From: an uncultured Prevotellaceae bacterium
GTDB taxonomy: Bacteria > Bacteroidota > Bacteroidia > Bacteroidales > Bacteroidaceae
NCBI GenBank assembly: GCA_902799765.1
Contig: CADCBZ010000004.1
Span: 17,604 to 81,603 of the forward strand
Direction: 5' to 3'
DNA: 64,000 nt
This document shows positions 1 to 64,000 of this stretch, in pieces. The number at the start of each line of letters is the position of its first letter. Position 1 is the first letter of the stretch. A program made the position numbers and the translations under genes. The notes beneath the pieces were generated by a model. It searched no databases and had not been told where the DNA came from. It saw nothing but the letters and a program-made list of their open reading frames with translations.

Positions 1-380
1 GAGTTCAGATAACTAGTAAAATCGAAGAGAGTCTTCAACGTGGCAGAAATAAATTCATTTCTGGCGACGATAGCGGGATCCTCATTCAATAACTGTTCGA
101 GCGTCTGGTAGTTTCCTACTTCTACTGCGATGGCAAACACGCCATCGTCTTCTCCATTAGTTGAGAAATGCAACTGCGTCTTATGATCGATAGAAGCTAC
201 AGCATCGCTTTCAGCTTTCACACTATGGCCGAAGAAGATGTCTTCCGTCAACTCATCGTGGAACTGAACGAAATTGGAATACTTTCCATCTATCAGCCGC
301 TTATAAAAGTAGCCGTAAGGCATGCGAATCTTAGAGGTTTTCTTGACTTCGCGCTGTTCAAGCATTTCTTCGAAATTCAT
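1..380 (-). CDS. N-terminal part of an unrecognised protein, cut by the window edge
   Basis: An open frame begins at an ATG on the minus strand (378-380) and runs off the left edge without a stop, giving 126 codons. The protein starts MNFEEMLEQREVKKTSKIRM, is acidic and charged, and has no signal peptide or membrane segment in the visible part. A -7 element (415-422, minus) lies a short distance upstream, which supports this start. I do not recognise the family and assign no function. It is transcribed divergently from the aminotransferase gene. Confidence 0.7.
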   Translation of the reverse strand, partial: MNFEEMLEQREVKKTSKIRMPYGYFYKRLIDGKYSNFVQFHDELTEDIFFGHSVKAESDAVASIDHKTQLHFSTNGEDDGVFAIAVEVGNYQTLEQLLNEDPAIVARNEFISATLKTLFDFTSYLN

Positions 381-414
381 CGCTCAAATGTTACTTTTAA
401 TTGATTTTGATGGG

Positions 415-422
415 CAAAAGTA
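415..422 (-). promoter_or_regulatory. -7 promoter element for the partial left-edge gene
   Basis: The minus strand reads TACTTTTG followed by C, matching the Bacteroidota TAnnTTTG element. It lies 35 nt upstream of the ATG at 380. It is one half of a divergent promoter region with 487-494. Confidence 0.55.
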
Positions 423-486
423 CACATAAATTCCGAGAAACACAAATTTTTGGGCAGAGATTGCATAGTTTTACGATAATTTGTGT

Positions 487-494
487 TACCTTTG
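487..494 (+). promoter_or_regulatory. -7 promoter element for the aminotransferase gene
   Basis: TACCTTTG followed by CA matches TAnnTTTG. A TTG at 461-463 is a plausible -33 element. The leader to the ATG at 557 is about 55 nt. Confidence 0.6.
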
Positions 495-556
495 CACCGG
501 TTTTCACAAAAATAAGGTGTGAATTGCCAGAAAGTAATTAAGTAAAACTTAAAAAG

Positions 557-1759
557 ATGCCAGAAATATCTGTCCGCGGCCTTGAGATGCCCGAGTCTCC
601 TATCCGGAAACTTGCTCCTCTTGCTGCTGCCGCCAAGAAAAGAGGAACAAAGGTTTATCACCTGAATATCGGTCAGCCGGATCTGCCTACACCACAGGTG
701 GGTCTTGATGCGTTGAAGCAGATTGACCGTAATATTCTCGAATATTCCCCGTCACAAGGTTATCTCAGCTATCGTGAGAAGCTGGTCAGCTATTACGCCA
801 AATATAACATCAACGTCACTGCCGACGATATCATTATCACCTCAGGCGGAAGTGAGGCTGTACTGTTTGCCTTCCTCTCCTGTCTGAATCCTGGTGACGA
901 GATTATCGTACCAGAACCAGCTTACGCCAATTATATGGCATTTGCCATCTCTGCCGGTGCGAAGATTCGTACCATTGCAACCACCATTGATGAAGGATTC
1001 TCGTTGCCAAAGGTAGAGAAATTTGAGGAGCTGATCAATGAGCGCACCCGTGCCATCATGATCTGTAATCCCAACAACCCGACAGGTTATCTCTATACCC
1101 GTCGTGAGATGAACCAGATCCGTGACCTAGTGAAGAAATACGACCTGTATCTTTTCTCTGATGAGGTTTATCGTGAGTATATCTACACGGGATCTCCTTA
1201 TATCTCTGCCTGTCATTTGGAGGGTATCGAACAGAATGTGATTCTGATCGACTCGGTGTCAAAACGCTATTCTGAGTGTGGTATCCGTATCGGTGCGCTG
1301 ATTACGAAGAATACCGAGGTGAGAAAGGCAGTGATGAAGTTCTGTCAGGCACGTCTCTCCCCGCCCCTGATCGGTCAGATTGTAGCAGAGGCATCGTTGG
1401 ATGCTCCCGAAGAATACTATAGAGATGTTTACGACGAATATGTAGAGCGTCGTAAATGTCTGATTGATGGTCTGAATCGTATTCCTGGAGTCTATTCCCC
1501 CATTCCAATGGGTGCTTTCTATACTGTAGCCAAGCTGCCTGTGGATGATTCAGAGAAGTTCTGTAGATGGTGTCTGTCAGAGTTTGAGTACGAAGGTGAG
1601 ACCGTGATGATGGCGCCTGCTGCTGGTTTCTATACCACGCCCGGTGCCGGCATCAACCAAGTGCGTATTGCATACGTGCTGAAGAAGGAAGATCTTGAGC
1701 GTGCACTTATTGTTCTGAAAAAAGCTTTAGAAGCTTATCCCGGTCGAGTGGAAGAATAG
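557..1759 (+). CDS. PLP-dependent class I/II aminotransferase
   Basis: This 400-residue protein is a fold-type I pyridoxal-phosphate aminotransferase, acting in the cytosol on an amino acid that cannot be named from sequence alone. It has the class I/II landmarks in order: an N-terminal NIGQPDLPTP segment, the ICNPNNPTGY motif near residue 173, SDEVYREY near 202, and the PLP lysine K236 in SVSKRYSECGIRIG. The C-terminal AGINQVRIAY supplies the carboxylate-binding arginine. The length is normal. It has its own promoter at 487-494 and lies 9 nt before the permease gene, so the two are probably cotranscribed. An aspartate or alanine aminotransferase role is possible but unproven. Confidence 0.88.
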   Translation: MPEISVRGLEMPESPIRKLAPLAAAAKKRGTKVYHLNIGQPDLPTPQVGLDALKQIDRNILEYSPSQGYLSYREKLVSYYAKYNINVTADDIIITSGGSEAVLFAFLSCLNPGDEIIVPEPAYANYMAFAISAGAKIRTIATTIDEGFSLPKVEKFEELINERTRAIMICNPNNPTGYLYTRREMNQIRDLVKKYDLYLFSDEVYREYIYTGSPYISACHLEGIEQNVILIDSVSKRYSECGIRIGALITKNTEVRKAVMKFCQARLSPPLIGQIVAEASLDAPEEYYRDVYDEYVERRKCLIDGLNRIPGVYSPIPMGAFYTVAKLPVDDSEKFCRWCLSEFEYEGETVMMAPAAGFYTTPGAGINQVRIAYVLKKEDLERALIVLKKALEAYPGRVEE

Positions 1760-1768
1760 TATCTTTCA

Positions 1769-3016
1769 ATGAATTTTCCTTTATTCATAGCCAGAAAGAT
1801 CTATAGCGATCAGGGCGACAAACGAAAAGTCAGCCGCCCTGCTATTCGTATTGCCACCATTGGTGTCGCCATTGGTCTGGCGGTTATGATTGTCACTGTG
1901 GGGGTGGTGCTCGGTTTTAAGCACACCATACGTGACAAGGTGGTAGGCTTTGGTGGACATATTCAGATTCATAACATCCTCAGATTCAACGATACTGATC
2001 CTTACTTCATCACTGCCGATGATAGTCTGATGACGGCCATCAGGAAAATCAAAGGTGTGAGACACACAGAACGCTATACCATCACACAGGGTCTGTTGAA
2101 GACAGAAAGCGACTTCTTAGGCATTGCCTTCAAAGGTGTAGGACCAGAATTCGACAGCACCTTCCTCAAACAGAATCTGGTGGAGGGTCGTATTCCGAAG
2201 TTCAGCGATACCAGCAGCCATTATGAGCTGCTGCTGTCGAAGATGATCGCCAACAAACTGCAACTCAAACTTGGCGATAAAGTCTTTGCCTATTTTATTG
2301 AGGATGAGAGTGTCCGTACCAGAAAATATACAGTCAGCGGCATCTACGAGACGAACATGACACGCTTTGATGAGAGTCTGTGCTTTATCGATCTTTATAC
2401 CGCCAACAAACTGAATGGTTGGGGGCCTGATGCTTGTACAGGTATTGAGGTTTCGGTGGATAATCTTATGCATCTGGATCATATTGAGAGTACATTCATC
2501 AAACAGGTGAACCGCAGTACCGACCGAAGTGGCAATACCCTTTCCACACAGACCATTTACGAGGCTTATCCCCAGGTATTTGTCTGGCTTGAACTGCTTG
2601 ACATCAACGTGTGGATCATTCTGATACTGATGGTATGCGTGGCTGGATTCACCATGATCAGTGGTCTTCTGATCATCATTCTCGAACGCACGCAGATGAT
2701 CGGTATCCTCAAGGCCCTTGGTGCCCGTAATAAGACCATCCGTCACACCTTCCTCTGGTTCTCCGTGTTCATCATTGGTCAAGGCATGCTCTGGGGTAAC
2801 GTGCTGGGCATCGGCATCATTCTGCTGCAGCGATATACAGGCATTATCACACTGGACCCACAGACCTATTACGTCAGTGAAGCTCCAATGGAACTGAACC
2901 TGCCACTGATTCTTTTAATCAATGTGGCTACATTGTTGATTTGTGTCTTTGTTCTGATAGCTCCTAGTTATCTGATTTCACATATCCATCCAGCAAAATC
3001 TATGAGATACGAATAA
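1769..3016 (+). CDS. FtsX/LolC-E type ABC transporter permease
   Basis: This 415-residue inner-membrane permease belongs to the MacB/FtsX superfamily. It has one membrane helix near residues 25-47, a large periplasmic domain (about 50-275), and three C-terminal helices (about 280-305, 328-352 and 375-398), which is the LolC/LolE topology. The segment ERTQMIGILKALGA before the third helix is the conserved FtsX coupling region. In Bacteroidota such proteins are usually annotated as lipoprotein-releasing permeases. No ATPase subunit is adjacent, so the partner is elsewhere. It follows the aminotransferase by 9 nt. A role in lipoprotein release to the outer membrane is inferred from the family. 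Confidence 0.82.
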   Translation: MNFPLFIARKIYSDQGDKRKVSRPAIRIATIGVAIGLAVMIVTVGVVLGFKHTIRDKVVGFGGHIQIHNILRFNDTDPYFITADDSLMTAIRKIKGVRHTERYTITQGLLKTESDFLGIAFKGVGPEFDSTFLKQNLVEGRIPKFSDTSSHYELLLSKMIANKLQLKLGDKVFAYFIEDESVRTRKYTVSGIYETNMTRFDESLCFIDLYTANKLNGWGPDACTGIEVSVDNLMHLDHIESTFIKQVNRSTDRSGNTLSTQTIYEAYPQVFVWLELLDINVWIILILMVCVAGFTMISGLLIIILERTQMIGILKALGARNKTIRHTFLWFSVFIIGQGMLWGNVLGIGIILLQRYTGIITLDPQTYYVSEAPMELNLPLILLINVATLLICVFVLIAPSYLISHIHPAKSMRYE

Positions 3017-3070
3017 ATGTGTTCATTTTTTCACCTATTACGACTTTTTTTCTTCTAAAGCATAAAATAT

Positions 3071-3137
3071 TGCACATTTTTTTTTGAAATGTGCAGAAGA
3101 TGACGTATCTTTGCACAAAATTTTCAAATTTGTGCAA
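3071..3137. promoter_or_regulatory. Candidate double operator at the acyl-CoA ligase promoter
   Basis: Two perfect 9-bp inverted repeats lie side by side: TGCACATTT (3071-3079) with AAATGTGCA (3087-3095), and TTGCACAAA (3111-3119) with TTTGTGCAA (3129-3137). Both use the half-site TGCACA, and equivalent half-sites are exactly 41 bp apart. The first covers the expected -33 region. The second starts inside the -7 box and ends just before the ATG. This is the arrangement expected for a repressor; its identity is unknown. Confidence 0.5.
3106..3113 (+). promoter_or_regulatory. -7 promoter element for the acyl-CoA ligase pair
   Basis: TATCTTTG followed by CA is an excellent -7 element. Because it lies inside the longest open frame starting at 3091, it shows that the true start is the downstream ATG at 3142. 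Confidence 0.7.
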
Positions 3138-3141
3138 TTTA

Positions 3142-4800
3142 ATGGAAGCTTTTAGCAGTTTTAATGCTTATATCCAAAATGCAATCATAGAGAACTGGGA
3201 TCAGGATGCGCTGACAGATTATCAAGGCGTGACTCTCCAGTTTCACGATGTGGCACGTAAGATTGAGAAAATACATATCCTCTTTGAGAACAGTGGTGTT
3301 ATCAAAGGTGATAAGATAGCCATCTGCGGTCGAAACTCAGCCCATTGGGCTGTTGCTTATCTGGCAACATTGACTTATGGTGCTGTAGCAGTCCCAATCC
3401 TGCATGAGTTCAATGGAGAACAGATACAAAATATCGTCAATCATTCCGAGTCGAAGTTGCTGTTCATTGGCGACTATGCCGTGAAGACCATTGATCCTGA
3501 ACAGATGCCTGCCTTGGAGGCCATCATCAATCTGCCAGACTTCTCTTTGTTGATTTCCCGTTCTGAAAAGGTAACGTATGCGCGCGAACATCTTAATATG
3601 TTGTTTGGTAGCAAATATCCAAGGGCTTTCCGTGCAGAGCATGTCAACTATCACAAAGACGAGGCAGAAGAACTGGCACTGATCAACTACACCAGTGGTA
3701 CGACTGGCTTTTCTAAAGGTGTGATGCTACCCTATCGTGCGCTTTGGGGAAATGTGGAATTCATTATCAACCGTCTCGGCAAGGAGGTGAAGGCTGGTGA
3801 CAATATGCTGAGCATTCTGCCGATGGCCCACATGTATGGAATGGCCATTGAGTTCCTGTTCGGTTTCTGTAATGGGTGTCATCTGTTCTTCCTCACTCGT
3901 CTGCCGTCTCCAGCTATCATCGCTGAGGCTTTTGCTACGGTCAAGCCAGCCGTCATCATCACCGTACCGCTGATCATAGAGAAGATTATCCGTAAGAAGG
4001 TATTCCCGAAGATCCAGAACAATCGCATGCGCTTGTTGCTCCAGATGCCTTATGTCAGCAAGAAGGTGAAGGATCGTATCTACAAAGAGGTCTATAAGGC
4101 CTTCGGCGGAAACTTCTATGAGATCATCGTGGGTGGTGCCCCCTTATCCAAGGAAGTTGAGGAGTTCTTACTTTCTATCAACTTCCCGTTGACCGTCGGC
4201 TATGGTACGACAGAATGTGCCCCATTGATCTCATACTGTGACTGGAAGATCTTCAAGGCTGGTTGTTGTGGTGTTCCTGTAGATAGAATGGAAGTTAAGA
4301 TTCTTTCGAGCGACCCGGAAAACATCCCTGGTGAGATTGTCACGAAGGGCACCAATCTGATGCTGGGATATTTCAAGAATGAAGAAGCCACTCATGAAGC
4401 TATTGATGAGGAAGGCTATTATCATACAGGTGATCTTGGTACCATGTCTGAGAGCGGACATATCTTCATCCGTGGACGCATCAAGAACATGCTGCTTGGT
4501 GCCAACGGACAGAATGTCTATCCAGAAGAGATTGAGGATAAGCTCAACACAATGGCTATGGTATCAGAGAGTATTGTCATCCAACGCGGCGACAAGTTGG
4601 TGGCACTTGTACATCCTGACAAGGATGATATGATGTCGTTCAATGAAGATGAACTACAGCATATCATGGAGCAGAACCGTCAGGAACTGAACAATCAGCT
4701 GCCCGTCTATAGCCGCATCTCTGCTATTGAACTCCATGAAGAGGAGTTTGCCAAGACCCCGAAGAAGAGTATCAAACGCTACTTATATCAGAATATCTAA
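3142..4800 (+). CDS. AMP-forming acyl-CoA ligase/synthetase, first of two tandem paralogues
   Basis: This 552-residue member of the ANL (AMP-binding) superfamily activates a carboxylic acid, probably a fatty acid, to acyl-AMP and then a thioester. It shows the P-loop YTSGTTGFSKGV (183-194), the A5 motif YGTTE near 354, the A7 motif YHTGDLG near 427, and the A10 lysine in TPKKSIKRYL at the C-terminus. The open frame extends 17 codons upstream of the chosen ATG, but that extension overlaps the -7 box. Starting at 3142 also aligns the N-terminus with the paralogue 6 nt downstream. The FadD-like overall plan suggests a long-chain substrate. Regulation is probably through the double inverted repeat at 3071-3137. 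Confidence 0.87.
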   Translation: MEAFSSFNAYIQNAIIENWDQDALTDYQGVTLQFHDVARKIEKIHILFENSGVIKGDKIAICGRNSAHWAVAYLATLTYGAVAVPILHEFNGEQIQNIVNHSESKLLFIGDYAVKTIDPEQMPALEAIINLPDFSLLISRSEKVTYAREHLNMLFGSKYPRAFRAEHVNYHKDEAEELALINYTSGTTGFSKGVMLPYRALWGNVEFIINRLGKEVKAGDNMLSILPMAHMYGMAIEFLFGFCNGCHLFFLTRLPSPAIIAEAFATVKPAVIITVPLIIEKIIRKKVFPKIQNNRMRLLLQMPYVSKKVKDRIYKEVYKAFGGNFYEIIVGGAPLSKEVEEFLLSINFPLTVGYGTTECAPLISYCDWKIFKAGCCGVPVDRMEVKILSSDPENIPGEIVTKGTNLMLGYFKNEEATHEAIDEEGYYHTGDLGTMSESGHIFIRGRIKNMLLGANGQNVYPEEIEDKLNTMAMVSESIVIQRGDKLVALVHPDKDDMMSFNEDELQHIMEQNRQELNNQLPVYSRISAIELHEEEFAKTPKKSIKRYLYQNI

Positions 4801-4806
4801 TCGCGT

Positions 4807-6468
4807 ATGGAACAAATACCAAGCTTTAACGCTCTCATTCAGAAGAGTGTCATTGACAACTGGGACCGCGATGCGCTGACCGACTTTAAGGGACAGACGC
4901 TACAGTTTCATGATGTTGCCAGAAAAATCGAAAAACTGCACATCCTTTTTGAGAACAGTGGCATTCAGAAAGGCGACAAGATCGCTATGTGTGGCCGCAA
5001 TTCATCACAATGGGCCGTAGCATTCATTGCTACCCTCACTTATGGTGCCATCGCAGTGCCCATCCTGCATGAGTTCAATGCAGAGCAGATCCACAACATT
5101 GTAAACCATTCTGAGGCCCGTCTGCTTTTCGTGGGCGATCATGTGGCAACGATCATCGATCCTCAGGCGATGCCCACACTGGAAGGTATCATCAACAACC
5201 CCGACTACTCGCTGATGATCAGTCGTACCGACAAACTGACCTATGCCCGTGAACATCTGAACGAACTCTATGGTAAGAAGTTCCCGAAATACTTCCGTAA
5301 GGAGCATGTGGACTATTACAAGGAGGAGAGTCCGGAAGAGTTGGCTGTCATCAACTACACCAGCGGAACAACAGGCTTCTCCAAGGGTGTGATGCTCCCC
5401 TATCGTGCGCTTTGGTCTAATTATGATTTTGCTTTGAATGTACTTGGCAAACAGATCAAGGCAGGCGATCCTGTCATCTCGATGCTGCCGATGGCCCACA
5501 TGTATGGTATGGCTTTCGAGTTCCTTTTTGAGTTCCTCCATGGCTGTCATGTATTCTACCTAAACCGCATCCCGTCGCCTGCAATCATTGCCCAAGCTTT
5601 GCAGGAGGTGAAACCGGTCATCGTCATTGCCGTACCGCTGATCATTGAGAAGATCGTGCGAAAGAAGGTCTTCCCGAAGATCCAGAACAATCGCATGCGC
5701 CTGTTGCTCCAGATGCCAGTCATCTCTAAGAAAGTCCGTGAGATGATCTGTCAGGAAGTACTGAAGGCATTCGGTGGAAGAATGTATGAAGTCATCATCG
5801 GTGGTGCTGCCCTGAACCAGGAGGTTGAGCAGTTTCTGAAGCGTATCGACTTCCCCTATACCGTCGGCTATGGTGCAACGGAGTGCGCACCGATTATCTG
5901 TTACAGAGACTGGCACACCTTCGCCCCTGGCTCATGTGGACGGGCTGCCTTGCACCAGAAGGTGGAGATTGACTCTCCCGATCCTCGTCGCATTCCCGGT
6001 GAGATCCTCACTAAGGGACCTAACGTGATGCTCGGCTACTATAAGAATCCTGAGGCCACAGCAGAAACCATTGACCAGAACGGCTGGTACCACACTGGAG
6101 ACCTCGGTACGATGGATGATGATGGTAACGTCTATATCAACGGACGCTCAAAGAATATGCTCCTCGGTCCTAACGGTCAGAACATCTATCCTGAGGAAAT
6201 TGAGGACAAGTTGAACTCTATGACAATGGTGATGGAGAGTATCGTCGTACAGCGTGACACCAAGTTGGTGGCCCTTGTTCACCCGGATATGGATGAAGCC
6301 AAGAACTTAGGTTTCTCTATAGAGGATCTGAAGAACATCATGGACCAGAACCTGAACGGACTGAATGAGATGCTTCCTGCCTACGAGAAGATCACCGAGA
6401 TAGAGATCCATGAGGATGAGTTTGAGAAGACTCCTAAGAAGTCGATTAAACGATACCTCTATCAATAA
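4807..6468 (+). CDS. AMP-forming acyl-CoA ligase/synthetase, second tandem paralogue
   Basis: This 553-residue ligase aligns with the preceding protein from end to end without obvious large gaps. The two share long identical blocks such as the YTSGTTGFSKGVMLPYRALW P-loop region and the IRKKVFPKIQNNRMRLLLQM-type linker (here V in place of I). A5 reads YGATE rather than YGTTE, and A7 is YHTGDLG. Only 6 nt separate it from gene one, and a bidirectional terminator follows, so the pair is one transcription unit. Differences cluster in the substrate-facing middle, for example VEFIINRLGKEVK against YDFALNVLGKQIK. Divergent chain-length preference after a tandem duplication is the simplest reading, but it is inference. 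Confidence 0.87.
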   Translation: MEQIPSFNALIQKSVIDNWDRDALTDFKGQTLQFHDVARKIEKLHILFENSGIQKGDKIAMCGRNSSQWAVAFIATLTYGAIAVPILHEFNAEQIHNIVNHSEARLLFVGDHVATIIDPQAMPTLEGIINNPDYSLMISRTDKLTYAREHLNELYGKKFPKYFRKEHVDYYKEESPEELAVINYTSGTTGFSKGVMLPYRALWSNYDFALNVLGKQIKAGDPVISMLPMAHMYGMAFEFLFEFLHGCHVFYLNRIPSPAIIAQALQEVKPVIVIAVPLIIEKIVRKKVFPKIQNNRMRLLLQMPVISKKVREMICQEVLKAFGGRMYEVIIGGAALNQEVEQFLKRIDFPYTVGYGATECAPIICYRDWHTFAPGSCGRAALHQKVEIDSPDPRRIPGEILTKGPNVMLGYYKNPEATAETIDQNGWYHTGDLGTMDDDGNVYINGRSKNMLLGPNGQNIYPEEIEDKLNSMTMVMESIVVQRDTKLVALVHPDMDEAKNLGFSIEDLKNIMDQNLNGLNEMLPAYEKITEIEIHEDEFEKTPKKSIKRYLYQ

Positions 6469-6480
6469 AATCCAAAAAGA

Positions 6481-6515
6481 AAGCTCTCCGTTGGTTGGAG
6501 AGCTTTTCTTTTTTA
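6481..6515. terminator. Bidirectional intrinsic terminator
   Basis: A perfect 9-bp stem, AAGCTCTCC (6481-6489) and GGAGAGCTT (6497-6505), with a 7-nt loop is followed by a T-rich run. On the other strand it is followed by the complement of an A-rich run. It sits between the convergent ligase genes and the membrane-protein gene. Confidence 0.85.
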
Positions 6516-7664
6516 TTCAAACTCGAAGAAATACCAGTAGGTTCCGCGATACTCCTCACTAACCCTGGTCTTCCGTTCCATCGTATCCTGATACTGCTGT
6601 TTCAACTCCTGATAGTTGGCATAGTCTTCTTCCATCACAGGAACCTTAAAGTTTACCAACGGATTAGAGCGGCTATGCATATAGAGTGTCAATGCCTCAC
6701 GATAATGCTTCGGCAGATGAGCATCCAAAGTATAATAATCGCCTACTGTCTGTGCAAAGCTATCAAGTTTCTTATCTATCAGATAGCCGCAAAGCAGATA
6801 GTCTGCAATCGCCTTGTTGTTCACGGAATCACGGCGTTGCAGCATCGCTAAATAACGCTGAGGTTCCATCGTCTCAGCCGGACGGGCGCCCATAAATCGA
6901 TAAAGGCTGTCTGTCGGACAAAGCAACATCTTGGTCTTACCATTGGTAGGCAATATATCCGAACTGTTACCCGTGATCGGATACTCAAAGAGATGTTCGC
7001 CCATCTCCCCACAGCGTGCCAGCGCATACATACGGAGCATCAGCAGATCAGCGTCACTTTCAAGCGACTTCTTCCCCACCTTCAATGCCTCCTGATAGTT
7101 GCCTCGCATCAGATTTCCTTCCACTTTCATACGGTATTGGAACACGATATTGGTATTACCGATCCACGCCACACTGGCAATCATCACTACCATGATCAGC
7201 AGATTCACCCACATCGAACGGGACAATAACGAGAACATGAGTTCCTTCTCTATGTTATCATACATGCGGGCAAAGAAGATCAGTACTACCCATATTACTG
7301 CCAGAATGATGACCACTCCCAGGGAGTAGTTAAAAGACTCTCCTTGATCAATGGTCTGACTAATACCAGTCAGCATCGCTAACATGAGCATCGACGGACC
7401 GTATGTCAACGCATGGAAACGCTTGTGCAACTTGACAGCTCTATGGATGATCAACTGCAGGATCATCAACACGACCGTGATGATCACTGCCCCCACGATA
7501 CGGTTATAGTGGGTTAAGCCACCACTCAACACATGTTGCGTCATGGCCAGGGCATCAGCCTGGAAGTTATAAAGCCAGCCCCAGGCAAACAGCACAAAAA
7601 CAATAGCACACATCACACGGATGGTAATGGTGCTACTGTCTTTATCAGGTTTGTAATAATTCAT
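6513..7664 (-). CDS. Bacteroidota membrane protein with five predicted helices
   Basis: This 383-residue protein has about five hydrophobic helices in its first 175 residues (near 15-37, 58-80, 88-105, 112-135 and 150-172). A soluble C-terminal half follows, rich in Leu, Arg and Tyr and of helical-repeat character. It resembles proteins filed as DUF6057 in Bacteroidales, but I hold that name with low certainty and no function is known to me. It is the last gene of the minus-strand operon (MORN protein, YhcH protein, branching enzyme, this gene): it starts 1 nt after the branching-enzyme stop and ends at the bidirectional terminator. Confidence 0.7.
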   Translation of the reverse strand: MNYYKPDKDSSTITIRVMCAIVFVLFAWGWLYNFQADALAMTQHVLSGGLTHYNRIVGAVIITVVLMILQLIIHRAVKLHKRFHALTYGPSMLMLAMLTGISQTIDQGESFNYSLGVVIILAVIWVVLIFFARMYDNIEKELMFSLLSRSMWVNLLIMVVMIASVAWIGNTNIVFQYRMKVEGNLMRGNYQEALKVGKKSLESDADLLMLRMYALARCGEMGEHLFEYPITGNSSDILPTNGKTKMLLCPTDSLYRFMGARPAETMEPQRYLAMLQRRDSVNNKAIADYLLCGYLIDKKLDSFAQTVGDYYTLDAHLPKHYREALTLYMHSRSNPLVNFKVPVMEEDYANYQELKQQYQDTMERKTRVSEEYRGTYWYFFEFE

Positions 7665-7665
7665 A

Positions 7666-9798
7666 TTATACTTTCTTCAAAACAACGGCAGAACGTGCCG
7701 GGATATAGAGTTTCAACCACTCCTTATGATCCTTGACATAGAGTGGATCATAGTTGGTCAGGTGTGTCATCGTGTCATCGGCAAAGCCGTTACCACCAAA
7801 GTCCTTCGAGTCGGTGTTCAGCACCACCTCGTATGAACCTGTCGGCACGAGGAAACCGTAATCGGTATAGCTGCGTGTCGGTGAGAAGTTGAACACGAAG
7901 ACAAGGTCGCCTCTCATGAAGCAGAGCACCTGGTCACCATCGTCGTGCCAGATCTCAACCACGGGTTTATCCTGGAAGTTACGCACGCTCTTAATGGTCT
8001 TCAGCATCTCACGGTCGAAGTCGCCCAACCAGTGATAGCAGAGGTCCTTATTATCCACGAGATTCCACTGACGGCGGGCATACTTATATGACCAGCCGTT
8101 ACCCTCACGCGGGAAGTCGATCCACTCCGGATGACCGAACTCATTACCCATGAAGTTCAGATAACCACCGTTGATGGCAGCAGCCGTCACCAGACGGATC
8201 ATCTTATGCATGGCGATACCACGCTGAGCCATATCGTTGACATCCTTCTTGGCGAAGTGCCAGTACATATCTGCATCAATCAGACGGAAGATGATGGTCT
8301 TATCACCTACCAATGCCTGGTCGTGACTCTCGCAGTATGAGATGGTCTTCTCGTCAGGACGACGGTTCTTAACCTCCCAGAAGATAGAACATACGTTAAT
8401 ATCCTCGTCGCGTACCTCCTTAATCGTCTTGATCCAGTAGTCAGGGATGTTCATCGCCATACGGTAGTCGAAGCCGTAACCGCCATCCTCGAACTTAGCA
8501 GCCAAGCCAGGCATACCTGATACTTCTTCCGCAATGGTGATAGCATCTGGATTCACCTCGTGAATCAGGCAGTTTGCCAGTGTGAGATAACAGATGGCAT
8601 TATCGTCCTCGTGACCGTTAAAGTAGTCACCATAACCACCGAAGGCCTCACCGAGTCCATGAGAGTAATACAGCATGGAGGTCACACCGTCGAAACGGAA
8701 ACCGTCAAACTTGAACTCCTCCAACCAATACTTACAGTTAGAGAGCAGGAAGTGCAACACGTCATCCTTACCATAGTCGAAGCAGAGAGAGTCCCATGCC
8801 GGATGCTCATGACGATCACCGGGATAGAAGAACTGATTCGGGTCACCAGCCAGGTTGCCCAAGCCTTCCACCTCGTTCTTCACAGCGTGAGAGTGTACGA
8901 TATCCATGATGACAGAGATGCCCAGACGGTGAGCCTCGTCGATCAAAGCCTTCAACTCCTCAGGCGTTCCGAAACGGCTGCTGGGAGCAAAGAACGAGCT
9001 CACATGATATCCGAAGGAGCCATAATAAGGATGCTCCTGAATAGCCATCACCTGAATAGCGTTATAACCATCCTTGGCAACGCGCGGCAGAATCTTCTCC
9101 TTGAACTCCGTATAGGTACCTACCTTCTCGGCATCCTGAGCCATACCTACATGACATTCGTAGATCAGCAGCGGACTCTTCTTAGGCTTGAAGTTCTTCT
9201 TTTTGAATTCGTATTTCTCCTCAGGATTCCAGACCTGTGCAGAGAAAATCTTGGTATTGTCGTCCTGTACCACACGACGGCACCAGGCTGGGATACGTTC
9301 ACCTTCACCACCGTTCCACTTTACCTTCATCTTGTAAAGCTGACCGTGCTTCAAGGCCTTCTCTGAGAGCTTCAGTTCCCAGTTGCCAGTACCCTCAATA
9401 CGCTTGCAACGATACTTCTCATCTTCCTTCCAGTCATTGAAGTCACCGATCAGATAAATGTCTGTGGCGTTAGGAGCCCACTCGCGGAACACCCAACCTT
9501 TGGGCAGCTTGTGGAGTCCGAAATAGAGATGACCGGAAGCAAAGTCAGAGAGCTTCTGCTTTCCGTTCTTTGTCAGCTGTCCGATCTTCCACAGGGCATG
9601 GTCGTGACGGCCGCGGATCGCCCCTTCGAAGGGCTCCAGCCATGAGTCGTTCCTCACAAGACCAATGTGCTGCGGAGCAGTCTGGTCAACAATCTTCTCA
9701 ACCTTCTTGGCGCAAGATTTCTTCGCCGTTGTGGCTTTTTTAGGAGCTGCAGCTTTCTTTGCAGCAGGCTTTTTAGTGGTTTCTTTCTTTGTTGCCAT
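7666..9798 (-). CDS. glgB: 1,4-alpha-glucan (glycogen) branching enzyme with a Lys/Ala-rich N-terminal tail
   Basis: This 710-residue GH13 enzyme cuts alpha-1,4 glucan chains and reattaches them by alpha-1,6 links during glycogen synthesis in the cytosol. A CBM48-type domain (about 75-175) precedes the barrel. The nucleophile is D370 in GFRFDGVTSM, the acid/base lies in the E424-E425 pair (AEEVSG), and the transition-state histidine and aspartate are in CESHDQALVGDKT. These motifs resemble the eukaryote-type GH13_8 group more than E. coli GlgB. The first 35 or so residues are an unusual Lys/Ala/Thr-rich tail with KKPAAKK-type repeats that does not belong to the enzyme fold. It lies 6 nt after the YhcH gene in one operon. 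Confidence 0.93.
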   Translation of the reverse strand: MATKKETTKKPAAKKAAAPKKATTAKKSCAKKVEKIVDQTAPQHIGLVRNDSWLEPFEGAIRGRHDHALWKIGQLTKNGKQKLSDFASGHLYFGLHKLPKGWVFREWAPNATDIYLIGDFNDWKEDEKYRCKRIEGTGNWELKLSEKALKHGQLYKMKVKWNGGEGERIPAWCRRVVQDDNTKIFSAQVWNPEEKYEFKKKNFKPKKSPLLIYECHVGMAQDAEKVGTYTEFKEKILPRVAKDGYNAIQVMAIQEHPYYGSFGYHVSSFFAPSSRFGTPEELKALIDEAHRLGISVIMDIVHSHAVKNEVEGLGNLAGDPNQFFYPGDRHEHPAWDSLCFDYGKDDVLHFLLSNCKYWLEEFKFDGFRFDGVTSMLYYSHGLGEAFGGYGDYFNGHEDDNAICYLTLANCLIHEVNPDAITIAEEVSGMPGLAAKFEDGGYGFDYRMAMNIPDYWIKTIKEVRDEDINVCSIFWEVKNRRPDEKTISYCESHDQALVGDKTIIFRLIDADMYWHFAKKDVNDMAQRGIAMHKMIRLVTAAAINGGYLNFMGNEFGHPEWIDFPREGNGWSYKYARRQWNLVDNKDLCYHWLGDFDREMLKTIKSVRNFQDKPVVEIWHDDGDQVLCFMRGDLVFVFNFSPTRSYTDYGFLVPTGSYEVVLNTDSKDFGGNGFADDTMTHLTNYDPLYVKDHKEWLKLYIPARSAVVLKKV

Positions 9799-9804
9799 AA
9801 GTTA

Positions 9805-10254
9805 TTACTTTACCTTAACCTTAAAAATTGCTTTCTTGATTTCCTCGTTTTCCGATATACAGGGTGCATGACCATCCTGAGGGAAGAATATAGCCATCTG
9901 ACAGGGCTTGAGGGTGACATAGGTCTGCGCCATTGTTGTACCGTATTTCGTAATATCCTTCTCTGCATTGTATTCAAACTCAGGCAGGTCTCCTAAAGGA
10001 GTATAGCCGAAGGTCTCGTTGCATGAGAGAGGGATCTGAATATCAATCATGTCAATATGAGTCTCCAGCGTGGCGGCCTCCCTTGCACGGCCTTTAGCCA
10101 CAGTGAGATTCAGAAACAGATCCTTGTCCTTGATAGGATACTTGCCAGCCTCCATCGTCTGGAGATCGTGCGTCTTCAGGAATTCCACTACGTCGGCAAA
10201 CAGCGGATTCAGTGCTGTGTATTTGCCCAGATTGTCAAGCGTGTCGATGATCAT
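9805..10254 (-). CDS. YhcH/YjgK/YiaL family cupin-like protein
   Basis: This 149-residue protein matches the YhcH/YjgK/YiaL (DUF386) family, beta-barrel proteins linked in other bacteria to sialic-acid or sugar catabolism and biofilm traits. The typical features are the MIIDTLDNLGKY start, LETHIDMIDIQIPL with its conserved His and Asp, and FFPQDGHAPC near the C-terminus. The family length is about 150 residues. It lies in the minus operon 25 nt after the MORN gene and 6 nt before glgB. A sugar-anomer or sugar-processing role is plausible from the family and the neighbour, but the substrate is unknown. Confidence 0.85.
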   Translation of the reverse strand: MIIDTLDNLGKYTALNPLFADVVEFLKTHDLQTMEAGKYPIKDKDLFLNLTVAKGRAREAATLETHIDMIDIQIPLSCNETFGYTPLGDLPEFEYNAEKDITKYGTTMAQTYVTLKPCQMAIFFPQDGHAPCISENEEIKKAIFKVKVK

Positions 10255-10279
10255 AACGATTATAATTTTTAAGTTGTTG

Positions 10280-11392
10280 TTATTTGATTTGCCTGTGTCC
10301 GCGGGTATAGATCCCTTGGGCTTTTATATTTCCATCTCTGTCTTTCTCTACGAACTTGCCGTCGCGCACATCGTCGGCATAGGTGCCTTCAAAACGGTTA
10401 CCATCCTTATCCTCCTCAATGGCAGGACCGTTGCGCTTACCATCCTTGAAGATGCCCTTGAACTTCGAGCCGTCGGCAAAACGGGCGATGCACTCGCCGT
10501 TGGGCTGACCGTTCATGAAGATGCCTTCTACGGTGTCACCGTTCTTCTTACTCAGCTTTCCTTTGCCGCTCTGTTTATCCGATTTCCACTGACCTACATA
10601 GCTGTCGCCGTTCTTCCATACGAAAGTGCCCTGACCATGCTTGTCGCCATTCAGAAACTGACCTGTATATTTGTCACCATTGGCATATTTGAAGATACCC
10701 GAACCAGTACGTGCGCCATGCGAATAGTCGCCCTCATACACGTCACCGTTCTGGAACTTATAGATACCACGCCCGTTCATCTCATCATCCAACCACTGAC
10801 CGATATAACTGTCACCGTCAGAATAGGTAAAGGTGCCATTACCAGAGCGCATATTATCCTTCCAGTCACCATTGTATGAAGAACCGTCTCCCCAGTCGAA
10901 GAGGCCCTTGCCGTTACGCTTGTCATTCAGCCAGTCACCTTTATAGAAGGCGCCTGTAGCGTAAAGATACATACCCTTGCCCGAGCGTTTGTCCTGTTTC
11001 CAGTCGCCGTCATACTTGTCGCCGTTGAAGTAATACATCACGCCATGACCATGCTGGTAGTCACGAAACCACAGACCCTCATAACGGTTGTTGTTCAGGA
11101 AATAATAGGTACCTTGTCCGTGCTGCTGGTCCTGAAACCACTCTCCTTCGTATTTCTCGCCGTCGGCAAAGGTATAGACGCCATAGCCCTGACGCTTGCC
11201 CTTCACGTATTCTCCTTCGTAACTGTTACCGTTCTTATAGCTTGTGCGGCCTTTGCCATTAGGCTTTCCGCCCACCATCTCTCCATTGTATTCTCCCCCG
11301 TCCTTCGTCTTGGCAGAACCGAGGGTAATCTTCTGGGCTCCAACCATCAACGGAAGCATCAACATCAGTATTGTATATGTAAATCTCTTCAT
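10280..11392 (-). CDS. Exported MORN-repeat protein with 14 regular repeats
   Basis: This 370-residue protein has a signal peptide (MKRFTYTILMLMLPLMVGAQ) followed by 14 consecutive units of 23 residues from about residue 34 to 356. Each has the MORN pattern Y-x-G-x-W/Y-x(6)-G-x-G. The C-terminal units are more degenerate, with VEG, FKG and FEG replacing YEG. MORN repeats form an elongated beta-solenoid, used for surface, membrane or enzyme scaffolding. In this position the protein is probably periplasmic or surface-associated. It is the first gene of the operon, with a -7 element at 11421-11428. No enzymatic domain is present, and the link to glycogen branching enzyme downstream is unexplained. 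Confidence 0.85.
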   Translation of the reverse strand: MKRFTYTILMLMLPLMVGAQKITLGSAKTKDGGEYNGEMVGGKPNGKGRTSYKNGNSYEGEYVKGKRQGYGVYTFADGEKYEGEWFQDQQHGQGTYYFLNNNRYEGLWFRDYQHGHGVMYYFNGDKYDGDWKQDKRSGKGMYLYATGAFYKGDWLNDKRNGKGLFDWGDGSSYNGDWKDNMRSGNGTFTYSDGDSYIGQWLDDEMNGRGIYKFQNGDVYEGDYSHGARTGSGIFKYANGDKYTGQFLNGDKHGQGTFVWKNGDSYVGQWKSDKQSGKGKLSKKNGDTVEGIFMNGQPNGECIARFADGSKFKGIFKDGKRNGPAIEEDKDGNRFEGTYADDVRDGKFVEKDRDGNIKAQGIYTRGHRQIK

Positions 11393-11420
11393 GAGTAATC
11401 TTGCTTTTTTAAATCATGTG

Positions 11421-11428
11421 CAAATTTA
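11421..11428 (-). promoter_or_regulatory. -7 promoter element of the MORN-yhcH-glgB operon
   Basis: The minus strand reads TAAATTTG followed by C, matching TAnnTTTG, 28 nt upstream of the ATG at 11392. No other -7 element is evident before the following genes of the operon. Confidence 0.6.
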
Positions 11429-11515
11429 CTGATTTTTTCTGAGACCAGCAAATTTTTCTCATACTTATTAACGTTTATTTCTTATTATTTATTTGGTTTT
11501 CTTCTCACTTATTCG

Positions 11516-11523
11516 TATCTTTG
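11516..11523 (+). promoter_or_regulatory. -7 promoter element of kdsB, almost touching the start codon
   Basis: TATCTTTG followed by CA ends only 8 nt before the ATG at 11532. A transcription start a few bases downstream of the element would leave a leader of about zero to five nucleotides. Confidence 0.65.
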
Positions 11524-11531
11524 CATCCTGT

Positions 11532-12272
11532 ATGAAATATATCGCAATTATCCCCGCCCGTTACGCTTCCACGCGATTTCCGGGCAAACCGCTGGCGATG
11601 CTTGGCGGTAAGTCAGTGATTCAGAGAGTGTATGAGCAGGTGAGCAGCGTGCTCGACGAGGTCTATGTGGCTACCGACGATGAGCGCATCTTCTCCTGTG
11701 TGGAATCCTTTGGCGGTAAGGCAGTGATGACCCGATCCGACCATAAGAGCGGTACCGACCGTATCCAGGAAGCTGTTGAGAAGATCGGTACCCAGGCCGA
11801 CGTCATCATCAATGTTCAGGGTGACGAGCCTTTCATCCAACCCTCACAGGTAGAGACCCTGATGCATCTCTTCGACGAGTCCTCTACCCAGATTGGTACG
11901 CTCGGCAAACGGTTTGATTCCTTAGAGGCCATCCAGAATCCTAATTCGCCAAAGATCGTCACCGACATCCGAGGCTTTGCCCTCTATTTTAGCCGTTCGG
12001 TGATTCCTTATATCAGAGGTGTCGAGACACAGGATTGGTTCGGACAGTATCCCTTCCTCAAGCACTTGGGTATCTATGCTTATCGACGTGAAGTGTTGGC
12101 AGAAGTAACAAAACTGCCTCAGAGCAGTCTGGAGAAGGCTGAGAGTCTGGAGCAGTTACGTTGGCTGGAGAACGGTTATCGCATCCGTGTCGGGCTGACC
12201 GATGTCGAGACTGTTGGCATCGACACACCAGAGGATCTGCAACGGGCTGAGGCTTTCCTCAAAACCATATGA
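11532..12272 (+). CDS. kdsB: 3-deoxy-manno-octulosonate cytidylyltransferase (CMP-KDO synthetase)
   Basis: This 246-residue cytosolic enzyme activates KDO with CTP to CMP-KDO for the inner core of lipopolysaccharide. The N-terminal IPARYASTRFPGKPL nucleotide-binding loop, NVQGDEPFI near residue 96 and the KHLGIYAYRREVL segment are diagnostic. The open frame reaches upstream to 11493, but those 13 codons cover the -7 element. The conserved MKYIAIIPARYAS start at 11532 is therefore correct. The leader would be minimal, so translation may be leaderless. The gene stands alone and converges with dnaJ across a shared hairpin terminator. Confidence 0.93.
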   Translation: MKYIAIIPARYASTRFPGKPLAMLGGKSVIQRVYEQVSSVLDEVYVATDDERIFSCVESFGGKAVMTRSDHKSGTDRIQEAVEKIGTQADVIINVQGDEPFIQPSQVETLMHLFDESSTQIGTLGKRFDSLEAIQNPNSPKIVTDIRGFALYFSRSVIPYIRGVETQDWFGQYPFLKHLGIYAYRREVLAEVTKLPQSSLEKAESLEQLRWLENGYRIRVGLTDVETVGIDTPEDLQRAEAFLKTI

Positions 12273-12284
12273 TAACAAAGAAAC

Positions 12285-12308
12285 GAGGGCGTGATTCTTC
12301 ACGCCCTC
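12285..12308. terminator. Shared hairpin terminator between kdsB and dnaJ
   Basis: A perfect 10-bp stem, GAGGGCGTGA (12285-12294) and TCACGCCCTC (12299-12308), closes a 4-nt loop. The minus-strand side is followed by a T-rich stretch; the plus side is weaker. The dnaJ stop codon lies inside the stem. Confidence 0.7.
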
Positions 12309-13000
12309 TGCATTTCTCTTAATAGTTCTTTCTGTCGCTCTGTCAGGTTGGTCGGCAACTTCACCTGGTAGGTGATAATCAGATCACCAAAGGTACCATC
12401 GCCCCGATCATAACCCTTACCTCTCAGACGAACCTTCGTTCCTGGCTGTGTCTCTGGTTTGATCTTCATCTTCACCTTCGAGCCGTTCGACAGCGTGATC
12501 ATCACTTCACCGCCCAACATGGCCGTATAGAAGTCGATGGATACGTTGGCGTTCATCTCGCCGGAATTGGTACGAGTCTGTTGTCTGAAGCCAGAACCGC
12601 CGCTTGAGAAGCCCTGAAAACCACCAAAGCCCCCACCCTGCTGACCTTTTCTGCCAAACAGGTCCTCAAAGAACGAACTGAAGCCTCTGCCACCCGTAAA
12701 ACTCGAGAAGTCGAAGCCACCAAACGGATTGCCGCCACCAGCACCGCCGGCACCGAAACCACCGAACTGGTCAGCCTGTTTCCACTGCTCACCATACTGG
12801 TCATACTTCTTTCGCTTCTCTGGGTCGCCAATCACGTCATACGCTTCCTGCAGCGCCTGGAACTTAGCCTGCGCTTTCGGATCATCAGGATGCAAGTCTG
12901 GGTGAAACTGCTTGGCACGTTTCAGATACGCCTTCTTCACATCCTTCTGCGGAATCGTCTTATCTACGCCTAAAATCTTGTAATAGTCTATAAATGCCAT
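12299..13000 (-). CDS. DnaJ/CbpA-type J-domain co-chaperone with a single C-terminal domain
   Basis: This 233-residue protein has an N-terminal J-domain with HPD at residues 33-35, which stimulates DnaK ATPase. A long Gly/Phe-rich linker follows (about 77-145), then one beta-sandwich substrate-binding domain (about 148-222). CbpA and DnaJ normally have two such domains and 300 or more residues; here the second domain and any zinc centre are absent. Unusually for this phylum, a canonical AGGAGG lies just before the start (13011-13016). The promoter is not clear; a weak TATTCCTTTG lies further upstream. The neighbours give no functional hint. Confidence 0.87.
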
Positions 13001-13076
13001 AAACTTGTCCTCCTTCTTTTTTGTTATTTATTCTACCAAGCCTACAGCAAAAACCGTGCCTAAAACAAAGGAATAT

Positions 13077-13084
13077 TATCTTTG
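13077..13084 (+). promoter_or_regulatory. -7 promoter-like element entering the repeat island
   Basis: TATCTTTG followed by C matches TAnnTTTG on the plus strand, 50 bp before the palindrome array. No open frame of note follows, so any product would be an RNA through the array. Confidence 0.4.
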
Positions 13085-13134
13085 CTTTGTTCTGATAATC
13101 TTTACAGTGTGTTCAGATGGCATCTACGAGAGAA

Positions 13135-13214
13135 GGAGATAATCTCCGTTATATAGAAGGGATTATCTCTTTCCTTCGTGGAGATGATCTCCATTAGTCG
13201 TGGAGACTATCTGG
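13135..13214. repeat. Four palindromes at 22-bp spacing, consensus GGAGATnATCTCC
   Basis: Near-palindromic 13-mers begin at 13135 (GGAGATAATCTCC), 13158 (GGGATTATCTCTT, degenerate), 13180 (GGAGATGATCTCC) and 13202 (GGAGACTATCTGG). The steps are 23, 22 and 22 bp, about two helical turns, so all would face the same side of DNA. Units three and four also share flanks (TCGT before, AT-rich after). This looks like an operator array or a small tandem repeat. No regulator is identifiable nearby. Confidence 0.6.
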
Positions 13215-13281
13215 ATAAGGGAAAGAAGGCATTTCTATGAAAATAATGACTAAATTATTTGGAAATCGACGATTTTTGTTG

Positions 13282-13289
13282 TATCTTTG
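13282..13289 (+). promoter_or_regulatory. -7 promoter element for the plus-strand island transcript
   Basis: TATCTTTG followed by CA is a strong -7 match. It precedes a region with extensive hairpins ending at the terminator at 13579-13620. A nine-codon frame (ATG at 13308) overlaps the left arm of the first hairpin. Confidence 0.6.
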
Positions 13290-13310
13290 CACCGTTAATC
13301 AAAACTATGA

Positions 13311-13427
13311 AACAGATACAACAGATACACAGATAAAATCTAAGATATCTCGCGTACCGCGCGCCTATATGCGTATACGCGGTACGCGAGGAAATATAGA
13401 AACTATCTGTTATATCTGTTATCTGTT
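13311..13427. repeat. Large inverted repeat: AACAGATA arms around a GC-rich palindrome
   Basis: The left arm (13311-13335) contains three spaced copies of AACAGATA or ACAGATA, and the right arm (13404-13427) holds the matching TATCTGTT copies. Inside, TCGCGTACCGCG (13350-13361) pairs perfectly with CGCGGTACGCGA (13378-13389) around a 16-nt loop. The whole folds into one long stem with small bulges. Confidence 0.75.
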
Positions 13428-13462
13428 ACTTACCAATGTGCTATATAATAGCAATATTTCCT

Positions 13463-13518
13463 GGATTTAATTCCAGCAATTGCTACATTTAAATGTAACA
13501 AGTTCCAGAATTAAATCC
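13463..13518. repeat. 56-bp imperfect palindrome
   Basis: Two 28-nt arms pair at about 23 of 28 positions around the perfect 14-bp centre TACATTTAAATGTA (13484-13497). The outer arms are GGATTTAATTC (13463-13473) and GAATTAAATCC (13508-13518). There is no loop at the centre, so it may form a cruciform or, in RNA, a long hairpin. Confidence 0.7.
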
Positions 13519-13578
13519 CGCAAATGACACTACTTATTGACAAACTCACGCGCTTCTATTCCACACAAATCTATAAAA

Positions 13579-13620
13579 TAGGCGCAATAACCTCACGGTC
13601 GTGCGCCTAGAAGATTTTTT
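13579..13620 (+). terminator. Intrinsic terminator inside the island
   Basis: TAGGCGCA (13579-13586) pairs with TGCGCCTA (13602-13609) around a 15-nt loop, followed by a T-run at 615-620. On the minus strand the hairpin is also followed by a T-rich segment, so it may work in both directions. Confidence 0.6.
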
Positions 13621-13774
13621 AATTGATTTTATTAACTAATTAATCCTGCTGGATGCCTTCACAGGCTACATCAGGCTTCTAAACTTAAGACACCCACAGG
13701 ATTTGTGGGCATATCATTCAACTTGATTCAAGTCGTATATTATAGACATCCCTACGTCAATAACAAAAACACAC

Positions 13775-14018
13775 GAAAAAAGCGTGGCACTATTTGCCCG
13801 CTATTGAATCGAAGGTTGTAGGATACCCGCTAAATGATAACTGACAATAGTCCACGCAGATATGCTATACCTCCACAAAGGGGCTAAATAACATAATGCG
13901 TGAACGAAGATTGCCGTTAATCCCTTTAGCTGAAACTTCCTACATTTCGATTCAGGACAACAAGCATTTCGCTCTTTTCTAAATAGTGTTCTCTCCAGCA
14001 CACCTGCCAGACATTGAA
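13775..14018 (-). ncRNA. Candidate structured RNA, minus strand, about 244 nt
   Basis: A -7 element at 14024-14031 points into this segment, and a six-T run (13776-13781) follows its last stem. Long-range pairs are visible in RNA sense: CACTATTT (13981-13988) with AAATAGTG (13788-13795), TGAATCGAA (13946-13954) with TTCGATTCA (13805-13813), and TGTAGGA (13938-13944) with TCCTACA (13817-13823). A competing stem, GCGTGGACTATT (13846-13857) with AATAGTGCCACGC (13782-13794), uses the same 3' bases and would act as the terminator. It lacks the rnpB, tmRNA and SRP RNA signature motifs I know. Confidence 0.5.
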
Positions 14019-14023
14019 CGGTG

Positions 14024-14031
14024 CAAAGATA
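14024..14031 (-). promoter_or_regulatory. -7 promoter element for the minus-strand island transcript
   Basis: The minus strand reads TATCTTTG followed by CA, a strong TAnnTTTG match, with AT-rich DNA upstream (14032-14160). No protein-coding start lies at a sensible distance downstream. Confidence 0.6.
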
Positions 14032-14161
14032 CAAAATAATATGTAAAAACCAAAACTTTTAGAGAAAAAAGTGACACTATCGGAATAAATTCTCAATTAT
14101 GGATTAAATAAATTGTAGAGGTTAGCCTAATTATATTGTCTATTAAATTTCCTTTTGTTGC

Positions 14162-14207
14162 AAAAAATAAAACAGGTGCTGCGTGTCGTTAAGACACACG
14201 CAAGCAC
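14162..14207 (-). terminator. Intrinsic terminator of the histidine acid phosphatase gene
   Basis: In minus sense, GTGCTTGCGTGTGTC pairs with GACACGCAGCAC (14176-14207) with small bulges, followed by a T-rich tract complementary to 14162-14173. It is the first terminator after the phosphatase stop at 14424. The phosphatase mRNA would therefore carry the 22-bp repeat array in its 3' untranslated region. Confidence 0.6.
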
Positions 14208-14222
14208 TCATCTTATTCTTTC

Positions 14223-14257
14223 ATTATAATCTTTATCTGTATTATCAAGATTATAAT
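14223..14257. repeat. Perfect 11-bp inverted repeat
   Basis: ATTATAATCTT (14223-14233) and AAGATTATAAT (14247-14257) form perfect arms. The perfect GC palindrome GCGCGTACGCGC follows at 14276-14287. The role is unknown. Confidence 0.55.
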
Positions 14258-14330
14258 AATTATCTGCATTATAAGGCGCGTACGCGCGTAAGGCAAAGAA
14301 AAGTAAAACGTAATGAATTGGCTTGCGTTT

Positions 14331-14407
14331 AGTTACTTTTTGCAGTGCAATTAGTTACTTTTTAGTCTGCAAAAAGTTACTTTTTACGATGCGATTAGTT
14401 ACTTTTT
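14331..14407. repeat. Four direct repeats AGTTACTTTTT at exact 22-bp spacing
   Basis: Identical 11-mers begin at 14331, 14353, 14375 and 14397, separated by 11-bp variable segments that are themselves partly related (GC-containing, ending in ATT or AAA). Because 22 is not a multiple of three and no conserved frame exists, the array is not coding. The units are too short for CRISPR. The regular two-turn spacing resembles binding sites for a direct-repeat regulator, or a small tandem repeat. It lies just after the phosphatase stop. Confidence 0.7.
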
Positions 14408-14423
14408 GCGAGACTTTGAAAAA

Positions 14424-15701
14424 TCAATTTGTCGGCGCGTCCTCAATATTTTCGTATTCGCTCATGGCTTCGGCCATGCGGTTGTCGAGGTCGGAGAGAC
14501 TGTAGAGACCATCTTCGTTGGCAGTAAGACCTTCGATGGTGACGGGCATTACCATTGGTGGCTCTTCAACGGATAGCAACGTGCGACCTTGCAACTGTGA
14601 GACGCTCTGATATACAAGATTGATGGCGACATATTCATCGCAGCCGTCTGTCCACTTCTCAAAGACCAGTTTCGAGCCGATGGGTGTGTGCAGTTCCAGG
14701 GCATGTTTGGTCTCGGGATAGTTAAAACCTAATGCAGCACCTATGCTGGCCAGGTTGGAATCGTGACCGCAGAGGAACATGAACTTACGACCATCATTGT
14801 GCAGCTCTTCGCGGATACGGCTCACCAGTGGATAGGCCAGATTGACGGCAGCGCTGTGGGTAGTGAAAAGTAAAGCGTCATAGACTTCCTTCACACCGCA
14901 GATGGCGCGCCACTGTTCTTCTGTCAATTCATGACCGAAGACTGTCATGCTCTCACTCTCATAACACTGCAGCACCATCGCATCAGCCACGCTGTTGGCC
15001 AACGTGAAACCGCCAGTCATCTTCGGCTCACTGCCCTTCTCCAGTTTGAACTGCGTATCGTCGTAAAAGAAATGGGTCGTATCGTTCGCAGCGGCTGGCG
15101 AATGAGCCATGTCGATGACTTCTTCCATCAGTGTCAGTGTGGGTTGAACGGATGTCATCAATACCCGAGGACCTCCATGCAGGGCATTGATCTCACTGAG
15201 TACCTGTTGACGGTAAGCGTCGTTCATCTTCGTGAACTGCGGGGTAAAAACGGGATCCATCTTATCCTCAGCGAGTTTATGAGTGATCTCCACATTGGCG
15301 AATGGCAGGAATCCTGCAGAGAAGTATTTCGCCGTGGCAAACGTGCGCTGACGAGAGTTGGCATAGAAGAGCACCTCATCGCCCTCAGGACGATAGTTCT
15401 CAGGTAGCAGTCCCTCGCCTACCAACCACTTGCGGAAGAACTGGCCCATCTCCGTCTCCAGTACACCACCACGCAGTGACAACTGGCTCGACGGCGACGA
15501 CCACTTGAACCACTCGTATGGTGTGACCCGCTTGTAAACAGCCCCACCCGATGTCAGCGGAGAGCGGATGTTATGGCGGCTCATCACCACCACTTCTTTC
15601 AGTTGATACTTTGCACGGAAATCATCCGATCGTTTTGTCTGTGCAGAGAGGTTTATAGCAACCATCATGGCGGCTGCGGCCATTATGAAATACTTCTTCA
15701 T
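14424..15701 (-). CDS. Exported histidine acid phosphatase (phytase/AppA-like)
   Basis: This 425-residue protein has a signal peptide (cleavage after NLSAQ, about residue 21). It carries the clade-2 histidine phosphatase signature: the nucleophile H43 in SRHNIRSP, with N in place of the usual G, and the proton-donor motif HDSNLAS in the C-terminal half. Such enzymes remove phosphate from phytate, glucose-1-phosphate or other esters outside the cytosol. It is divergent from a 5'-nucleotidase gene, each with its own -7 element about 70 bp apart. Together they suggest a periplasmic phosphate or nucleotide scavenging locus. The substrate is not determinable here. Confidence 0.87.
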   Translation of the reverse strand: MKKYFIMAAAAMMVAINLSAQTKRSDDFRAKYQLKEVVVMSRHNIRSPLTSGGAVYKRVTPYEWFKWSSPSSQLSLRGGVLETEMGQFFRKWLVGEGLLPENYRPEGDEVLFYANSRQRTFATAKYFSAGFLPFANVEITHKLAEDKMDPVFTPQFTKMNDAYRQQVLSEINALHGGPRVLMTSVQPTLTLMEEVIDMAHSPAAANDTTHFFYDDTQFKLEKGSEPKMTGGFTLANSVADAMVLQCYESESMTVFGHELTEEQWRAICGVKEVYDALLFTTHSAAVNLAYPLVSRIREELHNDGRKFMFLCGHDSNLASIGAALGFNYPETKHALELHTPIGSKLVFEKWTDGCDEYVAINLVYQSVSQLQGRTLLSVEEPPMVMPVTIEGLTANEDGLYSLSDLDNRMAEAMSEYENIEDAPTN

Positions 15702-15724
15702 TCCTTACTATTTTGATCTGCTTG

Positions 15725-15732
15725 CAAAGATA
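15725..15732 (-). promoter_or_regulatory. -7 promoter element of the histidine acid phosphatase gene
   Basis: The minus strand reads TATCTTTG followed by C, matching TAnnTTTG, 24 nt before the ATG at 15701. Confidence 0.6.
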
Positions 15733-15795
15733 GACTTTTTTTACTGAAAGAAGAAAATATGCCTGATAAAATTTGCATTCTAGGTTATTTTTTTG

Positions 15796-15803
15796 TAACT
15801 TTG
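15796..15803 (+). promoter_or_regulatory. -7 promoter element of the 5'-nucleotidase gene
   Basis: TAACTTTG followed by CA matches TAnnTTTG, 21 nt before the ATG at 15825. The perfect palindrome TTTGCATGCAAA (15800-15811) overlaps it and the expected transcription start. Confidence 0.6.
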
Positions 15804-15824
15804 CATGCAAATAATTAAAGAATC

Positions 15825-17600
15825 ATGAAAATGAGGATAGCTTTTGTTTCGACTATCATTGCTGCGACGCTGACGCTTTCAGTGCAGGCACAACAGACTT
15901 CGAAGACCGTCACACTGAAGGTCATCGAGACCAGTGATGTTCACGGACATTTCTTCCCATGGGACTTCATGGAGGCCAGGCCGCTCAGGGGTACACTGAC
16001 CCGTGCCAACTCGTATATCAACCGCGAGCGTGAGAAGTGCGGCGAAAACCTGCTGCTCATCGATAACGGCGATATCCTGCAGGGCCAACCTTGTGTATAT
16101 TGGAGCAACTATGTGATGCCAGAAAATGAGAACCTGGCCGCACGGGTAATCAACTACATGAAGTATGATGCCGAGACGGTTGGAAATCACGATATAGAGC
16201 CTGGTCACAAGGTATATGACAAGTGGATCCGTGAGGTGCGCTGTCCGCTGTTGGGCGCCAACATCGTGAAGGAGGAATGTAAGAACGGTGAGGCTAATCC
16301 CCAGAGCATCTATACCGGTCTGCAGCCCTACTCCGTACATGTGAAAGACGGCGTGAAGATCTGTGTGATCGGTATGCTGACCCCAGCCATTCCGAACTGG
16401 TTGAATAAGTCGATCTGGAAAGGTATCGAGTTTGAGGAGATGGTCAGCTGTGCCCGTAAATGGGTGAAATACATCCAGGAGAACGAGAAGCCCGACCTGA
16501 TCTTCGGTCTTTTCCATAGCGGTAAGGACGGTGGTATCGTGACACCTGACTATGAGGAGAATGCGACGGCAGCCGTTGCCCGAGAAGTGCCCGGCTTCGA
16601 CGTGATCTTCTTCGGCCACGACCATCAGGTACATAACGAGTGGATTACCAACAAGGAAGGCAAGCAGGTGCTCATCATCGATCCTTCATGCTGGGTCAAG
16701 AATGTAGCAGAGGCCAATATCGTATTGACCATTCAGGACGGTAAGGTGGTGAATAAGGACATCAAGGGCAAGATTGTCAACGTGGAAGACGAGACCATCG
16801 ACGAGCAGATGCTGGCATACTTTCAGAAGGACATTGATGACGTGAAGACTTATGTTAGTCAGAAAATCGGTTGTTTCAAGTCGCCGATCTATACCAGAGA
16901 CAGCTTCTTCGGCAACTCGGCCTTTACCGACCTGATTCATAACCTGCAGTTGCAGATCACCGATGCCGACATCTCGCTAACAGCCCCGCTGGCCTTCAAC
17001 TCGACCATCAAAGCCGGTGATGTGACGATGGCCGACATGTTCAAGCTCTACCGCTTTGAGAATCTGCTCTTCACCCTCCGCATGACAGGTGAGGAAATAC
17101 GGAAGCACTTGGAGTACAGCTATGACATGTGGACCAACACGATGATATCACCCGACGACCATGCCCTGCGACTGAATGAGGATTCGAAAGAGGATCAGCA
17201 GCGCACAGGCTTCCAATACTACACTTTCAACTTCGATTCCGCCTGCGGTATCGACTACGAAGTGGACCTGACGAAGCCCGATGGTCAAAAGGTTAAGATT
17301 CTCCGTATGTCGAACGGTGAACCCTTCGATGAGAAGAAATGGTATAAAGTGGCGATGAACAGCTATCGTGCCAATGGTGGTGGTGAGTTGCTGACACAAG
17401 GTGCCGGTATCCCCAAGGATTCTCTCGAATCACGTGTAATCTTCCATACTGATCGTGACCAGCGTCATTTCCTGACAGAGGAAATCCGCAAGATGGGCAC
17501 GCTGGATCCAAAGCCCAACAACAACTGGAAGTTTGTGCCCGAAGCATGGGTAAAGCCCGCTTTAGAACGCGACAGACAATTACTATTTGGAAATCAATAA
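15825..17600 (+). CDS. Exported bifunctional metallophosphatase / 5'-nucleotidase
   Basis: This 591-residue protein of the UshA/CpdB type has a signal peptide (to about VQAQ, residue 24). The calcineurin-like metallophosphatase domain (about 30-310) shows the metal motifs SDVHGHFFPWDF, IDNGDILQGQP, VGNHDIEPG and FFGHDHQVH. The C-terminal 5'-nucleotidase domain (about 350-560) binds substrate. It would hydrolyse nucleotides or cyclic nucleotides in the periplasm. An alternative in-frame ATG lies two codons later. Its stop overlaps the NudC start as TAATG, so the two nucleotide-degrading enzymes are translationally coupled. Confidence 0.9.
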   Translation: MKMRIAFVSTIIAATLTLSVQAQQTSKTVTLKVIETSDVHGHFFPWDFMEARPLRGTLTRANSYINREREKCGENLLLIDNGDILQGQPCVYWSNYVMPENENLAARVINYMKYDAETVGNHDIEPGHKVYDKWIREVRCPLLGANIVKEECKNGEANPQSIYTGLQPYSVHVKDGVKICVIGMLTPAIPNWLNKSIWKGIEFEEMVSCARKWVKYIQENEKPDLIFGLFHSGKDGGIVTPDYEENATAAVAREVPGFDVIFFGHDHQVHNEWITNKEGKQVLIIDPSCWVKNVAEANIVLTIQDGKVVNKDIKGKIVNVEDETIDEQMLAYFQKDIDDVKTYVSQKIGCFKSPIYTRDSFFGNSAFTDLIHNLQLQITDADISLTAPLAFNSTIKAGDVTMADMFKLYRFENLLFTLRMTGEEIRKHLEYSYDMWTNTMISPDDHALRLNEDSKEDQQRTGFQYYTFNFDSACGIDYEVDLTKPDGQKVKILRMSNGEPFDEKKWYKVAMNSYRANGGGELLTQGAGIPKDSLESRVIFHTDRDQRHFLTEEIRKMGTLDPKPNNNWKFVPEAWVKPALERDRQLLFGNQ

Positions 17601-18373
17601 TGGCGAAGACATATTATTTCGTTTTCTGCAAAGAAGACCTGTTGCTCGAAAAGACAGCAGACGGCGGTTATACCATTCCCTTTCAGGAAGAGCCGCCGAC
17701 AGAAGTAAAGCCCTGGACGCATCAGATGGACATCACCCCGATGGCTGATGGCTCTCCCGTCATCACCTATCGTATCGATAACCCCATCGCTGATAGCGAC
17801 CGCTTTGAGATGATCGGTCTGCGTCAGAGTTACTACAAGCTTCCCCGCCCACTCTATCTCAAAGCAGGGAAATGCCAGGAACTGCTTTACTGGGATCAGA
17901 ACACCAAATATTGCGGTGTGTGTGGTGCCCCGATGCGCATGGATACCGATATTTCCAAGAAGTGTACTCAGTGTGGTAAGGAGATTTGGCCCCAACTGGC
18001 CACCGCCGTCATCGTGCTCATTCATAAAGGTGACGAGGTGCTGCTGGTACGCGCCAAGAACTTCAGACGCGATTTCTTCGGTCTGGTGGCAGGTTTTGTC
18101 GAGACAGGAGAGACACTTGAGGAAGCCGTTGCCCGTGAGGCATTGGAAGAGACGGGTGTCACTATCACGAACATCCGTTATTTCGCCTCACAGCCCTGGC
18201 CCTACCCCTGCGGGCTAATGGTGGGCTTCAATGCCGATTATGTGTCGGGCGAGATCCACCTGCAAAAAAGTGAGATTGCCAAAGGCGGATGGTTCCGTCG
18301 TGACAATCTCCCTGAGATTCCTGAGAAGCTGTCGATAGCACGGATGCTACTCGACGACTGGCTGAAAGCTTAA
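17600..18373 (+). CDS. nudC: NAD+ diphosphatase (Nudix hydrolase)
   Basis: This 257-residue protein hydrolyses NADH/NAD to NMN and AMP and, in the family, can decap NAD-RNA. The zinc ribbon is intact at C105, C108, C122 and C125. The Nudix box runs from G165 (GFVETGETLEEAVARE and onward), and the NudC-specific SQPWPYP motif follows it. The frame is open 18 codons upstream, but the ATG at 17600 gives the MAKTYYFVFC start. It also overlaps the upstream stop by one base (TAATG), the usual coupling arrangement. Its 3' end overlaps the convergent lipoprotein gene by 4 bp. Confidence 0.92.
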   Translation: MAKTYYFVFCKEDLLLEKTADGGYTIPFQEEPPTEVKPWTHQMDITPMADGSPVITYRIDNPIADSDRFEMIGLRQSYYKLPRPLYLKAGKCQELLYWDQNTKYCGVCGAPMRMDTDISKKCTQCGKEIWPQLATAVIVLIHKGDEVLLVRAKNFRRDFFGLVAGFVETGETLEEAVAREALEETGVTITNIRYFASQPWPYPCGLMVGFNADYVSGEIHLQKSEIAKGGWFRRDNLPEIPEKLSIARMLLDDWLKA

Positions 18374-19149
18374 TACTCCATCAGCTTCATGGTCTGCTTG
18401 CCTGTAAAGGCTATCTGCGTATCAACCATATAGCAGCTGGCTCCATCAGGTATGCAGAGTGTGGCATCGAAATGCAGGCCATCGGCATCAATATGATTGA
18501 AGTCCATGGCTCCGAGCACCGCTTCATCCAAGAAACCTGCCGGCACCAGTTTGCTATACATCTGCTTCCTGAAGTCGCTGGAGAATATCTGGTGTGCCCC
18601 GTGGAAGACACTGATGTGCATGATATTGTCGTAATAGACATTTTCCACCTCTAAGCCGTCATCATTGTATGTGTGATTCACGACCTTGTATTTCGTGGGA
18701 TTGATAGCGATATACCAATGATAACGTTCTCCGTTGTATGTGACAACAGAATCTTTCTTCACCTGCTGCGTATAGGTGAGTACTTGGGGCTGGTCGTGCA
18801 CGAACTCCAGTTCGTCAACGGGATCATCACTTTTCTGCAACTTCACGATGTCACCATTCTGATTTGTGAACCAGAACACATTCGGTGACTGTTTGACGAT
18901 ACCATAGGAAGTGCCGGAACCCAAGACCAACGAGTCGCCAATGATCTTGAAATAGGCAGGCATGCTCGTGGTGTCGGAATAGAAGATGGTGTCGCCCTTC
19001 ACACGGAACGACACATCACCACCTTCCGAATCCATCCAGACACCTTGCAACATCTGCTTGGCCTCCTTGCTTTCAGCTGGCGCAGAGCCCTGACGGTTAC
19101 ATCCCACCAGAACGGCTGCAAACATTAATATCGTTGTTATTCTCCTCAT
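18370..19149 (-). CDS. Putative lipoprotein (DUF4738-like)
   Basis: This 259-residue protein has a lipoprotein signal with the lipobox LVGC (cysteine at 17), then a beta-rich region containing GVWMDSEGGDVSFRVKGDTI, similar to lipocalin-like or DUF4738-type Bacteroidota lipoproteins. I hold the DUF name loosely. It is likely anchored in the outer or inner membrane on the periplasmic side. Its start overlaps the ugd stop by 4 bp, so it is coexpressed with UDP-glucose dehydrogenase. No function is assignable. Confidence 0.75.
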   Translation of the reverse strand: MRRITTILMFAAVLVGCNRQGSAPAESKEAKQMLQGVWMDSEGGDVSFRVKGDTIFYSDTTSMPAYFKIIGDSLVLGSGTSYGIVKQSPNVFWFTNQNGDIVKLQKSDDPVDELEFVHDQPQVLTYTQQVKKDSVVTYNGERYHWYIAINPTKYKVVNHTYNDDGLEVENVYYDNIMHISVFHGAHQIFSSDFRKQMYSKLVPAGFLDEAVLGAMDFNHIDADGLHFDATLCIPDGASCYMVDTQIAFTGKQTMKLMEY

Positions 19150-20465
19150 TTACCAATGCAATGATACTCGAACCCGTTCTCATCAAGTTCTTCCGTATCA
19201 AATATATTTCTTCCGTCGATCACAAGCGGCTGCTTCATTGCCTTCTTGATGACACCCCATCCAGGCAGACGGAATTCCTTCCACTCGGTGAGGAGCAACA
19301 GGGCATCAGCATCGAGAACGGCATCATACATGTCACGACAGTAAGTGATCTGATCGCCGATACGACGTTTACATTCGTCCATCGCAATCGGATCGTAAGC
19401 GCGGACTTTACAGCCGGCTTCGAGCAGCTTACCGATCATCACGAGAGCGGTAGATTCACGCATATCGTCGGTCTCGGGCTTAAACGACAGACCCCACATG
19501 GCAATGGTCTTGCCCTTCAGAGCCTCCACGCTGCCGTATGACTTTACGAGTTTCTCGAAGAGCACGCTCTTCTGCTTCTCATTCACACGTTCCACAGCCT
19601 TCAGCACTTCCATGGAATAACCATTCTGATCGGCAGTCTTAATCAGCGCCTTCACATCCTTGGGGAAGCAAGAGCCGCCATAACCACAGCCTGCATAAAG
19701 GAACTTTCGGCCGATACGCGTATCTGAACCGATACCCGCGCGTACCATATTAACATCAGCACCTACGCGTTCGCAAAGATTGGCGATATCATTCATAAAC
19801 GAGATACGGGTGGCCAACATCGAGTTAGCGGCATACTTCGTCATCTCTGCTGAAGGAATATCCATAAAAATCACACGGAAGTTGTTGACCATGAAAGGCT
19901 TATAAAGTCTCGTGAGCACCTTCTTAGCATGCTCGCTTTCCACACCAACGACCACACGGTCTGGTGACATAAAATCTTTGATGGCATTACCCTCTTTCAG
20001 GAACTCCGGGTTAGAAGCCACGTCGAACTCTATATCTACGCCACGCTTCTTCAGCTCGTCCTCAATGGCCTTACGGACTTTCTTTGCAGTACCCACAGGC
20101 ACCGTTGACTTGGTAACAACCACCACGTATTTCTTCAGGTTCTCACCAATGGTCTTAGCCACCTGGAGCACATATTTCAAATCTGCAGAACCATCCTCAT
20201 CTGGCGGCGTTCCTACTGCAGAGAACACGATTTCTACATCATCGAGTACGGAAGCCAGATCAGTTGTAAACTTCAGACGACCTGCTGCCACGTTCTTCTT
20301 CACAAGTTCATCAAGTCCCGGCTCATAGATGGGGATCTCTCCGTTATTCAGACGCTCAATCTTCTTGGCATCCACATCTACACATGTCACATTAACACCT
20401 GTGTCGGCAAAACAAGTACCTGACACCAGGCCCACATAGCCTGTTCCTACAATTGCAATATTCAT
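19146..20465 (-). CDS. ugd: UDP-glucose 6-dehydrogenase
   Basis: This 439-residue enzyme oxidises UDP-glucose to UDP-glucuronate with two NAD+, feeding capsule and exopolysaccharide synthesis. The N-terminal Rossmann motif is GTGYVGLVSG. The catalytic cysteine is in YGGSCFPKD near residue 260, with ESTALVMIG and MWGLSFKPETDDMR towards the C-terminus. A UDP-GlcNAc/ManNAc dehydrogenase is less likely because the sequence is of the UGDH/TuaD type throughout. A -7 element lies at 20495-20502, and the lipoprotein gene follows with a 4-bp overlap. Confidence 0.92.
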   Translation of the reverse strand: MNIAIVGTGYVGLVSGTCFADTGVNVTCVDVDAKKIERLNNGEIPIYEPGLDELVKKNVAAGRLKFTTDLASVLDDVEIVFSAVGTPPDEDGSADLKYVLQVAKTIGENLKKYVVVVTKSTVPVGTAKKVRKAIEDELKKRGVDIEFDVASNPEFLKEGNAIKDFMSPDRVVVGVESEHAKKVLTRLYKPFMVNNFRVIFMDIPSAEMTKYAANSMLATRISFMNDIANLCERVGADVNMVRAGIGSDTRIGRKFLYAGCGYGGSCFPKDVKALIKTADQNGYSMEVLKAVERVNEKQKSVLFEKLVKSYGSVEALKGKTIAMWGLSFKPETDDMRESTALVMIGKLLEAGCKVRAYDPIAMDECKRRIGDQITYCRDMYDAVLDADALLLLTEWKEFRLPGWGVIKKAMKQPLVIDGRNIFDTEELDENGFEYHCIGK

Positions 20466-20494
20466 AACTGATATTATTAACTTAAATTCTGCTG

Positions 20495-20502
20495 CAAAGA
20501 TA
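20495..20502 (-). promoter_or_regulatory. -7 promoter element of ugd
   Basis: The minus strand reads TATCTTTG followed by CA, 30 nt upstream of the ATG at 20465. It is divergent from 20567-20574. Confidence 0.6.
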
Positions 20503-20566
20503 ATGCAAAAAAAAGATATAAATGAATTTTTAAGTATCTTTATTTGTTTATTCTAAAAAAAAGTCG

Positions 20567-20574
20567 TACTTTTG
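20567..20574 (+). promoter_or_regulatory. -7 promoter element immediately before a GTG start
   Basis: TACTTTTG followed by CA matches TAnnTTTG and ends only 5 nt before the GTG at 20580. It indicates a leaderless or almost leaderless transcript. Confidence 0.6.
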
Positions 20575-20579
20575 CACAC

Positions 20580-21650
20580 GTGATAGAGTTGGAAAGACAT
20601 ATTGAGATTCTATTGCTCAGCAACGATTGCGTCATAGTACCCGATTTCGGAGGGTTTATGGCGCATCATGTTGATGCGCATTATGACGAGCAGGAAGGAG
20701 TTTTCCTGCCACCTCAGCGTACACTCGGTTTTAACCCCCAACTCAAAATCAACGATTCTCTCCTCGCCCAGTCTTATGTTGAAGCTTACGACATCAGTTA
20801 TCCGGAGGCTATCCTACGGATAGAAGACGAGGTGAATGAGCTGAAGATGCATCTGCAGACAAAGGGCATCTATGAACTCAACAGTATCGGTACACTGGAG
20901 TTCAATGAAAACGGTAATTATGTATTTACTCCCTGCGAGGCTGGCATCCTGACTCCTAATCTTTACGGCTTGTGTTCCTTTGAGATGACACCCCTTAAGA
21001 TGGCTACGACACCTGCGGCTGTCGCTGTTGAGGACGAAACTGAGGAGGAAGCTGCTCAGATTATCCGCATGAACCATTTGGAGACTGATTCCGAGGCTGT
21101 AGAAGTGGAGGATGAGGATGAAGAAGATGTGGTTCGTATCAAATTCTCTTGGATCCGTAACACCGTAGCTGTTGCTGCTATCTTGTTGGCAGTCTTCTTT
21201 GCTGCCATGCCGACAGGCAAGACAGAGATGATGACACGTACCATCAGCAACATCAACAACAGCCTGCTCTTTGGCATGATGTCGAAAGATACCAACACCA
21301 GTAAGATCGAGATCAGCAAATCAGACATACAAAAACCGACAAATAAAGTTGACACGATTTCCCAGCTTGAGAAGATCAAGACAGAACAAACAGTCAAAAC
21401 AGACTCCGTAAAAAGAGGCTATTGTATTGTCCTTGCCAGTCAGGTATCCAAGCGTAATGCCGAGATGTTCATCGAAAGACTAAAAGGAAAAGGACTCGAC
21501 AGTGCGGAAATCTGTACCACCAATAAAACTCAGGTCATTCGTCGTGTTATCTGCGGAAATTTCCAGACACAAGAAGAGGCATATAAGGCACTAAGGAATA
21601 TCCATAAGGACGAGGAATTGAAAGACGCCTGGGTTTATAAGCTCAATTAA
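20580..21650 (+). CDS. HU-CCDC81 and SPOR domain protein
   Basis: This Bacteroidota-typical protein has two HU-like (HU-CCDC81) domains in the first 150 residues, including the conserved IELERHIEILLLSNDCVIVP start and DFGGFMAHH. An acidic segment follows, then one membrane helix (about 192-210) and a C-terminal SPOR domain (about 275-354) that binds denuded peptidoglycan. The longest frame begins at 20544, but a -7 element lies at 20567-20574. The GTG at 20580, giving (V/M)IELERHIE, is the likely start, for 356 residues. A division or cell-wall role is inferred from SPOR. The FHA gene follows after 5 nt. Confidence 0.85.
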   Translation: MIELERHIEILLLSNDCVIVPDFGGFMAHHVDAHYDEQEGVFLPPQRTLGFNPQLKINDSLLAQSYVEAYDISYPEAILRIEDEVNELKMHLQTKGIYELNSIGTLEFNENGNYVFTPCEAGILTPNLYGLCSFEMTPLKMATTPAAVAVEDETEEEAAQIIRMNHLETDSEAVEVEDEDEEDVVRIKFSWIRNTVAVAAILLAVFFAAMPTGKTEMMTRTISNINNSLLFGMMSKDTNTSKIEISKSDIQKPTNKVDTISQLEKIKTEQTVKTDSVKRGYCIVLASQVSKRNAEMFIERLKGKGLDSAEICTTNKTQVIRRVICGNFQTQEEAYKALRNIHKDEELKDAWVYKLN

Positions 21651-21655
21651 AACAA

Positions 21656-22189
21656 ATGAAGCGCGTACGTTGCCCCAAATGTGAACAGTATATCACTTTC
21701 GATGAGACGAAATACTCGGCTGGTCAGTCTTTGGTATTCAAATGTCCCGACTGTGGTAAGGAATTCGGTATTCGCATGGGTGTCAGCAAACTGCGTGAGC
21801 GTCAGAAAGACGAGAATCCTGATGAGCAGGCTAATGAAGAAGGCTGTGGCTCAATCGTGGTGATTGAAAACGTATTCCACTACAAACAGGTGCTTCCCCT
21901 CCGTATGGGCGATAATGTCATCGGCAGACATCAGAAGGGTAATCCTGCCAATACAGCCTTTGAGACCGTTGACCCCAGTGTTGATCTGAATCACTGTACC
22001 ATTACTGTCAGCCGTGACAAGCGCGGTGGGTTACGCTATACTTTGAAAGACAACAACAGCAATACGGGAACCTTTGTGGATAACGTGGAACTGAACCCTA
22101 AGGAGCGACGTGTCATTGATAACGGTACCCTCTTTACAATCGGCGCAACAAGCATCATTTTACGCAGTGCAGACAGTAAAGATGAATAA
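21656..22189 (+). CDS. Zinc-ribbon and FHA-domain protein
   Basis: This 177-residue cytosolic protein starts with a zinc-ribbon of the type RCPKCEQYITF ... CPDCGKEFG (four cysteines within residues 1-40). A forkhead-associated domain follows (about 75-172), with VIGRHQKGNPA, SVDLNHCTITV and the NSNTGTFVDN loop typical of phosphothreonine binding. It lies 5 nt after the HU/SPOR gene and is presumably cotranscribed. It may read out a Ser/Thr kinase signal, but no kinase gene is in the window. Confidence 0.82.
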   Translation: MKRVRCPKCEQYITFDETKYSAGQSLVFKCPDCGKEFGIRMGVSKLRERQKDENPDEQANEEGCGSIVVIENVFHYKQVLPLRMGDNVIGRHQKGNPANTAFETVDPSVDLNHCTITVSRDKRGGLRYTLKDNNSNTGTFVDNVELNPKERRVIDNGTLFTIGATSIILRSADSKDE

Positions 22190-22197
22190 AAATGCAT

Positions 22198-22238
22198 AAT
22201 TTCTTAAGAAATTAAGGTCATAGCTTTAATTTCTTTAA
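22198..22238. repeat. AT-rich palindromes downstream of the FHA gene
   Basis: The perfect 16-bp palindrome AATTTCTTAAGAAATT (22198-22213) overlaps a second inverted repeat, AAGAAATTAA with TTTAATTTCTT, ending near 22238. It could act as a weak transcript end between the FHA gene and the purU promoter. No GC-rich stem is present. Confidence 0.45.
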
Positions 22239-22262
22239 ATATTCACACGTTTTACCATATTT

Positions 22263-22301
22263 TTTTGTACCTTTGCGCCTTGAAATTTCAAAAGTACAAA
22301 A
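22263..22301. promoter_or_regulatory. Promoter of purU-his with nested inverted repeats
   Basis: The -7 element TACCTTTG lies at 22268-22275. It is embedded in TTTTGTAC (22263-22270) and GTACAAAA (22294-22301), with the perfect palindrome TTGAAATTTCAA at 22280-22291 between them. Either repeat could be a repressor site; neither is proven. The ATG of purU is at 22308. Confidence 0.5.
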
Positions 22302-22307
22302 TATTAG

Positions 22308-23171
22308 ATGGAAACAACCGCAATTCTGCTGCTTCACTGTCCTGACCAACAGGGCATCATCTCTGAAGTGACTAAATTTATCACCGACAACAAAGGTAAC
22401 ATTGTCTATCTCGACCAGTATGTCGATAAGGTAGATGGAATGTTCTTTATGCGCATAGAATGGGAACTTGATGGTTTTCTGATTCCCCGTGATAAGCTCT
22501 ACGATTATCTGACTACGCTTTATGCTCAGCGTTACCAAATGAAGTTCAGCCTGTATTATAGTGACAAGCGTCCTCGTATGGCCATCTTCGTTTCAAAGAT
22601 GAGTCATTGCCTCTATGACTTACTGGCACGTTGGAAGGCAGGTGAGTTCAATTGCGACATCCCCTGCATCGTGTCGAACCACGAGGATCTGCGTTATGTG
22701 GCCGACCAGTTTGGTATCCCCTATTATGTTTGGAGCATCAAAAAAGACCACTCCAACAAAGCCGAAGTAGAGGCTGCCGAGATGGAGCTGCTGAAAAAAG
22801 AAGATATCTCGTTTATCGTGTTAGCACGTTATATGCAGATCATCAGCGACGAGATGATTGCCGAGTATCCGCATCATATCATCAACATCCACCACTCGTT
22901 CCTACCGGCATTTATCGGTGCGAAGCCTTATCATCAGGCCTATGAGCGTGGCGTGAAGATTATTGGAGCCACCTCGCATTATGTGACTGCCGACCTGGAT
23001 GCAGGTCCAATCATCGAACAGGATGTCACCCGTATCACCCATAAAGATACGCCGGAGAGTTTGGTACTGAAGGGCAAGGATTTGGAGAAGATTGTGCTCA
23101 GTCATGCAGTAAGCAAGCACATCCAGCGCAAGATTCTCACTTATAAGAACAAAACCATCATATTCAGTTAA
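22308..23171 (+). CDS. purU: Formyltetrahydrofolate deformylase
   Basis: This 287-residue enzyme hydrolyses 10-formyl-tetrahydrofolate to formate and tetrahydrofolate. An N-terminal ACT domain (about 5-85, starting TAILLLHCPDQQGIIS) precedes a formyltransferase-like catalytic domain. The family motif is INIHHSFLPAFIGAKPYHQA, and the catalytic aspartate is in TADLDAGPII. Its stop overlaps the hisH start by one base (TAATG), putting it at the head of a his gene cluster. This is an unusual but meaningful pairing, because HisH/HisF release AICAR, whose use consumes formyl-THF. Confidence 0.92.
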   Translation: METTAILLLHCPDQQGIISEVTKFITDNKGNIVYLDQYVDKVDGMFFMRIEWELDGFLIPRDKLYDYLTTLYAQRYQMKFSLYYSDKRPRMAIFVSKMSHCLYDLLARWKAGEFNCDIPCIVSNHEDLRYVADQFGIPYYVWSIKKDHSNKAEVEAAEMELLKKEDISFIVLARYMQIISDEMIAEYPHHIINIHHSFLPAFIGAKPYHQAYERGVKIIGATSHYVTADLDAGPIIEQDVTRITHKDTPESLVLKGKDLEKIVLSHAVSKHIQRKILTYKNKTIIFS

Positions 23172-23758
23172 TGCAAGTAGCAATCGTAAAATACAACGCA
23201 GGAAATATCTATTCGGTAGTGAATGCCCTCCGACGGATGGGGATAGAGCCACAGCTGACGGACGATGCGGAACTACTGAAGAAGGCTGATAGAGTGCTGT
23301 TCCCAGGACAAGGCCACGCCGGAGAGGCAATGGACTATCTGAGAGCACGCAAACTCGATCTGCTCATCCGCGACCTGAAACAACCTGTCTTCGGGATCTG
23401 TGTCGGACAGCAGTTGCTCTGCAAACACTCAGAAGAAGGTGATACCGATTGCATCGGCATATTCGATGCTGAGGTCAAACGTTTCCAGCCACAGCGTCAT
23501 GAGGATAAAGTGCCTTGTATGGGTTGGAACCAGCTGTATGACACACGTTCACCACTCATGAAAGGTATTGAAGGTGGCTATGTGTATTTTGTACATAGTT
23601 ATTATGTGCCTCTGTGTAAGGAGACCATCGCAACAGCGGATTACATCCTGCCCTACTCTGCTTCCATGCACAAGGACAATTTCTATACCTGCCAGTTCCA
23701 CCCAGAAAAGAGTGGTAAGGTGGGTGAAAAAATACTCAAAAACTTCCTTGAATTATGA
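23171..23758 (+). CDS. hisH: Imidazole glycerol phosphate synthase, glutaminase subunit
   Basis: This 195-residue class I amidotransferase releases ammonia from glutamine and channels it to HisF for imidazole glycerol phosphate and AICAR formation. The nucleophile cysteine is in FGICVGQQLLC near residue 77, a variant of the more common GICLGMQ. The catalytic histidine and glutamate are in CQFHPEKSG. It overlaps purU by 1 bp and hisA by 4 bp, so expression is coupled. Confidence 0.93.
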   Translation: MQVAIVKYNAGNIYSVVNALRRMGIEPQLTDDAELLKKADRVLFPGQGHAGEAMDYLRARKLDLLIRDLKQPVFGICVGQQLLCKHSEEGDTDCIGIFDAEVKRFQPQRHEDKVPCMGWNQLYDTRSPLMKGIEGGYVYFVHSYYVPLCKETIATADYILPYSASMHKDNFYTCQFHPEKSGKVGEKILKNFLEL

Positions 23759-24480
23759 TAGAACTGATTCCTGCCATAGATATCATTGAAGGCCAGTGCG
23801 TACGCCTCACGAAAGGTGATTACGATCAGAAGACGGTCTATCGTGATTCTCCTGCCGAAGTGGCCAAAGAGTTTGAAGAGATCGGTTTCAAGCGCCTTCA
23901 CGTGGTTGACCTCGACGGTGCCAAATCAAAGCATATCGTGAATAGTGAAGTGCTTCGTCGTATCACGACCGACACACAGCTGGTCGTGGACTTCGGTGGG
24001 GGCATCAAGACTGATGAGGATATTGAGAAGGCTTTTGCCGCTGGTGCCTCAATGGTAACTATAGGCTCTATAGCAGTGACCAATCCTGACTTGTTTATGG
24101 GGTGGTTGGAGAAATACGGCGCTGAACGTATCATCCTCGGTGCCGATGTACGCCATGGGAAGGTCAGCATTAACGGTTGGAAGGAAGATTCATCTGAGGA
24201 TCTTCTGCCATTCCTGAAAAAATATATAGATGCTGGTGTCAAGAACGTACTTTGTACGGAGATCTCTAAAGACGGCACCCTGACTGGTCCAGCCATAGAG
24301 CTCTACCAGTCGATGATGGCAGCCTATCCAGAGCTCCACCTCATTGCTTCCGGTGGTGTCTCTTCCATCGACGACATCAAAGCCCTCGAGGCTGCAGGCA
24401 TCCCTGCCGTTGTATTTGGTAAGGCTATCTATGAAGGGAAAATTAATCTGAATGAATTATGGGACTGGCAAAACGCATAA
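23755..24480 (+). CDS. hisA: ProFAR isomerase of histidine biosynthesis
   Basis: This 241-residue TIM-barrel enzyme carries out the Amadori isomerisation of ProFAR to PRFAR. The first catalytic aspartate is in [14 protein letters not shown]. The second-half phosphate-binding loops ([18 protein letters not shown]) and [11 protein letters not shown] are typical. It overlaps hisH by 4 bp and hisF by 22 bp. Confidence 0.93.
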
Positions 24481-25217
24481 TACCCTGCCTCGACGTGAAA
24501 GACGGTGAAACCGTCAAAGGCACGAACTTCGTGAACTTGCGCTCTGCAGGCGACCCGGTTGAGCTGGGCAAGACTTATAGCGAGCAAGGGGCCGACGAAC
24601 TTTGTTTCCTTGACATCACAGCCTCTTTTGAAGGCCGTAAGACGTTTACGGAGATGGTGACCCGTGTGGCACAAGAAATCAACATCCCCTTCACCGTCGG
24701 TGGTGGTGTGAATGAGCTGGCTGATGTGGAGCGACTGCTCTATGCCGGCGCAGATAAGGTGAGCGTAAACTCTGCCGCCATCCGCCGGCCAGAATTGATC
24801 AACGAGATCACATCACGCTTCGGCTCCCAGGTGTGTGTCGTCGCCATTGACGCCAGACTCGACGAAGACGGTTGGCACTGTTATCTGAAGGGCGGTCGTG
24901 AACGGACGGAACGTGGACTCTTCGAGTGGGCCCATGAGGCACAAGAGCGAGGAGCAGGCGAAATTCTGTTTACCTCGATGAACCATGATGGGGTAAAGGA
25001 AGGTTATGCCAATGAAGCCCTGCGCGAACTGGCCGATCATCTGTCGATACCCATTATCGCCAGTGGTGGCGCCGGTTGTAAGGAGCATTTCCGCGACACC
25101 TTTATTGAAGGCCATTCCGATGCAGCCCTCGCAGCCTCGGTCTTCCACTTCGGTGAGATTCCCATCCCCGAACTTAAACAGTATTTAAAATCAGAAGGTA
25201 TTAACGTAAGAATATGA
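24459..25217 (+). CDS. hisF: Imidazole glycerol phosphate synthase, cyclase subunit
   Basis: This 252-residue TIM barrel forms IGP and AICAR from PRFAR and the ammonia delivered by HisH. Catalytic aspartates are in [10 protein letters not shown] (residue 11) and [12 protein letters not shown] (near 130). Phosphate loops FTVGGGVNE and IIASGGAG are intact. The start ATG lies within the hisA 3' end (22-bp overlap), and the stop overlaps hisIE by 4 bp. Confidence 0.94.
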
Positions 25218-25861
25218 AAATAGATTTTGAGAAGTGCGGCGGTCTGGTACCTGCCATCATTCAAGATGCAACCACAAAGAACGTGCTGATGTTGGGTTAT
25301 ATGAACCAGGAGGCATACGAGAAAACGATAGCCACAAAGAAAGTGACTTTCTGGAGTCGTAGTCGTAACTGTCTGTGGACTAAGGGAGAGACCTCCGGCA
25401 ACTTCCTTCACCTGGTAGATATTATGGTGGATTGCGACAACGACACGCTGTTGGTAAAAGCCAATCCCGATGGACCGACCTGTCACACTGGTACGGATAC
25501 CTGTTGGGGAGAAAGCAACGAGCGGAATCCCCTACTATTCCTGACTGAGCTGCAGGACTTCATCAACCTTCGCCATGAGGAGATGCCCGAGGGCAGCTAT
25601 ACCACCAAACTCTTCAAAGATGGTGTGAAGCGTATTGCGCAAAAAGTAGGCGAAGAGGCCTTAGAGTCGGTCATTGAGGCCTGTACGGGCAGCAACGAGC
25701 AACTGACTTATGAAGTTTCTGACATGCTCTATCATCTTCTAGTACTAATGACAGCCAAAGGCATGCGTATCGAAGATGTGGCTGCAGAACTGCAGAAACG
25801 TCATGACCCCAACTGGGATAAGAAACGCCGTGAAGCTAAGGCTAAAGGTGAGATGAAATAA
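25214..25861 (+). CDS. hisI: Bifunctional phosphoribosyl-AMP cyclohydrolase / phosphoribosyl-ATP pyrophosphatase
   Basis: This 215-residue fusion (HisIE) performs the second and third steps of histidine synthesis. The HisI half shows [17 protein letters not shown], the metal-binding [10 protein letters not shown] and CHTGTDTCW. The HisE half (about 110-200) has [18 protein letters not shown] and DMLYHLLVL. It is the last gene of the purU-hisHAFI cluster; hisGDCB are not in the window. The ftsE-like gene follows after 34 nt. Confidence 0.93.
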
Positions 25862-25895
25862 ATACAATATATTGATTCTGATAAGAAAATAAAAG

Positions 25896-26576
25896 ATGCT
25901 GATCAATTTAAAGAATGCAAACATCTGCCAACGTGAAGGCAGACTCGTATTAGGTAACGTGAACCTACAAGTGAATGAAGGAGATTTCATTTACCTGATT
26001 GGACGCGTTGGAGCCGGTAAGAGTACCTTGCTGAAAACATTGTATTGCGAGTTAGTTCTCGATGAAGCCGATGAGGCTACCGTATTGGGGCATGACTTGC
26101 TGACAATCCGTAATAAGGAGATCCCTGCTCTCCGAAGAGAAATGGGAATCGTATTCCAGGATTTCCAACTTCTTAATGATCGCAGTGTCTATAAGAACCT
26201 TTATTTCGTATTAAAAGCTACCGGTTGGAAAGATAAGGATGCTATCAACGAGCGCATCAAAGAGGTGTTGACAGATATCGGCCTGGCTGATAAGATGGCG
26301 AATATGCCGCACCAGCTCTCTGGCGGTGAACAGAAACGTATCGCCATTGCCCGTGCGATCCTGAATCACCCCAAACTTATTATTGCAGATGAACCGACCA
26401 GTAATCTTGATAAGGACACTACCGACGAGGTGATGCAGCTGCTGCGTAAGATCTCTGAAACAGGAACAGCTATCGTCATGACAACCCATAACATTGCCTT
26501 GCTCAACAAGTATCCAGGAAAGGCATTCCAATGTCAGGATGAGAAGGTGGAAGAAGTAACCATCAGAAAAGCATAG
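25896..26576 (+). CDS. FtsE-like ABC transporter ATP-binding protein
   Basis: This 226-residue ATPase has the Walker A motif GRVGAGKST (36-44, with V where S is common), the signature LSGGEQKRIAIARA near 140, Walker B LIIADEPTSNLD and the H-loop MTTHN. Size and sequence fit FtsE, the cytoplasmic ATPase of the FtsEX cell-division complex that activates peptidoglycan hydrolases. FtsX is not adjacent, so the assignment remains likely rather than sure; a LolD-type ATPase is the alternative. It sits between hisI and lysC and may be read from the his promoter. Confidence 0.83.
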   Translation: MLINLKNANICQREGRLVLGNVNLQVNEGDFIYLIGRVGAGKSTLLKTLYCELVLDEADEATVLGHDLLTIRNKEIPALRREMGIVFQDFQLLNDRSVYKNLYFVLKATGWKDKDAINERIKEVLTDIGLADKMANMPHQLSGGEQKRIAIARAILNHPKLIIADEPTSNLDKDTTDEVMQLLRKISETGTAIVMTTHNIALLNKYPGKAFQCQDEKVEEVTIRKA

Positions 26577-26607
26577 AAAAAAGAAGTAAAAATAAAATAT
26601 AAAGATT

Positions 26608-27933
26608 ATGAAAGTGATGAAATTCGGCGGTACATCCGTCGGCACCCCACAGAGGATGAAAGAAGTGACCAATCTTGTCACAAAGTCTGGAGAACCTGTA
26701 TTCGTTGTGCTTTCTGCCATGTCGGGAACCACTAATTCACTTGTCGAGATCTCTGACTATCTCTACAAGAAGAATCCTGATGGCGCCAACGAGGTAATCA
26801 ATCGTCTGGAGCAGAAATACGACCGTCACGTGGAAGAGCTCTACGCAAGTAATGAAACCAAGGCTACCACACGTGAGTTCCTGCGCAGTGAATTCGACTA
26901 TCTCCGTTCGTTTACCAAGGAACTCTTCACCAGTTTCGAGGAGAAGAGCATTGTGGCACAGGGTGAGATTATCTCAACGAATATGGTTGTAAACTACATG
27001 AATGAGATCGGCATCAAGGCTGTGCTCATCAATGCACTCGACTTTATGCGCACTGACAAGAATTCTGAGCCTGATCCAGTATATATCAAGGAGAAGTTGA
27101 AAGCCATCCTTGCAGAGAATGAAGGCGCGCAGGTCTATCTCACACAGGGTTTCATCTGTCGGAACGCTTATGGAGAGATTGACAACCTTCAGCGTGGTGG
27201 TTCAGACTACACCGCCTCACTCGTTGGTGCAGCCATCAATGCGGAAGAAATTCAGATCTGGACCGATATCGACGGTATGCACAACAACGATCCCCGTGTG
27301 GTAGATCATACAGAACCCGTACATCAGCTGCATTTTGAAGAGGCAGCCGAGTTAGCCTATTTCGGAGCCAAGATCCTTCACCCCACTTGCGTACAGCCTG
27401 CCAAATATGCCGGTATTCCTGTTCGCTTGCTCAATACGATGGATCCTGATGCTGAGGGTACTACCATCAGTAATAAGACCGAATACGGAAAAATCAAGGC
27501 CATTGCAGCCAAGGATAACATTACAGCTATCAAGATCAAGTCAAGTCGTATGCTTCTGGCAACAGGTTTCTTGCGTAAGGTCTTCGAGATCTTCGAGAGC
27601 TATCAGACAAGTATCGACATGATCTGTACCTCTGAGGTGGGTGTTTCGATGAGTATCGACAACTCCGCTCACCTGGGCGAGATTGTGGATGAGTTGAAGA
27701 AGTATGGTACGGTAACTGTTGACACCAACATGTGTATTATCTGCGTTGTGGGAGACCTTGACTGGTCGAACATAGGTTTTGAGACACTCGCACTCGACGC
27801 CATGAAGGATATTCCCGTACGCATGGTAAGCTATGGTGGTTCCAACTATAACATCTCTTTCCTCATCCGTGAAGAGGATAAGAAGCGTGCCCTCCAGAGT
27901 TTGAGCAACACCATATTCAACAAAAACAAATAA
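26608..27933 (+). CDS. lysC: Aspartate kinase
   Basis: This 441-residue monofunctional aspartokinase phosphorylates aspartate at the entry to lysine, threonine and methionine synthesis. The N-terminal KVMKFGGTSVGTP substrate/ATP loop, the GGSDYTASLVGAA segment and the two C-terminal ACT regions (about 305-440) are typical of the lysine-sensitive AK III class. Feedback control by lysine is expected from the family. It is followed after 39 nt by lysA, making a lysine-synthesis pair. Confidence 0.92.
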   Translation: MKVMKFGGTSVGTPQRMKEVTNLVTKSGEPVFVVLSAMSGTTNSLVEISDYLYKKNPDGANEVINRLEQKYDRHVEELYASNETKATTREFLRSEFDYLRSFTKELFTSFEEKSIVAQGEIISTNMVVNYMNEIGIKAVLINALDFMRTDKNSEPDPVYIKEKLKAILAENEGAQVYLTQGFICRNAYGEIDNLQRGGSDYTASLVGAAINAEEIQIWTDIDGMHNNDPRVVDHTEPVHQLHFEEAAELAYFGAKILHPTCVQPAKYAGIPVRLLNTMDPDAEGTTISNKTEYGKIKAIAAKDNITAIKIKSSRMLLATGFLRKVFEIFESYQTSIDMICTSEVGVSMSIDNSAHLGEIVDELKKYGTVTVDTNMCIICVVGDLDWSNIGFETLALDAMKDIPVRMVSYGGSNYNISFLIREEDKKRALQSLSNTIFNKNK

Positions 27934-27972
27934 GAAACAAATACAACACACAACACAAGTAGAACAACAGAT

Positions 27973-29133
27973 ATGGCAAAAGGAATATTCCCTGTAGAGA
28001 AGTTGCAGTCGATTCAGACGCCCTTCTACTACTATGATACAGAACTATTGCGCCAGACACTTCAGGCTATTGTCAGCGAGGCGCGCAAACACGAAGGATT
28101 CGTGGTGCATTATGCCGTGAAGGCTAATGCTAACCCCAAGATTCTCCGTGTTATACGTGAGACGGGTCTGGGAGCAGACTGCGTAAGTGGCGGTGAGATT
28201 GAAGCCTCTGTCAAGGCAGGATTCGCCAATAATAAGATCGTCTATGCAGGCGTAGGTAAGAGTGACTGGGAGATTAACCTTGGTCTCGAACATGATATTT
28301 TCTGTTTCAACGTGGAGAGTATTCCTGAACTGGAGGTCATCAATGAACTGGCAGCCGCTAAAGGTAAGGTGGCACGTGTGGCTTTCCGACTGAATCCGAA
28401 TGTCGGAGCGCATACACATGCCAACATTACGACGGGTCTGGCTGAGAATAAGTTTGGTATTGCCATGCGTGATATGGTCTCTGTCATTAGAGAGGCAGAC
28501 AAACTTCCAAACGTTAAATGTGTGGGACTTCATTTCCACATCGGTTCACAGATCCTTGACATGGGTGACTTTGAGGCACTCTGTAACAGAGTGAACGAGC
28601 TACAGGACGAACTTGAACGTCATCGTATCCGAGTAGAGCATATTAACGTTGGAGGTGGATTGGGTATAGACTATGCCCATCCCAACCGTGTTTCAATACC
28701 AGATTTCAAGTCATACTTCGATACCTATGCCAAGAAACTGAAACTGCGTAACGGTCAGACCCTCCATTTCGAACTTGGTAGAGCTGTCGTAGCCCAGTGT
28801 GGTTCACTTATCACGCGTACCTTATATATAAAAGAAGGAGCTACAAAGAAGTTCGCCATTGTTGATGCAGGTTTTACAGACCTGATCCGTCCGGCTCTGT
28901 ATCAGGCTTATCACAAAATAGAGAACATCACCAGTGAGGAGCCTACTGAAGCGTATGATGTGGTTGGCCCCATCTGCGAATCTACAGATGTTTTTGCCAA
29001 ACAGATTGACTTGAACCGCACAAAACGCGGGGATTTGTTGGCAATCCGTTCTGCCGGTGCTTATGGAGAGATTATGGCATCACAATACAACTGTCGTAAG
29101 TTGCCTTTAGGCTATATGAGCGACGAATTATAA
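27973..29133 (+). CDS. lysA: Diaminopimelate decarboxylase
   Basis: This 386-residue fold-type III PLP enzyme converts meso-diaminopimelate to lysine. The PLP lysine is in VHYAVKANANP near residue 51. GGGLGIDY supplies the phosphate-binding glycines, and VGPICESTDVF carries the catalytic cysteine. RSAGAYG lies near the C-terminus. It follows lysC by 39 nt. The GT2-like gene begins 10 nt after its stop. Confidence 0.93.
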   Translation: MAKGIFPVEKLQSIQTPFYYYDTELLRQTLQAIVSEARKHEGFVVHYAVKANANPKILRVIRETGLGADCVSGGEIEASVKAGFANNKIVYAGVGKSDWEINLGLEHDIFCFNVESIPELEVINELAAAKGKVARVAFRLNPNVGAHTHANITTGLAENKFGIAMRDMVSVIREADKLPNVKCVGLHFHIGSQILDMGDFEALCNRVNELQDELERHRIRVEHINVGGGLGIDYAHPNRVSIPDFKSYFDTYAKKLKLRNGQTLHFELGRAVVAQCGSLITRTLYIKEGATKKFAIVDAGFTDLIRPALYQAYHKIENITSEEPTEAYDVVGPICESTDVFAKQIDLNRTKRGDLLAIRSAGAYGEIMASQYNCRKLPLGYMSDEL

Positions 29134-29143
29134 AATAAGTAAA

Positions 29144-29809
29144 ATGAATATCAGTAAACAAGGATTCTCCATTATCATAACGGTCTATGATCAGGCTCAT
29201 GAGTTAAAGGAAAACTTGCCTGCATACCTGACCCAAGTATACGAGCCTGGGTATGAGGTAATAGTGGTCGATGAGACCTCAACTGATGACACACCTGATG
29301 TATTGAAACTATATAAGCAAGAATATCCGAATCTATACACCACTTTCCTTCCCAAGCCGAATAGGCTTTATACACGTCGAAAGATGGCCTTTAATATCGG
29401 ATTGAAAGCTTCTAAAAATGAATGGGTTATCCTTCATAATATAAACAACAAGCCTACAGATGAAAACGAACTTCAAGCCATTGTAGAATCATTGGATGAA
29501 GACGCAGAACTCACATTCGGCTATATTAGTAAGAAGGGTATCCGTCTGCAACCATTTGCTTCCTATGAGGATGCGTGTTATCATATTCTCAAGGCCGAGC
29601 GGAAGCTGAAGCACATCTATAACCGAAGAGTCATGAACTACACCTGGGGACGATATAACTTCATTATTGTCCGTAAGGATGTCAGTTATGACGTGCTGAA
29701 GTATTTCGAACAAAAGATCTCTGCAACCAGTCTGTTAGGTTACCGGATGCGTATTCTCTTCAAGAACCTGTTTGGCCGCTCAAATACAACATTTATCAAG
29801 TTCGAATAA
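29144..29809 (+). CDS. Glycosyltransferase family 2-like protein, DxD motif not evident
   Basis: This 221-residue GT-A fold protein begins with FSIIITVYDQAHEL and has VVDETSTDDT, the nucleotide-sugar-binding half of a GT2 domain. Where GT2 enzymes show the metal-binding DxD, the sequence reads VILHNINNKPTDEN, so the canonical acidic pair is missing. No membrane segment is obvious. It sits between lysA and a half-GT-B gene, and its stop is 16 nt before that gene's start. It may be an inactive or specialised transferase; the substrate is unknown. Confidence 0.72.
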   Translation: MNISKQGFSIIITVYDQAHELKENLPAYLTQVYEPGYEVIVVDETSTDDTPDVLKLYKQEYPNLYTTFLPKPNRLYTRRKMAFNIGLKASKNEWVILHNINNKPTDENELQAIVESLDEDAELTFGYISKKGIRLQPFASYEDACYHILKAERKLKHIYNRRVMNYTWGRYNFIIVRKDVSYDVLKYFEQKISATSLLGYRMRILFKNLFGRSNTTFIKFE

Positions 29810-29825
29810 TTCTGCGATCACCGAT

Positions 29826-30908
29826 ATGAAAGTGCTATATATATATCCTAAAGGCGACTCCCTGATCCGGCAACATGTCGAGTTACTGGCTAATGGATTG
29901 CGTCAGAGTGCTGATATATGTATTGCCGATAGTTATTCCGTTTTCAGACAGCAATTGAAGGCCCAACAGCCAGACATCGTGCATTGTCACGGTTGCTGGA
30001 ACTTCGATATAATCCGTGCGACCATGTCAGGCCGTAAAGCTGGTGCAAGGATCGTCATTACCCCACATGGACAAATGGAACCGTGGGCTGTTGAGCAACA
30101 GACACCACAGGCGAAGGCAGGACGAGTGTTTCAATGGCAGAAAGTCTGTATTCAACGAGCGTATGCCATCATCACGCTTGGCAAGTTGGAACAAAAGAAC
30201 TTCTTAAAACTGAAATGGAACCAACGTGTTGAGGTTATCCATAATGCCATCATCACCAATACCATCTCACCAGGAGAAATGTGTTCTCAGACATTTGCCA
30301 TCTATCAGAAGGTCATCGACTCAAACACATTGGAACAGATGGATGATCTCACTGCAGATGCGCTCGCCGTTATTATTAAGGCCAGTTTCACCGGTGACCG
30401 TCGCTGGTGCAGAAGAATCGATCCCATCAGTCATCCCCAGGATATTGACTGGAGACGACTGATGATCTACGCTACCCATGAGAATATTCTAAATTATGTG
30501 GACTATGGGATCAGCATCCTCGGGTTGCAATCACCAGGCATCGATACCAGACATATTGCTTCCTACTATCCTGACAGCTATACCCTACCTAGTCCCATCA
30601 AAGAAGTTGTTGGCGATTATCAAGGCAACGAGACAGACTATCTGCTCAGGATGATTACCCAGATTCATCGTCAGCCTCTATTACTTCATTTGATTGAGTT
30701 GACACGTGAGCTCATGCGAGATACCGTCAATGACGATCAACTCAACGAAGCACTTGAAGAAAAGAAGCTGAAGGGGTATGCTGCCAGTCTGATGCAAGTG
30801 CTCAGTGAGGAAACAGAACTTGATGAAGGCTTCATGCCCCTACAACCCGTTGAGAACCGACAAACAAACAAGATCCGCAAACTTTTGACAAATCATTTAA
30901 AGATATGA
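29826..30908 (+). CDS. GT4-like N-terminal glycosyltransferase domain joined to an unknown helical domain
   Basis: The 360-residue product starts MKVLYIYPKGDSLIRQHVEL and contains PDIVHCHGCWN and VITPHGQMEPWA, typical of the N-terminal acceptor domain of GT-B family 4 enzymes. From about residue 155 the usual nucleotide-sugar domain (with its E-x7-E motif) is absent. It is replaced by a helix-rich segment containing DDLTADALAVIIKASFTG and ending in a charged tail. The frame is open upstream to 29772, but the ATG at 29826 follows the preceding stop and fits the family start. It overlaps fbp by 4 bp. The catalytic status is doubtful. Confidence 0.7.
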   Translation: MKVLYIYPKGDSLIRQHVELLANGLRQSADICIADSYSVFRQQLKAQQPDIVHCHGCWNFDIIRATMSGRKAGARIVITPHGQMEPWAVEQQTPQAKAGRVFQWQKVCIQRAYAIITLGKLEQKNFLKLKWNQRVEVIHNAIITNTISPGEMCSQTFAIYQKVIDSNTLEQMDDLTADALAVIIKASFTGDRRWCRRIDPISHPQDIDWRRLMIYATHENILNYVDYGISILGLQSPGIDTRHIASYYPDSYTLPSPIKEVVGDYQGNETDYLLRMITQIHRQPLLLHLIELTRELMRDTVNDDQLNEALEEKKLKGYAASLMQVLSEETELDEGFMPLQPVENRQTNKIRKLLTNHLKI

Positions 30909-32890
30909 CAACGACCCATTTAGAAACAACGAAGGATGACCTGCATTACCTGCAACTTCTCTCACAATCCTTCCCTACCATTGCCGATGCCTCCACCGAG
31001 ATTATCAATCTAGAGGCCATCATGGCTTTGCCAAAAGGAACTGAACATTTCCTGGCTGATCTCCATGGTGAGAGCGGTGCCTTTCAACATGTCTTGAAAA
31101 ATGCATCTGGAAATATCAAACGAAAAGTAAATGAACTTTTCGGTAACAATATTCGTGAGTCGGAAAAGAAGGAACTCTGCACGCTCATCTACTATCCTGA
31201 ACAGAAACTTGAGCTCATTAAGACACGTGAGCAGGATATTGATGATTGGTATCGTATCACCATTCATCAGTTGGTAAAGGTTTGCCGCGATGTCTCGTCA
31301 AAATACACGCGCTCAAAAGTTCGCAAGTCATTGCCAGAGGATTTCTCATATATCATTGAAGAGTTGCTTCACGAAAGTCTGTCGGACAATGATAAGGCTG
31401 CTTATGTCAGTGTTATTGTCAACACCATTATTTCCACAGGGCGTGCAGATGACTTCATTGTGGCTATCTGCAATGTCATCCAGCGTCTTGCCATTGACCA
31501 GCTTCATATCCTCGGCGACATCTACGACCGTGGTCCTGGAGCTCATATCATCATGGATACATTACGCCAATATCACTCTTGGGACATCCAATGGGGCAAT
31601 CATGATATTCTCTGGATGGGAGCAGCAGCAGGTAACAATGCTTGTATCTGTAACGTGTTACGCCTCTGTCTCCGCTATGCCAATCTGACGACCATAGAGG
31701 AATATGGCATCAACCTTGTGCCTTTAGCTACATTTGCACTCGACGCCTACCGAGATGATCCCTGTGAGGAGTTTATACCGAAAGTTCTTCCTGGAAATGA
31801 GATAGATGAGAAAACCCGTCTATTGACAGCCAAGATGCACAAGGCAATAGCTGTGATCCAGTTCAAGGAAGAAGCTGCTATTTATAACCGTCGTCCTGAG
31901 TGGCAGATGCAGGATCGTAATCTGTTTGAGCAGATTGATTACGCAAGAGGCGTCTGCCGTCTTGACGGAAAGGAATATGAAATGCGTAGTTGTCATTTCC
32001 CCACCATTGATCCCGCCCACCCCAATGCACTGACTGCAGAGGAAGCTGACTTGATGGATAAGCTCCACCATTCGTTCCGTATCTGTGAGAAGCTGAAGAA
32101 ACATATCCGCACATTACTCTCCCATGGTTGTATGTACACTATCAGCAACTCCAACCTACTCTTCCATGCCAGTTGTCCATTGAATGACGATGGTTCACTA
32201 AAAGAAGTTGAGGTATATCCTGGTGTCAGTTACAGTGGCAAAGATCTGATGCATAATATCGGCATGATCATCCGTGCCGCCTTTGAAGGCCCCTCTGATG
32301 ATTATCCACTTGACTATGCCCGCGACTATTTCCTCTATCTCTGGTGCGGCAAGAACTCGCCATTGTTCGACAAATCGAAAATGGCTACCTTTGAACGCTA
32401 TTTCCTTAAAGACAAGGATACCTATAAAGAAGAGAAAGGTAATTACTTCAAACTACGAGATTCTGAGGCTGTCTGCGACCAGATTCTGGATGCATTTGAG
32501 GTACAAGGCCGTAATCGTCATATTATCAACGGTCATGTGCCCGTCCATGCCTCAAAGGGCGAGAATCCCATCAAGGCAGGAGGAAAATTGATGGTGATTG
32601 ACGGCGGATTCTCTGAGGCTTATCATCATGAGACGGGTATTGCCGGTTACACGCTGGTATATCACTCCCGTGGTTTCCAACTCGTGCAACATGAGCCGTT
32701 TACCTCACAACGAGATGCCATCATGCGTGAGACGGATATTAAATCCACCACACAGATTGTAGAAATGTCAGCCCATCGTATGCTCGTGGCTGACACCGAC
32801 AAAGGTACTGATCTGAAGCGACAGGTGGCAGATCTGAAGAAATTACTCTATGCCTACCGGCACGGTATCCTGAAAGAACGTCGTCGATAA
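30905..32890 (+). CDS. fbp: Fructose-1,6-bisphosphatase, class III
   Basis: This 661-residue enzyme dephosphorylates fructose-1,6-bisphosphate in gluconeogenesis. It is of the large Firmicutes/Bacteroidota class III type, unrelated to E. coli Fbp. Metallophosphatase motifs are FLADLHGESGAF near residue 53, LGDIYDRGPG near 205 and WGNHDILWMG near 235, with INGHVPVHASKGENP in the C-terminal half. Length matches the family. It overlaps the glycosyltransferase gene by 4 bp and is followed by a strong terminator. Confidence 0.93.
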   Translation: MTTTHLETTKDDLHYLQLLSQSFPTIADASTEIINLEAIMALPKGTEHFLADLHGESGAFQHVLKNASGNIKRKVNELFGNNIRESEKKELCTLIYYPEQKLELIKTREQDIDDWYRITIHQLVKVCRDVSSKYTRSKVRKSLPEDFSYIIEELLHESLSDNDKAAYVSVIVNTIISTGRADDFIVAICNVIQRLAIDQLHILGDIYDRGPGAHIIMDTLRQYHSWDIQWGNHDILWMGAAAGNNACICNVLRLCLRYANLTTIEEYGINLVPLATFALDAYRDDPCEEFIPKVLPGNEIDEKTRLLTAKMHKAIAVIQFKEEAAIYNRRPEWQMQDRNLFEQIDYARGVCRLDGKEYEMRSCHFPTIDPAHPNALTAEEADLMDKLHHSFRICEKLKKHIRTLLSHGCMYTISNSNLLFHASCPLNDDGSLKEVEVYPGVSYSGKDLMHNIGMIIRAAFEGPSDDYPLDYARDYFLYLWCGKNSPLFDKSKMATFERYFLKDKDTYKEEKGNYFKLRDSEAVCDQILDAFEVQGRNRHIINGHVPVHASKGENPIKAGGKLMVIDGGFSEAYHHETGIAGYTLVYHSRGFQLVQHEPFTSQRDAIMRETDIKSTTQIVEMSAHRMLVADTDKGTDLKRQVADLKKLLYAYRHGILKERRR

Positions 32891-32903
32891 AAAGAAAAAA
32901 TAA

Positions 32904-32940
32904 TAGCTCCCTTGTTTGTTTTGCAAGGGAGCTAATATTT
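32904..32940. terminator. Bidirectional intrinsic terminator after fbp
   Basis: A perfect 11-bp stem, TAGCTCCCTTG (32904-32914) with CAAGGGAGCTA (32924-32934), encloses a 9-nt loop. It is followed by TATTTTAT and preceded by an A-rich run, so it serves both fbp and the convergent metallopeptidase gene. Confidence 0.85.
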
Positions 32941-33815
32941 TATAAGTCATTATAGTTTTGAACACTGAAGGTGGAGGTTCGCATGTCGCCTGTTTCAAAA
33001 CCTCGTTTTAGCCAACGTTTGCGCTGATCAGAGGTACCATGCGTAAAGGATTCTGGTGTAGCACGTCCCTGTGCCTTTTTCTGCAGCCAGTCATCACCGA
33101 TAGCCTTGGCCAGTTCCAAACCTTTCTCAAGATCACCATACTCCATAGAATGATTCATCTGTTCTTCATAATGTGCCCATACACCGGCATAGTAATCAGC
33201 CAATAGCTCCAAACGTACACTGATCTGATTAGCCGACACTTTATCACTCTGGTTCATGGCCTGATGCGCTTTTCCTAACGTACCCGTCAGATTCTCTACG
33301 TGGTGTCCAATCTCATGGGCAATCACATAGGCATAGGCAAAGGTGTTACCCTCCACGCCCAACTGACGCTTCATCTGGGTAAAGAACGACAGGTCAATAT
33401 ATAGTTTCTGATCGCCCGAGCAGTAGAAAGGACCTACTGCTGCCGTAGCAGAACCACAGGCTGAGTTCACCTGATTAGAGAACAACACAAGTGTAGGCGG
33501 AGTATAGGTACCGCCCATCTGTTCAAAGACAGGAGTCCACACGTCCTCAGTTGAAGCAAGGATCTTCTTACAATCAGAGGCTAAGGCCTGTTCCTCCTCA
33601 GTGAAATTCTCCTCACCGATTGTCTCTGTCTGGCCGTTCATCATCTGCTCTTGAGCAGCCTGTAAGCCAGCCGAAAGAGGATCACCTCCACTCATCCATG
33701 CAAATAATGCAGCAATGACTATGGCTCCGATACCGCCAATACCTGCTTTTGCACCACCGCTCATACCGCGACGATCTTCCACGTTTGAGCTTTCTCTTCT
33801 TCCATCTAATCTCAT
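32940..33815 (-). CDS. YpfJ-type neutral zinc metallopeptidase
   Basis: This 291-residue protein has an Arg-rich N-terminus, a single membrane helix (about 27-41) and a large domain with the zinc motif HEIGHH (H167, E168, H171). ELLADYYAGVWAHYE follows, carrying the likely third ligand. It matches the YpfJ (KPN_02809) family. The topology suggests anchoring in the inner membrane with the peptidase outside. Substrates are unknown. The M15-like gene lies upstream on the same strand after a 32-nt gap. Confidence 0.87.
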   Translation of the reverse strand: MRLDGRRESSNVEDRRGMSGGAKAGIGGIGAIVIAALFAWMSGGDPLSAGLQAAQEQMMNGQTETIGEENFTEEEQALASDCKKILASTEDVWTPVFEQMGGTYTPPTLVLFSNQVNSACGSATAAVGPFYCSGDQKLYIDLSFFTQMKRQLGVEGNTFAYAYVIAHEIGHHVENLTGTLGKAHQAMNQSDKVSANQISVRLELLADYYAGVWAHYEEQMNHSMEYGDLEKGLELAKAIGDDWLQKKAQGRATPESFTHGTSDQRKRWLKRGFETGDMRTSTFSVQNYNDL

Positions 33816-33847
33816 AATACTATGGTTTTAAGTTATTAATATATCAT

Positions 33848-34579
33848 TCATCTCACTGTCATGTGAAAACAGCCTTGCTTAACCTCATACTTGATATAGC
33901 AACGCTGCTGGAAACGCATATCACGAAGCACCTCAGAGAGAACCCATTTAAGCGTATCGTTCCGAACTTGCCGGCGTGCAGGACCATCTGGATTCTCAAC
34001 CGTCTTATAACGATTGTAACAGATATCAAAGGTTGTACCATAGAGATGGCATGAGTTCTCTGTGGCGTTCACATTACGTCCACGCAGTTTACTGACATCT
34101 TCCTGTGAACGTAACACACTAGTAACTATCAGTTTATGGAAAGGAACACCCTTAACGTACAGGCTATCAAAGAAAGCCTGTCCGATATCCTGAAGAAGTA
34201 CGGCAGCACGTGGCACAAGATATGGGATACTGGAAGACAACGGATCTACATGATAATAAGGGTTGGAACCAATATATACCAATTCCTTCTTACGTGCTTC
34301 TGCATCCTCACGGTTCTTAACAGGAGGTACACCCCACTGCTGGGCAGCCACCAACTGAACCGCATTCGTATCAGGGAAGGCCTCCTTATAGCTTGGTACG
34401 GACAGGATACGATGATTCTTTGCGGGGCTAGCAAGACTTCCAGAACTAGAAAGGTCTGGAAGGGTGGCAATGTTAGATATGCCAGCAGTCGCCACTTCAG
34501 GGAACATCCATCGTACAACGGCCAGTATTGCTACCGTAACAAAGAAACCTTGCAAATATGTTTTTTTTGTCAATCTCAT
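33848..34579 (-). CDS. Membrane-anchored M15-like peptidase (DUF5715 type)
   Basis: The 243-residue protein starts MRLTKKTYLQGFF with an N-terminal signal or anchor helix (about 7-26). Its C-terminal half has SCHLYGTTFDI, resembling the SxHxxGxxxD zinc motif of VanY/M15 carboxypeptidases, and ends with CFHMTVR, a possible third ligand. This matches what I recall of DUF5715, a peptidoglycan-peptidase-like family. The open frame reaches 34636, but the -7 element at 34601-34608 lies inside that extension, so the start at 34579 is preferred. A periplasmic cell-wall role is inferred. Confidence 0.75.
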   Translation of the reverse strand: MRLTKKTYLQGFFVTVAILAVVRWMFPEVATAGISNIATLPDLSSSGSLASPAKNHRILSVPSYKEAFPDTNAVQLVAAQQWGVPPVKNREDAEARKKELVYIGSNPYYHVDPLSSSIPYLVPRAAVLLQDIGQAFFDSLYVKGVPFHKLIVTSVLRSQEDVSKLRGRNVNATENSCHLYGTTFDICYNRYKTVENPDGPARRQVRNDTLKWVLSEVLRDMRFQQRCYIKYEVKQGCFHMTVR

Positions 34580-34600
34580 AAGAAAATTCTGTTTCGGGGA

Positions 34601-34608
34601 CAAAGTTA
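34601..34608 (-). promoter_or_regulatory. -7 promoter element of the M15-like gene
   Basis: The minus strand reads TAACTTTG, matching TAnnTTTG, 22 nt before the ATG at 34579. It forms one arm of the palindrome shared with the phoH promoter (34622-34629). Confidence 0.6.
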
Positions 34609-34621
34609 CAAAAAAAAAATG

Positions 34622-34629
34622 TAACTTTG
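34622..34629 (+). promoter_or_regulatory. -7 promoter element of the phoH-purC-ubiE operon
   Basis: TAACTTTG followed by CA matches TAnnTTTG and is the plus arm of the inverted repeat CAAAGTTACA (34601-34610) and TGTAACTTTG (34620-34629). The TTG start of phoH is at 34657. Confidence 0.65.
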
Positions 34630-34656
34630 CACGCAAATTAGTAATTTGTCGATAAA

Positions 34657-35604
34657 TTGATAGAGAAACATCTTGTTTTAGAGGATATTGACCCTGTAGT
34701 CTTCTATGGAGTGGGTAATGGTCATCTACAAATGATCAGATCGCTCTACCCTAAGTTGCGTATAGTAGCTCGTGATAATGTCATCCGTGTGCTTGGCGAT
34801 GAAGAGCAAATGGCATCCTTCGAAGAAAATGTTGAGAAACTACGTCGTCATGTACTTCGCTTCAACGCTTTGAAAGAAGAAGATATCCTCGATATCATCA
34901 AAGGTAAGCGTACCAAAGATGAGGTGCCAGAAGGGGTGATTTGCTATTCGATGTCTGGTCGTCCTATCAAGGCTAGAACGGAGAATCAGCAACGCCTTAT
35001 AGATGCATACGAGAAGAATGACATGGTGTTTGCCGTAGGACCTGCGGGTACGGGAAAGACCTATCTATCCATAGCTCTGGCTGTAAAAGCATTGAAAGAG
35101 AAGACTGCTAAGAAGATCATATTATCCCGTCCTGCAGTTGAAGCCGGTGAGAAATTGGGATTCCTGCCTGGTGACATGAAAGATAAGATAGATCCATATC
35201 TTCAGCCGCTCTATGATGCACTAGAGGATATGTTGCCTCAGGTAAAACTACAGGATTTGATGGAGAAGCATGTGATTCAGATTGCTCCCCTGGCATTCAT
35301 GAGAGGACGTACCTTGAGTGACGCAGTTGTCATTCTTGATGAGGCACAGAACACGACCCCTGCACAGATACGGATGTTCTTGACACGTATGGGGTGGAAC
35401 ACAAAAATGATTATCACGGGTGACATGACACAGATTGACCTGCCTCATTCACAGAAAAGCGGTTTGATTGAAGCCCTGCATATATTAAATAAGGTGGAAG
35501 GCATCGGTGTTGTGAATCTGGACCGCAGTGACATTGTTCGCCATAAGTTGGTAACACGTATTGTCAATGCCTATGAGGAATATGACAAGGAAAAGGAAAG
35601 GTAA
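34657..35604 (+). CDS. PhoH-family ATPase
   Basis: This 315-residue PhoH-like NTPase has the Walker A motif VGPAGTGKTYLS near residue 125 and Walker B VVILDEAQNTTPAQ near 220, with GDMTQIDLP after it. Family members are linked to RNA metabolism and ribosome maturation, often with YbeY. The start is a TTG (34657-34659) giving MIEKHLVLEDID, placed about 28 nt after a -7 element. No earlier start is possible without crossing the promoter. It heads a probable operon continuing with purC after 22 nt. Confidence 0.88.
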   Translation: MIEKHLVLEDIDPVVFYGVGNGHLQMIRSLYPKLRIVARDNVIRVLGDEEQMASFEENVEKLRRHVLRFNALKEEDILDIIKGKRTKDEVPEGVICYSMSGRPIKARTENQQRLIDAYEKNDMVFAVGPAGTGKTYLSIALAVKALKEKTAKKIILSRPAVEAGEKLGFLPGDMKDKIDPYLQPLYDALEDMLPQVKLQDLMEKHVIQIAPLAFMRGRTLSDAVVILDEAQNTTPAQIRMFLTRMGWNTKMIITGDMTQIDLPHSQKSGLIEALHILNKVEGIGVVNLDRSDIVRHKLVTRIVNAYEEYDKEKER

Positions 35605-35626
35605 GAAAATTAAATAGATCAAACAA

Positions 35627-36586
35627 ATGAAAGCATTAACAGGAACGGACTTTAAGTTCGAAGGACAAAAGAGTGTTTATCACGGAAAGGTACGTGATGT
35701 GTACAACATTAACGATGACATGATGGTGATGGTTGCTACCGACCGTATCTCTGCATTTGACGTCGTATTGCCAAAGGGAATTCCCTTCAAAGGACAGGTA
35801 CTGAATCAGATTGCAGCCAAGTTCCTTGATGCAACGACTGACATCTGTCCTAACTGGAAACTGGCAACTCCCGACCCTATGGTGACCGTCGGACTAAAGT
35901 GCGAAGGATTCCGTGTAGAGATGATCATCCGATCTATCTTAACAGGTTCTGCATGGCGTGAATATAAAAACGGTTGCCGTGAGCTCTGCGGCGTCAAACT
36001 TCCTGACGGCATGAAGGAAAACGAACGTTTCCCAGAGCCGATCATCACGCCAACGACAAAGGCTGATGAAGGTCACGACATGAACATCTCTAAAGAGGAA
36101 ATCATTGCCCAAGGCATCGTGTCTGCAGAAGATTATGCTATCATGGAGGATTATACCCGCAAGATCTTTGCCCGTGGACAGGAGATTGCCGCTAAGCGAG
36201 GCCTGATCCTTGTAGATACAAAATACGAATTCGGCAAACGGGATGGTAAGGTATATCTGATTGACGAAATCCACACACCTGACTCCAGCCGCTATTTCTA
36301 TGCTGATGGCTATGAAGAGAAGCTTGCAAAGGGAGAGCCTCAGCGCCAGCTTTCAAAGGAGTTCGTACGCCAATGGCTTATTGAACACAACTTCATGAAC
36401 GAACCAGGACAGGTGATGCCTGAGATCACTGATGAATATGCAGACAGCGTATCAGAGCGTTATATCGAACTGTATGAGCATATCGTCGGTGAGAAATTCG
36501 AGCGTGAGACCAATAATGAGGATATTGCTGCTCGCATTGAAAAGAATGTTACTGAATGGCTGAAAGTTTACAAGAGTAAAGCATAA
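35627..36586 (+). CDS. purC: Phosphoribosylaminoimidazole-succinocarboxamide synthase
   Basis: This 319-residue enzyme joins aspartate to CAIR in purine synthesis (SAICAR synthase). The N-terminal [24 protein letters not shown] and [10 protein letters not shown] segments are diagnostic, as is [20 protein letters not shown]. It is the longer SAICAR synthase form. It lies 22 nt after phoH and 12 nt before ubiE in the same direction. Confidence 0.94.
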
Positions 36587-36598
36587 GTCTCAGGTTGT

Positions 36599-37336
36599 AT
36601 GGGCTACGAACAGGAAAAGATCAATCCCTACGAGAAGGGGGTGGAAAAGACGCAGCAGGTGGAGAAGATGTTCGACAACATCGCTCCTACCTATGACAAG
36701 CTGAACCACCGACTCTCGTGGGATATTGACAGGGGATGGCGTAAAAAAGCCATTCTCCAACTGAAACCCTATCAGCCCCAAACCCTACTCGACATCGCTA
36801 CAGGCACTGGCGATTTCGCTATTCTCGCTGCTGAGATGTTGCATCCTACCAGACTGGTTGGTGCAGATATCAGCGAAGGAATGATGGAAATCGGACGGCA
36901 GAAAGTGAAGACTAAAGGCTTCGATGCTGTCATCTCGTTTGAAAAGGAGGATTGTACGGCTCTCTCCTATTCCGATGGTACATTTGACGCTGTGACAGCA
37001 GCCTTTGGCATCAGAAACTTTGCCGATCTGGACAAAGGACTCTCAGAAATGTGCCGTGTACTGAAACCTGGAGGGCACCTTAGTATTGTAGAACTCACAA
37101 CGCCCGTCAGTTTCCCTATGCGACAGCTCTTTCATATCTACAGTCATACCATTTTGCCTATCTATGGCCGGCTTATATCAAAAGATACCAGCGCCTATAG
37201 TTATCTGACCAAAACCATTGAGGCTTTTCCGCAGGGAGAGCGGATGGTGGATATCCTCTGTAAAGCAGGCTTTAAGGAAGCCTCTTTTAAGCGACTGACA
37301 TTTGGCATCTGCACCATGTATTTTGCAACTAAATAA
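36599..37336 (+). CDS. ubiE: Demethylmenaquinone methyltransferase
   Basis: This 245-residue SAM-dependent methyltransferase makes menaquinone from demethylmenaquinone, the last step of quinone synthesis. (menG is an equivalent symbol.) The family signature [19 protein letters not shown] is at the N-terminus. The SAM-binding [12 protein letters not shown] lies near residue 65, with [14 protein letters not shown] and RVLKPGG following. The ATG lies 12 nt after purC, and aroE follows 9 nt later. Confidence 0.93.
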
Positions 37337-37345
37337 TCATAGACA

Positions 37346-38095
37346 ATGGACAAGTACGGATTAATTGGCTATCCTTTGGGACACTCATTCTCCATCAGTT
37401 ACTTCAACCAGAAGTTTGCCGATGAGGGCATCAATGCGAAGTATGAGAATTTTGAACTTCCAAGTATTGATATGCTCACAGAAGTACTGGATAAGAATCC
37501 TGAATTGAAGGGACTTAATGTGACGATTCCCTATAAAGAGAAAGTGATTCCATTCCTTGATGCTATTTCACCTGAGGCAAGAGCCATCGGTGCAGTCAAT
37601 GTCATCAAAGTGACCCATGAAAAAGGGAATACACGTCTAAAAGGGTATAATAGCGATGTGATCGGCTTCACCAAGAGCATTGAGCCCATGCTGGACAAGA
37701 AATGGCACAAGAAAGCACTGATCCTTGGTACTGGTGGTGCATCAAAAGCCATCAACTTTGGATTGAAGTCCTTAGGTATAGAACCAGTCTTTGTAAGTCG
37801 TTATGAGCGCCCCGATACCATTCAGTACAATAAGATCACGCCTGAGGTGGTGAAAGAATATAATGTGATTGTAAACTGCACACCTGTCGGTATGTATCCA
37901 CATACAGAAGAATGTCCTCCCCTTCCATATGAGGCGATGGACAACCATACCATTCTCTATGATCTGATCTATAATCCTGACCAGACGCTCTTTATGCGCA
38001 AAGGTGCTCAATATGGAGCAGACGTCAAGAATGGATTAGAGATGCTTCTGCTTCAGGCATTTGCAAGTTGGGAGTTTTGGAATGATAACAAATAG
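37346..38095 (+). CDS. aroE: Shikimate dehydrogenase
   Basis: This 249-residue NADPH enzyme reduces 3-dehydroshikimate. The N-terminal GYPLGHSFSISYFN and NVTIPYKEKV (catalytic lysine near 65) and the Rossmann loop LGTGGASKAI are intact. LIYNPDQTLF and KNGLEMLLLQA close the C-terminus. It sits in a cluster of unrelated housekeeping genes, with purM starting 25 nt later. Confidence 0.93.
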   Translation: MDKYGLIGYPLGHSFSISYFNQKFADEGINAKYENFELPSIDMLTEVLDKNPELKGLNVTIPYKEKVIPFLDAISPEARAIGAVNVIKVTHEKGNTRLKGYNSDVIGFTKSIEPMLDKKWHKKALILGTGGASKAINFGLKSLGIEPVFVSRYERPDTIQYNKITPEVVKEYNVIVNCTPVGMYPHTEECPPLPYEAMDNHTILYDLIYNPDQTLFMRKGAQYGADVKNGLEMLLLQAFASWEFWNDNK

Positions 38096-38120
38096 AACAT
38101 TATAAAGAACATACACTAAG

Positions 38121-39287
38121 ATGAGCGACAACAGATACATGATGCGTGGTGTAAGTGCAGCCAAAGAGGATGTACACAATGCCATTAAGAATATTGACAA
38201 GGGAATCTTCCCACAGGCATTCTGTAAGATTATACCTGATATATTGGGAGGTGATCCTGAGTATTGTAATATCATGCATGCAGATGGAGCAGGCACAAAG
38301 TCATCACTGGCCTATATGTACTGGAAAGAGACAGGTGACCTTTCTGTCTGGAAAGGTATTGCCCAAGATGCCATTGTCATGAATACCGATGATTTACTTT
38401 GTGTAGGTGCTGTTGATAACATTCTTGTTTCCAGCACCATCGGACGTAACAAGATGCTTGTTCCTGGTGAGGTCATCTCGGCCATCATTAATGGGACAGA
38501 TGAGCTCCTGGCTGAGTTACGTGAAATGGGCATTGGTATTTATCCCACAGGTGGCGAGACCGCCGATGTAGGTGATCTGGTACGTACGATCATTGTGGAC
38601 TCTACTGTCACCTGCCGCATGAAACGCTCTGATGTCATCAACAATGCGAACATCCGTCCTGGCGACGTGATTGTTGGCCTTTCCTCTACAGGCCAGGCTA
38701 CTTACGAAAAACGTTACAACGGTGGTATGGGTAGTAATGGCCTCACTTCTGCCCGTCATGATGTATTTGCAAAATATCTCGCAGAGAAATATCCTGAGAG
38801 TTTCGATCACGCAGTACCTAACGAACTGGTTTATAGTGGTAAGTACAGGTTGACAGATGCCGTAGAGGACTCACCTGTAGATGCAGGACAGCTCGTACTC
38901 TCTCCCACTCGTACCTATGCCCCTGTGATCAAGAATTTGCTCGACGAGTTGCGTCCTGAGATTCACGGAATGGTACATTGCACTGGTGGTGCCCAAACGA
39001 AGGTGCTTCACTTTGTCAATGACAATTGCAAAGTCATTAAAGATAACATGTTCCCTGTTCCCCCACTCTTCAAGGCTATCCATGAGTGCTCAGGTACTGA
39101 TTGGAAGGAGATGTATCAGGTGTTCAACATGGGTCATCGTATGGAGATCTATGTACGTCCTGAGGTAGCAGAGAAAGTGATAGAGATATCTAATCGTTTC
39201 AATATCGATGCCCAGATCGTCGGTCATATTGAAGAAGGTCAGAAGAGTCTGACCATCAAATCAGAATTTGGAGAATTTACATATTAA
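38121..39287 (+). CDS. purM: Phosphoribosylformylglycinamidine cyclo-ligase (AIR synthase), long form
   Basis: This 388-residue PurM-superfamily enzyme closes the imidazole ring in purine synthesis. Visible features are HADGAGTKSSLAYM, DDLLCVGAVDNILV, PTGGETADVGDL, and in the C-terminal half CTGGAQTKVLHF and QVFNMGHRMEIYV. It is longer than E. coli PurM (about 345), as is typical in Bacteroidota. Its stop overlaps the prfA start by one base. Two purine genes (purC, purM) share this operon. Confidence 0.9.
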   Translation: MSDNRYMMRGVSAAKEDVHNAIKNIDKGIFPQAFCKIIPDILGGDPEYCNIMHADGAGTKSSLAYMYWKETGDLSVWKGIAQDAIVMNTDDLLCVGAVDNILVSSTIGRNKMLVPGEVISAIINGTDELLAELREMGIGIYPTGGETADVGDLVRTIIVDSTVTCRMKRSDVINNANIRPGDVIVGLSSTGQATYEKRYNGGMGSNGLTSARHDVFAKYLAEKYPESFDHAVPNELVYSGKYRLTDAVEDSPVDAGQLVLSPTRTYAPVIKNLLDELRPEIHGMVHCTGGAQTKVLHFVNDNCKVIKDNMFPVPPLFKAIHECSGTDWKEMYQVFNMGHRMEIYVRPEVAEKVIEISNRFNIDAQIVGHIEEGQKSLTIKSEFGEFTY

Positions 39288-40396
39288 TGGAGAATAACAG
39301 TATATTACAGAAACTCGACGGACTGGAGGCACGCTTCGAGGAGGTATCGACCCTGATTACCGACCCCAGTGTGATTGCTGATCAGAACCGTTTCGTGAAA
39401 CTCACCAAGGAATATAAGGACCTCGGTGACATTATGGATGCCCGCAAGCGTTATATAGCCTGTCTGAACAGTATCAAGGAGGCAAAGGATATTCTTGCCA
39501 ACGAGACTGATCCAGAGATGAAGGAGATGGCACGCGAGGAACTGGCTACCAACGAGGAACTTCAACCCAGATTGGAAGAAGAGATTAAGATTGCACTCAT
39601 TCCGAAGGATCCTGAGGATGCAAAGAATGTTCAGATGGAGATCCGTGCAGGAACCGGAGGCGACGAAGCCTGCCTATTTGCCGGTGATCTCTTCAAGATG
39701 TATAAGAGCTACTGTGATGCTAAAGGCTGGCAACTCTCGATTACGAGTGTGTCAGAAGGTGCAGTAGGTGGTTATAAGGAAATTGATTTTGCAGTCTCTG
39801 GTGCTGATGTCTATGGAACATTGAAATATGAATCAGGTGTGCATCGTGTACAGCGAGTACCTGCTACAGAAACCCAAGGACGTATGCATACCTCTGCTGC
39901 CACTGTAGCCGTATTGCCTGAGGCCGATAAGTTTGAGGTGCATGTGAATGAAGGTGAGATCAAATGGGATACTTTCCGTTCATCAGGTGCTGGTGGTCAG
40001 AACGTCAATAAGGTTGAATCTGGTGTGCGTCTGCGCTATATGTGGAAGAACCCTAACACAGGTGAGACCGAAGAGATACTCATCGAGTGTACGGAGACGC
40101 GCGACCAGCCAAAGAATAAGGAACGTGCTCTCTCACGTCTCTATACCTTTATATACGATAAAGAGCACCAGAAATATATGGATGATATCGCCTCTCGCCG
40201 TAAAAGTCTCGTCTCCACAGGTGACCGTAGTGCAAAGATCCGCACCTATAACTTCCCGCAGGGACGTGTAACAGACCACAGAATCGGCTATACCACACAC
40301 GATCTACAAGGATTCTTAGGTGGCGATATACAGGCTATGATCGATGCCCTTACGGTGGCAGAGAATGCAGAAAGAATGAAGGAAACGGAATTATAA
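39287..40396 (+). CDS. prfA: Peptide chain release factor 1
   Basis: This 369-residue factor recognises UAA and UAG and triggers peptide release. The recognition motif PAT is in [12 protein letters not shown], and the catalytic GGQ is at 236-238 in [11 protein letters not shown]. Both are characteristic of RF1 (RF2 would have SPF). It overlaps purM by 1 bp and is followed by pyrF. Confidence 0.95.
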
Positions 40397-40406
40397 TTTG
40401 ATGATT

Positions 40407-41258
40407 ATGACAAGACAGGAACTGATTAATCAGATAAAAGAGAAACAGAGTTTTCTCTGTGTGGGTCTCGATACCGATATCGACAAGATTCCTCAATGCA
40501 TTATTGAGGAGGCGAAGAAACACGATGGTGAAGAGTATCTCTTCAGAGCCCTCTGTGAGTTTAATGCATTGATCATCGATGCTACAGCTCCCTATTGTGT
40601 AGCCTATAAGCCAAACCTGGCTTTCTATGAGGCCTATGGTGTAGAGGGGTTGATGGCCTTCGAGGCAACCATCGACTATCTGAAAGAGGAATATCCGAAT
40701 CATTTCATCATAGCAGATGCCAAACGTGGAGATATCGGCAACACCTCGAAGATGTATGCCAAGACTTTCTTTGAGCAGTATGATGTCGATGCCCTGACAG
40801 TAGCACCATATATGGGTGAAGACTCTGTGACCCCATTCTTAGGTTATGATGACAAGTGGGTTATTCTTCTGGCCCTGACTTCAAACAAAGGTTCTCACGA
40901 CTTCCAGTTGACTGAGGATGCTAATGGTGAACGTTTGTTTGAGAAGGTTTTGAAGACCTCTCAGCAATGGGGCAATAAAGATAATATGATGTATGTCGTA
41001 GGTGCGACTCAAGGTAAGATGTTTGAGGATATCCGCAAGGTAGCTCCTGAGCATTTCTTATTGGTTCCTGGTGTCGGTGCTCAAGGTGGTAGCCTGCAAG
41101 AGGTTTGTCAATATGGCATGACTGCAGACTGCGGACTCCTAGTCAACTCCTCTCGTGGTATCATCTATGCCTCGAAGGGTGAGGACTTTGCTGAAGCTGC
41201 AGCGGAGGCAGCTAAGAAGCTCCAACAGGAAATGGCTATCGAACTCCAGAAAAAGTGA
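40407..41258 (+). CDS. pyrF: Orotidine 5'-phosphate decarboxylase (type 2)
   Basis: This enzyme makes UMP from OMP. The product of about 283 residues starts [20 protein letters not shown]. The catalytic lysine network is in [14 protein letters not shown], and VPGVGAQGG lies near the C-terminus. The long-branch subfamily 2 size (about 275-290) fits. The open frame has TTG (40398) and ATG (40401) possibilities too; the ATG at 40407 best fits the family start. Its stop overlaps the GTG start of the HD gene by 4 bp. Confidence 0.92.
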
Positions 41259-42481
41259 AGGAAGCGAAGATCATCAACGACCCTGTTTTCGGGTTTATCA
41301 AGATACCTCGTGGTCTGCTCTATAGTATTGTGGAACATCCATTGTTCCAACGTCTGAACAGAATCAACCAATTGGGGTTGGCTTCCGTTGTCTATCCTGG
41401 TGCACGACACACCCGGTTCCAACACTCTCTGGGTGCTTTTCATCTGATGGGTGAGGCCGTTATTTCTCTTCAGCAGAAAGGCATTTTCATTTTTGATGCA
41501 GAGGCCGAAGCCGTTCAGGCTGCCATTCTGATGCATGACATCGGACATGGTCCTTTCTCGCATGTGTTGGAGGACACACTGATCCACGGCATCTCACACG
41601 AAGATATCTCATTGATGATGATGGAAGAAATCAACCAGCACTTCAACGGTCAGTTGAATCTTGCCATCTCGATTTTCAAAGGCAACTACCCCAAGAATTT
41701 CCTCCATCAGCTCATATCCAGTCAGCTTGATATGGACCGCCTTGACTACCTACGTCGCGATTCTTTCTATACAGGCGTAACAGAAGGTAATATTGGCTCT
41801 GCACGCATCATCAAGATGCTTAATGTGGTTGATGACTCGCTGGTTGTTGATCAGAAAGGTATCTACTCGTTGGAGAACTACCTGACAACCAGACGTCTGA
41901 TGTACTGGCAAGTATATCTCCATCGTACTTGTGTGGCCTACGAGAAAGTATTAGTCAATATGTTGACACGTGCCAAGAATCTCATCAGAGAAGGTCAGGA
42001 AGTGTTTGCTTCCCCTGCCCTACACTATTTTTTGGAGAATGATGTCGATAAAGAGTGGTTTATTAAACATCCGGAGGCACTGAAGAACTACGAAGAACTT
42101 GATGATTCTGATATCTGGAGTGCGATGAAAGCCTGGCGCCATCATGAAGACAAGATACTTGCTACACTTGCTATTGATATGCTCGACCGCCATATTTTTA
42201 AGGTTGAGGTTTCAGAAGAACCTTTTGAGGAATCACATGTCGAGACCATTGCTAAAGAGATTTCTGCACGTATGGAGATATCCATTGAAGATGCCAAGAA
42301 CTATATGATGAGCATCAATACGATCTCCAAAGATATGTATAATGTAGAAGATGACAGTATCGCAATACTTTACAAAAATGGCGACATACGCGATATTTCT
42401 GAGGCATCTGAATTGCTAAATGTTCAATTACTTTCTAAAAAAATAAGAAAATATTATCTCAGTTATCAGAGATTTGAGTAA
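41255..42481 (+). CDS. HD-domain phosphohydrolase
   Basis: This 408-residue protein is an HD-superfamily metal-dependent phosphohydrolase. H52 ([11 protein letters not shown]), H94-D95 ([12 protein letters not shown]) and the downstream [12 protein letters not shown] aspartate form the expected metal site. It resembles dGTPase-like or SAMHD1-like bacterial proteins. It begins with GTG overlapping the pyrF stop (GTGA). A nucleotide substrate is plausible, but nothing in the sequence identifies it. It is the last gene before the lpxD promoter. Confidence 0.85.
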
Positions 42482-42486
42482 TTTTT

Positions 42487-42518
42487 GTTATCTTTGCAGA
42501 AATAATTAAAAAGATAAC
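42487..42518. promoter_or_regulatory. lpxD promoter with -7 element inside a perfect inverted repeat
   Basis: The -7 element TATCTTTG lies at 42489-42496. GTTATCTTT (42487-42495) is repeated in inverted form as AAAGATAAC (42510-42518), just before the ATG at 42526. It may be an operator, or a chance repeat in AT-rich DNA. Confidence 0.5.
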
Positions 42519-42525
42519 CAAAGAT

Positions 42526-43569
42526 ATGGAATTTACAGCCAAACAAATTGCTGATCTGATCCAAGGCAAAGTGGAAGGCAACGAACAAACGACAGTCCAC
42601 ACATTTGCTAAAATCGAAGAAGGTACACCAGGTGCTATCTCCTTTTTGTCGAATCCCAAATATATGCATTATATCTACGAGACCAAATCAAGCGTAGTAT
42701 TAATTAACGAGGATGTCGTATTAGAGAAGCCTGTCAGCGCAACGCTTATCCGTGTTAAGAACGCCTATGAATGCGTTGCCAAATTATTGCAGTTTTACGA
42801 ATCAATGAAGCCTCGCAAGACGGGTATTGATCCACTTGCCAGCATTTCTTCTAAAGCAACGATTGGTGAGGACGTATATGTTGGAGCCTTTGCCGTCATT
42901 GGTGATGGAGCTGTGATTGGTAATGGCACCCAGATTTATTCACATGTGGTGATCGGTGATGGTGTTACCATTGGTGAGAAATGTTTGCTATATCCACATG
43001 TAACCATCTATCAGGGTTGTAAAATTGGAAATAATGTTACAATACACGCTGGGAGCGTGATAGGTGCTGACGGATTTGGATTTGCGCCGAACACCGAAGG
43101 ATATGACAAGATTCCACAGATAGGTATCGTGATGATAGAGGACAACGTTGAGATTGGTGCCAACACCTGTATTGACCGTTCTACGATGGGTCAGACCACC
43201 ATCCACAAAGGTGTGAAATTGGACAACTTGATTCAAGTGGCTCATAACTGCGAGATTGGCGAAAACACAGTGATGAGTGCGCAGGTAGGTTTAGCTGGTT
43301 CTACTAAGATTGGCAGTTGGTGTATGGTTGGTGGTCAAGCAGGATTTGCAGGCCACATTCATGTAGCCGATAAAACGTTTGTTGGAGCTCAGTGCGGTGT
43401 TATCAGCAACACAAAGGGCAATGGCGAGCAGTTGATTGGTTCGCCTGCCGTTAATCCGAAAATGTACTTCAAGGCTAGAGCCATCGATGCAAAATTACCC
43501 GATATGTATCGTCAGGTTGCAGCTTTACAGCGCGAGCTGGAGGAGCTGAAGAAGAAACTGAATGATTGA
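42526..43569 (+). CDS. lpxD: UDP-3-O-(3-hydroxyacyl)glucosamine N-acyltransferase
   Basis: This 347-residue trimeric acyltransferase adds the second acyl chain in lipid A synthesis. The N-terminal uridine-binding domain (about 1-100) precedes a left-handed beta-helix of hexapeptide repeats, with [20 protein letters not shown] as an example. The catalytic histidine is in [13 protein letters not shown]-terminal helix (about 325-347) follows. It is the first gene of the lpxD-lpxC/fabZ-lpxA-miaA-pbp operon, 20 nt before lpxC. Confidence 0.94.
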
Positions 43570-43589
43570 GGAATTGAAATATTTGAAAT

Positions 43590-44972
43590 ATGAAGCAAAA
43601 GACATTGAAAGGCAGTTTTTCCCTATTTGGAAAAGGACTGCATACAGGTTTGAACTTAACGGTGACCTTTAACCCAGCTCCAGAGAACACTGGTTATAAG
43701 ATTCAGCGTATTGATTTGGAAGGACAACCCGTTATCGATGCCATTGCAGAAAATGTAGGTGATACGCAACGAGGTACTGTTCTTTGCAAAGGTGAAGCAC
43801 GTGTATCTACTGTAGAACATGGATTATCAGCCTTATATGCAATGGGGATCGATAACTGCATGATTCAGGTGAACGGTCCTGAGTTCCCGATCCTTGACGG
43901 TTCTGCGATTCAGTATGTCAAAAAAATCCAAGAGGTTGGTGTTGAGGAACAGAACGCCCCCAAGGACTATTATGTCATCCGCAAGAAGATCGAAGTGAAA
44001 GATGAGCAGACAGGTTCCTGTATTACGATCCTGCCAGATGATGATTTCTCGCTCACTGCGATGTGTTCGTTTGAGTCGAAGTTCATCAACAGTCAGTTTG
44101 CTACACTCGACAACTCTGAAGATTATATCAATGAGATAGCAAGTGCCCGTACGTTTGTGTTTGTTCGTGACATCGAACCACTGTTGCAGGCAAATCTCAT
44201 TAAGGGCGGCGATCTTGATAATGCCATCGTCATCTATGAGCGCCAGACCACTCAAGAACGTCTTGACATGCTGGCAGATATGCTACATGTTGAGCATCGT
44301 GATGCTACAGATCTAGGCTATATCCAGCATAAGCCTCTGCAATGGGAGAATGAGTGTACCCGACATAAGTTGCTTGATATCATTGGCGATATGGCATTGA
44401 TCGGCAAACCTATTAAGGGTCGTATCATAGCCACCCGTCCTGGTCACACCATCAACAACAAGTTTGCCCGTCAGATGCGCAAGGAGATTCGCAAACACGA
44501 GATTCAGGCTCCTATTTACGATCCAAGCGTAGAACCTATAATGGATGTGAATCGCATTCGTGAACTGCTCCCCCACCGCTATCCGATGCAGCTGGTAGAC
44601 AAGGTGGTGGAGCTTGGTGCCAACACGATTGTCGGTATCAAGAACGTTACCAGTAACGAACCATTCTTCCAAGGTCACTTCCCACAGGAACCAGTGATGC
44701 CCGGTGTACTTCAGATTGAGGCGATGGCTCAGTGTGGCGGATTATTGGTGTTGAATACACTGGAGGAACCTGAGCGCTGGAGCACCTACTTCATGAAGAT
44801 CGACGATGTGAAGTTCCGTAAGAAAGTGGTTCCTGGCGACACACTGATCTTCAAGGTTGAACTGCTGGCACCTGTACGTCATGGCATCTCTTCCATGAAG
44901 GGTTACATCTTCGTGGGCGACCAGGTAGTAGCAGAAGCCACATTCACTGCACAAATCGTTAAGAACAAATAA
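43590..44972 (+). CDS. lpxC: Fused UDP-3-O-acyl-GlcNAc deacetylase and 3-hydroxyacyl-ACP dehydratase (LpxC/FabZ)
   Basis: This 460-residue fusion is characteristic of Bacteroidota. The LpxC part (1-300) is the committed zinc deacetylase of lipid A synthesis, with zinc ligands H77 (VEHGLSAL) and H259 and D263 (RHKLLDIIGD). The FabZ part (from about 315) is the fatty-acid dehydratase, with H329 in HRYPMQLVD and the hot-dog signature GHFPQEPVMPG and LQIEAMAQ. Fusion ties lipid A and fatty acid synthesis, which compete for hydroxyacyl-ACP. The lpxA start is 3 nt after its stop. Confidence 0.95.
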   Translation: MKQKTLKGSFSLFGKGLHTGLNLTVTFNPAPENTGYKIQRIDLEGQPVIDAIAENVGDTQRGTVLCKGEARVSTVEHGLSALYAMGIDNCMIQVNGPEFPILDGSAIQYVKKIQEVGVEEQNAPKDYYVIRKKIEVKDEQTGSCITILPDDDFSLTAMCSFESKFINSQFATLDNSEDYINEIASARTFVFVRDIEPLLQANLIKGGDLDNAIVIYERQTTQERLDMLADMLHVEHRDATDLGYIQHKPLQWENECTRHKLLDIIGDMALIGKPIKGRIIATRPGHTINNKFARQMRKEIRKHEIQAPIYDPSVEPIMDVNRIRELLPHRYPMQLVDKVVELGANTIVGIKNVTSNEPFFQGHFPQEPVMPGVLQIEAMAQCGGLLVLNTLEEPERWSTYFMKIDDVKFRKKVVPGDTLIFKVELLAPVRHGISSMKGYIFVGDQVVAEATFTAQIVKNK

Positions 44973-44975
44973 TAT

Positions 44976-45749
44976 ATGGCAAATCAAATACATCCACTCG
45001 CAGTTGTTGACCCAGAGGCAAAACTGGGCGATAACAACATCATTGGCCCTTTCTGCGTGATTGACAAGAATGTGGTGATAGGCGACAATAACAAGTTATT
45101 AAATAGCGTCACCTTACACTTTGGTACACGTCTCGGTAATAACAACGAGATTTTCCCTGGGGCATCTATTTCTACCAAGCCTCAGGATCTGAAGTTCCAG
45201 GGTGAAGAGACTACTTGTGAGATTGGCGACAACAACTCCATCCGCGAGAATGTAACCATCAGTCGTGGTACTGCTTCTAAAGGTAAGACCACAGTTGGTA
45301 ACGGCAATCTGCTGATGGAGAACATGCATATCGGTCACGATTGTGAAATCGGTAATGGCTGTATCATTGGCAACTCAACCAAGTTTGCCGGTGAAGTCAT
45401 TGTTGACGACAACGCCATCATCTCAGCATGCTGTCTGTTCCATCAGTTCCTGCATATTGGCGGCTACATTATGTTCCAGGGAGGTTCTCGCACCAGTCAG
45501 GACATTCCGCCTTACGTGATAGCGGGCAAGGAACCTATTCGCTATGCAGGGGTGAATCTGGTGGGATTACGTCGTAGAGGTTTCCCACGTGAGACCATCG
45601 AGGCCATCCACGAGGCCTATCGAATCATCTATTCTCAGGGCGTACTGAAGGATGGGGTCGCTATGGCACGTGAACAATTCCCCGACTCGAAGGAAGTTGA
45701 GTATATCTGCAATTTCATTGAGAGTTCAAAACGTGGAGTCATCAGATAA
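44976..45749 (+). CDS. lpxA: Acyl-ACP-UDP-N-acetylglucosamine O-acyltransferase
   Basis: This 257-residue trimeric beta-helix enzyme carries out the first acylation of lipid A. Hexapeptide repeats fill residues 1-190 (IHPLAVVDPEAKLGDNNIIG and onward). The catalytic histidine is in SACCLFHQFLHIGG, where HQF replaces the common HV. A helical C-terminus follows. It completes the lpxD-lpxC-lpxA trio. The miaA start lies 18 nt downstream. Confidence 0.94.
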   Translation: MANQIHPLAVVDPEAKLGDNNIIGPFCVIDKNVVIGDNNKLLNSVTLHFGTRLGNNNEIFPGASISTKPQDLKFQGEETTCEIGDNNSIRENVTISRGTASKGKTTVGNGNLLMENMHIGHDCEIGNGCIIGNSTKFAGEVIVDDNAIISACCLFHQFLHIGGYIMFQGGSRTSQDIPPYVIAGKEPIRYAGVNLVGLRRRGFPRETIEAIHEAYRIIYSQGVLKDGVAMAREQFPDSKEVEYICNFIESSKRGVIR

Positions 45750-45767
45750 ACATTCAAGTTCTCACCG

Positions 45768-46664
45768 TTGAAGAAAACGCTGATAGTCATCACAGGACCT
45801 ACGGCTGTTGGAAAGACAGCACTTTGTATGGATCTTGCCACACATTTCGGCATCCCTATCATCAATGCCGATTCGCGCCAGATCTACAGAGAACTGAAGA
45901 TTGGAACAGCACGCCCTACAGAGGAACAGATGCAACAGATCAAGCACTACTTCGTAGGTACACTCGGACTGGAAGACTATTACAGCGCCTCGCTCTTTGA
46001 ACAACAGGTTTTGGAACTGCTAAGTCAGTTGTTTCAGACACATGACTATGCACTCATGACTGGTGGAAGTATGATGTATATTGATGCCGTTTGTGACGGT
46101 ATTGACGATATCCCCACCATTGATGATGAGACACGCGCGCTGATGAAACGAAGGCTTGATGAAGAAGGACTCGAGCAACTGTGTGAAGACCTGAAAAAGC
46201 TGGATCCTGAGTATTATCAGATGGTTGACAAGCAGAATCCTCGACGTGTGGTACATGCCCTCGAAATCTGTACGATGACAGGTCAAACCTACACCTCCTT
46301 TCGGCGACGCGAGAAACGCGAGCGTCCTTTCCGCATCATCAAGATCGGACTGAACAGACCACGAGAAGAACTCTACGCACGCATCAATCAACGCGTGGAT
46401 GAGATGATGGCTGGTGGACTGCTTGAAGAAGTAAAAACCATGTATCCCAAGCGTTCACTCAATGCTCTGAATACCGTAGGCTATAAAGAGTTGTTCGACT
46501 ACATAGACGGACGATGGCCACTTGAAGAAGCTGTAGAACGCATAAAAGGCAACACACGCCGATATGCCCGAAAACAGCTCACCTGGTATAAGAAGGACAA
46601 CCAGATACGTTGGTTCCACCCTGATGAGATAACTACAATCATTGACTATATCATATCGCAATGA
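45768..46664 (+). CDS. miaA: tRNA dimethylallyltransferase
   Basis: This 298-residue enzyme adds a dimethylallyl group to A37 of tRNAs reading U-starting codons. The P-loop is GPTAVGKT (residues 9-16), followed by [19 protein letters not shown] and [28 protein letters not shown] lies near the C-terminus. The start is TTG (45768), giving [14 protein letters not shown]; no ATG is available at the right place. Its stop overlaps the PBP1A start (ATGA). Confidence 0.93.
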
Positions 46665-49153
46665 AACAGAAACTTATCGAAATAGCAAATTGCACCTGGC
46701 AATGGATCAAAGGTCTATGGCCTTGGTACAAAAGTCTGTACAAGGGGCGTCCCTGGTACCTGAAAACACTCGTCATCATCATCTCATTGATTGCTGCATT
46801 CTTCATCTATCTGGGAGCAGTAGATATGAATTTCCTATGGCTGTTCGGAAAGTCGCCTTCGATGGCAACCATTAAGAACAAGCGCCCTAACACAGCCTCA
46901 GAGATTTATAGTGCCGACGGTGTGATGATTGGTAAGTTCTTCAGTGAGAACCGTACGCCTGTCAGCTATGATGAAGTGAATCCTGTGTTCTGGAAAGCGC
47001 TGATCGATACGGAGGATGAGCGATTCTATCATCACCATGGTATCGACTATACAGCATTTGCAGCCGTAGCCAAAGAGTATATCTTGCATCGTGATGCACG
47101 AGGTGCCTCTACCATCACCCAACAGCTGGCAAAGAATCTGTTCCGTACCCGTTCTGAATATTCTACTGGTCTGTTGGGTAATATCCCAGGCTTAAAGATG
47201 CTCATCATGAAGAGCAAGGAGTGGATCACGGCCTATAAACTCGAATACTTCTTCGACAAGAACGAGATTCTGACGCGCTATGCCAATACGGTGGATTTCG
47301 GTTCCAATGCCTTTGGCATTAAGACAGCTTGTAAGACCTACTTCGGCTGTGCCCCCAAGGATCTGACCACAGAGAATGCAGCCATACTCGTGGGAATGCT
47401 CAAGGCCACCACCTATTATAATCCGCTGATTAATCCAGAGAACTCACTGAAGCGTCGTAACATCGTGCTCGACCTGATGAAACAGCATGGACATCTGACA
47501 CAAGCGGAGTGTGATTCCCTGAAGCAATTGGAGATCAAGCTCGACTATAGTGTGGAGACGGCTTATGACAGCAAGGCCAACTACTTCCGCGAGGCGGTGG
47601 CGAATAATCTGAAGGATTGGTGCAGGGAGAGTGGTTATGACCTCTATACCGATGGCTTGCGCATCGAGACAACCCTTGATACCCGCATGCAGAAATACGC
47701 TGAGGAGGCCGCTGTGAAACAGATGAAACAGGTACAGCAGACTTTCAACGCCCACTGGGGCTCTACCAACCCTTGGCAGGATGAGAACCACGTGGAGATC
47801 AAGAACTTCATCGAGGATATCGCCAAGCGTCAGCCTGTATATAAATACCTCTTGAAGAAATTCGACGGTAACGAGGATTCCATCAACTATTATCTGAACC
47901 TGCCCCACCCTGTAAAGGTGTTCGACTACGAAAAAGGGCAAGTGGAAAAAGAACTCTCCACGATGGACTCCATCCGTTATATGGTACACTTCATGCACTG
48001 TGGATTTGTGGCTATGGATGCTCAGACGGGACATGTGAAAGCCTGGGTGGGTGATATCGACTTCCATTCCTGGAAATATGATAAGGTGACAGCGATGCGT
48101 CAGCCTGGTTCCACCTTCAAGCTCTTCGTCTATGCCGAGGCGATGAATCAGGGTATCACACCCTGCGATTACCGAAAGGATGAATACTTCTCCATGAAGG
48201 TGATGGATCATGGTCAGGAGGTGACTTGGGCACCTACGAATGCCGACGGTCATTTCTCAGGAGCCAATATCTCGCTGAAACAGGCCTTTGCGATGAGTAT
48301 CAACTCTGTAGCCGTTAGACTGGGTCAGGAATGTGGTATCGACAACATTGTAAAGACTGCCCACGCCATGGGTATCAAGTCTAAACTGGATGCAACACCT
48401 TCATTGACACTTGGTGCCAGCGATGTAAACCTGCTCGAACTGGTGAACGCCTATTGCACACCAGTGAATGACGGTAAGATGCACGAAGCCATCCTCGTAA
48501 CGCGCATTCTTGATCGCGATGGTAATGAGATCTATACAGAACCTAAGGAACAGAAACAGGCACTTCCTTATCGCAGTGCCTACCTAGTACAGCAGTTGCT
48601 GATGGGTGGCATGAGCGGCACCAGTTCACGTCTGATGGGATTCGTTGGTTACGACAAGGCAGCTGATACCGATTTCGGAGGCAAGACTGGTACGTCAAAC
48701 AATCACTCTGATGCCTGGTTTATCGGCACGACACCAAAACTTGTGGTTGGTGCTTGGGTAGGTGGCGAATATCGCAGCATCCACTTCCGCACAGGTATGC
48801 TCGGACAGGGTAACCGCACGGCACTGCCCATCTGTGGTTATTTCCTTGGTTCTGTGTTGAACGATCCTGCCTTCAAACATTATCGAGTGAAGTTCGGTGC
48901 ACCTAAAGAAGGTGGACTCTCACCAGAGATGTACAACTGTGGCGGTTACTTCAAGGCGCCCTCCGATTCTGACTCCATCCGTACAGACTCGTTGCATCTG
49001 GGAGAAAGTGTTGATGAATTCATTGAGCTCGACGAACATGGGAATCCGATGCGCCGTCATAACCCGGAATCTCCTGATGAGATGAACTCGCATCCGAATA
49101 ACACACCCCACGGAGAGGCCACCCATGAAGAAGAGAAACAGAAGACTATCTGA
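46661..49153 (+). CDS. Class A penicillin-binding protein (PBP1A-like)
   Basis: This 830-residue bifunctional peptidoglycan synthase has a short cytoplasmic N-terminus and one membrane helix (about 38-60). The GT51 transglycosylase domain carries [15 protein letters not shown] and [15 protein letters not shown]. The transpeptidase domain has the serine in [22 protein letters not shown] and [13 protein letters not shown] low-complexity acidic, His-rich tail ends the protein. It overlaps miaA by 4 bp and is followed after 14 nt by the helicase gene. Confidence 0.92.
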
Positions 49154-49167
49154 ATAACAGCCCTCCA

Positions 49168-50907
49168 ATGCAGCTCGACCTAGACAACAAGGAGTGGCAG
49201 GATGCGCTCCAAATCATCAATTATACCCGTCGCTCGCTCTTTCTCACAGGAAAGGCAGGGACGGGTAAATCAACGTTCTTGCGCTATGTGGCTGACCACA
49301 CGAAGAAGAAACATGTGATCCTCGCCCCAACAGGCATAGCTGCCATCAATGCAGGTGGCTCTACGCTTCACAGTTTCTTCCGTCTCCCCTTCCACCCTTT
49401 GTTGCCCAATGATTCCTGTTACAGTTGGCGACATATCAAGGAGACGCTGAAATATACAGGTGCCCAACGGAAACTGATCCGGGAAGTGGAGTTAATCATC
49501 ATCGATGAGATCTCGATGGTACGCGCTGACATCATCGACTTTATCGATAAGATTCTGCGTGTCTATACCCGTAACCCTGAACCCTTTGGTGGCAAACAAC
49601 TCTTATTGGTGGGCGATATCTACCAGTTGGAGCCTGTCCTGAAAGATGAGGACCGTCAATTGCTGCAGCCCTTCTATCCCAGTTCGTATTTCTTCAATGC
49701 CAAGGTGTGGCAGCAGATGCCTATCGTGTCTATCGAACTGCGTAAGGTGTATCGTCAGAGCGACGAACGCTTCATTGCCATCCTCGATCGCATCCGTAAC
49801 AATACTTCTACCCCAGCCGACCTCTATGCGCTGAATTCCAAAGTGATAGACCACCCGTCTGAAAGTAACTCTCCACTCTCCTCTCTCCATTCTCCACTAA
49901 CCATCACCCTCGCAGCCCGACGCGACATCGTTGATTACACCAACGAACAACATCTGGCGGCACTAGACGGCGACCCTGTCACCTTCACAGGAGAGATCAA
50001 AGGTGACTTTCCTGAGACCTCACTTCCCACGCCGATGGAGCTACAGCTGAAGCCAGGGGCTCAGGTGATCTTCATTAAGAACGACAAAGATAAGCGTTGG
50101 GTAAACGGCACGCTTGGCACCATCGAATACATCGACGAGGAAGAAGGTCTGATTGGCATCATTACTGAAGACGGCTCCGCATGGGATGTGGAACGTGAGA
50201 TCTGGGAGAATATGCGCTATACCTTCAACGAAAAGGAACAGAAGATTGAAGAAGAACTCTTAGGCACCTACACCCAGTTCCCGATCCGTCTGGCATGGGC
50301 AATTACCGTTCATAAGAGTCAGGGACTGACCTTTTCACAAGTAGCTATAGACTTCGGAGGCGGAGGAGCCTTTGCTGGCGGACAGACCTACGTGGCACTC
50401 TCACGCTGTACCTCACTTGAAGGTATCACGCTAAAAGCTCCCTTGCGCCAAAGTGATATCTTTGTGCGTGCGGAAGTGGTGCAGTTTGCCAATCGTTACA
50501 ACGATCAGACGCTGATTGCCCAAGCCATGCAAGAAGGTAAGGCAGACCGTGAATACCACGATGCCGTGAAAGCCTTCGATCAGGGTGACTTCGAACGATT
50601 CCTCGAAAACTTCTACAAGGCCATCCATTCACGCTACGACATAGAGAAGCCTCACATCCGTCGTTTCATCCGTCGCAAACTGGAAGTCATCAACCGACAG
50701 AAAGCTGAGATCGCAGAACTGAAAGAGGAAATCAAACAGAAAAACGAACTCCTGAAACGCTTGGCAGCCGAATATACTATCCTAGGCCGCGAATGCGAAC
50801 ACGAACACATGACTGAAGCAGCCATCCGCAACTACGAAAAGGCCCTCGAACTATACCCCGATGCCGGTGACGCCCGCCGACGCCTCAAAAAATTACAGAA
50901 GAAATAG
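49168..50907 (+). CDS. RecD/Pif1-like helicase with C-terminal helical repeats
   Basis: This 579-residue superfamily 1 helicase starts with Walker A GKAGTGKSTFLRYV (about 28-41), then LAPTGIAAINAGGSTLHSFF, Walker B IIIDEISMVRADI and a C-terminal motor half with ITVHKSQGLTF and YVALSRCTSL. Residues about 480-579 are coiled or TPR-like. A CT-rich stretch (49867-49903) encodes NSPLSSLHSPL, probably an inserted repeat, inside the protein and in frame. DNA repair or recombination is likely from the family. It is the last gene of the lpxD operon. Confidence 0.87.
   Translation: MQLDLDNKEWQDALQIINYTRRSLFLTGKAGTGKSTFLRYVADHTKKKHVILAPTGIAAINAGGSTLHSFFRLPFHPLLPNDSCYSWRHIKETLKYTGAQRKLIREVELIIIDEISMVRADIIDFIDKILRVYTRNPEPFGGKQLLLVGDIYQLEPVLKDEDRQLLQPFYPSSYFFNAKVWQQMPIVSIELRKVYRQSDERFIAILDRIRNNTSTPADLYALNSKVIDHPSESNSPLSSLHSPLTITLAARRDIVDYTNEQHLAALDGDPVTFTGEIKGDFPETSLPTPMELQLKPGAQVIFIKNDKDKRWVNGTLGTIEYIDEEEGLIGIITEDGSAWDVEREIWENMRYTFNEKEQKIEEELLGTYTQFPIRLAWAITVHKSQGLTFSQVAIDFGGGGAFAGGQTYVALSRCTSLEGITLKAPLRQSDIFVRAEVVQFANRYNDQTLIAQAMQEGKADREYHDAVKAFDQGDFERFLENFYKAIHSRYDIEKPHIRRFIRRKLEVINRQKAEIAELKEEIKQKNELLKRLAAEYTILGRECEHEHMTEAAIRNYEKALELYPDAGDARRRLKKLQKK
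49867..49903. repeat. CT-rich repeat inside the helicase gene
   Basis: The segment consists almost only of CTC, TCC and CA units and contains CTCTCCACTCTCCTCTC (49869-49885). The identical 17-mer occurs in mnmE at 59882-59898, read in the same frame (SPLSS). A related CT-rich stretch lies at 51200-51230. Confidence 0.6.
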
Positions 50908-51056
50908 ACCATATAAAGTGCTTATTTTATCGACAAAATAATCGATTGCGCAACTTTTTATGTTAATATTTGATAAAATTTGCTTTTGTGTGGGCACACA
51001 TGTTACTTCAAACAAAAATAAGTCGGAAAAAATTTGGCAGTTAAGAAAAATTGTCT

Positions 51057-51064
51057 TACCTTTG
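51057..51064 (+). promoter_or_regulatory. Promoter of the candidate small RNA (-33 and -7 elements)
   Basis: TACCTTTG followed by CA is a good -7 element. TTTG at 51033-51036 lies 20 bp upstream, fitting the Bacteroidota -33 spacing. It is one of the best complete promoters in the window. Confidence 0.65.
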
Positions 51065-51069
51065 CAGAC

Positions 51070-51160
51070 GTTATCCTGAAAACAATCTTTTTACCTTAGG
51101 AAACTAATACCTATTGAAGATATGGAGCGGTTGCTTGCGAAAGTCATCGCTTTATTTTTT
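51070..51160 (+). ncRNA. Candidate small RNA of about 90 nt upstream of rplU
   Basis: The segment starts just after a complete promoter and ends in a T-rich run behind an 11-position stem (51126-51136 with 51141-51151, one mismatch) capped by a GCGA tetraloop of the GNRA type. A 22-codon frame (ATG at 51122) runs through the terminator stem and is unlikely to be the product. I do not recognise the family. It could be an independent small RNA or an attenuated leader of rplU. Confidence 0.5.
51126..51160 (+). terminator. Intrinsic terminator with GNRA tetraloop
   Basis: AGCGGTTGCTT pairs with AAGTCATCGCT (one T-C mismatch, two G-T pairs) around GCGA, followed by TTATTTTTT. It ends the small-RNA candidate before the rplU promoter. 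Confidence 0.65.
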
Positions 51161-51199
51161 GTCTTTACTCAAAATGTTAAACTTTCATAAATAACACAC

Positions 51200-51230
51200 A
51201 ACTCCTCACTCCCAACTCTCAACTCTCAAC
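51200..51230. repeat. CT-rich intergenic repeat
   Basis: Repeated CAACTC, TCCCAACTC and TCTCAAC units fill this segment, ending in a small CAAC-GTTG hairpin. It resembles the CT-rich stretches inside the helicase and mnmE genes. Confidence 0.5.
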
Positions 51231-51239
51231 TAAAAGTTG

Positions 51240-51247
51240 TACCTTTG
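51240..51247 (+). promoter_or_regulatory. -7 promoter element of rplU-rpmA
   Basis: TACCTTTG followed by CA lies 92 nt before the rplU ATG. The leader is unusually long for this window. It contains GC-rich complementary pieces (around 51261-51310) that might form an autoregulatory structure, although I could not settle on one fold. Confidence 0.6.
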
Positions 51248-51339
51248 CACCCCGATTAGAGTCCGTAGGGGCAGAAAGAAGTGTGTACGAACGTGCGCCG
51301 CCTCGCGGAAAAATCCCTTTAAATACAATAAAATAAACA

Positions 51340-51657
51340 ATGTACGCAATTGTAGAAATTCAGGGTCAGCAGTTCAAGGCCGAGCAGGGCAAGAAGCTCT
51401 TTGTGCACCACATCAAGGATGCCGAGGCTGGTAAGACTGTTGAATTTGACAAGGTGCTGCTCGTAGATGCTGACGGTGCAGTGAAGGTAGGTGCTCCGAC
51501 CGTAGAGGGAGCAAAGGTAGTATGTGAAGTAGTGAACCCGCTGGTGAAGGGTGACAAGGTCATCGTCTTCAAGATGAAGCGCCGTAAGGATTCTCGTAGC
51601 CGCAACGGTCATCGTGAGCAGTTCACTGAAGTAGAAATCAAGTCTGTAATCGCTTAA
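51340..51657 (+). CDS. rplU: 50S ribosomal protein L21
   Basis: This 105-residue ribosomal protein binds 23S rRNA. The start [20 protein letters not shown] and the C-terminal [20 protein letters not shown] motif are those of L21. It heads the rplU-rpmA operon, with L27 19 nt downstream, the universal arrangement. Confidence 0.97.
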
Positions 51658-51676
51658 ATCAGGGAGGAACAACATT

Positions 51677-51940
51677 ATGGCACATAAGAAAGGTGTAGGT
51701 AGTTCTAAGAACGGTCGTGAGAGCGCAGCTCAGCGACTTGGCATTAAGATTTTCGGCGGTCAGCAGTGTGTAGCTGGTAACATCATCGTTCGCCAGCGTG
51801 GTACGAAGCACAATCCTGGTAACAACGTTGCCATTGGAAAGGATGATACACTCTACGCACTCGTAGATGGTACCGTAAACTTCCACAAGGGCAAGTACAA
51901 CAAGAGCGTTGTATCAGTGATTCCTAAAGCTGAGGCCTAA
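51677..51940 (+). CDS. rpmA: 50S ribosomal protein L27
   Basis: This 87-residue protein reaches into the peptidyl-transferase centre with its N-terminal tail. The sequence [20 protein letters not shown] and [13 protein letters not shown] is typical. No N-terminal cleavage extension (as found in some Firmicutes) is present. A terminator follows at 51982-52019. Confidence 0.97.
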
Positions 51941-51981
51941 GGTCAAATTAAAAAAACACTTATTCCAAACAAACAACAGAG

Positions 51982-52019
51982 TCCTTCTCTCCTATGGAGA
52001 GAGGGATTTCTGCTTTTTT
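51982..52019 (+). terminator. Intrinsic terminator of rplU-rpmA
   Basis: TCCTTCTCTCC (51982-51992) pairs with GGAGAGAGGGA (51996-52006, including G-T) around a TAT loop, followed by a T-run at 52014-52019. Confidence 0.8.
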
Positions 52020-52054
52020 ATGCCCAATTCTTTTGTAGTTTGAACGATATTTTG

Positions 52055-52062
52055 TACTTTTG
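52055..52062 (+). promoter_or_regulatory. -7 promoter element of serS
   Basis: TACTTTTG followed by CA matches TAnnTTTG, 42 nt before the ATG at 52105. Confidence 0.6.
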
Positions 52063-52104
52063 CACCTTAGAAATTGAATTCAAACAAATAAATACGTATT
52101 TAAC

Positions 52105-53424
52105 ATGTTAACACTCAAACTTATTAATGAGGAAACCGATCGCGTCATCCGAGGTTTGGAGAAGAAACATTTCCCCAATGCCAAGGAGGCCATCGACGAA
52201 GTATTGGCTGTAGATAAGAAGCGCCGCGAGGCTCAGCAGGAACTCGACAAGTGTCTGAATGAGCAGAAACAACTGTCGGGTCAGATCGGCCGACTGATGA
52301 AAGAAGGCAAGAAAGACGAGGCCGAACAGGTGAAGGCTCAGGTGGCTGACCTCAAGGAGAAGTCAAAGCTGATGGACGAGACAATGGCTAAAGCTCAGGA
52401 GGAGATGACTCAGTTACTTTGTCAGATTCCAAACATCCCTTATGACGAAGTGCCAGAGGGTAAGGCAGCTGAAGACAACCACGTGGTGAAGTCGAACCTG
52501 AAGGAATGCACAGAGAATGATACTGTAGGCAATTGGGATGTGAATCCTAAGCTGGGTATTGAGAATCCCCTGCCCCATTGGGAGCTCGCCAAGAAATACA
52601 ATCTCATCGACTTCGATCTGGGTGTGAAAATCACAGGTGCTGGTTTCCCTGTTTATATCGGCAAGGGAGCCCGTCTGCAGCGTGCCCTCATCAACTTCTT
52701 CCTCGACGAGGCCCGCAAGAGTGGCTACACGGAGATCATGCCTCCTACAGTCGTAAACGCAGCTTCTGGCTATGGTACAGGTCAGCTGCCTGACAAGGAA
52801 GGACAGATGTATCACTGTGAGGTGGATGACTTCTATCTGATTCCTACCGCCGAGGTGCCTGTGACGAATATCTATCGTGACGTGATTCTCGATGAGAAGG
52901 ATCTGCCTATCAAGAACTGCGCTTACACCGAGTGCTTCCGTCGTGAGGCAGGTTCATACGGTAAAGATGTACGTGGCCTGAACCGTCTGCACGAATTCTC
53001 TAAGATTGAGATCGTCCGCATCGATAAGCCCGAGCATTCTAAGGAGAGTCATAAGGAAATGCTGGAGCACGTAGAGGGACTGCTGAAGAAGCTGGAACTG
53101 CCCTATCGCATTCTGTTGCTTTGTGGTGGTGATCAGAGCTTCACAAGTTCTATCTGCTACGACTTCGAGGTTTATTCTGAGGCTCAAGGGCGTTGGCTGG
53201 AGGTTTCTTCTGTATCAAACTTCGACACCTATCAGGCTAACCGTCTGAAGTGCCGCTATCGTAATGCAGCTACCAAGAAAACTGAGCTTTGTCACACGCT
53301 GAATGGTTCGGCTCTGGCATTGCCCCGTATCGTGGCAGCGCTGCTGGAGAACAACCAGACCGAGAACGGCATTAAGATTCCTGCTGCCCTCGTACCCTAC
53401 ATGGGATGTGATATCATCGACTAA
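52105..53424 (+). CDS. serS: Seryl-tRNA synthetase
   Basis: This 439-residue class II synthetase charges tRNA-Ser. The N-terminal coiled-coil arm (about 30-105, with KKRREAQQELDKCLNEQKQL) contacts the tRNA. Motif 2 is in FRREAGSYGKDVRGLNRLHEF, and motif 3 is near HTLNGSALALPR. The length is normal. The reductase/glutamate-synthase gene begins 19 nt later. Confidence 0.95.
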   Translation: MLTLKLINEETDRVIRGLEKKHFPNAKEAIDEVLAVDKKRREAQQELDKCLNEQKQLSGQIGRLMKEGKKDEAEQVKAQVADLKEKSKLMDETMAKAQEEMTQLLCQIPNIPYDEVPEGKAAEDNHVVKSNLKECTENDTVGNWDVNPKLGIENPLPHWELAKKYNLIDFDLGVKITGAGFPVYIGKGARLQRALINFFLDEARKSGYTEIMPPTVVNAASGYGTGQLPDKEGQMYHCEVDDFYLIPTAEVPVTNIYRDVILDEKDLPIKNCAYTECFRREAGSYGKDVRGLNRLHEFSKIEIVRIDKPEHSKESHKEMLEHVEGLLKKLELPYRILLLCGGDQSFTSSICYDFEVYSEAQGRWLEVSSVSNFDTYQANRLKCRYRNAATKKTELCHTLNGSALALPRIVAALLENNQTENGIKIPAALVPYMGCDIID

Positions 53425-53443
53425 ACAACGCTAAACAAATATT

Positions 53444-53533
53444 ATGAACAAGATTGTAAGAAAAGAGCAGTTCTCTGAGAAGGTTTTCCTTTTTGAGATT
53501 GAGGCTCCGCTGATTGCCAAGAGCCGTAAGTGA
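53444..53533 (+). pseudogene. Severed N-terminal fragment of the reductase/glutamate-synthase fusion gene
   Basis: An ATG at 53444 gives 29 residues, MNKIVRKEQFSEKVFLFEIE and onward, ending at TGA (53531-53533) directly after AKSRK. This is the normal start of the fused protein. The following flavin-binding strand (typically GHFVIVR in the family) is missing, and the downstream frame resumes in another phase with ERMPLTIAGA. The frames fit a deletion of 3n+2 bases, about 40 nt by comparison with remembered homologues. It may be a true mutation or an assembly error. Confidence 0.7.
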
Positions 53534-53537
53534 GCGT

Positions 53538-55766
53538 ATGCCGCTGACCATCGCTGGCGCTGACATCGAGAAAGGTACGATCACACTGGTGGTCCAGATG
53601 GTGGGTCTTTCTTCTAAGAAACTCTGCGCACTGAATGCAGGTGATTATGTAACCGACGTGGTAGGTCCTCTGGGTAATCCCACGAAGATTGAGAATTATG
53701 GTACTGTCGTTTGTGCAGGTGGTGGTCTGGGTGTTGCCCCGATGCTGCCTATCATCCAGGCACTGAAGGCTGCCGGCAACCGCATCCTGAGTGTGATGGC
53801 TGGTCGTTCGAAGGATCTGATTATCCTTGAGGATAAGGTTCGTGAGAGCTCTGATGAGGTAATCATCATGACGGATGACGGAAGCTATGGCGAGAAAGGT
53901 GTGGTAACCGTTGGTATCGAGAAGTTCATCGAACAGGAGCATGTTGACAAGGTATTCGCCATCGGACCTCCAATCATGATGAAGTTCTCTAACCTCACTG
54001 CCCAGAAGCACAATATCCCCTGCGAAGTATCGCTGAATACGATTATGGTGGATGGTACAGGTATGTGTGGTGCCTGCCGACTCACCATTGGTGGCAAGAC
54101 AAAGTTCGTCTGCATCGATGGTCCTGAGTTTGATGGCGCCCTCGTCGACTGGGATGAGATGTTCAAGCGCATGGGTACCTTCAAGCGTGAGGAGCAGGAA
54201 GAGCTGGCTCACTATGAGGAGCATCTGGATTCCATCGACTCTGACATTTCCGTCAAGGCCTCAAAGGCTGCTGATGTGGTGATGGATGCCAATCCTACAA
54301 ATGATAGTATCGAGGTACTCACAGATCGCAACGCCCCATGGCGTAAGGAGCTGCAGCAGAGCATGAAGCCGAAGGAGCGCACGCAGATTGAGCGTGTCGT
54401 CATGCCTGAGCTCGACCCCGTATATCGTGCTACCACTCGTACTGAGGAAGTAAATATCGGTCTCACTAAGGAGATGGCGATGACAGAGGCCAAGCGTTGT
54501 CTCGACTGCGCCAAACCTTCTTGTGTCGAGGGTTGTCCTGTGAATATCAATATCCCTTCATTCATTAAGAATATCGAGCGCGGTCAGTTTCTGGCTGCTG
54601 CAAAGGTGCTGAAGAACACCTCTGCCCTCCCCGCTGTCTGCGGTCGTGTCTGTCCACAGGAGAAGCAGTGCGAGAGCAAGTGTATCCATCTGAAGATGAA
54701 TGAGCCCGCTGTGGCTATCGGTTATCTGGAGCGTTTCGCAGCCGACTTCGAACGTGAGAGTGGCAATATCTCTCTGCCTGAGATCGCACCTTCCAATGGC
54801 ATCAAGATTGCCGTCGTAGGTTCTGGTCCTGCTGGACTGAGCTTCGCTGGCGATATGGTGAAGAAGGGTTATGATGTTTATGTATTTGAAGCATTGCACG
54901 AGATCGGTGGTGTGCTGAAGTATGGTATCCCCGAGTTCCGTCTGCCTAATAAGATTGTGGATGTGGAGATCGAGAACCTCGCCAAGATGGGTGTTCATTT
55001 CCAGACTGACGTCATCGTGGGCAAGACCATCAGCGTTGAACAGCTGGAGGCTCAGGGCTTCAAGGGTATCTTCGTTGGCTCTGGCGCTGGTCTGCCTAAC
55101 TTCATGAATATCCCTGGTGAGAACAGCATCAATATCATGTCTTCTAACGAGTATCTGACCCGTGTGAACCTGATGGATGCCGCAAATCCTACTACTGATA
55201 CCCCGCTGAACCCAGCTAAGAGCGTACTCGTTGTGGGTGGTGGTAACACCGCTATGGACTCTTGTCGTACAGCCAAGCGCTTAGGTGCTGAGGTGACATT
55301 GGTCTATCGTCGTTCTGAGGTTGAGATGCCTGCACGTCTGGAGGAGGTGAAGCACGCCAAGGAGGAAGGTATTAACTTCCTGACGCTGCACAACCCCATC
55401 GAGTACATCGCCGATGAGACAGGTGCCGTGAAGCAGGCTGTGCTGCAGGTGATGGAGCTGGGTGAGCCCGATGCATCAGGTCGTCGTAGTCCTGTTCCCG
55501 TGGAAGGTAAGACCGTTACACTCGATGTCGATCAGGTGATTGTGGCTGTAGGTGTATCCCCCAACCCACTCGTACCGAAGTCTATCCCAGGACTCGAGCT
55601 TGGTCGCAAGAACACGATTGCCGTCAGTGAGGAGATGCAGTCTTCTCGCAGCGAGATTTTTGCTGGTGGTGACATCGTGCGTGGTGGTGCTACCGTGATC
55701 CTCGCTATGGGCGATGGTCGTCGTGCTGCCCTGAACATGGACAAGCATCTGCGTGGAGAGCAATAA
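53538..55766 (+). CDS. DHODB-type NAD-binding subunit fused to NADPH-dependent glutamate synthase (NfnAB-like), N-terminally damaged
   Basis: The remaining frame of about 742 residues begins MPLTIAGADIEKGTITLVVQ. It continues the ferredoxin-NADP reductase-like half, with the [2Fe-2S] cysteines in DGTGMCGACRLTIGG and VCIDG. The GltD half follows: two cysteine clusters CLDCAKPSCVEGCP and CGRVCPQEKQCESKC, FAD motif VGSGPAGLSFAGDM, and NAD motif VVGGGNTAMDSCRTAK. Such fusions are annotated as DHODB NAD-binding subunit/NADPH-glutamate synthase and may act as an electron-bifurcating transhydrogenase. Without the lost N-terminal flavin strand, activity of the first half is doubtful. Confidence 0.85.
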   Translation: MPLTIAGADIEKGTITLVVQMVGLSSKKLCALNAGDYVTDVVGPLGNPTKIENYGTVVCAGGGLGVAPMLPIIQALKAAGNRILSVMAGRSKDLIILEDKVRESSDEVIIMTDDGSYGEKGVVTVGIEKFIEQEHVDKVFAIGPPIMMKFSNLTAQKHNIPCEVSLNTIMVDGTGMCGACRLTIGGKTKFVCIDGPEFDGALVDWDEMFKRMGTFKREEQEELAHYEEHLDSIDSDISVKASKAADVVMDANPTNDSIEVLTDRNAPWRKELQQSMKPKERTQIERVVMPELDPVYRATTRTEEVNIGLTKEMAMTEAKRCLDCAKPSCVEGCPVNINIPSFIKNIERGQFLAAAKVLKNTSALPAVCGRVCPQEKQCESKCIHLKMNEPAVAIGYLERFAADFERESGNISLPEIAPSNGIKIAVVGSGPAGLSFAGDMVKKGYDVYVFEALHEIGGVLKYGIPEFRLPNKIVDVEIENLAKMGVHFQTDVIVGKTISVEQLEAQGFKGIFVGSGAGLPNFMNIPGENSINIMSSNEYLTRVNLMDAANPTTDTPLNPAKSVLVVGGGNTAMDSCRTAKRLGAEVTLVYRRSEVEMPARLEEVKHAKEEGINFLTLHNPIEYIADETGAVKQAVLQVMELGEPDASGRRSPVPVEGKTVTLDVDQVIVAVGVSPNPLVPKSIPGLELGRKNTIAVSEEMQSSRSEIFAGGDIVRGGATVILAMGDGRRAALNMDKHLRGEQ

Positions 55767-56505
55767 TCAATCGATAGAGTGCCGTCGCCTTGAACACCGT
55801 TTGAAAGAGCGGTTCGTCAAGGCGATGGCTGCTTATCATCTGATAGAAGATGATGACAAGATACTCGTGGGACTCTCTGGTGGCAAGGACTCGCTCCTGC
55901 TGACAGAACTGTTGGCCAAGCGTGCCCAGATCCAGCACCCACGTTTCACCGTCGAAGCGATCCACGTGCGGATGGAGAACATCCATTATGAGACAGACAC
56001 CAGTTATCTGCAACAGTTCTGCGACCATCTTGGCGTCAAGCTCCACGTGAGAACAACACGTTTCGAGGTCGATGGCACATCGCGCAAGCAGAAACAGCCT
56101 TGCTTCCTCTGTTCATGGAACCGTCGCAAGCAGCTTTTCAATCTCGCGCAGGAACTGGGTTGCAACAAGATCGCCTTAGGCCACCATCAGGATGATATCA
56201 TCCACACGGCGCTGATGAATCTCACCTTTCAGGCTCACTTCGCCACGATGCCCGTCAGACTGAAGATGCGCAAGATGCCGCTCACAATCATCCGTCCACT
56301 CTGTCTGATACCAGAGAGTGACATCAAGACCTACGCAGAGATGCAGGGCTACGAGAAACAACAGAAGCGCTGTCCATATGAGACAAACTCGCATCGTACG
56401 GATATGAAACAGGTCTATGAGCGCCTTGAGGAACTGAACCCCGAAGTGCGCTATAACATCTGGGGCGCGCTCGAGGCCGACAATAAACTGATAGAAGAAT
56501 CATAA
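55753..56505 (+). CDS. TtcA-like PP-loop tRNA-thiolation protein
   Basis: This 250-residue ATP-pyrophosphatase resembles TtcA, which makes 2-thiocytidine in tRNA. The PP-loop SGGKDS is at 42-47, and C117 and C120 in PCFLCSWNRRK fit the iron-sulfur-binding CxxC. ALGHHQDDIIHTALMNL follows. The start is GTG (55753), inside the end of the previous gene (14-bp overlap). A TilS-like or other thiolase function cannot be excluded. Confidence 0.85.
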   Translation: MESNNQSIECRRLEHRLKERFVKAMAAYHLIEDDDKILVGLSGGKDSLLLTELLAKRAQIQHPRFTVEAIHVRMENIHYETDTSYLQQFCDHLGVKLHVRTTRFEVDGTSRKQKQPCFLCSWNRRKQLFNLAQELGCNKIALGHHQDDIIHTALMNLTFQAHFATMPVRLKMRKMPLTIIRPLCLIPESDIKTYAEMQGYEKQQKRCPYETNSHRTDMKQVYERLEELNPEVRYNIWGALEADNKLIEES

Positions 56506-56506
56506 G

Positions 56507-57685
56507 ATGATGTATATAAAGAAGACTGTCATACTAACCATTGCCTTGTTGCTGTCACTCTCTATGAGTGCGCAGAAGCGGAAGAAACATGTGGTGAAGA
56601 AGCCTGTCGTAGAAGAGCCACAGGAGGATCCCCGCATCACCAGCATGCGTGAGATGACACAACAGATCATCATCATCGACAGTATCGTAGCCGACAAGGA
56701 TCAACTGCTCTCACAGCTGCGCCTCTCTGAAGAAACTGGCCGTATTGTCAGCAGCGTGGATTTCTTTGGAGAAGGCGACAGCACCACTGTATTCATTAAC
56801 GAGATGGGCAACAAGGCCTATCTCAGTCAGCCCGATGACAGTCTGCATCAACAGCTCTGCACCAGCGATCTGCTGGGCGGTGAATGGAGCAAGCCGCAAC
56901 TACTCAAGGGCATCAGCGAAGGTATCTCTGAAGCGGCCTATCCTTTTATGCTGGCAGATGGAACGACCTTCTATTTTGCAGGGAAAGGTGAAGAGAGCAT
57001 CGGAGGCTACGATATCTTCATGACCCGCTACGACGCACGTAGCAACAGCTTCCTGAAACCAGAGAACATCGGTATGCCTTTCAACTCTGAGGCCAACGAC
57101 TATCTGTTTGCTATCGACGAATACGCCCATATCGGCTACTTCGTCAGCGATCGTCGTCAGCCTGAGGGTAAGGCCTGCCTCTATATCTTTATTCCCAAGG
57201 AGAGTCGGAAGACCTACGATCCCATTGTCTATACTGAGGCAGAGATTCGCGGCTTTGCCGACATCAGCAGCATCGCCGACACCTGGGGCAACGGTGAGGA
57301 GCGCAATGCCGCCTTAGCCCGTTACTACGATATCAGCATCAACAGTCTGAAGGCCGCGAACACCAATTCGCAACCTGAAGACAACACGATAGCCAGTCAG
57401 GAACTCGTCATCAACGATGCCCTCACCTACTCCAGTACCAAGGACTTCCGTTCCCGTGAGGCAGCTGTGCTCTACAAACAACTCATCGAGGCCCGTCAAC
57501 ACCTCTGTTCATTGAATGGACAACTCGAGAAGTCGCGCAGCTATTATCCCAAAGCCACTAATGCCGAGAAACAGTCACTCAGACGTGATATCCTTCAGGC
57601 AGAGACACAAGTCATACAACTCAACAGCCAGATACAGACCCTTGAGAAAGAGACACGAAATGCAGAAATCAAAATCATCAAATAA
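56507..57685 (+). CDS. Exported PD40/TolB-like beta-propeller protein
   Basis: This 392-residue protein starts MMYIKKTVILTIALLLSLSM with a signal peptide ending at MSAQ. PD40-type propeller repeats follow (around 90-250: LADGTTFYFAGKGEESIGGYDIFM and FAIDEYAHIGYFVSDRR). A C-terminal coiled-coil spans about 310-390. It is probably periplasmic, and similar proteins accompany OmpA/Pal-like envelope factors. An alternative ATG is at 56510. It begins 1 nt after the TtcA-like gene. Confidence 0.75.
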   Translation: MMYIKKTVILTIALLLSLSMSAQKRKKHVVKKPVVEEPQEDPRITSMREMTQQIIIIDSIVADKDQLLSQLRLSEETGRIVSSVDFFGEGDSTTVFINEMGNKAYLSQPDDSLHQQLCTSDLLGGEWSKPQLLKGISEGISEAAYPFMLADGTTFYFAGKGEESIGGYDIFMTRYDARSNSFLKPENIGMPFNSEANDYLFAIDEYAHIGYFVSDRRQPEGKACLYIFIPKESRKTYDPIVYTEAEIRGFADISSIADTWGNGEERNAALARYYDISINSLKAANTNSQPEDNTIASQELVINDALTYSSTKDFRSREAAVLYKQLIEARQHLCSLNGQLEKSRSYYPKATNAEKQSLRRDILQAETQVIQLNSQIQTLEKETRNAEIKIIK

Positions 57686-57697
57686 AAACATAAGTCT

Positions 57698-58573
57698 ATG
57701 AGTAAGAAACATTTTCCTGAATCAGAACTGATTATCAATGCCGACGGTTCATGCTTTCACCTTCATCTGAAGCCCGAACAGCTGGCCGACAAGGTGATTC
57801 TTGTGGGCGATCCTGCCCGAGTAGATACCGTTGCAGCCCATTTCGACACGAAAGAGTGCGAGGTCAGCAGCCGTGAGTTTCACACCGTCACGGGTACCTA
57901 TAAGGGTAAGCGCATCACCTGTCAGAGTCATGGTATCGGCTGTGACAACATCGACATCGTAGTCAACGAACTCGACACACTGGCGAATATCGATTATAAC
58001 ACCCGTGAGGAAAAGGATGAGCACCGCACGCTGACGATGGTACGCATCGGCACCTGTGGCGGTCTGCAGCCCTTCACACCTACGGGCTGTTTCGTGGCTT
58101 CCGTCAAGAGCATCGGCTTCGACGGTCTGCTGAACTACTATGCAGGACGTAATGTGGTCTGCGATATCCCTATGGAGAAGGCTTTCACAGAACATATGCA
58201 GTGGGATCCCATCAAAGGCGCTCCCTATGTGTCGATTGCCGACGAAGAGCTCATCAACCAGATTGCTGGCGACGATATGGTTCGCGGCTACACCATCTCT
58301 TGCGGTGGTTTCTATGGTCCTCAGGGACGTATCCTCCGTGCTGACATTGCTGATCCCCAACAGAATCAGAAGATTGAAGCCTTCGAGTACGAGGGTATGA
58401 AGATCTGTAACTTCGAGATGGAGTCATCGGCCGTAGCAGGTCTCGCCTCCCTCCTAGGCCATCGCGCCATGACCTGTTGTATGGTGATTGCCAACCGCTA
58501 CACCACAGAGATGAACACCGAGTATAAGAACTCCATCGACACCCTCATTGAAAAAGTTTTAGATAGAATATGA
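57698..58573 (+). CDS. Nucleoside phosphorylase (uridine phosphorylase-like)
   Basis: This 291-residue PNP/UDP-family enzyme has LVGDPARVDTVAAHF near residue 33, RIGTCGGLQPFTPTGC near 116 and FEMESSAVAGLAS near 240, which is the uridine-phosphorylase type of active site. It would split pyrimidine nucleosides with phosphate in the cytosol. The DUF3784-like gene overlaps its stop by 4 bp. Purine nucleosides cannot be ruled out as substrates; deoD for purines lies at 62444. Confidence 0.87.
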   Translation: MSKKHFPESELIINADGSCFHLHLKPEQLADKVILVGDPARVDTVAAHFDTKECEVSSREFHTVTGTYKGKRITCQSHGIGCDNIDIVVNELDTLANIDYNTREEKDEHRTLTMVRIGTCGGLQPFTPTGCFVASVKSIGFDGLLNYYAGRNVVCDIPMEKAFTEHMQWDPIKGAPYVSIADEELINQIAGDDMVRGYTISCGGFYGPQGRILRADIADPQQNQKIEAFEYEGMKICNFEMESSAVAGLASLLGHRAMTCCMVIANRYTTEMNTEYKNSIDTLIEKVLDRI

Positions 58574-58869
58574 TTGTTAGTATCGTATTTGCCGTTATGT
58601 TTCTCGTCTTTGCCGTCATCTTTCTGATGGGTAAAGGCGACAAACTCATTGCAGGCTATAACACCGCCAGCGAAGAAGAAAAGAAGAAAGTCGATATCAA
58701 GCGCCTGCGCATCCTGATGGCGATCCTTTCTGTGATCACAGCAGGTTATGTAAGTATCCAGCCATACTTGGCTAGCGATCCCCAAAATCAGATGGGGGCA
58801 TTATTCGCTTTCATAGTAGTAACCTTTTTATTCATCATTCTCGCCAATACCTGGGCAAAGAAGAAATGA
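58570..58869 (+). CDS. Small membrane protein (DUF3784-like)
   Basis: This 99-residue protein has three predicted helices (about 2-20, 45-65 and 75-95) around the conserved GKGDKLIAGYNTASEEEKKK loop, matching what I remember of DUF3784. It overlaps both neighbours by 4 bp (nucleoside phosphorylase and mnmE), so expression is tightly coupled. No function is known. Confidence 0.78.
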   Translation: MIVSIVFAVMFLVFAVIFLMGKGDKLIAGYNTASEEEKKKVDIKRLRILMAILSVITAGYVSIQPYLASDPQNQMGALFAFIVVTFLFIILANTWAKKK

Positions 58870-60212
58870 CGATCTGCGCTTTGGCTACGGCTCCTGGCGG
58901 AGCACTCGGAATCATCAGAATCTCAGGTCCCCAAACGCTTGAGATTCTTTCCCGCGTCTTCTCCAAAGACCTCTCAAATGCGCAGCCGAATACCATCCAT
59001 TATGGTCACATCAAGGATGGCGAAGAGATTATCGACGAAGTCATGGTAAGCATCTTCCAAGCCCCTCACTCTTATACGGGCGAAGATAGTGCGGAGATCT
59101 CCTGTCATGGTTCACGCTATATTATTAATAAGGTGTTAGAGCTCCTGATCCAGCATGGTTGCCGGATGGCAGGACCGGGTGAGTTTACCCAGCGTGCCTA
59201 TCTCAACGGCAAGATGGATCTTTCACAGGCTGAAGCCGTAGCCGACCTGATAGCATCATCCAACAAAGCCACCCACGATATCGCATTGAATCAGCTCCGT
59301 GGACACTTCTCCTCGGAGCTCTCACGCCTGCGTGAACAACTGCTGAAACTCACCTCTTTATTAGAACTGGAACTCGACTTCTCCGACCACGAGGATCTTG
59401 AGTTTGCAGATAGAAGTGAGCTGCTGGAACTATCAAAAACTATTGACAATCACATTCTAAGACTCGCTACCAGTTTTGAGACAGGACAGGCCCTCAAGAA
59501 TGGTATACCCGTCGCCATTATCGGTAAGACAAACGTAGGAAAATCCACTCTCCTCAACCGTCTGTTGAAGGATGATCGCGCCATCGTATCCGACATACAT
59601 GGAACAACCCGCGACACCATTGAAGATACCATTGACATCAAGGGCATCACTTTCCGTTTTATCGATACGGCCGGCATCCGACAGACCTCCGACGAAATCG
59701 AGCAGATTGGTATCGAGCGCACCTATGCTGCCATCGACAAAGCCCGCATCGTACTCTGGCTTCTTGATGCAGAACCGAGCGAAAATGACATTCAAGATAT
59801 ACAAGAACGATGTCATGATAAGTCGCTGATTATCATACAGAACAAAATCGATAAGTCGGATTTATGGCAATTCTCTCACCTCTCTCCACTCTCCTCTCAC
59901 CTCTTAAAAATCTCTGCCAAATACGGTGAGAACATCGAGGCGTTAGAACAGGCGATCTACGAAGCTGCCGACATCCCCGCCCTTACCGAGAACGATATCA
60001 TCGTAACCAATGCCCGCCACTACGACGCTTTGGTCCGTGCCCACGACAGCATCGGACGCGTCATCGATGGCCTCCAGATGCAACTTAGCGGAGACCTCCT
60101 CTCTGAAGATCTCCGCCAAGCCATAAACACCATTTCCGAAATAACAGGAGGTCAGATAACCCCCAACGAAGTATTAGGAAATATCTTTAAACACTTTTGC
60201 GTGGGTAAGTGA
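58866..60212 (+). CDS. mnmE: tRNA uridine-5-carboxymethylaminomethyl modification GTPase
   Basis: This 448-residue GTPase works with MnmG to modify U34 of tRNA. It has the N-terminal formyl-THF-binding domain (ATAPGGALGIIRISG), the G domain with GKTNVGKST (220-228), DTAGIRQ and NKID, and the C-terminal FCVGK motif with its essential cysteine. A CT-rich stretch (59871-59905) encodes FSHLSPLSSHLL within the G domain after the NKID loop and before SAK. The start overlaps the DUF3784-like gene by 4 bp. It converges closely with the prolyl oligopeptidase gene. Confidence 0.94.
   Translation: MTICALATAPGGALGIIRISGPQTLEILSRVFSKDLSNAQPNTIHYGHIKDGEEIIDEVMVSIFQAPHSYTGEDSAEISCHGSRYIINKVLELLIQHGCRMAGPGEFTQRAYLNGKMDLSQAEAVADLIASSNKATHDIALNQLRGHFSSELSRLREQLLKLTSLLELELDFSDHEDLEFADRSELLELSKTIDNHILRLATSFETGQALKNGIPVAIIGKTNVGKSTLLNRLLKDDRAIVSDIHGTTRDTIEDTIDIKGITFRFIDTAGIRQTSDEIEQIGIERTYAAIDKARIVLWLLDAEPSENDIQDIQERCHDKSLIIIQNKIDKSDLWQFSHLSPLSSHLLKISAKYGENIEALEQAIYEAADIPALTENDIIVTNARHYDALVRAHDSIGRVIDGLQMQLSGDLLSEDLRQAINTISEITGGQITPNEVLGNIFKHFCVGK
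59871..59905. repeat. CT-rich repeat inside mnmE
   Basis: The stretch contains CTCTCCACTCTCCTCTC at 59882-59898, identical to the 17-mer in the helicase gene and read in the same frame (SPLSS). It lies in a loop between the NKID and SAK motifs of the G domain, where an insertion would be tolerated. Confidence 0.6.
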
Positions 60213-60216
60213 ATTA

Positions 60217-62319
60217 TTAATACTTCACACCCATATTGTAAAGGATGAAGCTGTAGATATCTGCCTGCTCCTCCAGCACCTTGGCAAGCGGCTTACCGCC
60301 ACCATGACCCGCCTTGGTGTCGATGCGGATGAGGACGGGCTGAGGTCCTGCCTGACAGGCCTGTAAAGTAGCTGCAAACTTAAATGAATGGGCTGGTACC
60401 ACGCGGTCATCATGATCGGCTGTCGTCACAAGTGTGGCCGGATAGGCGGTGCCAGGCTTCAGGTTATGCAGCGGTGAGTAGCCTTTCAGATACTCGAACA
60501 TCTCCTTGGAGTCGTCACTGGTGCCGTAGTCGCTGGCCCAGTTCCAGCCGATGGTGAACTTATGATAGCGCAGCATATCCATCACACCCACCTGAGGAAT
60601 CGCCACCTTGAAAAGCTCAGGACGCTGCGTCATGCAGGCACCCACCAGCAAACCACCATTAGAGCCGCCCACAATCGCCAGTTTCTCCTTGCTGGTATAA
60701 CCCTCACGGATCAGATATTCTGCCGCACCGATAAAGTCGTCAAACACGTTCTGCTTCTGCATCTTCGTACCAGCCAGATGCCACTCCTCACCATACTCAT
60801 TACCACCACGCAGGTTCACCTGGGCATAGATGCCGCCTTTTTCAAGGAATGGGATACGATTGGCAGAGAAATAAGGCACCATTGAGATATTGAAACCGCC
60901 GTAGCCATAGAGATACACGGGGTTCTTACCGTTAAGCTTCATACCTTTCTTATAAGTAATGAACATGGGGATACGCGTGCCGTCCTTACTCTCAAAGAAC
61001 AGCTGACGGCTCTCATAGTCCTGCAAGCGGAACTTCACACTGGGCTGCGTATAGAGCGTACTCTTGTTGGTAGCCATATCGTAACGATACACGGTGCCAG
61101 GCTGTGTGAACGAGGTGAAGGTATAGAAGCATTCTGGCTCCTTCTCATCACCCGTAAAGCCGACACTACCCACCGTCGGCAGTTTCACCTCATGGCGCAT
61201 CTTGCCGTCGAGACCATAGACGAACGCATGATCACAGGCATCCTGTGAATACGTCAGCACCAGCTGGCGCCCGATCACTGCCACCCCACTCAGCACGTTC
61301 TGCTGCTCAGGAACCAGCACCTGCCAGTCGTTCACACCAGGCTGATGGATGTCGGCTGTCATGATACAGCCCTTCGGCGCACCGAAGTTAGTATAGAGAT
61401 ACAGACAGTCGCCCTCGGCATAGAGCGGCTCATACTGGAAGTCCATGTTGTTGGTCATCTGGATAAACACGGCATCCTTCTTCCGAAAGTCTCTCACATA
61501 GAGATTGTTGCCCGCACCGGCACCCGACTCGACGAGATACATCAGCGTCTCGTCGTCGTTCACATCTATGCTGTAGAAACGCATTGGTTCGGCAGGGTTC
61601 TGATAGAACAACACATCCTCGCTCTGAGGCGTACCGATCTTGTGATAGTAGATCTTCATACCAGCATTCACATTCGAGAACTCCTTGCCCTCCGTAGGTC
61701 TATCATAGGCACTATAGTAGAAGCCATCGCCCAGCCATGAGGCCCCCGAGAATTTCGCCCACTCAATATGGTCGTTGGTGAGCTGCCCCGTCTGCAGGTC
61801 GATCACGAAAAACTCCTGCCAGTCGGAGCCGCTACGAGAGATGCCATAAGCGGCCCATCGCCCGTTGTGCGAGAAACTCAGAGCCTTCAGTGCCACCGTT
61901 CCGTCACTGCTCAGTTGGTTGGGATCCAGGAATACGCGTGCCTCACCGTCGAGCTGATCCTTCACATAGATCACACTCTGGTTCTGCAACCCGTCGTTAC
62001 GTGAGAAATACCACTTGCCGTGATGCTTTCTCGGTGCACCGATCTTCTCGTAACTCGACAACTCGGTGAGGCGTTTCAGCAGTTTATCCCTGAAGGGGAT
62101 TTTCTGCAGATAAGCGTCAGTCACCTTGTTTTCGGCCTCTACCCAGGCTGCCGTCTGTGCACTGGTGTCGTTCTCCAGCCAACGGTAGGGGTCGCTTACT
62201 TTCACACCGAAGTATTCATCCACGGTGCCGTCTTTCTCAGCCTTGGGGTACTGCAGCCCTTGAGCCTGCATCATCGAAGTGGCCATCATTGCCATACTCA
62301 TCAATACGATTTTCTTCAT
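60217..62319 (-). CDS. Exported prolyl oligopeptidase (S9A)
   Basis: This 700-residue serine peptidase has a signal peptide (to about MMQAQ, residue 19), an N-terminal beta-propeller domain (about 75-420) and a C-terminal alpha/beta-hydrolase domain. The catalytic serine is in VGGSNGGLLVGA, the aspartate in TTADHDDRVVPAHSFK and the histidine in KAGHGGGKP. It would cleave after proline in small peptides in the periplasm, supplying peptides as nutrients. It has a -7 element at 62360-62367 and ends 5 bp from mnmE. Confidence 0.92.
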   Translation of the reverse strand: MKKIVLMSMAMMATSMMQAQGLQYPKAEKDGTVDEYFGVKVSDPYRWLENDTSAQTAAWVEAENKVTDAYLQKIPFRDKLLKRLTELSSYEKIGAPRKHHGKWYFSRNDGLQNQSVIYVKDQLDGEARVFLDPNQLSSDGTVALKALSFSHNGRWAAYGISRSGSDWQEFFVIDLQTGQLTNDHIEWAKFSGASWLGDGFYYSAYDRPTEGKEFSNVNAGMKIYYHKIGTPQSEDVLFYQNPAEPMRFYSIDVNDDETLMYLVESGAGAGNNLYVRDFRKKDAVFIQMTNNMDFQYEPLYAEGDCLYLYTNFGAPKGCIMTADIHQPGVNDWQVLVPEQQNVLSGVAVIGRQLVLTYSQDACDHAFVYGLDGKMRHEVKLPTVGSVGFTGDEKEPECFYTFTSFTQPGTVYRYDMATNKSTLYTQPSVKFRLQDYESRQLFFESKDGTRIPMFITYKKGMKLNGKNPVYLYGYGGFNISMVPYFSANRIPFLEKGGIYAQVNLRGGNEYGEEWHLAGTKMQKQNVFDDFIGAAEYLIREGYTSKEKLAIVGGSNGGLLVGACMTQRPELFKVAIPQVGVMDMLRYHKFTIGWNWASDYGTSDDSKEMFEYLKGYSPLHNLKPGTAYPATLVTTADHDDRVVPAHSFKFAATLQACQAGPQPVLIRIDTKAGHGGGKPLAKVLEEQADIYSFILYNMGVKY

Positions 62320-62359
62320 GTTTATATGAAAATATTAGTTAGAATTCAAAAATCTGTCA

Positions 62360-62367
62360 CAAAATTA
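62360..62367 (-). promoter_or_regulatory. -7 promoter element of the prolyl oligopeptidase gene
   Basis: The minus strand reads TAATTTTG, a match to TAnnTTTG, 41 nt before the ATG at 62319. It is divergent from the deoD promoter. Confidence 0.45.
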
Positions 62368-62399
62368 CATATTTATTACCAAATATCCACAGAAATTAC

Positions 62400-62407
62400 T
62401 ATCTTTG
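62400..62407 (+). promoter_or_regulatory. -7 promoter element of deoD
   Basis: TATCTTTG followed by CA lies 37 nt before the ATG at 62444. It overlaps the TTG codon of a longer open frame starting at 62405, which excludes that start. Confidence 0.65.
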
Positions 62408-62443
62408 CAACAAAGTTTAAGTTTTCTAATAACCAACAAGCGT

Positions 62444-63151
62444 ATGAGTAATACTCCAACTCCCCACATCGGGGCAAAACTTGGCGACATTGCCGAGACA
62501 GTCATTATGGCGGGCGATCCGCTGCGTGTGAAACTGATGGCCGAGAAGTTCCTCGACGATGCAGTGCAGTTTAATAATGTTCGTGGCATGCTGGGTTATA
62601 CCGGCACCTACAAGGGAAAGCGTGTCAGCGTGATGGGTCACGGTATGGGTATGCCCTCTATCGGCATCTATACCTACGAGCTCTACAACTTCTACGGCGT
62701 GAAGACCATCATCCGTGTGGGTTCCGCTGGTTCCATCAACAACGATCTCCACATCGGCGATCTCGCCATTGCCATGGGTGCCTGCACCAACAGCCGCTAT
62801 GCCGACCAGTATGAGCTGCCCGGCACATTTGCCCCCATTGCCGACTTCGGTCTGATCCGCAAGGCCGTTGAAGCCTGCGAGCAGATGGGCTATCACTACA
62901 AGGTGGGCAACGTGTTCTCGTCAGATGTATTCTACAATGAGAATGCCCACAACGAGAAGTGGATCAACATGGGAGTGCTGGCAGTAGAGATGGAGATTGC
63001 GGCCCTCTACATGAATGCCGCCCGTTCAGGCAATCGAGCCTTGGGCATCTGCACCATCTCCGACCACATCCTCACGGGAGAAGTCACCACCGCCGAAGAG
63101 CGCCAGAACAACTTCACCCACATGATGGACGTTGCCTTCTCGCTGATCTAA
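62444..63151 (+). CDS. deoD: Purine-nucleoside phosphorylase, DeoD type
   Basis: This 235-residue hexameric enzyme splits purine nucleosides with phosphate. It starts [20 protein letters not shown] and has [25 protein letters not shown], the VEMEIAALY nucleoside site and the catalytic aspartate in [11 protein letters not shown]. The longer open frame from 62405 would overlap the -7 element. A terminator follows at 63167. Confidence 0.94.
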
Positions 63152-63166
63152 AAATCTAAAGAAAAG

Positions 63167-63195
63167 CTCTCTACCAGAACGGTAGAGAGTTTTTC
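63167..63195. terminator. Intrinsic terminator of deoD
   Basis: CTCTCTACC (63167-63175) pairs perfectly with GGTAGAGAG (63181-63189) around a 5-nt loop, followed by TTTTTCG. An A-rich run precedes it, so it may also end the convergent DUF805-like transcript. Confidence 0.85.
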
Positions 63196-63210
63196 GTTTA
63201 TCTTTGGTTG

Positions 63211-63693
63211 TCATAGTGGCTTCATTACATACTTTGGCGAATCGCCATATTTGTTGGCATATGGTTCACTATCCATACAATAGAATATAAACAAGATTAG
63301 CTTATAGATCAATATGAAGACCCATAATGCCAAGTACTTAATTATAAATCCCCATATGACTGATTGTGCCTGACTGCTGGAGTCGTTGATCACAAGTATG
63401 ATCAAATCATATAAAAAGAACGAAACGACAATAGTTTGCAGAATGGCACATATCCCCCACCACCATCCACTCTTTCCTACGTCATGAAGACGACGAATCT
63501 TGAGAGGGATAGCAAGCAGACTCAATATGGTGCCGATAAATGGCGTAAGAAATACATTAACCAGATAAACTACTCCCATAGTCCACCAAAACTCTGAACG
63601 ACGTGAACGACCAGAAATCTTAAAGATATCGTTTGTAGCCTTGTTGGTCGCTTCTGAGAATGTAAGCGAAGGTGTTGCAATCATCTGTCCCAT
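63211..63693 (-). CDS. DUF805-like membrane protein
   Basis: This 160-residue protein has the DUF805 hallmarks ISGRSRRSEFWW near residue 27 and RRLHDVGKSGWWW near 67. Four predicted membrane helices lie near 36-58, 74-98, 110-128 and 122-145. No enzymatic motif is seen and the family's role is unclear to me. It converges with deoD. Its -7 element lies at 63735-63742, 42 nt upstream of the ATG. Confidence 0.85.
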   Translation of the reverse strand: MGQMIATPSLTFSEATNKATNDIFKISGRSRRSEFWWTMGVVYLVNVFLTPFIGTILSLLAIPLKIRRLHDVGKSGWWWGICAILQTIVVSFFLYDLIILVINDSSSQAQSVIWGFIIKYLALWVFILIYKLILFIFYCMDSEPYANKYGDSPKYVMKPL

Positions 63694-63734
63694 ATTTTAT
63701 ACTTTAAATTCATCTACTTAACGGTTTTATGTTG

Positions 63735-63742
63735 CAAAGATA
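63735..63742 (-). promoter_or_regulatory. -7 promoter element of the DUF805-like gene
   Basis: The minus strand reads TATCTTTG followed by CA, a strong TAnnTTTG match. Confidence 0.6.
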
Positions 63743-63931
63743 AAACAAACAATCCATTCCTCCAAACTTCTATGCTAAAAAAACATATTTACGACACGAT
63801 TAAATCTCTTTCCACCCACTCTGTCGCAATCTTCTTCCCCTGTCGCAACAACTACGACAAGAATCCGGCTAATTTCTTGGAATCAGCACAAAATCGCCAT
63901 ACTGTCTTTTCCTGAATAAGGTTGACTCTTT

Positions 63932-64000
63932 TTAGGCCTTGTTCTTTAACATTTGCCTACCCGTACGGATTTGGTTGACTCCTCTCTCTGAGATCAGTTG
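63932..64000 (-). CDS. C-terminal end of an unrecognised frame at the right edge
   Basis: The minus strand is open from the window edge to a TAA at 63932-63934, encoding QLISERGVNQIRTGRQMLKN and two more residues before the stop. The basic, helical C-terminus could belong to a transposase or any DNA-binding protein, but 22 residues are too few to decide. Between it and the DUF805-like promoter (63743-63931) there is no gene. GGTTGACTC occurs there at 63920 and again inside the frame at 63973, in direct orientation. Confidence 0.35.
   Translation of the reverse strand, partial: QLISERGVNQIRTGRQMLKNKA

Follow-up and report, generated by a model that had tools for sequence, protein, structure and literature searches.

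Among the regulatory RNAs of Bacteroidota, few have an established function. The 6S RNA is a long rod-shaped molecule with its own promoter, which binds RNA polymerase and templates pRNA. The HMP-PP riboswitch class is, by the title of its report (PMC6478431), terminator-embedded, its aptamer sharing sequence with the terminator. Two Prevotella-only candidate RNAs, HMP2_905 and HMP2_6893 (205 and 139 bp), are reported to lie mostly near uvrC and to overlap on opposite strands (PMC8040213, Genome Biol 2021). The window analysed here, a stretch of 64,000 nucleotides from an uncultured Prevotellaceae bacterium, carries on its minus strand, at about 14019-13728, a member of what is apparently a large and uncatalogued RNA family. 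At the gathering score, Rfam 15 gave no match over the RNA core in 36 sources including the window, the DUF805 RNA beside it being the only one found; by E-value (up to 10 for the island, up to 1 for six sources), only sub-threshold, chance-like matches overlapped the RNA. The 6S and 6S-Flavo models (RF00013, RF01685) did not match it, and searches of an open-licence library turned up no account of the wider family.

The RNA lies in the interval 13001-14423, which by crude gene calls is the window's longest gap, at 1,423 bp against 429 bp for the next, with a G+C content of 36% against 47% for the window. The initial annotation had described a gene-free island of 1.4 kb in a window where most gaps are under 100 bp, and both statements held (49 of the 56 gaps, by the same crude calls). 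It had also proposed an RNA-producing element rather than decay, which was borne out for the minus-strand RNA only, on the basis of conservation and not of expression. The RNA itself, a rod of roughly 250 nt that is the largest minus-strand structure of the island, had not been singled out. This rod folds better than all 200 shuffles (z -6.3), and its segments folded alone gave -25.9 (X to D), -26.4 (U to X) and -20.6 kcal/mol (5' strand to U). The features of the RNA and of the island are collected in Table 1.

Table 1. Coordinates, in the window, of the minus-strand RNA, its structural parts and the repeats that surround it.
Feature	Position	Strand	Basis and remarks
Promoter -7 element TATCTTTG of the RNA	14031-14024	-	Motif search; TAnnTTTG upstream in the family
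P0, 5' hairpin of the RNA	14019-13988	-	Predicted fold; similar 5' hairpins in relatives by eye
Core RNA	13977-13728	-	Span of model R2, 88.9 bits
P1, 5' strand AAGAGCG	13976-13970	-	Fold I: pairs with 13784-13778; fold II: with strand U
P3 hairpin	13948-13932	-	Loop GUAGGA (13943-13938) kisses the P5 loop
Strand U	13906-13898	-	Fold I: pairs with X; fold II: with the 5' strand
Strand X	13857-13845	-	Fold I: pairs with U; fold II: with D
P5 hairpin GGU[AUCCUACA]ACC	13827-13814	-	Loop UCCUAC (13823-13818) kisses the P3 loop
Strand D	13796-13782	-	Followed by the U-run 13781-13776; X:D terminator-like
Tail hairpin, GUGA (GNRA) loop	13607-13581	-	Kept in three subfamily-A copies
Dispersed palindromic repeat	13447-13529	none	Own-genome search; outside the RNA
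22-bp AGTTACTTTTT array, four units	14329-14407	none	Repeat search; outside the RNA
Four near-palindromic GGAGATNATCTCC-like sites, 22-bp spacing	13135-13214	none	Two by tool, two by eye; upstream of dnaJ/cbpA

Two models were used to search for the family. Model R1 was built from two sequences (the window copy and that of genome G020) and contained the kissing pairs as nested pairs; it matched 43 of 299 genomes of the genus, including that of the window. Model R2 was built from 26 sequences without any pseudoknot, its alignment (A6) comprising 26 of the 74 rows then in hand, selected for alignability. At an E-value of 1e-3, R2 matched 82 of 150 genomes of the genus, 74 of 247 of the order and 7 of 198 in a sample of the phylum, counts that include the genome of the window and weak scores; at 60 bits or more, as counted from the listed scores and with the same genome included, 36, 48 and 3 genomes remained. 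Scores below about 45 bits were considered weak, since antisense matches of true copies reach 39 bits. The six other genomes of the phylum sample that matched were all of the same class, and none of 20 genomes from outside Bacteroidota matched R2, with the same model positive in control genomes. Ten genomes were reached via recorded loci and nine of them matched R2, eight of the ten having been picked for already holding a copy.

Genome and viral contigs were also scanned with a pattern demanding the loop pair CTGGAC/GTCCAG. On genome contigs at least 117 matches were obtained, at least 29 loci (30 matches) being confirmed by R1; among the confirmed loci listed, 20 had a named source, of which 19 were Bacteroidota and one was labelled Clostridium (L157), possibly a mis-binned contig. 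On viral contigs, R1 confirmed 3 of 72 matches, one of which (L287) is the same sequence as a Prevotella genome record. Two exact window-RNA patterns matched 15 and 2 viral stretches, which were unrelated and were rejected, and searches of phage and plasmid collections for the RNA yielded no match. The family is one of Bacteroidales and, more rarely, of other orders of the same class.

Several copies may occur in one genome. P. vulgatus ATCC 8482, a commensal that is in culture and has been sequenced, gave nine R2 matches, seven of them above 50 bits, and among six copies compared two were identical and the other four strongly different. The identical copies (L456 and L461), about 2.3 Mb apart, agree in the RNA, in the shown flanks and in the beginning of the ORF downstream, which suggests that a mobile segment was duplicated. 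The genome of the window holds a second, weak R2 match of 43 bits at C21:6363-6600, in which the kissing loops are intact and which is followed after 3 nt by an ORF.

Two mutually exclusive folds of the RNA are both conserved. Fold I is rod-like and comprises P1, P2, P3, P5, a long-range helix, the U:X helix and P6 with its pseudoknot, the hairpins P3 and P5 meeting by a kissing loop of 6 bp. Fold II consists of two adjacent hairpins, 5':U with a left arm and X:D with a right arm, again tipped by P3 and P5, and retains the kissing helix and P6. Since strands U and D compete for both X and the 5' strand, only one of the folds can form at a time. In the 26 training sequences, 88.1% of the cells paired in fold I, against 37-45% in slid controls, and 189 cells were changed on both sides, against 31-47. 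In the alignment of the training sequences, fold II reached 92.2% (37-44% when slid), with 90 cells changed on both sides (9-29 when slid), support that follows in part from that for fold I, because the four strands involved (5', U, X, D) are nearly repeats of one another.

The comparison was extended to 89 sequences outside the training set, in an alignment (A8) fitted to fold I without its pseudoknots, so that the counts for the nested helices lean towards this fold. Here 91.2% of the cells paired (40-47% slid, 69.7% shuffled), at least one change affecting both sides was seen for 55 of the 61 pairs (27-36 slid, 43.3 shuffled), and 1,120 cells were changed on both sides (162-260 slid, 326.7 shuffled). 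The kissing helix is a cleaner test, since the pseudoknots were left out of the fit and the helix is absent from R2: 97.8% of its 505 cells paired in all 89 rows, of which those found by R1 or the pattern scans lean towards the helix because the kissing pairs were built into both. Dropping the rows from the pattern scans (18) and from R1 (10) left 61 rows found by R2 alone, where 97.0% of 338 cells paired and 58 were changed on both sides. The six P. vulgatus copies have four loop types, each matching its own partner by eye. The pseudoknot between P6 and strand D was weaker in the wide set, with 84.8% and 61.9% of the cells pairing in its two parts. At least five T in the 6 nt after strand D were present in 57 of the 89 sequences; the U-run was weak or missing in the remaining 32, and a universal U-run terminator was therefore rejected, termination being unable to account for the whole mechanism. 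The RNA has two alternative folds that share strands, one of them terminator-like, as is characteristic of riboswitches and attenuators.

A promoter motif and a gene accompany the RNA in most copies. Of 88 family members, 74 have TAnnTTTG upstream of P1, where shuffles predict 7.3. An ORF of 60 aa or more with an ATG start between -50 and +120 of the RNA end was present in 112 of 136 loci, against 19 on the mirrored side, in a set from which L149, L126 and L287 were left out as duplicates, with at least one place counted twice (L342/L394) and a few matches below 50 bits. These ORFs start mostly at +1 to +20 from the last hairpin or RNA end. The family therefore has the conserved structure ahead of same-strand start codons by which cis-regulatory leaders are recognised; the window copy does not, being among the 24 loci without such an ORF, as are its two nearest relatives. 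Signal-like N-termini, assigned by a crude ad hoc rule, were found in 77 of the 112 downstream ORFs; among 464 other ORFs taken from 61 of the loci they numbered 151 (odds ratio 4.6, p 4e-12). By Pfam, 8 of 110 downstream proteins matched leucine-rich repeat families (LRR_5, LRR_8), while the other families, among the 25 of 67 shown, had one or two members each, including outer-membrane barrels, BACON, CsgG, peptidases, fimbrillin-like proteins, an EcoRI-type methylase and a radical SAM protein. The genes of these 110 proteins share no single pathway.

The window copy and those of G020 (contig C27) and G280 (contig C11) form subfamily A, which lacks an ORF of the counted type behind the RNA and has a conserved tail ending in the GNRA-loop hairpin. 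A blastn search with the window RNA against 149 other genomes of the genus matched eight, of which G020 alone is a real relative; the other seven were rejected, the promoter stretch alone being common to them. The G020 copy is 80% identical to the window RNA (fold z -5.8) and lies between dtd and uvrC, away from cbpA; the G280 RNA adjoins the same genes, so that uvrC is a neighbour in two of the three copies. From the conserved tail, the 3' end of the window copy is probable at the tail hairpin, and this copy is probably a stand-alone transcript of about 430 nt which, like the rest of the subfamily with no gene directly behind, would act in trans or represent a leader without its former gene. 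The gene cbpA lies about 580 bp downstream on the same strand, and read-through into it is possible.

We consider it moderately probable that the family represents a bistable cis-acting leader RNA, of which the window copy would be a stand-alone variant. Transcription would begin near P0, and the RNA would choose between its two folds co-transcriptionally. Fold II would end in the terminator-like X:D hairpin, lowering read-through where the U-run is present; in fold I, P1 would take up the strand at the U-run and strand D would be freed for the pseudoknot with P6 near the start codon, allowing expression to continue. A trigger favouring one fold, be it a small molecule, a protein or the folding rate, would make the RNA a switch for the gene behind it. 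Only 4 unpaired columns, among 202 match columns in 89 sequences, were conserved at 90% or more, a scarcity that points to a small ligand no more strongly than to a protein, an RNA contact or folding kinetics. More tentatively, the family could be a class of RNA switches working as a branch-migrating four-way junction, in which the rod and the two-hairpin fold interconvert around the fixed kissing arms and a cue sets the balance, controlling a regulon rich in surface and secreted proteins, with subfamily A as the variant acting where no gene follows. For the Bacteroidota cell surface, a 250-nt RNA that has kissing arms, is present in several copies per genome and is biased towards exported proteins would amount to a new layer of regulation.

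The alternative that survives best, although we regard it as rather doubtful, is a constitutive 5' leader that would protect the mRNA or aid the start of translation in Bacteroidota without any sensing. The upstream promoter motif, the peak of start codons 1-20 nt behind the last hairpin, the very diverse downstream genes and the scarcity of conserved unpaired bases are all consistent with such a leader, but a pure stabiliser would not need two mutually exclusive folds, both of which are kept, and the frequent terminator-like hairpin with its U-run would be superfluous to it.

A trans-acting or mobile-element RNA, riding with integrating elements and having the nearby genes as cargo, seems improbable. 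Among 41 R1 loci, 13 hold a gene cluster with the sampled member DUF3871 and 9 one with a sampled serine resolvase, with differing genes behind the RNA; no common partner gene was found in these loci beyond the DUF3871 and resolvase elements, and the search downstream of the cargo for another conserved RNA part returned a shared terminator and related genes only. In Prevotella elements (L081-L103 and others), a DUF3871 gene and a small serine resolvase were observed together with a variable gene block right behind the RNA, which contains lipoproteins and radical SAM proteins (names partly by eye). Mobility would also fit subfamily A, with no gene behind the RNA, and the few viral contigs that carry it, one identical to a Prevotella genome record.

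The surroundings of the window copy point in the same direction. Pfam identifies the neighbours of the island as a cbpA-like DnaJ-domain protein, a branch-2 histidine phosphatase (PF00328) and a 5'-nucleotidase. When the cbpA interval was compared among relatives, as the initial annotation had suggested, cbpA adjoined the nucleotidase gene at a spacing of about 100-180 bp, without island or phosphatase, in 8 of 21 cbpA loci fetched from other genomes of the genus; the phosphatase gene was found in none of the 21, the contig of L431 ending inside cbpA. Because cbpA and the 5'-nucleotidase gene are neighbours in these eight relatives, the island and the phosphatase gene (about 13062-15700, ends by eye) are, on gene order, an insertion relative to them. 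Against mobility, a member of the DUF3871 cluster was not seen in the fetched stretch of 28 of the 41 R1 loci, four of the six P. vulgatus copies differ strongly (the other two being identical), and in 112 of 136 loci the ORF keeps a fixed position with respect to the RNA.

Very improbable is an element acting at the DNA level, such as a recombination or replication site, where the single-strand fold and not the RNA would matter. The inverted repeats are strong and the antisense strand of true copies also scores; however, much higher scores are reached by the sense strand, the pair columns widely contain G-U pairs, and the promoter motif upstream of P1 and the start codon on the other side both accompany the structure.

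Two of the other elements of the island are found apart from the RNA. The palindrome, of roughly 70 bp (TTTGCGGGATTTAATTC...GAATTAAATCCAGGAAA), recurs at 16 other places in the same genome (L002-L008, L041-L048); the 22-bp array with the AGTTACTTTTT core has a related array at G000:C10:98661-98747 (L036) and shorter similar stretches on contigs C12 and C84. No second copy of the GGAGATNATCTCC-like site array was listed in the own-genome search; these sites look like operator sites for a dimeric regulator. The initial annotation had counted three strong -7 elements in both orientations, which were recovered as TATCTTTG at 13077 and 13282 on the plus strand and 14031 on the minus strand, and at least five inverted repeats, of which ten pairs were listed. 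Of its two four-unit arrays with a 22-bp period, that at 14329-14407 has four units, while in the other (13135-13214) two units came from the repeat search and two were added by eye; the sequences of the two arrays are unrelated. The looser TAnnTTTG is only modestly enriched in the island, since its 5 matches on both strands compare with 1.75 expected and a 95th percentile of 4 in mononucleotide shuffles. Behind the plus-strand TATCTTTG at 13282, a perfect GC-rich hairpin (CTCGCGTACCGCG...CGCGGTACGCGAG) lies among AACAGATAC repeats (13282-13430), a region without any match beyond the island in the own-genome search. The stretch 13296-13625 folds strongly (z -9.5), and the terminator-like hairpin at 13581-13607 of the plus strand has its T-run several bases distant. 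The island is, by these comparisons, a patchwork of unrelated pieces. That the whole interval forms one organised regulatory system, as was first proposed, deserves almost no credence, since its parts share a location but the palindrome and the AGTTACTTTTT array are dispersed repeats, unrelated to one another, that occur separately elsewhere in the same genome, and the RNA occurs without them. Dispersed, mutually unrelated repeats were the outcome that the initial annotation itself had named as refuting a single system, and by that criterion the idea fails.

Compared with known systems, the family resembles 6S RNA in being a long rod-shaped RNA with its own promoter, and differs from it in having no Rfam match, several copies per genome and a usual position before genes. 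The sharing of strands between fold I and the X:D hairpin recalls the HMP-PP riboswitch, as far as the title of that report goes (PMC6478431), whereas the family described here lacks a single downstream pathway and has two arms joined by a kissing loop. The DUF805 RNA (RF03081) lies directly behind the RNA in one genome (L393:4380-4445 and 5344-5412; L345 is the same place) and holds a GGAGUCCAGAA(A)CC / GGAGUCCAGAACC-like stretch resembling the P5 hairpin; it is a separate family of 68 positions that does not cover the RNA core, and a shared ancestry or an interaction between the two is possible. HMP2_905 and HMP2_6893 share with two of the three subfamily-A copies the neighbourhood of uvrC, while a kissing loop, a two-state fold or a wider family is not described for them in the sections of PMC8040213 consulted; compared by size, taxon and neighbourhood only, they may be subfamily A itself.
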